Notes under the pieces: generated by a model
The model's input: the letters and a program-made list of their open reading frames with translations, nothing else
What the model was told of the DNA's origin: nothing
Database searches by the model: none
Position numbers and translations under genes: made by a program
In this document: positions 1 through 32,654 of the stretch, piece after piece
How positions within the stretch are numbered: position 1 is the stretch's first letter
Layout: each line of letters starts with the position of its first letter
NCBI GenBank assembly: GCA_039961735.1
Contig: JABRVX010000033.1
Coordinates: 1 to 32,654, forward strand
Length of the DNA stretch: 32,654 nt
Direction: 5' to 3'
Origin: Fimbriimonadia bacterium
GTDB lineage: Bacteria > Armatimonadota > Fimbriimonadia > Fimbriimonadales > JABRVX01

Positions 1-96
1 TACGCTGGGGGGTGGCACGGGCGTCCCGCCCGTGTGATAGCCCATCGCTACGCTGGGGGGTGGCACGGGCGTCCCGCCCGTGTGATAGCCCATCGC
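1..96. repeat. two exact 48-bp tandem repeats with hairpin
   Basis: Positions 1-48 and 49-96 are identical and the next four bases begin a third copy. Each unit carries a perfect 8-bp stem with a 3-nt loop (CACGGGCG-TCC-CGCCCGTG, at 16-34 and 64-82). Forty-eight bases is 16 codons, so the repeat keeps frame; on the minus strand it reads VAMGYHTGGTPVPPPS twice, continuing directly from the decayed reading frame at about 100-190. The array is cut by the left edge of the window, so the copy number is unknown. GC-rich hairpin repeats of this kind are often dispersed in such genomes, but here only the tandem copies are seen. Confidence 0.9.
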
Positions 97-365
97 TACG
101 ATGCCGTTGCGCTCGTTCAGCCGCTGGGGAAAGGCCTGGTCATCGAGCAGCAACTGGTCGAGGAACATCGGCGTCTCGTCGAGCCACACCCGCCCCCCTC
201 CTTCCACAGCACCCGCGCCGCCGTGTTGATGCGGGCGAACTCGGACCAGGCCATGCCGCCATCACCTAACACCGCTGCAGTCAGATCGTAGTCGCCCTTA
301 ACACGTGGTACTGGTCACGGCCCCTTCGCTTCAGCACCCACGCCACTACGCCCGAGCCGTTCGCC
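1..365 (-). pseudogene. frameshifted remnant of an unknown gene
   Basis: No intact ORF covers this stretch, but the minus strand reads as protein-like sequence split over three frames. About 360-303 gives VVAWVLKRRGRDQYH; about 300-195 gives KGDYDLTAAVLGDGG, then MAWSEFARINTAARVLWKEG; about 193-100 gives RVWLDETPMFLDQLLL, then DDQAFPQRLNERNGI. The shifts fall near 300 and in the C-run at 193-198, a typical slippage site. Beyond position 100 the frame runs into the 48-bp repeats and off the window. I do not recognise the family. Composition and motif flow suggest a recently broken gene. A sequencing error in the homopolymer could explain one shift but less easily both. No start codon can be assigned. 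Confidence 0.45.
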
Positions 366-401
366 CGTCAGGGGGAGAGGGAGGACGAAATGGTCTCGGG
401 C

Positions 402-3005
<2,604 letters not shown>

Positions 3006-3041
3006 TTGGCGACACTCCGGGGAGTTCTAGATTTCGAATGA

Positions 3042-3062
3042 CTTGAGTGCCTCATTGTCAAG
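3042..3062 (-). promoter_or_regulatory. HAIR-like HspR operator of clpB
   Basis: The plus strand shows CTTGAGT, 7 nt, TGTCAAG. The HAIR consensus bound by the MerR-family repressor HspR is CTTGAGT-N7-ACTCAAG. One half-site is perfect, the other matches 5 of 7, and the spacing is exact. The element ends 36 nt before the clpB start. Read on the minus strand, the weaker half contains TTGACA, a consensus -35 hexamer, so a bound repressor could block the clpB promoter. No clear -10 box could be fixed. HspR control of clpB and dnaK is known in actinobacteria and some other phyla. No hspR gene lies in this window. Confidence 0.7.
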
Positions 3063-3170
3063 TCTATTGCTACAAATGGTTTACGTACAGGACGGCTGTT
3101 GCGTTCCCGCCTACGGCGAATAGCCTGGCGCGGCAGGACCGGCACCTCGACCACGGGAATGATCGTACCC

Positions 3171-5411
3171 ATGCACGTGATGGTTTCACTGTTTCTCAGC
3201 ATCGGCCTGCTCGGCCTCGCGGACGCTTCCGACTCACTTGCGGAGCGGCTCCAGGCAGCCCTGGCTGCGCGCGCCCCCGAAGCCCTGGCGCCGCTCGTGG
3301 AAGGGGCCCCGGAAAAGGTCTGTGGCTACGCCTTGCGTTCGGCTCCCGACCTCGAGTGGTCTGTACAGCCCCTCCGCACGCCCGGGGGGATCGAGTACCT
3401 GCGCGTCTTTGCTGGGATCGAGCGGGAGCGCCTCCATCCCGTCCACGAAGGCCGAGTGGGTGAACCTTTCCCCGAATTCGAGACCTTCGGCTACCGAGTT
3501 ACGGATCACGACGTGACCGTGAACGTCACGGCGCCGGGCGGCAAGGTCACGGTGGTCTGCGAGGGGTCGCTCGAATACGAGAAGGTTCCTCCCGGCGACC
3601 CCATCCTGCGCTTGCACCCCGGCCTGAAGGTCACCGAAGCCCGGGTCGCAGGTACGGTGGTCGAGGTGGTTCGGTCGGGAAGCTATCTAGCGCTGCCGAA
3701 GCCCATCGCCAGCCGCGTGCGTGTGCGTATCGCTTACGAGACAGATCCAGGAACGGAACCCAGCCTCTGGGTCGGGGACATGAGTATCGGATTGCTGGAC
3801 CGCTGGGTGCCGAGGACTGGGCTGGAACCCATCGGGTATCGGCTACACGCCGACGTGCCGAAGGGATGGGCCGCCGTGGCCACCGGCAGTCTCTCTTCGC
3901 GCACCGATTCCGATTCCGGCAATCGATTCGAGTTCGCCACGGAAGCCCCTTCCGGTCGCGTCGTGTTCTGTGCGGGCCCCTATTTGCAGGTAACCAAGAG
4001 ACAGGGTGATAGGACGCTCAGCGCTTGGGTCTTCTCCGGTGGGCAGCCTGTCGCGGAGAGTCTCCTCGCGGCGGCCGCGCCGGTGCTGGCGCGGTTCGAT
4101 GGCTGGTTCGGGCCCCTGCCCTGGGATCAGTTTCACTTCGTGGAGGCCCCGCAGTCCGCTACACGGGCCGCCGCAGGGAACGTCATCGTGTGGCATCGCG
4201 GCGTGTTCGAGAGGCCTTCGCTACGAGACGTTGCGCTCGCCTGGTGGGGAAGCGCGGTTGTTGACACGGGAGCGACCGGGTTCTGGTCGGAATCCTTCGC
4301 CAACTACTCGTGGGCGCTGTATCGCCGACGACCTTCAGACGATGCTCCTGCCGTGCTCGACATCATGAACTCTCCCCGACCGGCAGGGCGACTCCTCGCG
4401 GGATGGGAGGAGTTCGCACTAACGGATTGCTCCGATATGACCGCTCTCCGCCAAGCAACCGTGGCACGGCTGAAAGGCCCCATGGTTCTCAGCCACCTCG
4501 AGCGCGTCATCGGGTTCGACACGATGCTGAAGGCGCTACGGGCGTTTCGGAGTGGCGTTGGTGACGGCGGAGTTGCCACCTGGACGGACTTCGAGCGTGC
4601 GGTTTCCAAAGTTGCCGAGAAGGAGATGAAGCCCTTTTTCGACGAGTGGGTCCGAAGGCCGGGTCTGCCCGACCTCGTGTGGGCCGATCTGAAGCTTCTG
4701 GAGGGCCAGGGCAAGGTGACGATAACGGGCACGCTGGAGCAGAGTTCCCCCATCTACGACCTCGACATCGATCTGCTCGCGGTGGGTCCGCGCGGCCGAA
4801 CGTGGAGTGGAAAGCTACAGGTCAAAGCGGACTCCACGCCGGTTAGCATCGAGCTTCCTTTCTACCCGAGCTCTATCGCTTTCGACCCTTATCTGCTTAT
4901 CCCGCGCTCCTACGATCCGGACGGCCAGCCTCCGACCATCTCTAGTCTGGACACCTTTCTGCGCCGACCGGATACCGTAGTCGTGGTGCCGCGAGCGATG
5001 CAGGAACGGGTAGGTGTCCTTCTCGCGCCGTTTCGAGACGTCACTGCGGTGATAGCCGAGGACGCCAAGGAGGAGGATCTCGAAGGGAAGAACCTGGTCC
5101 TGCTCGGCAGCCCCGATACGAACCCCGTTTGGGACAAACGGTCGGCTCAGTCCCCACTCGTCTTCACAGCGGGCTTCGTCTCGGTGGGCGGACAGAACTT
5201 TGCTGCAGACGAATGCTTCGCTGCGGCCGTCGTGGAGACCCAGGATGTCAAGCCACGCTTCATCGTGTTCGCGACGGAGCTCCGGCTGGGGTCACTGGGC
5301 GTGGATTTCGCTGCCGCCGTGGTGCTGGATCGCTCCGGGAAGGTAGTGGGTGGCCTGCCCGCTCGGTTCGTCAAGGGTGACAGCGTGTGGCGATTCCATC
5401 CGAGTCCGTAG
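3171..5411 (+). CDS. secreted M1-peptidase-like protein, zinc site lost
   Basis: The protein is about 746 aa with an N-terminal signal peptide (MHVMVSLFLSIGLLGLADA), so it is probably exported. The middle region follows the M1 aminopeptidase (gluzincin) fold: a beta-rich N-domain, a segment in the place of GAMEN (AAAGNVIVWHR), then LRDVALAWWG, which lines up with the M1 signature HELAHQWWG. Both zinc histidines and the catalytic glutamate are replaced (R352, D353, L356). The third ligand region survives as SESFANY (E374). Near residue 495 there is FFDEWVRRPGLP, typical of M1 C-terminal halves. The last 150 residues form an alpha/beta region (VVVVPRAMQERVG, LVLLGSP) that I cannot assign. In-frame starts also exist at 3099 and 3159; 3171 was chosen for the signal peptide and a GGGAA about 10 nt upstream. 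Probably a non-catalytic homologue; function unknown. Confidence 0.8.
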   Translation: MHVMVSLFLSIGLLGLADASDSLAERLQAALAARAPEALAPLVEGAPEKVCGYALRSAPDLEWSVQPLRTPGGIEYLRVFAGIERERLHPVHEGRVGEPFPEFETFGYRVTDHDVTVNVTAPGGKVTVVCEGSLEYEKVPPGDPILRLHPGLKVTEARVAGTVVEVVRSGSYLALPKPIASRVRVRIAYETDPGTEPSLWVGDMSIGLLDRWVPRTGLEPIGYRLHADVPKGWAAVATGSLSSRTDSDSGNRFEFATEAPSGRVVFCAGPYLQVTKRQGDRTLSAWVFSGGQPVAESLLAAAAPVLARFDGWFGPLPWDQFHFVEAPQSATRAAAGNVIVWHRGVFERPSLRDVALAWWGSAVVDTGATGFWSESFANYSWALYRRRPSDDAPAVLDIMNSPRPAGRLLAGWEEFALTDCSDMTALRQATVARLKGPMVLSHLERVIGFDTMLKALRAFRSGVGDGGVATWTDFERAVSKVAEKEMKPFFDEWVRRPGLPDLVWADLKLLEGQGKVTITGTLEQSSPIYDLDIDLLAVGPRGRTWSGKLQVKADSTPVSIELPFYPSSIAFDPYLLIPRSYDPDGQPPTISSLDTFLRRPDTVVVVPRAMQERVGVLLAPFRDVTAVIAEDAKEEDLEGKNLVLLGSPDTNPVWDKRSAQSPLVFTAGFVSVGGQNFAADECFAAAVVETQDVKPRFIVFATELRLGSLGVDFAAAVVLDRSGKVVGGLPARFVKGDSVWRFHPSP

Positions 5412-5502
5412 CCGCCCCAGGCAAGGGTCCCGACCCCGCAGGAGACGTACCGCCGCCAGAGAATGCAGGCGCTGCGGCACTGCCGCCCCACATTGCCCTA
5501 GG

Positions 5503-8334
5503 ATGAATGCCATGCCATACGCAAGCGACTTCGACCTCGCGTTTCGCCGCATCCGAGAGTCCCGGTGGGCCGATACCCCGCCCGTTGCGCGCGCCATTGA
5601 GCAGCTGGATTTCGCCCACCGCTTCGCGGGCGCACGGGCCGACCGTGCGGCCGAGTGGCAGCCCCTCATTCTGCAGGCCGCTCAGGTGCTGGCCGAAGCC
5701 ATCGGCGCCGGGGCCGAGATGGTTCGTGCCACCGACGAGGCGGAGCGGATCATGGCCCCAATCGGCGTGGAGGCAAAGGCCTACACGATCCATGCATGCG
5801 GGCACGCGCACATCGATATGAACTGGATGTGGCCGTGGCAGGACACCGTCAGCATGTGCCATGACACCTTCACTACCATGGACCGGTTGATGGACGAGTT
5901 CCCGGACTTCCGATTCTGCCAAAGCCAGGCGGCCATCTATGCCGCTATGGAGGAACACTGTCCCGAGGTGTTCGAGCGCATCCGTGAGCGCATTCGCGAC
6001 GGCCACTGGGAGTGCATCGCGACGAGCTGGGTGGAAGGAGATCGGAACTTGGTCTCCGGCGAGAGTCTATGTCGCCACCTGTTATACTCTCGGCGCTACC
6101 TGCATGAGAAGCTCGGCATTCCGTTCGACGGCATCAAGATTGACTGGTCGTGTGACACGTTCGGTCATGCTCACACCGTGCCCGCCATCCTCTCGCGAGG
6201 TGGTATCACACGCTACTACCGACATCGTACCGGGCCGGAGAAGTGGCTGCTATGGTGGAAGTCACCCGATGGTAGTAGGTTGCTCGCATTCTACGACAAG
6301 GCGACCTATGTGCACGCATTCGACCGAAAGCTGACCGAGCACTTCGTTGATTACGTGGCGGAGACCGGCCTGAAGGACTTCCTGTGGGTGTATGGCGTGG
6401 GTGACCATGGTGGAGGCCCGACCCGGCGTGATCTGCGAAGGGCCCGCGAGCTAGCGCAGCTACCCATCTATCCCACGGTGCGCCTCTCGACGCTCGACGA
6501 GTACTTCTCTGCCATCGAACCGGTCGCCGATCACATCCCAGTACACGATGACGAGATGAACTTCGTCTTCGAGGGCTGCTATACATCGCAAGCAACCATC
6601 AAGCTGGGCAATAGGCGGTGCGAGAACGTACTCCCCGAGGCGGAGGTCCTCTCGGTCATCGCGGGTGCTGTTAGTGGTATGCCTTATCCCAGGGAGTCTC
6701 TGGAAAAGGCTTGGCGAATCGCGTTGTTCAATCAGTTCCATGACATCTTGCCCGGCTCCGGCACGGCTGACACGGTGCACCACGCGAACGGGCTTTATCA
6801 GGAGTGCCTGGCAGGGGCGAATGCCGTACGTACCCGCGCGCTTCGGCGGATCGCGGCGGTCGCGGACACGGCGGAGGCGTTCGGTCTGACACCCCCTCCG
6901 CGGGGGGAAGGAGTGGGGCTCGGTGAGGGATTGGGAGCGGGAGTGGGTGACAACTCATTGCCCGGTGGGCTTTCGGCGTATGCCGGTGGAACGATTGGCC
7001 CCGAGCCGATCCTGGTCTTCAACTCGGACTGCACACCTAGAACTGGTATGGCTTGTGCGAAAATATGGAACAAGAAGTGGCCGCCCGACCGCATCGCTGT
7101 AGTAGACGACAGGGGCAACCGGGCACCGGTTCAAGTGCTGGAGTCGGGCAGCTATTGGGGTCACGACTACCAGACCGTGCTATTCCCCGTACATGACATC
7201 CCAGCAGTCGGCTATCGGGTGGTCGTGCTCGACCGCACCGCAGAACCGGTTCCACCCAAGTCTTTGGCAACGGTGTCCAGCAACTTCGTGCTCGAGAACG
7301 AGCACCTTCTGGCAGTAATAGATGCTGCATCGGGTGCAGTATCACGCTTGGTGCTGAAGGAGTCTGGCCGCAACTTCGTGCCGCAAGGTAGGCTCTTGGG
7401 TGTGCTGGAAGGCGTGCAGGAAGCACCGAACAACATGACCGCCTGGACGATCAGCCAGATCATGAGCGTGGAACAGCTCGACCAGGGTGGCGTTACCGAG
7501 GTCGTCCAGCGCGGTCCTAACCGCGTTGCGGTGCGCACGACCCGCAAGTGGCGGGACACGTCGCTCGCAGTCGAGATCGGCCTCGACGCGGGCAGCCCGA
7601 TGCTGGACTTCACCGTGACCGCGGACTGGTTGGAAAGGGGCACGCCTGAAACCGGCGTGCCATCGCTTCGCGTGGCTTTCCCTACCGCCCTCACAGACAC
7701 GAAAGCACGCTACGAGATACCCTTCGGTAGCATCTCGCGCCCGACGAACGGGCACGAGGTGCCGGCGCTACGGTGGGCCGACTTGGCTGGAGTGATCGAT
7801 GGTGCACCTCACGGCATCACGCTGTTGAACGACTGCAAGTACGGGCACAGGGCCGAGGGTGGCACGCTGCGGCTAACCCTTCTACGAGCGAGCTACTCGC
7901 CCGATCCTCTACCAGACCTAGGACGCCACACCATCCACTTTTCTGTGGCTCCCTACCCAGGTTTTCGCTCCGTCAGCGGAGCCATGTCTCTGGGAAGCCG
8001 CTTCAACGTACCACTAACGACCACCACCACCGACGTGCACAAAGGCAGCCTCCCACCGTCCGCCGGCTTCGCCGAGGTGCTGACCCCCAACGTCCGCCTA
8101 GCGGCGCTGAAGGCCGCCGAGGAAGGAGAGGGCGTCATCGTCCGATTGTACGAAGTGGACGGGAAGGACACCAAGGCGCGGGTGAAGCTGACACATCTGG
8201 TACCTACAGGCGCACCGGCTGTCGAGGTGGATCTGATGGAGCGTCCCATAGACGGCTCGCGAGTGACGATGGAGGGGGATACGTTGGTCGTGCCGATGCG
8301 CGCATACGGCATCGCTTCCGTGAGGGTTGGATGA
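5503..8334 (+). CDS. GH38 alpha-mannosidase
   Basis: This enzyme hydrolyses alpha-mannosides with retention of configuration, using a zinc ion in the active site. It has 943 aa, usual for the family. HAHIDMNW holds the zinc ligands H103 and D105 (compare HxHxDPGW in the family). WSCDTFGH gives the nucleophile D218, and NQFHDILPGSG gives the zinc ligand H413. The second half is the beta-sandwich C-terminal region. Between the middle domain and the beta region (about residues 461-496) is a Gly/Pro-rich insert made from low-complexity DNA. The reading frame is open upstream to 5350, but the start at 5503 (MNAMPYAS) follows GC-rich non-coding sequence and has only a weak Shine-Dalgarno; 5512 is an alternative. 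There is no signal peptide, so it is probably cytoplasmic and acts on imported manno-oligosaccharides. It lies 91 nt after the M1-like gene. Confidence 0.93.
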   Translation: MNAMPYASDFDLAFRRIRESRWADTPPVARAIEQLDFAHRFAGARADRAAEWQPLILQAAQVLAEAIGAGAEMVRATDEAERIMAPIGVEAKAYTIHACGHAHIDMNWMWPWQDTVSMCHDTFTTMDRLMDEFPDFRFCQSQAAIYAAMEEHCPEVFERIRERIRDGHWECIATSWVEGDRNLVSGESLCRHLLYSRRYLHEKLGIPFDGIKIDWSCDTFGHAHTVPAILSRGGITRYYRHRTGPEKWLLWWKSPDGSRLLAFYDKATYVHAFDRKLTEHFVDYVAETGLKDFLWVYGVGDHGGGPTRRDLRRARELAQLPIYPTVRLSTLDEYFSAIEPVADHIPVHDDEMNFVFEGCYTSQATIKLGNRRCENVLPEAEVLSVIAGAVSGMPYPRESLEKAWRIALFNQFHDILPGSGTADTVHHANGLYQECLAGANAVRTRALRRIAAVADTAEAFGLTPPPRGEGVGLGEGLGAGVGDNSLPGGLSAYAGGTIGPEPILVFNSDCTPRTGMACAKIWNKKWPPDRIAVVDDRGNRAPVQVLESGSYWGHDYQTVLFPVHDIPAVGYRVVVLDRTAEPVPPKSLATVSSNFVLENEHLLAVIDAASGAVSRLVLKESGRNFVPQGRLLGVLEGVQEAPNNMTAWTISQIMSVEQLDQGGVTEVVQRGPNRVAVRTTRKWRDTSLAVEIGLDAGSPMLDFTVTADWLERGTPETGVPSLRVAFPTALTDTKARYEIPFGSISRPTNGHEVPALRWADLAGVIDGAPHGITLLNDCKYGHRAEGGTLRLTLLRASYSPDPLPDLGRHTIHFSVAPYPGFRSVSGAMSLGSRFNVPLTTTTTDVHKGSLPPSAGFAEVLTPNVRLAALKAAEEGEGVIVRLYEVDGKDTKARVKLTHLVPTGAPAVEVDLMERPIDGSRVTMEGDTLVVPMRAYGIASVRVG
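6886..6993 (+). repeat. low-complexity in-frame insert in GH38 gene
   Basis: This stretch contains a C/G palindrome (CCCCCTCCGCGGGGGG) followed by G-rich near-repeats. It encodes PPPRGEGVGLGEGLGAGVG and then a Gly/Ser linker. It interrupts otherwise normal GH38 sequence after AEAFGL and before EPILVFNSD, and keeps the frame. It resembles a dispersed intergenic hairpin repeat that has landed in a gene. Boundaries are approximate. Confidence 0.5.
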
Positions 8335-8360
8335 GCGACGGACGGGGCGACTACTGTCCT

Positions 8361-8388
8361 CGTCATCCCTGCGAAGAAGGGAATCCAG
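8361..8388. repeat. dispersed-repeat-like palindrome
   Basis: The sequence CGTCATCCCTGCGAAG continues to AAGGGAATCCAG, with TCCC/GGGA arms around a 9-nt centre. It closely resembles the widespread bacterial repeat of the form GTCATTCCCGCGAA...GGAATCCAG. It sits in the gap between the GH38 gene and the beta-barrel gene. Only one copy lies in this window, so dispersal cannot be shown here. Confidence 0.5.
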
Positions 8389-8460
8389 TGGTAGTTTACA
8401 TAGGTGACACTGCAAGGAAAGCGGTCAGGATCGAGCAAGAGGTGAGGAGCGAGGAGGAGT

Positions 8461-8997
8461 ATGATAAATTCGTTTCGGTTGGCATTACTCGCATGGTTGT
8501 TAGTGATCGCGGGCCAGACATTCGCGGGCGGGCGGATACCGATCGGTCTCAAGGTGGGTTCCTACTTTCCGTCTTCGGGTGAAGTGCGCGACCTCTTCGG
8601 CGACGTATGGCCCATCGTGAGCATCTCCCCTATGCGCATCGGCAAGCCCGAGAGATGGTCCTTTGCCGCCGACATCACGGTATATGACCAGCGGAGACAC
8701 GGAAACCGAGCGCTCTTGGTGCCGATAACGGTCGGCATAGCGCGCGAGTTCGGTATCAGCGACGATACCAAGCCCTACGCAGCGCTGCGCGTAGGCCCCT
8801 ACTATGGCAGTGTGGACGCGAAGCCCACTGCACACGGCTCCCGATGGGGGTGGAATGCCAACGCAACGGTCGGTATCACATTCAACGAGCGCTTCTACGT
8901 CGAGATGCGCTATGACTGGTTCGACAAGATCGAGGGGCTGGACTTCAGCGGCCTTCAGTTGCTCGCAGGGTTCAAGCTTTTCGAACTGAGGCTATGA
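8461..8997 (+). CDS. outer-membrane beta-barrel protein
   Basis: The 178-aa protein begins with a clear signal peptide (MINSFRLALLAWLLVIAGQTFA). The rest is alternating short strands rich in Gly and aromatics: KVGSYFPSSGE, SFAADITVYD, YAALRVGPYYGS, NANATVGITF, FYVEMRYDWFD, LQLLAGFKLFEL. It ends in an aromatic/hydrophobic strand (FELRL). This fits a small OmpA/OmpW-like eight-stranded barrel in the outer membrane; I cannot name a precise family. The Shine-Dalgarno is strong (GAGGAGGAG just upstream). Its stop codon overlaps the start of the next gene (ATGA at 8994-8997), so the two are translationally coupled and may work together in uptake. The substrate is unknown. Confidence 0.75.
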   Translation: MINSFRLALLAWLLVIAGQTFAGGRIPIGLKVGSYFPSSGEVRDLFGDVWPIVSISPMRIGKPERWSFAADITVYDQRRHGNRALLVPITVGIAREFGISDDTKPYAALRVGPYYGSVDAKPTAHGSRWGWNANATVGITFNERFYVEMRYDWFDKIEGLDFSGLQLLAGFKLFELRL

Positions 8998-10019
8998 CCG
9001 TTGGCGACACGGCTGAGAGGAATCCTCGCGGCTCCATCGGCCTGTTGGTCGCGCTCGCCCTGCTCTTGGTGGGCAGTGCGGTGGGATCGGCGTTCCTCGG
9101 CGCGCAGGCCCTGCCATTCGGAGAAGTGTGGAGGGCATTGCTGGCAGGACCGACCGTTGAAAGCACCGACCACATAGCTACCATCCTGTGGAGCATTCGC
9201 GCCCCGCGCATCGTTCTAGCGGGTGCGTGCGGATGGATGCTGGCATCCGCGGGCGTGGGGTTTCAGGGCGTACTCCGAAACCCCCTCGCCGACCCGTTCA
9301 TCACCGGAATCGCGGGGGGAGCCGCCATAGGAGCGTCGTGCGCCGTGCTGTTCGGTTTCGCGGGCGCACTCGCCGGCTTCGGCGCTTCCGCGGCTGCGTT
9401 TGTCTGCGCCTTCGGAGGTGCGACGCTGGTCTACTGGACGTCGCGAAGGAGTGGACGAACCAGCGTCGGTGCCTTCCTGCTTGCGGGCGTGGCCATCGGG
9501 TCTGTGCTCTGGGCTGCAATCACGTTACTGCTGATCATCGCGCAGCAATCGTTCGAGCGGATCGTTTTCTGGCTCATGGGCAGCTTCAGCATGGCCACGT
9601 GGGGGCAGGTGTGGGTCGCACTCGGGATCGGCGGCGTGGGTGTGCTGGGGCTGATGTGGGTCGCCAGGGCACTGAACGTCTACTCCCTCGGCGAAGAGTC
9701 GGCCGCCCATCTCGGTGTAGACGTGGAGCGCGTAAAGGGCGGAGTGCTGTTGTTCGGCTCGCTGGCGACAGCAGCTGCTGTGTCGGTGGCGGGCATCATC
9801 GGCTTCGTCGGGCTGATCGTGCCGCACATCGGCAGGCGCCTGGTCGGCCCCGAGCATCGGCTGCTCTACATCGCGTGCGGGCTGCTCGGCGCGATCCTGC
9901 TGATTGCCGCGGATACGCTGGCCCGTGCCGCTCTCCCGCCGCGCGAGATCCCGGTCGGCGTCCTGACCGCACTCATCGGCGCGCCCTTCCTCGTGGGCCT
10001 ACTTCGGACCCGCTCGTAA
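8994..10019 (+). CDS. FecCD/BtuC-type ABC transporter permease
   Basis: This is a 341-aa integral membrane protein of the FecCD family, which forms the inner-membrane channel for iron-siderophore, haem or cobalamin uptake with a BtuD/FecE-type ATPase and a binding protein. About nine to ten hydrophobic segments are visible. Family signatures include RAPRIVLAGACGWMLASAGVGFQGVLRNPLADP near residues 70-102 (written here as a range of known motif pieces: RxPR, GxxLaxaGxxxQ, NPLAxP), GxxSFxxATW, and near the C-terminus GFVGLIVPH followed by R. No ATPase or substrate-binding gene lies next to it, so its partners must be elsewhere. It overlaps the beta-barrel gene by 4 nt and is followed after 27 nt by ftsY. 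Confidence 0.93.
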   Translation: MTVGDTAERNPRGSIGLLVALALLLVGSAVGSAFLGAQALPFGEVWRALLAGPTVESTDHIATILWSIRAPRIVLAGACGWMLASAGVGFQGVLRNPLADPFITGIAGGAAIGASCAVLFGFAGALAGFGASAAAFVCAFGGATLVYWTSRRSGRTSVGAFLLAGVAIGSVLWAAITLLLIIAQQSFERIVFWLMGSFSMATWGQVWVALGIGGVGVLGLMWVARALNVYSLGEESAAHLGVDVERVKGGVLLFGSLATAAAVSVAGIIGFVGLIVPHIGRRLVGPEHRLLYIACGLLGAILLIAADTLARAALPPREIPVGVLTALIGAPFLVGLLRTRS

Positions 10020-10046
10020 CCGATACTGAGCCGGGGACAGGACATA

Positions 10047-10940
10047 ATGCCATCCATGCGTCTGGGCATCTTCAAGGGTCTGCGTAAAAGCGTCGCTCGC
10101 ATTCTAGGCAGAGGGATCGTGGATGACGATCTGTTCGACGAGCTAGAGGAGGCTCTGCTAGCCGCGGATGCCAGCGTCGGCGAGGTGGACGAGATGCTCC
10201 AGGAGTTGAGGCAATCAGTCCGCGACGAGAGACTGCGAGAGCCGGAAGCCGTCCGGGAACGACTGGAGGCGCTGATTGCCGACCGATTCCGAGGCCTCGA
10301 AGGGGGCGAGCTACGGGTGGGGAGCGAGAAGCCGACGGTCTACCTCTTCGTCGGTGTCAACGGAGTGGGTAAGACCACCACGATTGCGAAGCTCGCCGAG
10401 CGCTTTCGCCGCCGAGGTCAGACCTCGCTGCTGGCGGCCGCCGACACGTTTCGCGCCGCGGCGAGCGATCAGCTGGCGATTTGGGCCGACCGCACCGGCA
10501 GTCAGATCGTTCGCCACCAAGAGGGGGCGGACCCTTCGGCGGTAGTGTTCGATGCGATCAGCGCGGCCAAGGCCAGGGGTATCGACTATGTGTTGGCGGA
10601 TACGGCAGGCCGGCAGCACACGAAAGTGAACCTGATGGCCGAGTTGGGCAAGATCGCACGCGTGACCGAGAAGGCGCTCGGGAGGCCCGCCGACGAGGTG
10701 CTGTTGGTGCTGGATGCCAACACCGGGCAGAACGCCATCCGTCAGGCCGAGCAGTTCCGACAAGCCGTCCCCCTAACGGGCCTGGTGTTGACTAAACTGG
10801 ACGGCACCTCTCGCGGAGGGGCGATGCTGTCGGTGACGAAAGTGCTCGGCACGCCCATCAAGTTGATCGGCGTTGGCGAGAAGGCCGAAGACCTGCTAGA
10901 CTTCGACCCAGCTAGGTATGCGGAAGGTCTTTTCGACTAG
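10047..10940 (+). CDS. ftsY: FtsY, signal recognition particle receptor
   Basis: FtsY is the SRP receptor GTPase. It docks the Ffh-ribosome complex at the membrane for co-translational insertion. The 297-aa protein has the helical N domain (about 10-85) and the G domain: G1 GVNGVGKT (103-110), the insertion-box motif AADTFRAAA, G3 DTAGR, and G4 TKLDG near the end. The long acidic A domain of E. coli FtsY is absent, as in many other bacteria, so membrane contact would come from the basic amphipathic N-terminus (MRLGIFKGLRKSVARIL). The start at 10047 has AGGA 4 nt upstream; 10056 is an alternative. Its 3' end overlaps the following lipoprotein gene by 23 nt in another frame. Confidence 0.97.
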   Translation: MPSMRLGIFKGLRKSVARILGRGIVDDDLFDELEEALLAADASVGEVDEMLQELRQSVRDERLREPEAVRERLEALIADRFRGLEGGELRVGSEKPTVYLFVGVNGVGKTTTIAKLAERFRRRGQTSLLAAADTFRAAASDQLAIWADRTGSQIVRHQEGADPSAVVFDAISAAKARGIDYVLADTAGRQHTKVNLMAELGKIARVTEKALGRPADEVLLVLDANTGQNAIRQAEQFRQAVPLTGLVLTKLDGTSRGGAMLSVTKVLGTPIKLIGVGEKAEDLLDFDPARYAEGLFD

Positions 10941-11832
10941 CCTGTTCGCGGCTGCCACCCTGCTATTGGAAGCGGGCTGCCATCGTGCCCCCATTGTCGA
11001 GAAACCGCGGGCACTGGTGGCCCTGTTCACGGTTGCAGGGCGTCAGGACACGCAGCTCATCGCCGAAGGCGCGCGGCTTCAGCTCTCTGAGTACGGTATA
11101 GACACGGCCACTCAGGAGGCGGCGAGTTTCGAGGCGTTCGCGAACGCCTTCAAAGACGCCCTGGCGCGGGTGCCGACCGTCGCCGTGTTTCCGAATGCCT
11201 CGCCCGAAGCCGGCAAGACACTCGCCGATGCGGCCTATTCTTATTCGGTACGGTCGCTCCTCATCGGCACGGACTCCCCAATCTCGCCTCGTACGGAGCA
11301 CCTCGGCCCCGACATCGAAGGCCTGGCGAGACGAATAGTGGCCGAATCGAACGCGCTGGTTCCCGGCGCACGACGTCTCGTTCTGTTTGCGCGAGGGGCA
11401 TGTTTGCTCGACGTGGACGCCCTGCTGTTCCACACCGAGAGGTCGGCTTTGGACAAGCGCATGGCTGTCGCTCTGATAACGAACACGCCGCCACCGCCCC
11501 GCGAGCCCAACACCGTAGTGGTCGCTGTGGGGCCCGAGGCGGCGGAGACGCCCAGCGCCGCCCTGATCGTGGACGGCGGCGAGAAAGGCCTGCAGAGAGT
11601 TCGGGGCGGGTCCGCTGCCGTCGCCCTCGAGCCCAACTGGTTCCAGGCAGGCGTTCGGGCGGCGCGCATGATCCGCGAGGCCGTGGGAACGGGTTGGCTT
11701 GGGCCGAAGCGCGGCCCGGTAAGTGTAGACCGGGTGACAAAGGCCAATTTGGACTCCTACCTGGCCAAGCGCAAGGTTCTGCCGCCCCCCGACCCGCCCA
11801 GGGTCTCGCCCGATCTCGAGTCCGGCACTTGA
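10918..11832 (+). CDS. lipoprotein, periplasmic-binding-protein-like
   Basis: The 304-aa protein starts with a lipoprotein signal (MRKVFSTSLFAAATLLLEAGC; Cys21 as lipidated residue). The mature part resembles type 1 periplasmic sugar-binding proteins in layout: beta strand ALVALFTVAG, then TQLIAEGARLQLSEYGID, then TVAVFPNASPEAGKTLADAAY where such proteins discard bound sugar, and SLLIGTDSP. Near residues 230-250 WFQAGVRAARMI resembles the helix where such proteins read YxxGxxA. Sequence similarity is weak, so ligand binding is only suggested. A Pro-rich tail ends the protein. It overlaps ftsY by 23 nt, so it is probably co-transcribed, and its stop codon lies within the rplJ promoter. Confidence 0.6.
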   Translation: MRKVFSTSLFAAATLLLEAGCHRAPIVEKPRALVALFTVAGRQDTQLIAEGARLQLSEYGIDTATQEAASFEAFANAFKDALARVPTVAVFPNASPEAGKTLADAAYSYSVRSLLIGTDSPISPRTEHLGPDIEGLARRIVAESNALVPGARRLVLFARGACLLDVDALLFHTERSALDKRMAVALITNTPPPPREPNTVVVAVGPEAAETPSAALIVDGGEKGLQRVRGGSAAVALEPNWFQAGVRAARMIREAVGTGWLGPKRGPVSVDRVTKANLDSYLAKRKVLPPPDPPRVSPDLESGT

Positions 11833-11857
11833 CCTACAGCCGGCCAACGGGTATCAT
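11829..11857 (+). promoter_or_regulatory. sigma70-type promoter of rplJ-rplL
   Basis: TTGACC (11829-11834) and TATCAT (11852-11857) are separated by exactly 17 nt. The -35 box overlaps the stop codon of the preceding lipoprotein gene. Initiation 7 nt after the -10 box would fall at about 11864, exactly where the L10 leader begins. This agreement makes the promoter convincing. Confidence 0.75.
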
Positions 11858-11863
11858 GCGCGA

Positions 11864-11976
11864 GTTCCGCAGACAGCAGGGGCTCCCCGCTTAATCATCC
11901 TGCCGAGGGACGAAGGCGCGCATGCGCTACCATACGGCGGTTTTTCGGGAGCCCTGCCACGTGCGGGGCTCCCGGC
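11864..11976 (+). ncRNA. ribosomal protein L10 leader
   Basis: This autoregulatory mRNA leader is bound by the L10-(L12)4 complex, which represses its own operon. The diagnostic kink-turn stem is visible: CCGCAGACAGCAGG (11867-11880), then CGCTTAATCATCCTGCCGAGG (two segments, 11889-11908), matching the conserved L10 leader pattern in which AGCAGG pairs with CCTGCC and CGAGG follows. A perfect 9-bp hairpin (CGGGAGCCC/GGGCTCCCG, 11946-11973) follows. It could act as an attenuator or occlusion element before the Shine-Dalgarno GGAGG at 11992. Confidence 0.85.
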
Positions 11977-12005
11977 GTTTGTGCCGGGCATGGAGGTTGT
12001 CCGAT

Positions 12006-12536
12006 ATGCCTACGGAAGCGAAAGCGCAGGTAATCGCAAACACGGCCAAGCTGTGCGAGCAGTCCGGTGCGCTGATCTTCACGGACTATAGAGGGCTCAC
12101 GGTCAAGTCGCTGGCGGGTGTCCGTCGTCAACTCAAGACCGTCGGAGCCGAGTATCACGTGGTCAAGAACACTCTGTTCCGGCGCGCGTTCGGTGACAAG
12201 TCGAACGAGCTACCGGAAGAGTTCCTGTCCGGCCCGACGGCCATCGCGTTTGTCGAGAAGGACGAGGCGGCGTGCGCCAAGATGATCGCCGGCTTCATGA
12301 AGGAGCATCCCGAGCTGAAGTTCAAGGGCGGCTACCTAAGCGGCCGCATCCTGTCCGAAGCGGACGTGGTGACGCTCTCGAAGCTCCCCTCGAAGGGCGA
12401 GTTGGTCGCGCAAGTGCTCAGCCTGGTGGACGCGCCGCTCCGCGGTGTGGTCAACGTGCTGAACGAGACCGTGGCTCAGGTCGTGCGCTGCATCGGCGCA
12501 ATCGAAGAGAAGAAACGAGGAGAGGACGCAGCCTAA
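12006..12536 (+). CDS. rplJ: 50S ribosomal protein L10
   Basis: L10 forms the base of the ribosomal stalk and anchors L7/L12 dimers to 23S rRNA and L11. It has 176 aa, normal length. The N-terminal RNA-binding domain shows [15 protein letters not shown], then LRxxLK-like [15 protein letters not shown], and the C-terminal helix that binds L12 ([24 protein letters not shown] in two parts). The frame is open upstream to 11922, but 12006 is the start: GGAGG lies 9 nt upstream and the upstream part is the leader RNA. rplL follows after 25 nt. Confidence 0.98.
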
Positions 12537-12561
12537 GCGCCTCGGATTGGGAGAGAAAAGA

Positions 12562-12957
12562 ATGGCAACAGCAGTTGAGCAAGTCGTCGAGATGATTAGC
12601 GGGATGACCGCATTGGAACTCTCGGAACTGAAGACCGCTCTGGAGGACAAGTTCGGGGTGACCGCAGCGGCTCCCATGGTCGGCATGCCGATGATGGGCG
12701 CGATGCCGGGCGCCGCGGCAGGTGCTGCTGAACCCGAAGAGGAGAAGAGCAGCTTCGACGTGATCCTCACCGAGGTGGGCGCGCAGAAGCTTCAGGTGAT
12801 CAAAGTGGTCCGCGAGTTCACGAGCCTCGGCCTGAAGGAGGCCAAGGACCTGGTGGACAGCGCTCCGAAGCCCATCAAGGAAGGTGTTCAGAAGGAAGAG
12901 GCGGACAAGATCAAGGCCGCACTGGAGGAAGTGGGAGCGAAGGCCGAGCTGAAGTAG
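12562..12957 (+). CDS. rplL: 50S ribosomal protein L7/L12
   Basis: L7/L12 is the flexible stalk protein that recruits and activates elongation factor GTPases. It has 131 aa. The N-terminal dimerisation helices ([20 protein letters not shown]) are followed by a hinge unusually rich in Met, Ala and Gly ([18 protein letters not shown]). The C-terminal factor-binding domain includes [20 protein letters not shown] and [19 protein letters not shown]. The start is the ATG at 12562, 9 nt after GGGAG. An in-frame ATG at 12547 would add five residues and is not favoured. rpoB does not follow; a repeat array and terminator do. Confidence 0.98.
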
Positions 12958-12958
12958 T

Positions 12959-13238
12959 CCTTCGGCCCTTGCACTCGCGGACGATAGCCAAACGTCATGC
13001 TGAGCCCGTCGAAGCATGACCTTCGGCCCTTGTGCTTGCGGACGATAGCCAAACGTCATGCTGAGCCCGTCGAAGCATGACCTTCGGCCCTTGCACTCGC
13101 GGACGATAGCCAAACGTCATGCTGAGCCCGTCGAAGCATGTCCTTCGGCCCTTGTGCTCGCGGACGATAGCCAAACGTCATGCTGAGCCCGTCGAAGCAT
13201 GACCTTCGGCCCTTGCGCTCGCGGACGATAGCCAAACG
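12959..13238. repeat. 61-bp tandem repeat array, 4.6 copies
   Basis: Units begin at 12959, 13020, 13081, 13142 and 13203 (the last has only 36 bp). Each starts CCTTCGGCCCTTG and ends in a palindromic core with 7-bp arms TCATGCT/AGCATGA (12995-13019 in the first copy). Differences are few: copies 1 and 3 read GCACTCGC, copies 2 and 4 read GTGCTTGC or GTGCTCGC, copy 5 reads GCGCTCGC. The alternation suggests duplication of a 122-bp dimer. The core resembles a very widespread bacterial intergenic repeat (CATGCTTCGAC...GCTCAGCATGAC). There are no unique spacers, so it is not CRISPR. It lies directly after the rplL stop. Confidence 0.95.
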
Positions 13239-13252
13239 ATGACTACGGAGTT

Positions 13253-13286
13253 CCGAACGGCAGAACCTCGACGTTCGGCCGTTCGG
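13253..13286 (+). terminator. possible hairpin downstream of the array
   Basis: Perfect 9-bp arms CCGAACGGC and GCCGTTCGG are separated by a 16-nt loop. There is no T-run after it, so it could be a weak terminator, a processing site or chance. Confidence 0.35.
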
Positions 13287-13343
13287 TTGGCCCCAATCCC
13301 CTGCGGTAGCATCTGGCAGAAGGCATGATGATGTCGTCGCATC

Positions 13344-13373
13344 GAAGCCTCCGCCGCCTGCGGCGGAGGCTTC
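13344..13373. terminator. bidirectional terminator between rplL and tlpA-like gene
   Basis: A perfect inverted repeat of 14 bp (GAAGCCTCCGCCGC/GCGGCGGAGGCTTC) with only CT between the arms lies 4 nt beyond the stop of the minus-strand thioredoxin-like gene and at the end of the rplJ-rplL region. A T-rich stretch (TCTATTCCTTTT) follows on the plus strand. It suits both convergent transcripts. Confidence 0.8.
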
Positions 13374-13377
13374 GCGT

Positions 13378-13905
13378 CTATTCCTTTTGGTTCGAGGCGT
13401 CCGTGCCGATGCCGGCTTTCTTCAGAGCCCGAAGCATCGTGAACTCCTCCCACCCCTCGATTCGCTCCACCATCTTGCCCGAGGAGTCGAAGATCAGGTT
13501 GGTTGGATAGGCGATGACGTTGTACTTCTGCAGCAGGTCGTTCGGCCCGTCACCGTTCAGCACCACGGTGAATGGTAGATTATGCTGCGACACGAACTTG
13601 GAGACCGCATCGGGAGTATCCATCGCGTTGACAGCTATTACGTTGAACCCGGCGTCACGGTGCTTCTCATAAAGCTTGGCTAAGTGCGGCAACTCCGCAC
13701 GGCAACCCACGCACCCAATGGACCAGAAGTTCACGAGCGTGGCGGTAGCACCAGGCCGCTTGATGGTCTCCATCAATCGGACCTCACTGCCATCGGGTGT
13801 CTCCAAGACGATCTCATCGCTCGGTCCCGCCGAGCCAGACCCTCCCGGGCCGCACCCCGTTACCGTCGCCAAGAGCAACGGCAGAAGAAGCCAACGACAA
13901 CGCAT
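13378..13905 (-). CDS. TlpA/ResA-like thioredoxin lipoprotein
   Basis: The 175-aa protein is a membrane-anchored thiol-disulfide oxidoreductase of the TlpA/ResA group, which acts outside the cytoplasm, often in cytochrome c maturation or disulfide reduction. Lipobox VTGC gives Cys18 after MRCRWLLLPLLLAT. The active site is WSIGCVGC (C65, C68; ResA-like proteins usually read WCxPC), and the cis-proline region is IAYPTNLIFD. The start at 13905 was chosen because GAGG lies 6 nt upstream and the signal is then of ideal length; ATG at 13917 and GTG at 13947 are also open. It follows the SteA-like gene after about 45 nt and is probably co-transcribed with it. Confidence 0.88.
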   Translation of the reverse strand: MRCRWLLLPLLLATVTGCGPGGSGSAGPSDEIVLETPDGSEVRLMETIKRPGATATLVNFWSIGCVGCRAELPHLAKLYEKHRDAGFNVIAVNAMDTPDAVSKFVSQHNLPFTVVLNGDGPNDLLQKYNVIAYPTNLIFDSSGKMVERIEGWEEFTMLRALKKAGIGTDASNQKE

Positions 13906-13950
13906 TCCAAACCTCATCTTCAGCAGGTTGGGTGCAAGTCTACCCACAGT

Positions 13951-15060
13951 TCATCCGAGTACCCCCCTGAGCACGATCCATAGCACACCGACGCATGCAG
14001 CGCCAATTGCCCAATAGGCCCAGGTGGGGAGGTGCACGACGGGACGTAGACGGAGGTAGCTGGCGCCGTCCATCACGCGGGAGCCTACGCGCAGCCGAGT
14101 AAGCAGCGCTGCGCTCGCTCTACGTTCTCCACGGGGCGCCAGGTCTCCAAAGGAGAACCCGGAGCCGATGAGCAACACGAGGCGGGCGCCGCAGTCCGCA
14201 GCCATCGCTATGGCGGCTTCCTCGGCTGGACCGGGGCGCACCAGTACATGAGGTTGCACTCCCAAATCGTGCCAGTAGTCCGCCGCAGCACTCGAGTGTT
14301 CCTCCCCAGGATCTGTCAGCAGCACGATCTCCGCCCCGCTCAGCAGCGCCGGTTCCGAGAGCGCGCCAGCACGGCCCACCACCACGTTCGGTTGAATGCC
14401 GACGCGGCGGACCACTTCGTATCCGCCCTCCACGGCCACGATTACTGCACCCGCGAGCCGCCAACGCAGCATCCGCAGCTCGGCAAGTGCCCGTGCGCCC
14501 TCGGTGACCACCGCTACCAGCTTGCCGTGCAAACTGGCTTCTAGTGCGGCGACTCGTGCAGTTCGGAAGAACTGCGCCCACTCTTGGGTGATCGAGGTCG
14601 AGACCGCCGCGGACATTTTGGAGAGTGCGAGGGCCAGGTACTCCTGCGCCGCCTTCAGCCGGGCCGCTGCGATGTCCGGCGTGAGCCTCACGGCCGACAC
14701 ACGGATGCCGCCGCGCAGCGCGATGACATTTCCCTCGATACTCACCGTCTCGCCCGGCTGAAGCTCCTCGAGCAGGCCCTCGCCCGCCGCATCGAGGACT
14801 GGAATTCCTCGTTCGAGCAGGGTGACTACGCCGACGTTCGGAGAGCGGCCGGTGATGCTCTCTGCACAGTTCACCACCGCGATGACGCCAGAGTCGGCGA
14901 GTTGGTCGGCAAGCCAAGGGTCGAAGTCGGGAATGTTGATTACGGCGATGCTACCGGGCTTCAGCCTCTTGAGTAGCCGCGAAGGCACTGCGCCGCTGTA
15001 TGCGTGCCCGCGGATGACGTTCGCCTCCATCTCTTGGACGAGCATCTCCATGGACGGCAT
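13951..15060 (-). CDS. SteA-like membrane-anchored protein
   Basis: The 369-aa protein resembles SteA, the cytokinetic-ring protein of corynebacteria, which has a thiamine-pyrophosphokinase-like fold and one C-terminal membrane helix. Matching parts are RLLKRLKPGSIAVI, AVVNCAESITGRSPNVG, GIPVLDAAGEGLLEEL and a second domain with VVTEGARALAEL, GGYEVVRRVGIQPNVVVG and ADCGARLVLLIGSG. The last residues form one transmembrane helix (WAYWAIGAACVGVLWIVL). In actinobacteria and some Firmicutes steA is followed by steB; here a thioredoxin lipoprotein takes that place. The start has AGGG about 5 nt upstream. A role in envelope growth or division is inferred from the family only. Confidence 0.75.
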   Translation of the reverse strand: MPSMEMLVQEMEANVIRGHAYSGAVPSRLLKRLKPGSIAVINIPDFDPWLADQLADSGVIAVVNCAESITGRSPNVGVVTLLERGIPVLDAAGEGLLEELQPGETVSIEGNVIALRGGIRVSAVRLTPDIAAARLKAAQEYLALALSKMSAAVSTSITQEWAQFFRTARVAALEASLHGKLVAVVTEGARALAELRMLRWRLAGAVIVAVEGGYEVVRRVGIQPNVVVGRAGALSEPALLSGAEIVLLTDPGEEHSSAAADYWHDLGVQPHVLVRPGPAEEAAIAMAADCGARLVLLIGSGFSFGDLAPRGERRASAALLTRLRVGSRVMDGASYLRLRPVVHLPTWAYWAIGAACVGVLWIVLRGVLG

Positions 15061-15115
15061 CGTACCCTGGTCGAGGCACCGGGACCCTCCCGCGAAAATT
15101 CTCTTCCTGAAGGGG

Positions 15116-15144
15116 TTGCCAAACCGGCGATGTCGCGCTATAAT
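15116..15144 (+). promoter_or_regulatory. near-consensus sigma70-type promoter
   Basis: TTGCCA (15116-15121), a 17-nt spacer and a perfect TATAAT (15139-15144) drive the methyltransferase gene. Predicted initiation is near 15151. This is one of the two best promoters in the window. Confidence 0.8.
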
Positions 15145-15234
15145 GCATGAAACATGACGCCGTTACCTACGGGTGCGGCGCACGGTACCTTGAATGCGGC
15201 CCGGGTCGCCGCGTTCTGGATGGGAGCACCTTTG

Positions 15235-16047
15235 ATGTGTATTCACTCGACCGAGCTTCAGCCCGCTCGTGCTGAAGGAAGCGTCTGCCCTGAGGTCTCC
15301 GAACTTCAGTCGGTGTTTGAGGAATGGATGGTGGGTAGAGATGGCGTACGCATCCTCGAAGCAGGATGCGGGTCGGCCAGCTATCTCCGTTGGTCCCCTG
15401 GGTCTCACATCACCGGCATGGACATCTCCCAAAAGCAGCTCGACAGGAACAAGACCGTGTCGGAAAAGATCCTGGGCGACATCCAGACATACGAGCTTAC
15501 GCCTTCCTCCTACGACGTCATCATCTGCTGGGACGTGCTCGAGCACCTTCCGCATCCCGAGTTGGCCATCGAGAACTTCGTGCGGGCAATCCGACCCGAC
15601 GGCGTCATCATCCTTGCCTTCCCCAACGTGGTTTCCGTGAAGGGGCTGATCGCCAAATTCACCCCTCACTGGTTCCACGTGTGGGTGTATCGGCGTCTAT
15701 TGGGCATCAAGGATGCAGGTAAGGAAGACACCGCGCCATTTAAAACCTTCCTCCGCTTCTCGATCTCGCCCAGAGCGATACGAAGCGCCGCTCGCCGACT
15801 CGGCATGGACATCATCCACGCACGGCACTACCAGACGGGAATGCAGAAGGAACTTCGGAGCAAGCACCGGGTCGTCCGCTGGGCGATATCTTCTCTAGGG
15901 TTGCTACTACGTGCGGTCAGTCTCGGCCGTATAGACGGCAGCCTGTCCGATTGCATTTACGTTCTCAGGCGCAGTGCGAAGGTTACCGCCCCGGCACCAG
16001 CCACTGCACGCACGACAAAGGAAGCTGCATACGGCGCCCGAGCCTAG
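15235..16047 (+). CDS. class I SAM-dependent methyltransferase
   Basis: The 270-aa protein has the Rossmann methyltransferase core: motif I ILEAGCGSASYL (40-51), acidic strand-2 motif GMDIS, and post-motif region YDVIICWDVLEHLPHPE, then VRAIRPDGVIILAFPN. This is the UbiG/Methyltransf_11/23 type. The substrate cannot be told; the basic C-terminal half (SPRAIRSAARRLGMDI, LRSKHRVVRW) resembles enzymes acting on lipids or glycans. Two starts are possible. ATG 15154 would lie 3 nt after the predicted transcription start, giving a nearly leaderless mRNA. ATG 15235 has GGGAG with 8-nt spacing and begins closer to the conserved domain, so I prefer it. Confidence 0.88.
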   Translation: MCIHSTELQPARAEGSVCPEVSELQSVFEEWMVGRDGVRILEAGCGSASYLRWSPGSHITGMDISQKQLDRNKTVSEKILGDIQTYELTPSSYDVIICWDVLEHLPHPELAIENFVRAIRPDGVIILAFPNVVSVKGLIAKFTPHWFHVWVYRRLLGIKDAGKEDTAPFKTFLRFSISPRAIRSAARRLGMDIIHARHYQTGMQKELRSKHRVVRWAISSLGLLLRAVSLGRIDGSLSDCIYVLRRSAKVTAPAPATARTTKEAAYGARA

Positions 16048-16080
16048 AGCACACTACATCCGCGTCACATTCTCCGTTGC

Positions 16081-16107
16081 GGCCGTGGAGGGTATCCCTC
16101 CACGGCC
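16081..16107. terminator. perfect 12-bp hairpin, possible terminator
   Basis: GGCCGTGGAGGG and CCCTCCACGGCC flank a TAT loop, 33 nt after the methyltransferase stop. There is no T-run, so this may be a dispersed hairpin repeat that also stops transcription. Confidence 0.6.
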
Positions 16108-16146
16108 CACTTGCGTCTCCAGACTTCGCAGTCGATCTTAGTGGAG

Positions 16147-16172
16147 GCCATGGGCAACGAGTTGCCCATGGC
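16147..16172. repeat. perfect 12-bp palindrome, possible terminator
   Basis: GCCATGGGCAAC and GTTGCCCATGGC are separated by GA. It lies between the convergent methyltransferase and ACT-domain genes, 39 nt after the previous hairpin. It could terminate the minus-strand ACT gene, but the design is like the hairpin repeats at 16-34. Confidence 0.6.
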
Positions 16173-16230
16173 ACTTATATTCGCACGGGGTGGTCGGTGC
16201 GAGGATATCAACTATTGACTATCGCGATGC

Positions 16231-16629
16231 CTACAACGCCTTCTCCGCAGCGTCCACGTCGCTCACGCCGAACACCAGCACCGAGCAGTCGCACTCTGGG
16301 TCCTTGCACGCTGCTCCGGTTCCATACACGTAGTTGATGTTCACCTTCGCCTTCGCGAGCTTAGTGGCGATTGCCTCCATCTCACCAGGCTTGTTCACCG
16401 TCTTCACAGTGAGTACGCGCTGCTTGCAGACGTTGTAGCCGGCCTTCTTCAGCGCATCCGCCGCGGCGTTCGCAGGCGATGCCACGATGCGTACCCAAGC
16501 GCAGTCCACATTATCCGCCACCGAAATGGCCTCGATGTTCACCTTCGCGCGCTTCAGGACGCCGCACAGCTTTGCCAGCATGCCCGGCTGATTCTCCAGC
16601 GCCACACAGAACTGAGTAGCCTTTGCCAT
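16231..16629 (-). CDS. tandem ACT-domain protein
   Basis: The 132-aa protein consists of two ACT domains, small ligand-binding modules that usually sense amino acids. Domain 1 (about 1-65) has ENQPGMLAKLCGVLKRAKVNI; the second (about 70-132) has VNKPGEMEAIATKLAKAKVNI (each a familiar PGxLxxxxxxLxxxxVNI pattern). The second contains a cysteine cluster, CKDPECDC, between its strands. No enzyme domain is attached, so it is a stand-alone sensor or regulator. The start at 16629 has GGAGG 5 nt upstream; longer readings through the divergent gene are shadows. Confidence 0.88.
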   Translation of the reverse strand: MAKATQFCVALENQPGMLAKLCGVLKRAKVNIEAISVADNVDCAWVRIVASPANAAADALKKAGYNVCKQRVLTVKTVNKPGEMEAIATKLAKAKVNINYVYGTGAACKDPECDCSVLVFGVSDVDAAEKAL

Positions 16630-16779
16630 AAGTGCCTCCGTTGAGGGGAGTTGTCTGTTGTGAATGCCTTCGCCACGATTACCCGGTCTCCCTTCCATTC
16701 TGTGATGGATAGCAGGGAGCCGGTGCCCGAAGAGGAATCGCATCTTCGTGACCGGCAGCCGACACCCGAAGGAGCACCC

Positions 16780-17655
16780 ATGCCCATCACGGCAGTGCTG
16801 CTGATCCTGAGTTCCTCGGTTCTCCACGCCGGGTGGAACGTGCTGCTGAAGCGCGCGGAGAACAAGCTGGCGTTCACCGCGCTCTACGTTAGCATCCAGC
16901 CGCTCTACATGCTGCCCTACGTTATTGCCGTGTCTCCCTGGGCCGAAATCGGAGTGCAGGGGTGGCTGTGCATCCTCGCGGCCGGATTGGTGTACGCCGC
17001 GTACTACGAGGCGTTGGCACGGGGATACGCGCGCGGTGAGCTCTCGGTGGTGTACCCGGTCGCTCGCGGCGTCGGACCTGCCCTCGCGTTCTTGCTGGGG
17101 ATCGCCGTACTGTCGGAGAGTCCTACCCTCTTCGGCAGCGTGGGCGTGGGGTTCATCCTGCTAGGTGTGTATGCCCTACACCGACGTGCACTGCGCATCG
17201 AGTTGCACAGACCGGGCGCGGCGGCGGCGCTTCGTATCGCAATTCTGGTTGGCGTGACCTACAGCGTGTACAGCCTCGTGGACAAGATAGGAGTCTCATC
17301 GCTCAGCATCCACCCGGTCGTGTACTATTGCCTGGCATCGGTCGCGGCGGCGCTGTTCGTGGGGCCGAGGGTCCTATGGGTGGCAGGGCGAGCGGCCGTT
17401 GCCGACGAATGGCGGCGGAACGCCCGCGTGTGTATCGCCGTGGCCGGGCTGAACCTGGCGTCGTACCTGCTCGTGTTGTACGCGTTGACCATGCCGGATA
17501 CGCCCATTGGTTACGTGGTTCCTCTGCGCGCCACTTCGGGTCTGATAGCGGTCTTCGTCGGCGCGAGTGTGTTGCAGGAAGGCGATCTCGGCGCCAAGCT
17601 GGCTGCCGCGTTTTCCATGCTCTGCGGCATAGTACTCATATCGGTAAAGGGGTGA
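16780..17655 (+). CDS. EamA/DMT-family membrane transporter
   Basis: The 291-aa protein has ten hydrophobic segments in two homologous halves, the EamA layout of the drug/metabolite transporter superfamily. It opens with MPITAVLLILSSSVLHAGWN and LLKRAENK, a common start for this group. The first half ends near GVYALHRRA and the second near MLCGIVLISVKG. The substrate is unknown; family members export amino acids, nucleotides or drugs. The start at 16780 has GGAG with 6-nt spacing. It is followed after 7 nt by the phosphodiesterase gene, so the two form an operon. Confidence 0.9.
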   Translation: MPITAVLLILSSSVLHAGWNVLLKRAENKLAFTALYVSIQPLYMLPYVIAVSPWAEIGVQGWLCILAAGLVYAAYYEALARGYARGELSVVYPVARGVGPALAFLLGIAVLSESPTLFGSVGVGFILLGVYALHRRALRIELHRPGAAAALRIAILVGVTYSVYSLVDKIGVSSLSIHPVVYYCLASVAAALFVGPRVLWVAGRAAVADEWRRNARVCIAVAGLNLASYLLVLYALTMPDTPIGYVVPLRATSGLIAVFVGASVLQEGDLGAKLAAAFSMLCGIVLISVKG

Positions 17656-17662
17656 AGTTGTT

Positions 17663-18457
17663 ATGCGCGTGCTACTGTGCTCGATAGACGGGATGCGGCC
17701 GGATGGCCTCGCAAAAGCGCACACGCCGGTGATGGATCGGTTGATTGCCGAAGGCGCCTACTGCGCGAAGGCTCGCAGCGTGATGCCATCGGTGACCCTG
17801 CCGTGCCACATGTCCATGTTGCGCGGGGTGGACGTTGGGCGGCATGGTGTCAACACCAACACCTTCCATCCGCTCGTGCGACCCGTGCCGAGCGTAATGG
17901 ACATGGCGGCCGCAGCGGGGTTGAAGTGTGGCATGTTCTACAACTGGGAGCCTCTTCGCGACTGCTCGGAACCTGGGAGCCTGAGCGTGTCGGTGTTCAT
18001 GCAAGAAAACGCGACGCCCGAGGGGGATGCTGCCGTCGCGGAGGCAGTATGCCGACACTGGCAGCACGAGGACCTCGACCTGACGTTTGTCTACTTCGGC
18101 AACACGGACTCTACGGGACACAAGTACGGGTGGATGAGCGATGAGTACCTCGCGGCCATTGCGAATGCAGATGGATGTGTGGGACGGATGATGCAAGCGC
18201 TGGACCAGCTCGGCAGGCTGTCCGATACTATGGTTCTGGTTCTCGCCGATCACGGTGGCCACGAGCGCGCGCACGGCACGGAGATGGAAGAAGACATGAC
18301 GATACCGTGGATGCTCTGTGGTTTCGGCGTCTCGCCGGGCATCTCGCTCCCGGGCCCGATTCGCCTCTACGACACCTGCGCTACCGTCGCCCACCTTCTC
18401 GGCGTCCCCCAACACCCCGACTGGGACGGCAGGCCCGTGATAGATGCGGTGGGATAG
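17663..18457 (+). CDS. alkaline-phosphatase-superfamily phosphodiesterase
   Basis: The 264-aa protein belongs to the type I phosphodiesterase/nucleotide pyrophosphatase group, two-metal enzymes with a threonine or serine nucleophile. Metal and catalytic residues visible are D9 in SIDGMRPDG, T45 in PSVTLPCH, D149 and H153 in GNTDSTGHKYG, and D196, H197 and H204 in ADHGGHERAHG. It is short for the family and has no signal peptide, so it is a minimal cytoplasmic form. It is coupled to the EamA transporter gene upstream. The substrate is unknown. Confidence 0.88.
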   Translation: MRVLLCSIDGMRPDGLAKAHTPVMDRLIAEGAYCAKARSVMPSVTLPCHMSMLRGVDVGRHGVNTNTFHPLVRPVPSVMDMAAAAGLKCGMFYNWEPLRDCSEPGSLSVSVFMQENATPEGDAAVAEAVCRHWQHEDLDLTFVYFGNTDSTGHKYGWMSDEYLAAIANADGCVGRMMQALDQLGRLSDTMVLVLADHGGHERAHGTEMEEDMTIPWMLCGFGVSPGISLPGPIRLYDTCATVAHLLGVPQHPDWDGRPVIDAVG

Positions 18458-18506
18458 GTGGCACCGTCGGACTAGTCTTGCTTGTCGGACGGGTCCGACC
18501 TCTATC

Positions 18507-19682
18507 CTACGGGTCCACCCAGCGGCCGTCGGACTTGATCAGGGCGACCAGCTCGGCCACACCTTCGTCCTGCGGGATGTTCTCCTTCACCACCTCGCGA
18601 CCTCGGTAGAGGGCAATCTTGCCGCCACCCTTGCCCACGTAGCCGTAGTCGGCATCTGCCATTTCGCCGGGCCCGTTTACGATGCAGCCCATCACCGCGA
18701 TGTCCAGGTTCTTGAGATGTCCAGTGGCCGCCTTCACCTGCGCAAGCACCGTGGGCAGGTCGAACTTCGTCCGCCCACACGATGGGCACGCGATGAACTC
18801 CACCTTCGTACGCCGCAGCCCTAGCGACTGCAGGATCTCGTAACACACGGGTAGCTCGTTCTTAGGGTCTTCGGCCAGCGAAACCCGAATGGTGTCGCCG
18901 ATGCCCTCGGCCAGCAAAGTGCCGATGCCGATGGAGCTCTTGATACGCGCGTACTGCCCGTCACCCGCTTCGGTCACTCCGAGGTGGATGGGGTACGCCT
19001 CCCCAGTTTCCCTCATTCGCTGCGCCAGTAGTCGGTTGGCCGCCAACAGGATGGGCAATCGGCTGGCCTTTAGCGATATCACGATGTCTCGGAAGCCGTG
19101 CTTCTCGCAGATGCGAACGTACTCCAGCGCACTCTCCACCATGCCTTCCGGGGTGTCGCCGTAGGTCACGGTCATGCGCTCGGCCAGGCTGCCGTGGTTG
19201 ACGCCGATGCGCATCGCCACCTCGTACCGCTTGCACGCCTCGATAACGGGTAGCAGCGCCTCCTCTATGGCGCGCCGCTCCGCTTCGTGCTCTTCGGGCG
19301 AGTACTCGACGTCCCTCTGTTCGGGCTTGCGGAAAACGAAGAGGCCGGGATTGATGCGCACCTTGTCCACGTGGCGCACCACCTCCGCAGCGATGGCGCT
19401 CCCCTGGTGGTGGACGTCTGCGACGAGGGGAACCGGTTTCCCTTCCCGCCGCAGCAACTCACGAATGCGTCCGGTTGCCTCAGCTGCGGCAAGCGAAGGT
19501 ACGGTGACGCGCACGAGTTCGGCACCGGCTTCGTGGAGTTCGATCACCTGACGCGCGCACGCCTCGACGTTCAGCGTGTCCTCTGTGACCATCGTCTGCA
19601 CCACGATGGGGTTCTTGCCGCCGATCCACACGTCGCCGACGCGCACGGCGCGGGTCGGCAGTCGCTCGTAGCGAACGCTCAT
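18507..19682 (-). CDS. ispG: IspG (GcpE), HMBPP synthase
   Basis: IspG is a 4Fe-4S enzyme that converts 2-C-methyl-D-erythritol 2,4-cyclodiphosphate to HMBPP, the penultimate step of the non-mevalonate isoprenoid pathway. The 391-aa protein begins [19 protein letters not shown], followed by [12 protein letters not shown], the TIM-barrel domain with PLVADVHHQ and KVRINPG, and the C-terminal cluster domain with C299 and C302 (CPSCGRT) and C333 (GCIVNGPGE). The frame is open upstream to 19868 across csrA; 19682 (MSVRYERL) is the natural start, 43 nt after csrA, although no good Shine-Dalgarno is visible. Placement at the end of the flagellar operon is unusual. Confidence 0.97.
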
Positions 19683-19725
19683 GGGCAGGATTATGGCACC
19701 GGGCCTGGGAGGCGTAGGCTCGGAC

Positions 19726-19944
19726 CTAGGCGCTGCGGGTGTCCGGAACGTCTTCGGGGCTCGTCTGCGCTGCGGCCACGTTCTCGGCCTGAATCTGCTC
19801 GTAGATTTCTTTGCGGTGGACTGGCACGTCCTTCGGGGCTCGAATACCGATCCGAACCTGCTCGCCACGCACCTCGAGCACCACCACCTCGACGTTGTCG
19901 CCGATCATGATGCTTTGGTGTACCTTCCGAGTTAGAACCAGCAT
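19726..19944 (-). CDS. csrA: CsrA translational regulator
   Basis: CsrA is a small dimeric RNA-binding protein that covers GGA motifs at ribosome-binding sites. The 72-aa sequence begins [16 protein letters not shown] and contains [19 protein letters not shown], with the RNA-contact residues L4 and the R of the APKDVPVHR region. FliW, its antagonist, is encoded directly upstream. In Bacillus this pair links flagellin level to translation of flagellin mRNA. No flagellin gene is in the window. There is a 78-nt gap after fliW; AGGGAGG lies 12 nt before the start. Confidence 0.97.
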
Positions 19945-20022
19945 ACTCTCGTTCGCCCTCCCTGGCGATGATGCCGCCGGCGCGACTATACAGTTAGGCG
20001 GATTCTGACACGCCCAGAATTT

Positions 20023-20484
20023 CTAGGCCGCTGTTTTGGTCAGGGCATTTAGCGCATCCATGATGGAGTGCTTGGTGCCGTATTGCCCTTCTTCCACGAT
20101 GATCTGGCGTGCCTCACGAGTCTTCGGGTTGATTATGATCGGACCCGCTAGATTTGCGGTCATCGCCTCGGGATTCCCTTGCGGAATCGTGACCACTACG
20201 TTAACGAGGACGGGGTCCGAAGCCGTTAGCGATATGGACTTCGCGCTCTCTTCCGAGATGCTCGGGGTGTAGTCGGGGAACAGCTGGGTCGGACTGATGA
20301 TCAGGAACGCGATGCCCGGCTCGTCCAGTGACTGGAGCCACCGGAACGGGCTACCGGGCTTATGCTCCAGGATCACGAAGCGCCGGAGGTCAGGAAACCC
20401 GTACGGCCCTTCGGCGAAGGTCAGCACGTCTTCTTCCTGATACTCGATGCTCCCGAATCTCGATGTCGTGGCCACCATACTCAC
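20023..20484 (-). CDS. fliW: FliW flagellar assembly factor
   Basis: FliW binds flagellin and, when free, binds CsrA and blocks it. The 153-aa protein shows the family pattern FAEGPYGFPDLRRFVIL, FRWLQSLDEPGIAFLI, NVVVTIPQGN, and NLAGPIIINPKTREARQIIVEEGQY (in two parts). The start is a GTG at 20484, because GGGAG lies 7 nt upstream, inside the 3' end of flgL; the ATG two codons later is less well spaced. Only 3 nt separate it from flgL. Confidence 0.96.
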   Translation of the reverse strand: MSMVATTSRFGSIEYQEEDVLTFAEGPYGFPDLRRFVILEHKPGSPFRWLQSLDEPGIAFLIISPTQLFPDYTPSISEESAKSISLTASDPVLVNVVVTIPQGNPEAMTANLAGPIIINPKTREARQIIVEEGQYGTKHSIMDALNALTKTAA

Positions 20485-20487
20485 CCG

Positions 20488-21372
20488 CTAGCTCCCGATA
20501 TAGTCGAGTAGGCTCATGCGTAACGCCGAGGCTGCCACAGCAAGTGCCGCTTGATAGGCGGTCTGAGCTGCCTGGTACGCCGCAATCGCCTCCGTCATGT
20601 CCGCATCTTTATAGTCCGAGATGAGCCTCGTCAGCTCGTCCGACTGCTCGCCCAGCTGAACCCGGGTCGCCTCGATCTGCTGTAGCAGGGAACCCAAATC
20701 CCCCCTCTGGTTCAGCACGTTGCGGGACAACGAGTCCAGCAACTGGAGGTCGTCGTCTCCCAATCGGTTCTGGTCCCCCGAGCTCATGTCGGTCTTGATT
20801 GTCTCTAGTGCACTATAAATGTCGGTGAAAAGCGGCTCTCCGACAAGGCTACCCTGCACGATGTAGCCAGGCCGTATCTCGACGTCCATCGTCTCGGCGC
20901 TGCCATTGTAAGTCATCACACCACCTAAGGCTTCGAAAGGCTTGGTGGTGACGGCCTTGCCGGCAAAGAGATACTGACCCGGCACCAGCTCACGGTTGCC
21001 GATAGCCACGAGCCGCTCCTGAATACGCGTGATCTGCTGCACGTACGCATCTCGGGCAGTCTGTTCGGTCGTCCCATTGGCGCCGGCCACGACCATCTGC
21101 CGTACCTCGTTCAGGATGTCCGTGATCTCACCCAGGGCGCTCTCCGTTGCCTTCAGCCGGGTGTTCACCACGCCGATGTTCTTCAGATACTGGCTCGTGT
21201 TCGCAAGAGCCGACTTGAGGCCGATGACCATGGACGCGGCGAAGGGGTCGTCCGACGGGTTGTGCAGCCGAACGCCGGTGGACACCTCTCGCGAGCGCTT
21301 GAACACGCGCTCGAGGGCGTTTGTGACCTCCTGCGTGTGCATCATCTGCTGGTAGTTCGTGCTGATTCTCAC
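20488..21372 (-). CDS. flgL: FlgL hook-filament junction protein
   Basis: FlgL (HAP3) forms the second junction zone between hook and filament. The 294-aa protein has the flagellin-like N-terminal helix (MRISTNYQQMMHTQEVTNAL, then GVRLHNPSDDPFAA) and a C-terminal helix region (DYKDADMTEAIAAYQAAQTA, then YQAALAVAASALRMSLLDYI). The start is GTG at 21372 with GGAGGTGA upstream. It lies 23 nt after flgK. Confidence 0.95.
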   Translation of the reverse strand: MRISTNYQQMMHTQEVTNALERVFKRSREVSTGVRLHNPSDDPFAASMVIGLKSALANTSQYLKNIGVVNTRLKATESALGEITDILNEVRQMVVAGANGTTEQTARDAYVQQITRIQERLVAIGNRELVPGQYLFAGKAVTTKPFEALGGVMTYNGSAETMDVEIRPGYIVQGSLVGEPLFTDIYSALETIKTDMSSGDQNRLGDDDLQLLDSLSRNVLNQRGDLGSLLQQIEATRVQLGEQSDELTRLISDYKDADMTEAIAAYQAAQTAYQAALAVAASALRMSLLDYIGS

Positions 21373-21395
21373 GGTCTCTCACCTCCGGCGGCCAA

Positions 21396-22766
21396 CTACC
21401 GGCCGAGCAGCCGAATCGTCTCCTCCAGGACCGAATCGAATATGGTCAGCAGGCGCGCCGCCGCCTCGTAGGTCCGCTGAAACTTCATCATGTTCGCCAT
21501 CTCTTCGTCCAGGTTGACGCCGGACAGGGACTCGATTTGCGCGACGATCTGCTGTCGGATGCCCGATTGCGCATCGAGCGCAGCCTGCGCCCCCTTCAGG
21601 TCGGTCCCGACGGCGGTCACCAGGTCTCCGTAGAACCCGGAGAAGCTCCTGCCGCCTAGGCTCGCGTGTGTGGTGTTTCGGAGCTGGGCGATCGCCAGGG
21701 CCAGGCTGCCGTCGCCGGCCTCGTTGGTCGCTGCTGCAACGATGTTCTGCGCGCTGGCCTTCACCTCGTCGCTCAGGTCGAAAGTGCTCGCGCCGGTGCC
21801 CGAGAAGAGCATGTGCCCGGTCGTTCCATCCAATGCGTAGCCGGACGAGTGCAGCAGGTTCACCTCGGTAATGATGGAGCCTGCGAGCGTGTCCAGTTGG
21901 GTGCGATATCCGGAGAGCTTGTTCAGCGTCTCGAAGCTGCCCCCCAACGCGCCGGAAGTGACCCGAACGCTCAGGCCGTTGACCACGATGGACGAAGTGG
22001 CAACATCCACGGTGGCCGGCAGTGTGTTCGCCCCGGCCTGGTCTACCAGCGTGAACTGGTCGAGGAACACCTGCATCGTGCCGTTAGGCATGATGTTGGA
22101 CCGGACCTCTGCGATGGACGACATCTCGGCAAGCACGGCTTCCCTTTGATCCAAGAGGTCGTTGGGAGTAGCCCCCGTAACCTGCGCCTCGACGATGCGC
22201 TTGTTGAGTGTAGCCAGTTCGCCCGCCAACTGATTGAGCCTACCGATATGGTTCTGAACTTGGGCGGTCACATTGTTCTGTTGGGTCGTGAGGTCGGCGT
22301 CAAGGGTGCGGAAGCGCCGGGCCAACTGGTCGGCTGCTTGGCGTACCGTGCTACGCAAACCCGCATCCGACGGGTTCGCGCTCAATTGCTGGAAGGCGTT
22401 GAAGAACTGGTCCAGGTACTCGGAGATGCCCGAGGACGTGCTCAGCTCACCGAAGGCGACCTCGGCCTGCTTCAGGTTCGCAGCCAGTGCAGCAAAGCGA
22501 CTTTCATCGGTACTCGTGTCCATGAAGCGCTGTTGCAAAAAGCGATCCCGCACACGCGTCACCGCGCCGATTTCCGTTCCACCCCCCAGGTAGAAGGGGC
22601 GTATGCCCATCTCGAGCTGGGGAATGCCATCACGGAAGTCCACGATCTGCCGCGAATATGCAGAGTTGTTGACGTTCGCGATGTTGTGCGAGGTGGTCAG
22701 CATCGCGTACTGGAACGACTGCATGGCCCGGCCGGCGAGATTGATGCCGTAAAACGCGGATGGCAT
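21396..22766 (-). CDS. flgK: FlgK hook-associated protein 1
   Basis: FlgK (HAP1) is the first junction protein at the distal end of the hook. The 456-aa protein begins with the axial motif (GINLAGRAMQSFQYAMLTTS, HNIANVNNSAYSRQ) and ends with NLDEEMANMMKFQRTYEAAA and LLTIFDSVLEETIRLLG, the family C-terminus. Length is at the lower end of the family because the central domain is short. AGGAAGG lies 7 nt before the start; 2 nt separate it from flgN. Confidence 0.97.
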   Translation of the reverse strand: MPSAFYGINLAGRAMQSFQYAMLTTSHNIANVNNSAYSRQIVDFRDGIPQLEMGIRPFYLGGGTEIGAVTRVRDRFLQQRFMDTSTDESRFAALAANLKQAEVAFGELSTSSGISEYLDQFFNAFQQLSANPSDAGLRSTVRQAADQLARRFRTLDADLTTQQNNVTAQVQNHIGRLNQLAGELATLNKRIVEAQVTGATPNDLLDQREAVLAEMSSIAEVRSNIMPNGTMQVFLDQFTLVDQAGANTLPATVDVATSSIVVNGLSVRVTSGALGGSFETLNKLSGYRTQLDTLAGSIITEVNLLHSSGYALDGTTGHMLFSGTGASTFDLSDEVKASAQNIVAAATNEAGDGSLALAIAQLRNTTHASLGGRSFSGFYGDLVTAVGTDLKGAQAALDAQSGIRQQIVAQIESLSGVNLDEEMANMMKFQRTYEAAARLLTIFDSVLEETIRLLGR

Positions 22767-22768
22767 GG

Positions 22769-23239
22769 CTATACCTTCCTATCCAGGGTCAGGGCCCCCG
22801 CCGGGGCCTTGCCATACGGAGTGGAGGGCTCACGAAGCGCTTGGCCGATCAGCATGAGCGTGCCAGAAACGTACGCCATCTCGTTCTCGATGAGGGCATG
22901 GTTGCGTATGAACGAGGCTCGAAGCGCGTCAGCCAGCCTCTCGGCAGTGCCGGCGAACCCGGAGAGCAACCGAGCATCCGAGGGGGGGAGTTTTCGGGCC
23001 ACATCTCTCAGTGTCGGCTCTGAGCCGACGGCCTGGGCGAGAGCGAAGATGGCCGAGCGCGCTTCCTCGTCTTTCTCCTGCAGCTTGCTGCGTGCAGACT
23101 CGATCTGTTCGAGGCATTCCTGGACTTGGTCGGTGTCGCGCGAGATCAGCGCCCGCTCCTGGCGCGCGAGCACTTGGAGCAACGTCTCTGCGCTCCGTGC
23201 CCATTCCGACCATAGTGTCGCGACGTGGCGAGGGGTCAT
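22769..23239 (-). CDS. flgN: FlgN-like export chaperone
   Basis: FlgN is the cytoplasmic chaperone of FlgK and FlgL. The 156-aa protein is almost entirely alpha-helical and charged (LLQVLARQERALISRDTDQV, then ECLEQIESARSKLQEKDEEA) and sits directly upstream of its expected clients. Similarity is mostly in helix pattern, so the call rests partly on position. The start ATG overlaps the stop of the flgJ-like gene (ATGA). Confidence 0.8.
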   Translation of the reverse strand: MTPRHVATLWSEWARSAETLLQVLARQERALISRDTDQVQECLEQIESARSKLQEKDEEARSAIFALAQAVGSEPTLRDVARKLPPSDARLLSGFAGTAERLADALRASFIRNHALIENEMAYVSGTLMLIGQALREPSTPYGKAPAGALTLDRKV

Positions 23240-23541
23240 CGTTCGCCCTCCGTTGCTTGTTCTCCGTCCAGCACTCGCTCCGCGAGTTGGCGATACAGAA
23301 TGTCGCCGATGCCGAAGCGGCCGGTTCTCGCGATTTCCTGCGCCACGGCCTGGTCCATGAGGTCCCGGTACATGGCCGTGGCCCCGTTCGAGGAATCCCC
23401 GAACGAGGCGGTTCGCCGCATCGCACTTAGTAGCTGCTGGACAAAGAGGGCCTCCACTCCTTGGGTGGCCTTACGAAGTTCATTCCCTTTCGCCGTCGTG
23501 TCTTTGATCGTCTGAGTTGCCGGGATTGCACCGGTAAGCAT
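23236..23541 (-). CDS. flgJ: FlgJ N-terminal-type rod-binding protein
   Basis: The 101-aa protein corresponds to the rod-binding/capping domain of FlgJ: KATQGVEALFVQQLLSAMRR, YRDLMDQAVAQEIARTGRFG, IGDILYRQLAERVL. The peptidoglycan-hydrolase domain of gammaproteobacterial FlgJ is absent, as in many other phyla, so a separate enzyme must open the wall. The start at 23541 has GGGGG 6 nt upstream; the longer frame to 23592 overlaps flgI and is not favoured. Confidence 0.92.
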   Translation of the reverse strand: MLTGAIPATQTIKDTTAKGNELRKATQGVEALFVQQLLSAMRRTASFGDSSNGATAMYRDLMDQAVAQEIARTGRFGIGDILYRQLAERVLDGEQATEGER

Positions 23542-23551
23542 CTCTTGCCCC

Positions 23552-24694
23552 CTATTGGATCTCGATGGTCGCCTGGAGTGCGCCGGCCCCACGCAGCGCC
23601 TGCAGGATGGCGATCAGGTCCCGCGGCGACACCCCGAGTTGGTTCAGAGCCTTGACCAAGTCGGCCACGGTGGGCATGTCGTCCAGCCAGGCCACCTTCG
23701 CTTTCGGCTCTTTCACCTTTACCGCCGTGTTGTCGAAGGGTACGCCCGGTCCGCCTTCGGCAGTGAAAGATGGCGGCTGGGATACCTCGGTGGTCTTCGT
23801 GATCGTGACGGTGATGCCGCCATGGGCCACGGCAGCGGGCCGGATTCTCACGTTCTCGCCGATCACGATGGTGCCCGTGCGCTCGTTGACCACGATCTTC
23901 GCAGGAGTGTCAGAGGTAACCGCGAGTAGTTCCAACTGGGATACCAGTCGGACCGGGTCCATGAGCCGCGAGTCGGGCGGCGTGACGCGAATGGTGGCGC
24001 CGTCCACGGCTAGCGCCTCGTACTCCGGGTAGGCCGTCATGATAGCTTCAGCCACATTGCTCGCCGTGGTGAAGTCCGGCTGCCGTAGGTGGATGAACAA
24101 GTTGTTGTCGGTGACGAACGTGGATGGCACCGCCCTCTCCACGATCGCCCCTTCCGGGATGCGCCCAACAGTGACATGATTCTTCTGCACCGAGCTGCCA
24201 CCGGCACCGAAGTTGAAGCCCCCGATGCTAACAGGTCCCGCAGCTACGGCGAACGCCTCGCGCGAGTTGCCGGCTGCGTAGAGGGGAGTCTGGAGCAGCG
24301 TGCCACCTTGTAAGCTTTTTGCATCTCCCATGCTGCTCACGGTAACGTCTATGTGAGTTCCGGGCTGTGCGAAGGCAGGCAACTCCGCGGTCACCAGGAC
24401 TATGGCAACGTTCTTCAGGGACATGCTTGCGGGATTGACGGATAGACCGAAGCGCTCCAAGGCGTTCGCAATCGCTTGTTGCGTCTGAGGGGTACTCTTC
24501 GTGTCACCCGTGCCTTCCAGACCTACCACCACGCCGACACCAGTCAGTTGGTTGCTGCGTGCGCCTCGGATGACGGCGATGTCCTTCAGTCTGACTGCGC
24601 GGGATGCCGGATCGTCGGCGCTATTCCCATTGGCAGGCTCGGTCTGAGCCCATCCCACGTTCGCTAACAGGAGTGCGATGACAAGTGCACGCAT
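23552..24694 (-). CDS. flgI: FlgI flagellar P-ring protein
   Basis: FlgI forms the P-ring around the rod in the peptidoglycan layer. The 380-aa protein has a signal peptide (MRALVIALLLANVGWA) and family motifs RLKDIAVIRGARSNQLTGVG, VGLEGTGD, NVAIVLVTAELPAFAQPG, HIDVTVSSMGDAKSLQGGTL and RTGTIVIGENVRI. Its start codon shares one base with the flgH stop, so translation is coupled. Confidence 0.98.
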   Translation of the reverse strand: MRALVIALLLANVGWAQTEPANGNSADDPASRAVRLKDIAVIRGARSNQLTGVGVVVGLEGTGDTKSTPQTQQAIANALERFGLSVNPASMSLKNVAIVLVTAELPAFAQPGTHIDVTVSSMGDAKSLQGGTLLQTPLYAAGNSREAFAVAAGPVSIGGFNFGAGGSSVQKNHVTVGRIPEGAIVERAVPSTFVTDNNLFIHLRQPDFTTASNVAEAIMTAYPEYEALAVDGATIRVTPPDSRLMDPVRLVSQLELLAVTSDTPAKIVVNERTGTIVIGENVRIRPAAVAHGGITVTITKTTEVSQPPSFTAEGGPGVPFDNTAVKVKEPKAKVAWLDDMPTVADLVKALNQLGVSPRDLIAILQALRGAGALQATIEIQ

Positions 24695-25281
24695 CAGAAC
24701 AACCCTCCGAACAACCCCTTGAACAGCCGCACGATTAGTCCTTCGCGCTGCTTGTCACCGATGATGCCCTTGCCCTCGAACCTGATTTCGGCGTCACCTA
24801 CCAGATAGGAAGGAATCGTGTTGTCCGAGGAAATGTCCTTGGTGCGCACGATGCCGGTGATGAGCAACTTCTGCGTCTCCTTGTTGACCATCACGTCGCG
24901 CTTGCCCTCGATCACCAACGTCCCGTTGGGCAACACCTGCTTCACTACCACGGTCATCTTCGCGATCAAACTACCGCTACGGGTGGTACTACCGGTCGCC
25001 TGGCTGCTCATCTGGCCGCTCGCGCCCAGCTCTGGCAGGATGTCCTTCAGGATCGGGCCCAGCCCGGCGGTAGTAGATGCGGATTCGCTTTTCGATGTGC
25101 TAGTATCGGCCTTCGACGATGCCTGGCTACTCTCCATGATGAGCACCGTCAGCACGTCCCCCACCTCGCGCGCCTTGAAGTCCGAGATGTAGGAACCCGC
25201 TCCATCCGACCACAGCGAACCGTTCTTCTGCGCGCACGCACCGGTCGCTAACAACATGGCTGCAAGTGCAACTAATCTCAT
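24694..25281 (-). CDS. flgH: FlgH flagellar L-ring lipoprotein
   Basis: FlgH forms the L-ring in the outer membrane. The 195-aa protein has a lipoprotein-type signal (MRLVALAAMLLATGAC, Cys16; the -3 residue is Thr, slightly atypical), then SLWSDGAGSYISDFKAREVG, DVLTVLIMESSQAS, and the conserved C-terminal half NGTLVIEGKRDVMVNKETQ, IPSYLVGDAEIRFEGKGII. The frame is open upstream to 25557, but that part overlaps flgA. ATG at 25281 overlaps the flgA stop (ATGA). This gene shows that the organism has an outer membrane. Confidence 0.97.
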   Translation of the reverse strand: MRLVALAAMLLATGACAQKNGSLWSDGAGSYISDFKAREVGDVLTVLIMESSQASSKADTSTSKSESASTTAGLGPILKDILPELGASGQMSSQATGSTTRSGSLIAKMTVVVKQVLPNGTLVIEGKRDVMVNKETQKLLITGIVRTKDISSDNTIPSYLVGDAEIRFEGKGIIGDKQREGLIVRLFKGLFGGLF

Positions 25282-26360
25282 AATGTCACCATCACAGTAC
25301 CTGCATCGCTCAGTTCGCCACTGAGCATCTTCTTCGTGGAAGGTACATACACCGTCACAGCGTCTCCCACTGCACCGGCGGATCGCAGCACGCCCTGCGT
25401 CTGCACGCTCAGGCCACCACTCTGCAGCACCACCGTAACCTGAGAGCCAACCTTGACCATTCCGGTCTTCGGCTTGGCGACGGTAGTCTGCTGGAAGCGG
25501 ACCTGTACGGTGGCAGCTGTCCGTCCATCCACTTGCACTGCAACTGGTACGGACCAACCCAAGCCACTGCGCACGGGAGCCCCCGGCATCAGCACGTACT
25601 GCCCTACCGGCGCAGTGACTGCGCGTGCGACCACGCTGGGCACAAGCCGTTCAGCCTCGACCGGGTCTGTCAGAGCACGGCGGGCCGCCTGGATGATCTC
25701 CGCCTGGGGTATCTCCTGGCTGGGGCGTGACACACGTATCGTCTCAGGAAGCTCGACCCGTGTCGCCGCAGTCGCCAAGCCGGCAGCTCGCAGCTTCACC
25801 ATCACCTCGCCGCGGGTCAGAATCCGGCTGCCACCCGGCAGAGGACCCGCCCCCACCGGAAGCTCCGCGGCCTGAGTAACCAACGTTTCGGTGCCGCTCA
25901 GCTCCGCGATCTCGCCCAAGAGCACCCGGTCACCCCGGGTCTCCGCCGACAGCCTGCCCACGATGTGGAGCCCAGCGCCCTTCTCCACCGGCGGTGCCAG
26001 CACCGCTCCAGCGTGCTCGATGATCGCACCAAAGCCCTTCGACCCGGGTTGACCAATCACCGGTGCCGCCTGTCCAGGGGAGAAGCGAGCCAGGCTCACG
26101 CACCCGATCTCCCGCGTCAGTCCACTAACCGTGGCGACGATGGTGCCGTCTGACTGCACCTTCAGGGCTGTCGTCCCGGTCGGGATCAGTACCGGAGGGT
26201 CCAAAGCCGGGCCCAATGTCGAGCGCAGCGGCTTGCCTTCCTCGACGACCAGCCGGACCTCACGCACGTAGACGGGGCGTTCGCCATCCAGAAGCCTAAT
26301 CAGTCCCTCGCCCTGAACGGCCCAGTCCACCTGTACCTGCGGCAGCAGTAGCCAGATCAT
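25278..26360 (-). CDS. flgA: FlgA P-ring chaperone with N-terminal FlgG-like segment
   Basis: FlgA assists P-ring assembly in the periplasm. The C-terminal 220 residues of this 360-aa protein match FlgA: LLGEIAELSGTETL, then ELPVGAGPLPGGSRILTRGE, the SAF-like part PVGQYVLMPGAPV, and the terminal beta domain with MVKVGSQVTVVL and STKKMLSGELSDAGTVMV. The first 140 residues are not FlgA. They align along their length with FlgG next door: VDWAVQGEGLIRLL against YDLAIEGDGFFKVLL, VLIPTGTTALKVQSDGT against ILVPSDAISFTVGSDGT, VSLARFSPG against LLLARFPNP. The rod helices of FlgG are missing. There is no normal signal peptide, only MIWLLLPQ, so export is unclear. The start has GGAG 7 nt upstream. Confidence 0.9.
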   Translation of the reverse strand: MIWLLLPQVQVDWAVQGEGLIRLLDGERPVYVREVRLVVEEGKPLRSTLGPALDPPVLIPTGTTALKVQSDGTIVATVSGLTREIGCVSLARFSPGQAAPVIGQPGSKGFGAIIEHAGAVLAPPVEKGAGLHIVGRLSAETRGDRVLLGEIAELSGTETLVTQAAELPVGAGPLPGGSRILTRGEVMVKLRAAGLATAATRVELPETIRVSRPSQEIPQAEIIQAARRALTDPVEAERLVPSVVARAVTAPVGQYVLMPGAPVRSGLGWSVPVAVQVDGRTAATVQVRFQQTTVAKPKTGMVKVGSQVTVVLQSGGLSVQTQGVLRSAGAVGDAVTVYVPSTKKMLSGELSDAGTVMVTL

Positions 26361-26371
26361 CGGTCAGCTCC

Positions 26372-27160
26372 CTAACGCTTCAGGTTGTTGGTCAGGCCGA
26401 GCATCTCGTCCGCGGTGGTGATGGCCTTCGAGTTGACCTCGTACGCTCGCTGGGCCAAGATCATCCGCACCATCTCTTCGACGATCTGCACGTTGGAGTT
26501 CTCGATGGCGTACTGAGCCACGGAGCCGAGGCCGTCGGTTCCGGGAGCGCCTTCGATGGCATCACCGCTGGCTGCACTGACTCGGAACAGGTTGTGCCCA
26601 ATGCGCTGCAATCCCGCAGGATTGGGAAAGCGAGCCAGAAGCAACTGGCCGAGGTTCTGTATGGTCGTATCCCCAGCCACCTGCACGTTGACTGTTCCGT
26701 CGGAGCCCACTGTGAAGGAGATGGCATCCGAGGGCACGAGGATGTCGGGTTGCAACGGGTACCCGTCACTGGTCACCATGCGGCCGGTGGCATCCACCTT
26801 GAACTGCCCGTCGCGGGTGAACGCTTCCGAACCGTCGGGCAGCAGCACCTTGAAGAACCCATCACCCTCGATAGCCAGATCGTACTTGTTGGAGGTCTGC
26901 TGCAGCGGCCCTTGCTCCAGCATGGTGGTGGTCGCCACCGTGCGCGAGCCGAGACCTACCTGGAGGGCGACCGGTCGGGTCGCGTCCTGCCCATTCTGCG
27001 CACCCTGGCTGCGTAGAACCTGATACAGCGTGTCTTGGAACTCCGCCCGCGAGTGCTTGAAGCCGTTGGTGTTGACGTTCGCCAGATTGTTGGCGATCAC
27101 GTCCAAGTTAAACTGCTGCGCGGCCATGCCCGCAGCTGCGGTATACAGCGATCTCATCAT
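26372..27160 (-). CDS. flgG: FlgG distal rod protein
   Basis: FlgG builds the distal rod of the flagellum. The 262-aa protein is standard length: N-terminal MRSLYTAAAGMAAQQFNLDV, IANNLANVNTNGFK; central FlgG domain YDLAIEGDGFFKVLLPDGSE; C-terminal YAIENSNVQIVEEMVRMILA, QRAYEVNSKAITTADEMLGL. GGAGG lies 9 nt before the start. FlgA follows after 11 nt. Confidence 0.98.
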   Translation of the reverse strand: MMRSLYTAAAGMAAQQFNLDVIANNLANVNTNGFKHSRAEFQDTLYQVLRSQGAQNGQDATRPVALQVGLGSRTVATTTMLEQGPLQQTSNKYDLAIEGDGFFKVLLPDGSEAFTRDGQFKVDATGRMVTSDGYPLQPDILVPSDAISFTVGSDGTVNVQVAGDTTIQNLGQLLLARFPNPAGLQRIGHNLFRVSAASGDAIEGAPGTDGLGSVAQYAIENSNVQIVEEMVRMILAQRAYEVNSKAITTADEMLGLTNNLKR

Positions 27161-27253
27161 CGCTAGCGACCTCCTTCCGGTCGGTCGCCTCGCGCTGCGC
27201 CCCTTCCGTCAATCGAGGGCGCCCATCGCCTCCCCGTTTGGCGGGGTCCGGCG

Positions 27254-27979
27254 CTAGCCTAATCGCGCGAGGTCGTTGACTGCCTTCTGCAACGTCTCGT
27301 CCTGCGCCTGAACGACGCGCTGGTTCGCTTCGAACACGCGCAGGGTCTCCATCATGCGGACCATCTCGGTGACAGCGTTCACGTTGGACGCTTCGAGATA
27401 GCCCGGCTCCAGTCGTGGATTGGCGAGCGGCTTCGCGGCACCTACGAACAGGCCGTTCCCGGCCTTCGTGAGGTCGCCGGTGACGATCGCCAGTCGGTCC
27501 AAAGTCGCGCCCCCGGCCTGCACCAAACCAGAGGGGTCAATCGTTGGTGTCGCTCCGCGCGGCACTTGGATGGGTCCGGTTGTGCCCAGGACGAGGTGCC
27601 CGTCGCGAGTCGTCAGCTTGCCGGACGCGTCCACCTGGAAGGAGCCGGCTCGGGTGTAGCGCACTCCGGCGGGCGTCTGGACGCTGAAATAGCCGTCGCC
27701 TTCGATGGCGACGTCCAGCGCGTTGCCCGTCGCGATCAGGTCGCCCTGCGTTCCCAACATCGTTCGGCCCTCGACGATGGCGCCTCCGCCAAGCCGCCCG
27801 ACCGTACGCGTGACGGCCTCGCCGGGCGCGTGGACTTCTCGGTCCAGCGCCTCACGGAAACTCAGTCGGTCGCTCTTGAAAGCCGTGCTGTTCGCATTCG
27901 CGAGATTGCTGGCGATGACGTCCAGTGCCAACTGCTGGGCGTGCATCCCCGTCGCTCCCGCATAGATTCCCCGCGTCAT
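27254..27979 (-). CDS. flgF: FlgF-like proximal rod protein
   Basis: The 241-aa protein is a second rod/hook family protein and, by position just upstream of flgG, most likely FlgF. Motifs are GIYAGATGMHAQQLALDVIA, SNLANANSTAFKSDRLSF, DVAIEGDGYFSVQTPAGVRY and EASNVNAVTEMVRMMETLRV, FEANQRVV. The frame is open upstream to 28309, but that part lies on the opposite strand of another gene; 27979 is the natural start, with a poor Shine-Dalgarno. It heads the flagellar operon; flgB, flgC and fliE are not here. The 93-nt gap to flgG holds a small hairpin (CCCCG/CGGGG near 27228-27242 in plus coordinates). Confidence 0.92.
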   Translation of the reverse strand: MTRGIYAGATGMHAQQLALDVIASNLANANSTAFKSDRLSFREALDREVHAPGEAVTRTVGRLGGGAIVEGRTMLGTQGDLIATGNALDVAIEGDGYFSVQTPAGVRYTRAGSFQVDASGKLTTRDGHLVLGTTGPIQVPRGATPTIDPSGLVQAGGATLDRLAIVTGDLTKAGNGLFVGAAKPLANPRLEPGYLEASNVNAVTEMVRMMETLRVFEANQRVVQAQDETLQKAVNDLARLG

Positions 27980-28127
27980 CTCGTTCTGGGTTATTGGCCG
28001 CCTGTCGGCCTCGGGGCAGGCGAGGGTTACCGGGTTTGGGACGCTCGGCGGCCAAACCGGTAGAGGTGCGTGGGGACGCTCCGGGAGGCGTACGGGAGTA
28101 CACTGGAGTTGCGAGGAAGATTGCCGG

Positions 28128-28871
28128 ATGGACGCGTTGGTGGCTCTCGTGGTCGGAGGGGTGGCGTTGCTCCTGGTGGGAGCCGCGTACGCTTGGTTCG
28201 TCGCGTCGAGGTCCGGCGAGGATGACGTGCCCATCCAACCGCGGTCGGGGGCGGACGAGGTGGAGCACGCGCTGGCGGCCGCGATCAGCGCCCCGAAGGA
28301 CCGACACAACCGGGAAGCGCTGGTTCGAGCGCTGCTTGCGCTGACTCCCGAAGACGCAAGACTACTGTCGCCGGAGACCTGTCGCGAGGTCGCAGCCTTG
28401 CTGAACTCCGCCGACCCCGCCGTTCTGCGCGCCGCTGTGGTCGCCGTAGGTCAGTTTGGCGGGGAGCAGGAGGTGGCCGCGGTCCGGCGCGCCGAGCAGC
28501 GCGTTCTTCAGATTGCGGAAGACCTAGCCGGCGGCCGCTACGTGACCGCCGAGCAGATGGACCTGGCCGAGGAACTGGGCTTCAGACCCGAGAGAGGAGT
28601 ATTGGACAACCTCGGGGGCGGACTGGGAGTGGTGGGGCCGCCACCCGTAATGCGCTGGGAATGGCCGGAAGACCTGCCGCTGCTGGCCCGCCGCGCCCGG
28701 GAGGCCGTCGAAGCCCGAGCTATGGAGGAAGAGGAGCGGCGCACACTGCTGATGGCGGCGGACGACGCGGGGGAGGCCGCGAACCGCGAGCTCCTACGTC
28801 CCGCCGCAGGGCTAGAGGACCCGGACCCCGAGCACCTCGCCCGCCCCGACCCGTCCCAAGCGGAGGACTGA
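28128..28871 (+). CDS. membrane-anchored HEAT-like protein
   Basis: The 247-aa protein has one N-terminal transmembrane helix (ALVALVVGGVALLLVGAAYA), then a helical region (about 45-120) with alanine-rich repeats that resemble HEAT units (EVAALLNSADPAVLRAAVVA, VGQFGGEQEVAAVRRAE). A Glu/Arg-rich helix and an acidic, Pro-rich tail (EDPDPEHLARPDPSQAED) follow. I do not recognise the family. It is divergent from flgF with 148 nt between them, so it may share a regulatory region with the flagellar operon. A scaffold role is possible but not shown. Confidence 0.7.
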   Translation: MDALVALVVGGVALLLVGAAYAWFVASRSGEDDVPIQPRSGADEVEHALAAAISAPKDRHNREALVRALLALTPEDARLLSPETCREVAALLNSADPAVLRAAVVAVGQFGGEQEVAAVRRAEQRVLQIAEDLAGGRYVTAEQMDLAEELGFRPERGVLDNLGGGLGVVGPPPVMRWEWPEDLPLLARRAREAVEARAMEEEERRTLLMAADDAGEAANRELLRPAAGLEDPDPEHLARPDPSQAED

Positions 28872-28932
28872 TCGAACCCCTAGTGACACAAGGCACATCC
28901 CTCCATCACATGTTTGAACCGGGGACATAGGC

Positions 28933-29090
28933 TACTGGTGCTCGGGGTCGGGGCCCCATGTGCTCGCCATGAAGGTGTACATACCTCTGACAGCAAAGGG
29001 ACCGGCGAATTGGCCGATGGCGCCGTCGTATCGGTAGAGCCGGCCAGCGTAGCTATCGGACACGAGCACGTTCGGTGCAGGTAAACTGGC
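28933..29090 (-). pseudogene. 3' fragment of an NHL-like secreted protein gene
   Basis: The minus strand reads LPAPNVLVSDSYAGRLYRYD, GAIGQFAGPFAVRG, MYTFMASTWGPDPEHQ, then a stop at 28933. The pattern VLVSDSYxGxLYRYDGxxGxF is typical of NHL/SMP-30-like beta-propeller repeats in secreted proteins. No start or signal sequence precedes it; upstream the frame soon runs under the MOSC gene on the other strand. I take it as the surviving tail of a lost gene. Its upstream limit is uncertain. Confidence 0.5.
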
Positions 29091-29101
29091 CGGTAACCGC
29101 A

Positions 29102-29557
29102 ATGGCTTCAGGGCGTGTCGTCTCCCTTCAGATCAAGCTGCAGCGCGGAACGATGGAGCCGCGGGATGTCGTCTTTGCCGAGGACGAAGGTGGCCTGCGA
29201 GATGACCTTCACGCCAACTCCTCCGGCAGGCAGATCCTGCTGATCGACCTTCAGACGCTGGACGACTTCGGCCACGAGCCGGGGCAAATCCGCGAGCAGA
29301 TCACACTGGACATGCCCAACCTGCAGACGCTGCCAGAGGGCACTCGGCTGGCCATCGGCGATGCGGTGCTGGAGATCGGGAGGCCCTGTGCGCCGTGCGA
29401 ATACATGGCAAGGCTTGTAGGCGGGTCCGACCCATTCGGATGGTTAGAGCGGATTCGTGGGCATCGCGGCGTGTTTGCACGTGCGGTGAGACCCGGTGCC
29501 ATCCGTATAGGCGATACCGTGTCCGTGCTGGACAAGGTGGGCGCAGGCAGTGTCTGA
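29102..29557 (+). CDS. MOSC-domain protein
   Basis: The 151-aa protein is a stand-alone MOSC domain, the sulfur-carrier module found at the C-terminus of molybdenum-cofactor sulfurases and in YiiM-like enzymes. It shows QILLIDLQTLDDFG, GQIREQITLDMPNLQTLPEG, AIGDAVLEIGRPCAPCEYM with the conserved cysteine, and a C-terminal GVFARAVRPGAIRIGD. Two cysteines (CAPC) occupy the active position. The start at 29102 (MASGRVV) fits the domain; a GTG start at 29075 is also open. Its end overlaps the next gene by 8 nt. Confidence 0.85.
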   Translation: MASGRVVSLQIKLQRGTMEPRDVVFAEDEGGLRDDLHANSSGRQILLIDLQTLDDFGHEPGQIREQITLDMPNLQTLPEGTRLAIGDAVLEIGRPCAPCEYMARLVGGSDPFGWLERIRGHRGVFARAVRPGAIRIGDTVSVLDKVGAGSV

Positions 29558-29861
29558 GCGCGAAACGACCGGCGCCCCGAGGGGTAGTAGCAGCCTCGGG
29601 GCGGTGCTGGGCGTTCTCGCCTTTCTCGGCGGGGTGTGTGCCCTGGTGTGGGTATTCTTCGCGGCCATGGCCCTCTACGCTTTGCCGCCCGAGGAGTTGG
29701 TGTGGTCCGGAACCGAGGCCACACCGGACCTCACCAGGCTTGCCCAGTCGGCAACCGCAACGCTTCTACGGGTGCTGATGCTGGTGGTGATGGCCATCGC
29801 TGCGGCATTGCTCGCAGGCATGGGTGCCCGAATGTTCCTCACTTCGCGTCACACAGAGTAG
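29550..29861 (+). CDS. small two-helix membrane protein
   Basis: The 103-aa protein has two hydrophobic segments (LGAVLGVLAFLGGVCALVWV with FFAAMALY, and LLRVLMLVVMAIAAALLAGM), with a short polar loop between them. It starts with GTG inside the MOSC gene end (8-nt overlap), which supports translation by coupling. I recognise no family. Confidence 0.65.
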   Translation: MSERETTGAPRGSSSLGAVLGVLAFLGGVCALVWVFFAAMALYALPPEELVWSGTEATPDLTRLAQSATATLLRVLMLVVMAIAAALLAGMGARMFLTSRHTE

Positions 29862-29869
29862 TGGGATAC

Positions 29870-31168
29870 TCAGTACATCGGTGGTATGTAGTTCCCGTGC
29901 GCCTCGATTAGGTCATCCACCAACGACTTGATCTCGTCTATCGTCAACTCGGCTGCGGTGTGGGGGTCGAGCATCGCCGCCTGATACACATAGTCGCGCT
30001 TGCCCGTCAGCGCCGCCTCCACCGTCAGGCACTGGACGCTCACGTTGGTCGAGATGTAGCCTGCGAGTTGCGGTGGCAGGTCGCCGATGTGTGTCGGCTG
30101 AATGCCCATCCCATCCACCAGGCACGGCACCTCGACAGTGCATCCGGGCATCAGGTTAGTGATGATGCCGGTGTTCGGCACGTTTCCGTAAATGACCCGG
30201 GGCGTGTTGGTCTCGCAGCTATCCACGATGAGGGAACCGTACTCCGCACTGCGCTTCACCTCGATGGGGTCGTCACTCTCGAACTCGATGCGCCATCGTT
30301 CCCACACCTCAATGATCTCCTCGCAACGGCGAATGTACTCATCCAAAGGCACGAGGAAGCGATCGATCAGGTCCGGGCGGTCGCGGCGAATAAAGTGCGG
30401 CACGTACTCACTGAAGTGCTCGCTGGATTCGGTGACGAAGTAACCGAGGTGCTTCATCATCTCGAATCGCACCGCGTCCTTCCGGAAGACCTCGGGATCC
30501 TTCATCACTTCGAAGAGGCGATTATATAAGTTTTCGGCTCCTAACTTGAACTCAATGAAGAAGGACATGTGGTTGATGCCAGCCGAGCGGTAAGTTACTT
30601 GCTCATATGGCACGCCGACGTAGGAGCAGAGCTGCATCGCGGTGCCTTGAACGCTATGACAAAGGCCGACGTTCCGCACGCCCCCTGCGCGGTTGAGTGC
30701 CCAGCAGTTCATCGCCATCGGGTTCACGTATTGCAGCAGCAACGCGTTGGGGCACAGCTCGCGCATGTCCCTTGCAATGTCCAGCAGCACGGGTATGGTT
30801 CGTAGACCGCGCATGATGCCGCCTATGCCTAGTGTGTCCGCAATCGTCTGTCGTAGACCGTATTTCTTGGGTATCTCGAAGTCGGTCACGGTACAAGGCT
30901 CGAAGCCGCCGACTTGGATCATCGTGATCACGTAGTCCGCACCCCGCAGCGCCTCGCGACGGTCTTTCGTCGCCACAATGCCGTGTGGCCTTGCATTGAC
31001 AGCCTTGGCCACCTTGTGGGCTACCCTGTTCGCTGTGTGCAGTCTGTCGGGATCTATGTCCATGAGCGCGATCTCCGCGTCCGCCATCGAGGGGAAGCTC
31101 AGGATGTCTCCCAAGAGGTTCTTGGCGAAGACGACGCTACCCGCTCCTATGAGAGTTACCTTTGCCAC
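29870..31168 (-). CDS. GH4 alpha-galactosidase/alpha-glucosidase-like enzyme
   Basis: Family GH4 enzymes cleave glycosides by an unusual NAD+- and Mn2+-dependent oxidation-elimination route. The 432-aa protein begins with the NAD motif [20 protein letters not shown]. The metal-binding cysteine is C170 in GLCHSVQG and the metal histidine is H200 in GINH, as in Mel[17 protein letters not shown] and [18 protein letters not shown] are also MelA-like, so alpha-galactosidase is the best guess. The start is GTG at 31168: GAGGAGG lies 5 nt upstream. An overlapping ATG is out of frame. It lies 70 nt after the sugar ABC ATPase gene and is probably co-transcribed. Confidence 0.93.
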
Positions 31169-31238
31169 ATGTGCCTCCTCGGGTCCGAGAATGCTTTTGA
31201 ACTTGCATGTATTGGATAGGTTTTGCCAATAAACACGA

Positions 31239-32654
31239 TCATTTCTCCGCGTCGGCAACCCCTAGCGCCATCCGCATGATTCCCTCTTGCGTGGCCGATC
31301 TGCCGTCTGCTTCCCCTACGATGCGGCCCTCTCGCATCACGAGGATGCGGTCGCTCATCCCCAGCACCTCGGGCAGATCGGAAGAGATCATCAGAATGCA
31401 CACGCCGCGGTCGGCCAGGTCGTTCATCAAGCCGTAGATCTCCACCTTCGCCCCGACGTCCACACCCCTTGTGGGCTCGTCGAAGATCAACACCTGGCAC
31501 TCGGTAAAAAGCCACTTGGCCAGAACCAGTTTCTGCTGGTTGCCTCCACTCAGGTTCTCGGCAGCCTGCTCGATGCTGGGCGTCCGAACGCCGAGGCTCT
31601 GCACCAAGCCCGTCGCGACAGCCCGCTCTCGCGATCGGCTGATCACCCCGACCGAAGATACCGATGAAAGTTTTGTCATCGTGCAGTTCTCGCGGACCGT
31701 CATGCCGACGACGAGTCCAAACGCCTTGCGGTCCTCGGACAGCATCCCGATGCCACACCGTATTGCGTCTCGTGGGGAGCGGATCCGTACAGTTCGACCC
31801 TCGAGGCGAATCGCACCCGCATCCACCGGGTCCGCGCCAAAGATCGCCCGTGCCAATTCCGTACGTCCTGCACCGACCAAGCCGGCTACCCCAACGATCT
31901 CTCCACGGCGAAGTTTCAGGCTCACATCGTGCAGAACGCCGACACGGGACAGACCGCATACCTCCAACACCACATCACCGACGTCCCGGCTGCGCCGCGG
32001 GTACTGCTCCACGATCTCGCGCCCCACCATCGCACGGACGATGTCATCGTGCGTCCAGTCTGGCACCGCCCGGCTTTCGATGACTTGGCCGTCTCGCAGC
32101 ACCGTGGCCCGGTCGCACACCTCGAACACCTCCTCCAGTCGGTGCGAGATGTACACCACGCAGGTACCCGAATCCCGCAGCCGGCGGATCAGTTCGAACA
32201 GCTTGGTCAGTTCGTGTTCGGTGAGGGTGGCAGAGGGCTCGTCCATCACGATTACACGAGCATCCTGCGACACCGCCTTCGCGATCTCCACCATCTGCTG
32301 TTGCGCCACCGAGAGTCGCTCGATGGGCATCCTGGGTGAAATGCTTACCCCCAGACGCTGCAAGTACTCGGAGGTCAGTCGCTCCACTCGGCCGAAGTCA
32401 ACCACACCACGCACAGCTCGCGAAGGCATGCGCCCCATGAAGATGTTCTCCGCAGCACCCAGCGTCGGAACGAGATTGAGCTCTTGGTAGATCATCGCGA
32501 CGCCGTGTCGCATGGCACTGAGTGGATCGTTCAGGTGGACGAGTCTCCCGAACAGCCGGATCTCGCCCGAGTCCATTTGCTCGGCCCCTGCCAGGACGCG
32601 CATAAGTGTGGACTTCCCCGCCCCGTTTTCACCGAGCAGCGCGTGCACTTCGCC
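31239..32654 (-). CDS. RbsA/MglA-type sugar ABC transporter ATPase, 5'-truncated
   Basis: This is a tandem two-domain ATPase of the CUT2 carbohydrate importer group (ribose, galactose, xylose). The first domain has Walker A GENGAGKST, signature LSVAQQQMVEIAKAV and Walker B VIVMDEPSATLT. The second has a degenerate Walker A (AGLVGAGRTELARAIFG), signature LSGGNQQKLVLAKWL and LIFDEPTRGVD, as is normal for this family. The frame runs through the right edge, so about 30-40 N-terminal residues and the start are missing. Permease and binding-protein genes are not in view and may lie beyond the edge or elsewhere. Confidence 0.96.
   Translation of the reverse strand, partial: GEVHALLGENGAGKSTLMRVLAGAEQMDSGEIRLFGRLVHLNDPLSAMRHGVAMIYQELNLVPTLGAAENIFMGRMPSRAVRGVVDFGRVERLTSEYLQRLGVSISPRMPIERLSVAQQQMVEIAKAVSQDARVIVMDEPSATLTEHELTKLFELIRRLRDSGTCVVYISHRLEEVFEVCDRATVLRDGQVIESRAVPDWTHDDIVRAMVGREIVEQYPRRSRDVGDVVLEVCGLSRVGVLHDVSLKLRRGEIVGVAGLVGAGRTELARAIFGADPVDAGAIRLEGRTVRIRSPRDAIRCGIGMLSEDRKAFGLVVGMTVRENCTMTKLSSVSSVGVISRSRERAVATGLVQSLGVRTPSIEQAAENLSGGNQQKLVLAKWLFTECQVLIFDEPTRGVDVGAKVEIYGLMNDLADRGVCILMISSDLPEVLGMSDRILVMREGRIVGEADGRSATQEGIMRMALGVADAEK

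Follow-up and report, generated by a model that had tools for sequence, protein, structure and literature searches.

The window, by which we mean the whole 32,654-nt stretch of DNA analysed here, comes from an uncultured relative of Fimbriimonas and contains a clpB gene separated by a short intergenic region from a divergent open reading frame (Table 1). Two elements lie in tandem in this region, a HAIR-type inverted repeat and, upstream of it in the direction of clpB, a candidate ECF-type promoter. As argued below, the inverted repeat is very probably an HspR-operated off-switch for clpB.

Table 1. Features of the clpB upstream region and of the candidate sigma factor gene (window coordinates unless a locus is given)
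Feature	Position	Strand	Remarks
clpB, ATP-dependent chaperone ClpB, 867 aa	402..3005	minus	TIGR03346, 1377.8 bits (cut-off 1232.1)
Intergenic region (153 bp) separating clpB from the divergent ORF	3006..3158		carries the HAIR site and the ECF-like element
HAIR-type putative HspR operator	3042..3062	minus	CTTGACA-ATGAGGC-ACTCAAG in the clpB direction
ECF-sigma-like promoter	3079..3108	minus	GGGAAC (3108-3103)-N18-GTAAAC (3084-3079); −10 starts 22 nt before HAIR
Divergent ORF (ATG at 3159, about 750 aa)	3159..5411	plus	start uncertain
ECF sigma gene	L314 1465-2070 (G000:C59)	minus	promoter-like element 25 nt before the start

The HAIR site and its conservation

The HAIR consensus reported in PMC6102357, CTTGAGT-N7-ACTCAAG, is matched at 12 of 14 positions with exact spacing, the forward strand reading CTTGAGT-N7-TGTCAAG. 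The first-pass annotation had given half-sites of 7/7 and 5/7, an N7 spacer, the coordinates 3042–3062 and a distance of 36 nt to the clpB ATG (at 3005 on the minus strand), and re-reading the sequence returned the same values. Taken alone, the match is within chance and is weak evidence, with one site of up to three mismatches observed in the window and 0.80 expected from shuffles. Genome-wide enrichment was dropped as evidence because the reversed-pattern control gave more sites of this quality (126) than the HAIR pattern itself (41). The window genome has six sites with two mismatches, namely those at clpB and dnaK and four within ORFs; their position led us to reject these four as further targets, as it did the relaxed-pattern matches within ORFs of relatives (L093, L095–L097, L102, L106, L109–L111, L113).

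Two observations lift the clpB site above chance. The window genome has a second, near-identical site upstream of dnaK, and relatives have the element upstream of clpB as well. A genome search located the copy, the 21-mer CTTGACAATAAGGCACTCAAG, at C6:20699–20719, with one spacer difference from the clpB site and its end 68 nt upstream of the dnaK start. The operon that follows has the order dnaK-hsp20-dnaJ-hspR (L022). Its last gene encodes HspR by NCBIfam NF047375 (108.2 bits, cut-off 105), and its DnaK and DnaJ also score over their model cut-offs. The first-pass annotation had named the lack of an hspR gene as a refuting finding, and the gene is there. Of the 31 genomes searched for HspR homologues, comprising the window genome and 30 others of the same order, 29 gave a match at E 1e-8 or better, and family f3 has a dnaJ-hspR arrangement. 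At two loci (L123, L159) the intergenic region with the HAIR site lies between dnaJ-hspR and a divergent gene, similar at both loci, which may come under the same regulation.

Conservation was scored with either HAIR form allowed, within 150 nt upstream of the gene or up to 9 nt inside it, in the 28 of 31 genomes in which a clpB start could be placed (G014, G023 and G025 lack a usable one) and at 30 dnaK loci from 29 genomes, G011 contributing two. Sites with at most three mismatches precede clpB in 22/28 genomes (shuffle mean 0.26, largest 2) and dnaK at 25/30 loci (shuffle mean 0.35), counts drawn from genomes of one order that are not independent of each other; at most two mismatches are found in 16/28 (shuffle mean 0.02) and 23/30, respectively. 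A stricter weight matrix, derived from 18 dnaK sites, also retains 16/28 clpB upstreams at shuffle p ≤ 0.01. The clpB-side element spans five families. A lack of conservation in relatives was the other refuting finding named in the first-pass annotation, and both tests thus went the way of its proposal. The six genomes without a clpB site at three mismatches (G007, G013, G022, G024, G027, G029) all have hspR. Among the dnaK misses, G020 has a perfect site just beyond the 150-nt limit, and the second dnaK copy of G011 (L260, G011:C36) has no HAIR site.

The two positions at which the clpB site departs from the consensus correspond to a CTTGACA form that is common in the order Fimbriimonadales. 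The left half is mostly CTTGAYA in families f1, f2, f4 and f5 and CTTGAGT or CTTGAGC in several f3 genomes; the dnaK site of G015 is a classical HAIR without a mismatch. Searching the 31 genomes for CTTGACA-N7-ACTCAAG with up to one mismatch returned 32 places; 17 of the 28 new loci lie directly before dnaK or clpB, as do the two exact sites of the window genome. Of 338 ORF upstreams taken as a control pool, 38 carry a HAIR site with at most two mismatches, nearly all of them belonging to dnaK, dnaJ, clpB or genes divergent from these.

The first-pass annotation had further predicted that HspR, and not CIRCE/HrcA or sigma32, controls clpB, and the hspR gene, the conserved operator and the absence of the rival elements support this prediction. 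The window genome has an HrcA gene, but control of clpB through it was rejected, since the CIRCE box, TTAGCACTC-N9-GAGTGCTAA, does not occur in the window and the three boxes in the genome precede two GroES-like genes (L025, L027; G000:C47, C9; genes recognised by eye). Control by sigma32 was likewise rejected, as no gene in the genome scores over the RpoH cut-off (TIGR02392; best 165.7 bits, cut-off 323.1). The sequence-based case for an HspR operator before clpB is strong. HspR is probably only part of clpB control, however, because the conserved promoter at this gene is the ECF-type element upstream of HAIR.

A candidate ECF promoter and sigma factor

The clpB upstreams of family f2 carry GGGAAC-N18-GTAT, and the window carries GGGAAC-N18-GTAAAC. 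The shared pattern, GGAAC-N18-GT[TA], is present in 31 of 58 clpB and dnaK upstreams (clpB 15/28, dnaK 16/30; shuffle means 0.15 and 0.19) versus 3 or fewer at each of the other spacings between 8 and 30, and outside f2 in 13/39, again versus at most 3 at other spacings. It occurs in 18 of the 338 control-pool upstreams, comprising 13 of dnaK, that of the window's clpB, one of dnaJ and three others, and its rate in unrelated ORF upstreams is about 1%. The window genome's own dnaK has no such element. Two narrower patterns were searched. GGAAC-N17-CGTANAC has four matches in the window genome (one each upstream of clpB and of an ECF sigma gene, two within large ORFs) and none for the reversed control, the first two being partly circular because the pattern was derived from those sites. 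In 13 chosen genomes, GGGAACTT-N16-GTAT is found at 35 places, versus 2 for the reversed pattern, and at none in the window genome. Behind it lie clpB, dnaK, hsp20, the gene of an ArsR-type regulator and ECF sigma genes (L265, L267), but also genes that have no role in stress and stretches with no reading frame. The stand-alone hsp20 genes of f2 (L270, L284) have the ECF-type element with a three-mismatch HAIR 1–2 nt behind it. An ECF promoter upstream of the clpB HAIR site is likely.

Genes for candidate sigma factors often carry the same motif. Taking the best SigH-like ECF gene with a returned locus from each of 30 genomes, we found that 21 of the 30 loci have GGAAC-N18-GTW no more than 220 nt before the model match (6 loci for the next best spacing, shuffle mean 0.2). 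Both the window-genome gene and every one of the nine f2 genes of one type bear the site, and each of these is followed by an HX3CX2C reading frame; f3 and f5 sigma genes of another type have a site with GTT. In the window genome this frame scores over the Pfam zf-HC2 cut-off (PF13490), contains the motif HLARCEAC and a hydrophobic stretch (by eye), and falls below the RsrA cut-off (TIGR03988; 19.8 bits, cut-off 62.5). The ECF sigma gene overlaps this zinc-finger anti-sigma gene (L314 947-2070, G000:C59) and, given its promoter-like element, is probably autoregulated. Nine sigma genes lack the site (L293, L295, L299, L301, L302, L310, L313, L317, L319), and since several of them are close relatives of the window-genome sigma gene, we count this against a strictly conserved regulon. 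The SigH_actino model (TIGR02947) was rejected as a name for the sigma factor, because none of the 31 genomes exceeds its cut-off (window genome best 132.5 bits, cut-off 251.55).

The ECF assignment has one competitor, in which GGGAAC-N18-GTA is a housekeeping variant or another regulator's site and HspR alone gives the stress response. The f2 element lends itself to this, as its −10 (GTATAAT, in some cases GTATTAT) is also TATAAT-like, would serve a primary sigma factor well and could thus be used by the housekeeping one, and the motif also precedes carbamoyl-phosphate synthase and SRP54-type GTPase genes, which have no obvious stress role. However, the downstream half in the window, GTAAAC, is unlike TATAAT, the motif stands before 21 of 30 ECF sigma genes and before about 1% of unrelated ORFs, and it resembles the SigH/SigR consensus of PMC3489674 in geometry. 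We consider this alternative unlikely. The window site carries GTA where the SigH/SigR-type consensus, of GGAA(C/T)-N18-GTT geometry, has GTT.

The TTGACA arm of the operator

The first-pass annotation had noted that the clpB operator overlaps a TTGACA −35-like hexamer. The overlap is present; its use as a −35 element in the window was rejected, as it has no −10 partner, the best TATAAT match 17–19 nt further on agreeing at 3 of 6 positions (by eye). The arrangement at dnaK is different. Among public dnaK loci, 18 of 21 placed upstreams have a HAIR site with at most three mismatches, with Armatimonadota, Acidobacteria, Aquificota and Methylomirabilota represented. By eye, all 18 have TTGACA in the left half; the spacing to a TATAAT-like hexamer downstream is 17 nt in 15 of them and 19 nt in three, which are Fimbriimonadales. 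In the dnaK sites of our Fimbriimonadales genomes, a hexamer with five or six matches lies at 19 nt in 11/24 and at 17 nt in 2. Because TATAAT-like hexamers follow at 17 or 19 nt, the degenerate-looking HAIR arm at dnaK is a −35 element contained in the operator. TTGACA is the usual half-site where operator and promoter overlap, and scans based on the Streptomyces consensus will score such operators too low.

It is conceivable that HspR acts on clpB in the same manner, through TTGACA as a housekeeping −35 and with no ECF promoter, and the dnaK hexamers of relatives and other lineages are what speaks for it. Against it, the window lacks the hexamer, and in most relatives the clpB HAIR site ends 0–14 nt before the ATG, downstream of any TATAAT, so that TTGACA cannot be the −35 element there. 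We regard this explanation as quite improbable. That the inverted repeat arose by chance, with clpB outside HspR control, is hardly credible: about one such site per window is expected and genome-wide enrichment is absent, but the dnaK copy and the conservation across five families speak against it.

The 19-nt spacing at dnaK in Fimbriimonadales (L132–L138, L141 and others) contrasts with 17 nt in other lineages. Spacers of 19–20 bp are characteristic of MerR activator promoters, and 19 nt is unusual for a primary sigma factor. A MerR-type activation promoter was rejected nonetheless, and plain repression is preferred, because the HAIR centre is off the spacer centre at dnaK and the clpB site lies downstream of its promoter.

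A model for clpB control and its relation to known systems

We hold with good confidence that the best explanation of the locus is an HspR operator at 3042–3062 together with an ECF-type promoter for clpB just upstream. HspR, encoded at the end of the dnaK-hsp20-dnaJ-hspR operon, is predicted to bind this site. Transcription of clpB would initiate from GGGAAC-N18-GTAAAC (minus strand, 3108–3079) with a start near 3075, an assumed position that would place the operator at roughly +13 to +33. As long as cells are unstressed, bound HspR would keep the open complex from forming or the polymerase from escaping the promoter, and on heating its binding would be lost and the promoter freed. In Streptomyces, loss of HspR binding on heat is linked to DnaK. 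Stress would also set the ECF sigma factor free of its anti-sigma partner, a zinc-finger protein, to drive the clpB promoter. The elements and genes of this model, with their spacing and conservation, are observed; HspR binding, the start site, the identity of the sigma factor, repression and the heat response are inferred. The HspR site is of a known type, and the putative double control by HspR and an ECF sigma factor is the new part. As far as we found, the two layers meet only at clpB in the window genome, since its own dnaK is without the ECF element. With modest confidence, we lean towards a composite switch for heat-shock disaggregation across Fimbriimonadales. In it, an ECF sigma factor that controls its own gene and is paired with a membrane-located zinc-finger anti-sigma factor would turn on clpB, joined in relatives by dnaK and hsp20, and HspR sitting directly downstream of that promoter would keep it off.

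A limited literature search found no HspR circuit or heat-shock sigma regulon described for Armatimonadetes, and a search on Chloroflexi, Deinococcus and Acidobacteria gave nothing relevant. If correct, our model would place an actinobacteria-like double circuit, built on a different sigma subfamily, in Armatimonadota, and would give a phylum with little regulatory biology a concrete heat-shock circuit, with HspR at dnaK and clpB, HrcA at groE and a predicted ECF sigma factor at clpB. In Streptomyces coelicolor, as described in PMC2687793, HspR/HAIR controls dnaK, clpB and lon; common to both systems are a MerR-family HspR, HAIR sites before dnaK and clpB, and HrcA kept for groE. The system described here differs in its half-site, which is CTTGAYA and not CTTGAGT in f1, f2, f4 and f5, in the presence of hsp20 in the dnaK operon, and in phylum. 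PMC3489674 gives the promoter consensus of Mycobacterium tuberculosis SigH and S. coelicolor SigR as GGAA...N16...NGTT. Points in common with SigH/RshA plus HspR of Corynebacterium glutamicum and with the SigH/SigR promoters of Mycobacterium and Streptomyces are a candidate ECF promoter of like geometry on clpB and other heat-shock genes, an ECF sigma gene beside an anti-sigma gene, and HspR in the network (PMC3489674). Unlike these systems, the −10 is GTA and not GTT in f1 and f2, the sigma factor scores below the TIGR02947 cut-off, the anti-sigma factor here appears, by eye, to contain a membrane segment, and the sigma gene itself carries a promoter-like element. In Helicobacter pylori, according to PMC6102357, HspR on a HAIR-like repeat also represses chaperone operons. 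There HspR and HrcA act jointly on groE and dnaK, whereas in the window genome the HAIR and CIRCE sites that we located stand before different operons, and from these positions HrcA and HspR seem to serve separate targets.

Follow-up and report, generated by a model that had tools for sequence, protein, structure and literature searches.

Organization of the flg locus

The window (the whole stretch of 32,654 nucleotides analyzed here, from a Fimbriimonadia bacterium) carries flagellar genes on its minus strand in the order flgF-flgG-flgA-flgH-flgI. Details of these genes, of the segments that make up the flgA product and of two permease genes discussed below are given in Table 1. A short FlgJ-like ORF lies downstream of flgI (positions 23236-23592, minus strand); judged by eye it comprises the rod-binding part only, the muramidase domain being absent.

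Table 1. Genes and protein segments considered in this work (window positions unless a locus is named)
Feature	Position	Strand	Remarks
flgA	25278-26360	-	360 aa; separated from the preceding flgG by 11 nt
FlgA leader, residues 1-8 (MIWLLLPQ)	26337-26360	-	no K/R; hydrophobic run of 6
FlgG D1-like segment of FlgA, residues ~9-115	26016-26336	-	corresponds to Salmonella FlgG ~91-215, without D0/Dc helices
FlgA linker, residues 116-131	25968-26015	-	14% mean identity across the family; pLDDT partly low
FlgA proper, residues 132-360	25281-25967	-	ChapFlgA / flgA_cterm match in last 60 residues
flgG, intact distal-rod protein, 262 aa	26372-27160	-	own D1 at about 26507-26887
flgH, L-ring lipoprotein	24694-25281	-	ATG overlaps flgA stop codon
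flgI, P-ring protein, FlgA client	23552-24694	-	rod-facing lysines (Salmonella K63, K95) both kept
flgF-like rod gene	27254-27970	-	start approximate
AmpG-like permease with insert	L163:2094-4007	+	found with FlgA-N profile
AmpG-like permease with insert	L162:1569-3383	-	found with FlgA-N profile

The C-terminal part of the flgA product is recognizable as FlgA. ChapFlgA (PF13144) matches residues 300-358 (E=2.4e-10) with 40.9 bits, above its gathering score of 23.8, whereas TIGR03170 (flgA_cterm) reaches 39 bits, below its cut-off of 54.65, in a match limited to the last 60 residues. A profile built from 30 fused relatives finds Salmonella FlgA (3tee) with E=2e-6, and a Foldseek comparison of the predicted structure with Salmonella FlgA (3tee and 3vjp) returns E-values of 3.2e-4 and 1.1e-3. 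Predicted fold, profile and synteny place the protein in FlgA despite the low TIGR03170 score, and we infer that this part acts as other FlgAs do.

A FlgG D1 domain at the front of FlgA

Of particular interest is what precedes the FlgA part. Taken on their own, residues 10-94 match the FlgG model TIGR02488 (E=1.3e-7) and the FlgE/F/G D1 family PF22692 (6e-4, under the Pfam cut-off); BLASTP aligns the protein with the neighboring FlgG over 128 columns at 27% identity (E=2e-12), and the profile of the 30 fused relatives finds Salmonella FlgG from residue 91 onward (E=9e-15). Measured as a full-length FlgG the protein scores 31.4 bits against TIGR02488, below the cut-off of 252.75, and a domain profile search of it matches neither Flg_bb_rod nor Flg_bbr_C. 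An AlphaFold2 model (pLDDT 90.7) has a pTM of 0.56, a value that flexibly joined domains would give; its best structure matches are FlgE/FlgG D1 domains (rmsd of 2.4 Å to the FlgG crystal fragment 6jf2), with FlgA structures next. The poorer model of a second fused FlgA of the order (pLDDT 80.6) again finds 6jf2, with an rmsd of 1.9 Å. The TIGR02488, family-profile and structure matches exclude a chance match or a misread boundary.

Sequence, profile and predicted structure thus concur that residues ~9-115 are a complete FlgG domain D1 minus the D0 and Dc helices: in Salmonella FlgG this domain comprises residues 91-222 (PMC5288503), so the copied part is close to one entire structural domain. 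A sequence-only reading of this DNA had aligned residues 1-140 with the center of FlgG and had ordinary FlgA begin at residue 140. The resemblance holds for the D1-like segment; positions 25941-26015 are not FlgG-like, and ordinary FlgA does follow, but from near residue 132, behind a linker. The same reading had noted correctly that the rod-forming terminal helices are missing, and had known of no FlgG-FlgA fusion; we likewise found no published description of a FlgG D1-FlgA fusion in the literature.

Distribution, gain and loss

Surveys of the class (113 genomes) and of the phylum Armatimonadota (291 genomes) show that the architecture is widespread: fused FlgA occurs in three families of the Fimbriimonadales, f1 (that of the window), f2 and f3, in ~76 genomes by a hand count that includes full-length matches. 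The N-terminal extension that the sequence-only reading proposed to look for in relatives is therefore common in this order, and a contig artefact is ruled out. Profile searches confirm the domain at 72 distinct surveyed loci, the other surveyed loci being without it. It is absent from the FlgA of families f4 and f5 and of three single genomes (G007 in f2, G010 and G011 in f3), and from all 15 loci sampled in other Armatimonadota classes. A scan of contigs across genomes gave no matches with the window FlgA as query; with one motif of its relatives it gave 20 loci, which belong to Armatimonadota or Fimbriimonadales wherever the taxon is named. Among the carriers are Uphvl-Ar1 and Ar2, for which probable motility and complete flagellar pathways have been described (PMC5629041). 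The fused form is a FlgA variant undescribed in the literature that we found, and it is spread over most of one order.

Two further features of unfused flgA genes were seen in these surveys. At most loci of family f4 (L008, L009, L010, L013, L021, L026, L027 and L030) flgA has no flgG ahead of it and is the first gene of flgA-flgH-flgI, an arrangement that sets them apart from the other loci sampled in the phylum. In the other classes (L142-L156) flgA ORFs are mostly ~290-400 aa, and the match to the Fimbriimonadales profile often stops near position 322 of 383, the C-terminal part looking diverged or different.

Mapped onto a tree built from FlgH, FlgI, FlgG and the FlgA core, the distribution requires three changes, which with the outgroup become one gain and two losses: the domain was gained once, in the common ancestor of the three families after its split from the two sister families, and was later lost from FlgA at least twice. 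Within the fused clade the window branches off first. In the three domain-losing genomes a profile search for a stand-alone D1 protein gave FlgG alone.

The D1-like domains of fused FlgAs group together as a single clade (100/100) with a long stem, and their profile is closest to FlgG. AU tests reject neither an origin from the FlgG of the order itself (p=0.24) nor grouping with FlgF (p=0.32). Partial duplication of flgG into its neighbor, as suggested from the sequence, is accordingly plausible, although the tree itself names no parent; the added domain descends from a rod-protein D1, with FlgG the most likely parent. Mean pairwise identity is 0.33 in the D1-like part, 0.345 in the FlgA C-terminus, 0.26 in the other FlgA part and 0.14 in the linker: the domain has been conserved over the long term as strongly as the FlgA C-terminus. 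This equal conservation, together with retention in ~76 genomes, argues against seeing the domain as a leftover of duplication that is neutral or at most stabilizing, a view with which its repeated loss would agree and which we regard as quite unlikely.

Leader sequences and export

An in-frame TGA two codons upstream of the flgA start leaves no room for a longer start and rules out a misassigned start codon. Lysine or arginine within residues 2-8 is found in 8 of 72 fused FlgAs, compared with 28 of 38 unfused FlgA rows (a locus is repeated in five of these rows). The median hydropathy peak of the leader is 2.59 for fused FlgA, 2.88 for unfused FlgA and 0.92 for FlgG N-termini. At 1.78 the leader of the window is among the weakest of the fused set, a weak signal peptide at best. 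The oddity of the signal peptide, remarked upon from the sequence, thus stands for the short, mostly uncharged leaders and for the window in particular; the leaders of most relatives are nonetheless hydrophobic and Sec-like.

Could fused FlgA instead leave the cell by the flagellar type III route, by way of its hydrophobic N-terminus, and be delivered to the rod tip in the manner of FlgJ? FlhA is present in the window genome, residues 2-8 are free of K/R in 64 of the 72 fused proteins, and the export signal of early subunits includes a hydrophobic N-terminus. However, such signals belong to D0, at the N-terminus (PMC8983047); FlgG ~91-215, the part that was copied, does not take them in, and fused FlgA thus lacks the export signals of FlgG. 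The leaders also lie far above FlgG N-termini in hydropathy, some fused FlgAs have classical signal peptides with K/R, uncharged leaders occur likewise on the unfused FlgAs of genera g41 and g42, and lineages without the domain have ordinary FlgA signal peptides. Type III export, which the sequence-only reading had entertained, is for these reasons unsupported and very improbable, though conceivable for the window protein; export by Sec is likely.

A related domain in an AmpG-like permease

The profile of the fused domain also finds an insert in an AmpG-family MFS permease, with E-values down to 6.8e-14. The insert scores 31-56 bits (no more than 6.8 bits after shuffling) and lies in a loop that helix order predicts to be periplasmic. 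In addition to the two permeases of Table 1, insert-bearing copies occur at L165, L167, L169-L172 and L176; all come from part of family f3, in which related permeases minus the insert also occur. AmpG inserts and FlgA N-terminal domains form one clade against FlgG (100/99). No insert-bearing AmpG-like permease was found in the window genome. In one carrier of the insert, G015, neither FlgG nor FlhA is detectable, and so the domain can serve a use unrelated to the rod: a descendant of D1 seems to function away from the flagellum. For an axial domain of the flagellum to have passed from the rod into an unrelated transporter would be an unusual instance of such a domain being adopted elsewhere.

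Other permease ORFs of 647-700 aa (L166, L173-L175, L178-L182 and L192) are as long as those that bear the insert and have no match to the domain profile; L172 is the exception among the long permeases in that the profile does match. Those without a match may hold a diverged or a different insert.

The existence of a descendant outside the flagellum raises the possibility that the derived D1 binds a cell-wall ligand, being a periplasmic module for peptidoglycan or muropeptides that holds FlgA at the site of the P-ring and feeds the permease its substrate. Both the profile match to the permease loop and the common clade of inserts and FlgA domains are consistent with this, as is a gene for a PF00144 beta-lactamase-family protein that follows the permease at both of the two loci read; furthermore, domain D2 of FlgA has been proposed to be peptidoglycan-targeting (PMC4895218). 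On the other side, two of the permeases score 148.5 and 131.6 bits against the AmpG model, well under the curated cut-off of 350, and the permease with insert was not found in the window genome. Nor do we know of any peptidoglycan binding by FlgG D1 itself. We consider such a module possible but rather unlikely, and would say the same of its evolutionary extension, in which a rod D1 would have become a free-standing periplasmic adaptor, recruited first by the P-ring chaperone and then by an AmpG-like permease, that binds a cell-wall ligand and outlives the loss of flagella. If true, the adaptor reading would tie ring assembly to the peptidoglycan layer.

Charge of the fused domain and proposed docking on the rod

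Charge is what most clearly separates the fused domain from its presumed parent. On average a fused D1 contains 12.5 K/R and 12.0 D/E, a FlgG D1 of the order 5.9 K/R and 11.7 D/E, giving a net charge of about 0 compared with -5.3. When the two are compared within a genome, the fused D1 is the more positive one in 67 of 69 pairs, although these pairs are not independent since the change arose once. New conserved basic positions have appeared: the position of FlgG residue 104 is R in 66 of 70 fused domains, that of residue 172 K or R in 59 of 70. The window's own domain is neutral (10 K/R, 10 D/E).

The surface of the distal rod is highly negative and is contacted by K63 and K95 of FlgI (PMC8298488); polymerization leaves the main chain of FlgG D1 unchanged, and D1 takes part in packing along each of the rod's three helical directions (PMC5288503). 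One could imagine that the D1 of FlgA mimics the rod surface, covering the rod-facing side of FlgI and, until displaced by the real rod, keeping the ring from closing too early. The two FlgI lysines are indeed mostly kept in fused genomes (both in the window), and the positions of FlgG Asp154 and Asp109 are acidic in 49 and 42 of 70 fused domains, respectively. Overall acidity, however, is lost, 48 of 70 have leucine in place of Glu203, the window has Gly at the Asp109 position, and the DG turns are perhaps kept purely for structure. We regard mimicry as improbable: given the highly negative rod surface, a domain that docks on the rod is a better fit than one that imitates it.

Our preferred reading, to which we assign a probability of about 0.4, takes up the reasonable suggestion of the sequence-only reading that the chaperone docks on the distal rod: the D1-like part would serve for targeting and dock FlgA on the acidic rod. 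Fused FlgA would be exported by Sec, as other FlgAs are, on its short uncharged leader. The FlgA part would bind FlgI, its putative cargo, and the D1-like part would carry FlgA with its bound FlgI to the distal rod as it forms, where a D1 scaffold with conserved arginines and lysines would pack on the acidic D1 surface or on the open end of the FlgG rod. FlgI would then be set free at the site of P-ring formation; FlgA, whose D1-like part has no D0/Dc helices, would not be incorporated into the rod and would be free to leave.

Several observations speak against docking. G007 has lost the domain while keeping its FlhA in full, so that this genome, at any rate, can do without it; the window's domain is merely neutral and its leader is a poor signal peptide; and the descendant in the AmpG-like permease extends to G015. 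It is not yet understood by what means FlgI is directed to the growing flagellum, or how FlgA brings it to the correct site on the rod (PMC4895218). The chaperone's natural fusion to a rod-surface domain, retained in most of an order but lost on two or more occasions, provides a ready-made means to probe FlgI placement.

Comparison with known systems

The protein resembles FlgA (PF13144, TIGR03170; 3tee, 3vjp) in its C-terminal ~230 residues, in its place ahead of flgH-flgI and in predicted fold, and differs in the extra ~107-residue FlgG D1 in front, in the short, uncharged leader and in a C-terminal score under the NCBIfam cut-off. With FlgG (TIGR02488; 6jf2, 7cbm) it shares D1 (~91-215) and its predicted fold. 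Unlike FlgG, the segment is part of the FlgA gene, has lost the acidic surface and has neither the D0/Dc helices nor the L-stretch, and so cannot polymerize. The AmpG-like MFS permease of Fimbriimonadaceae (L163, L162 and others) has a homologous domain that groups with that of FlgA against FlgG, but there it is inserted in the loop of a membrane transporter, one not found in the window genome. FlgJ, the rod cap, in some bacteria fused to a muramidase, is similar in that a rod-binding domain is joined to a periplasmic assembly factor; the domains, however, are unrelated, and FlgJ travels by the type III route.
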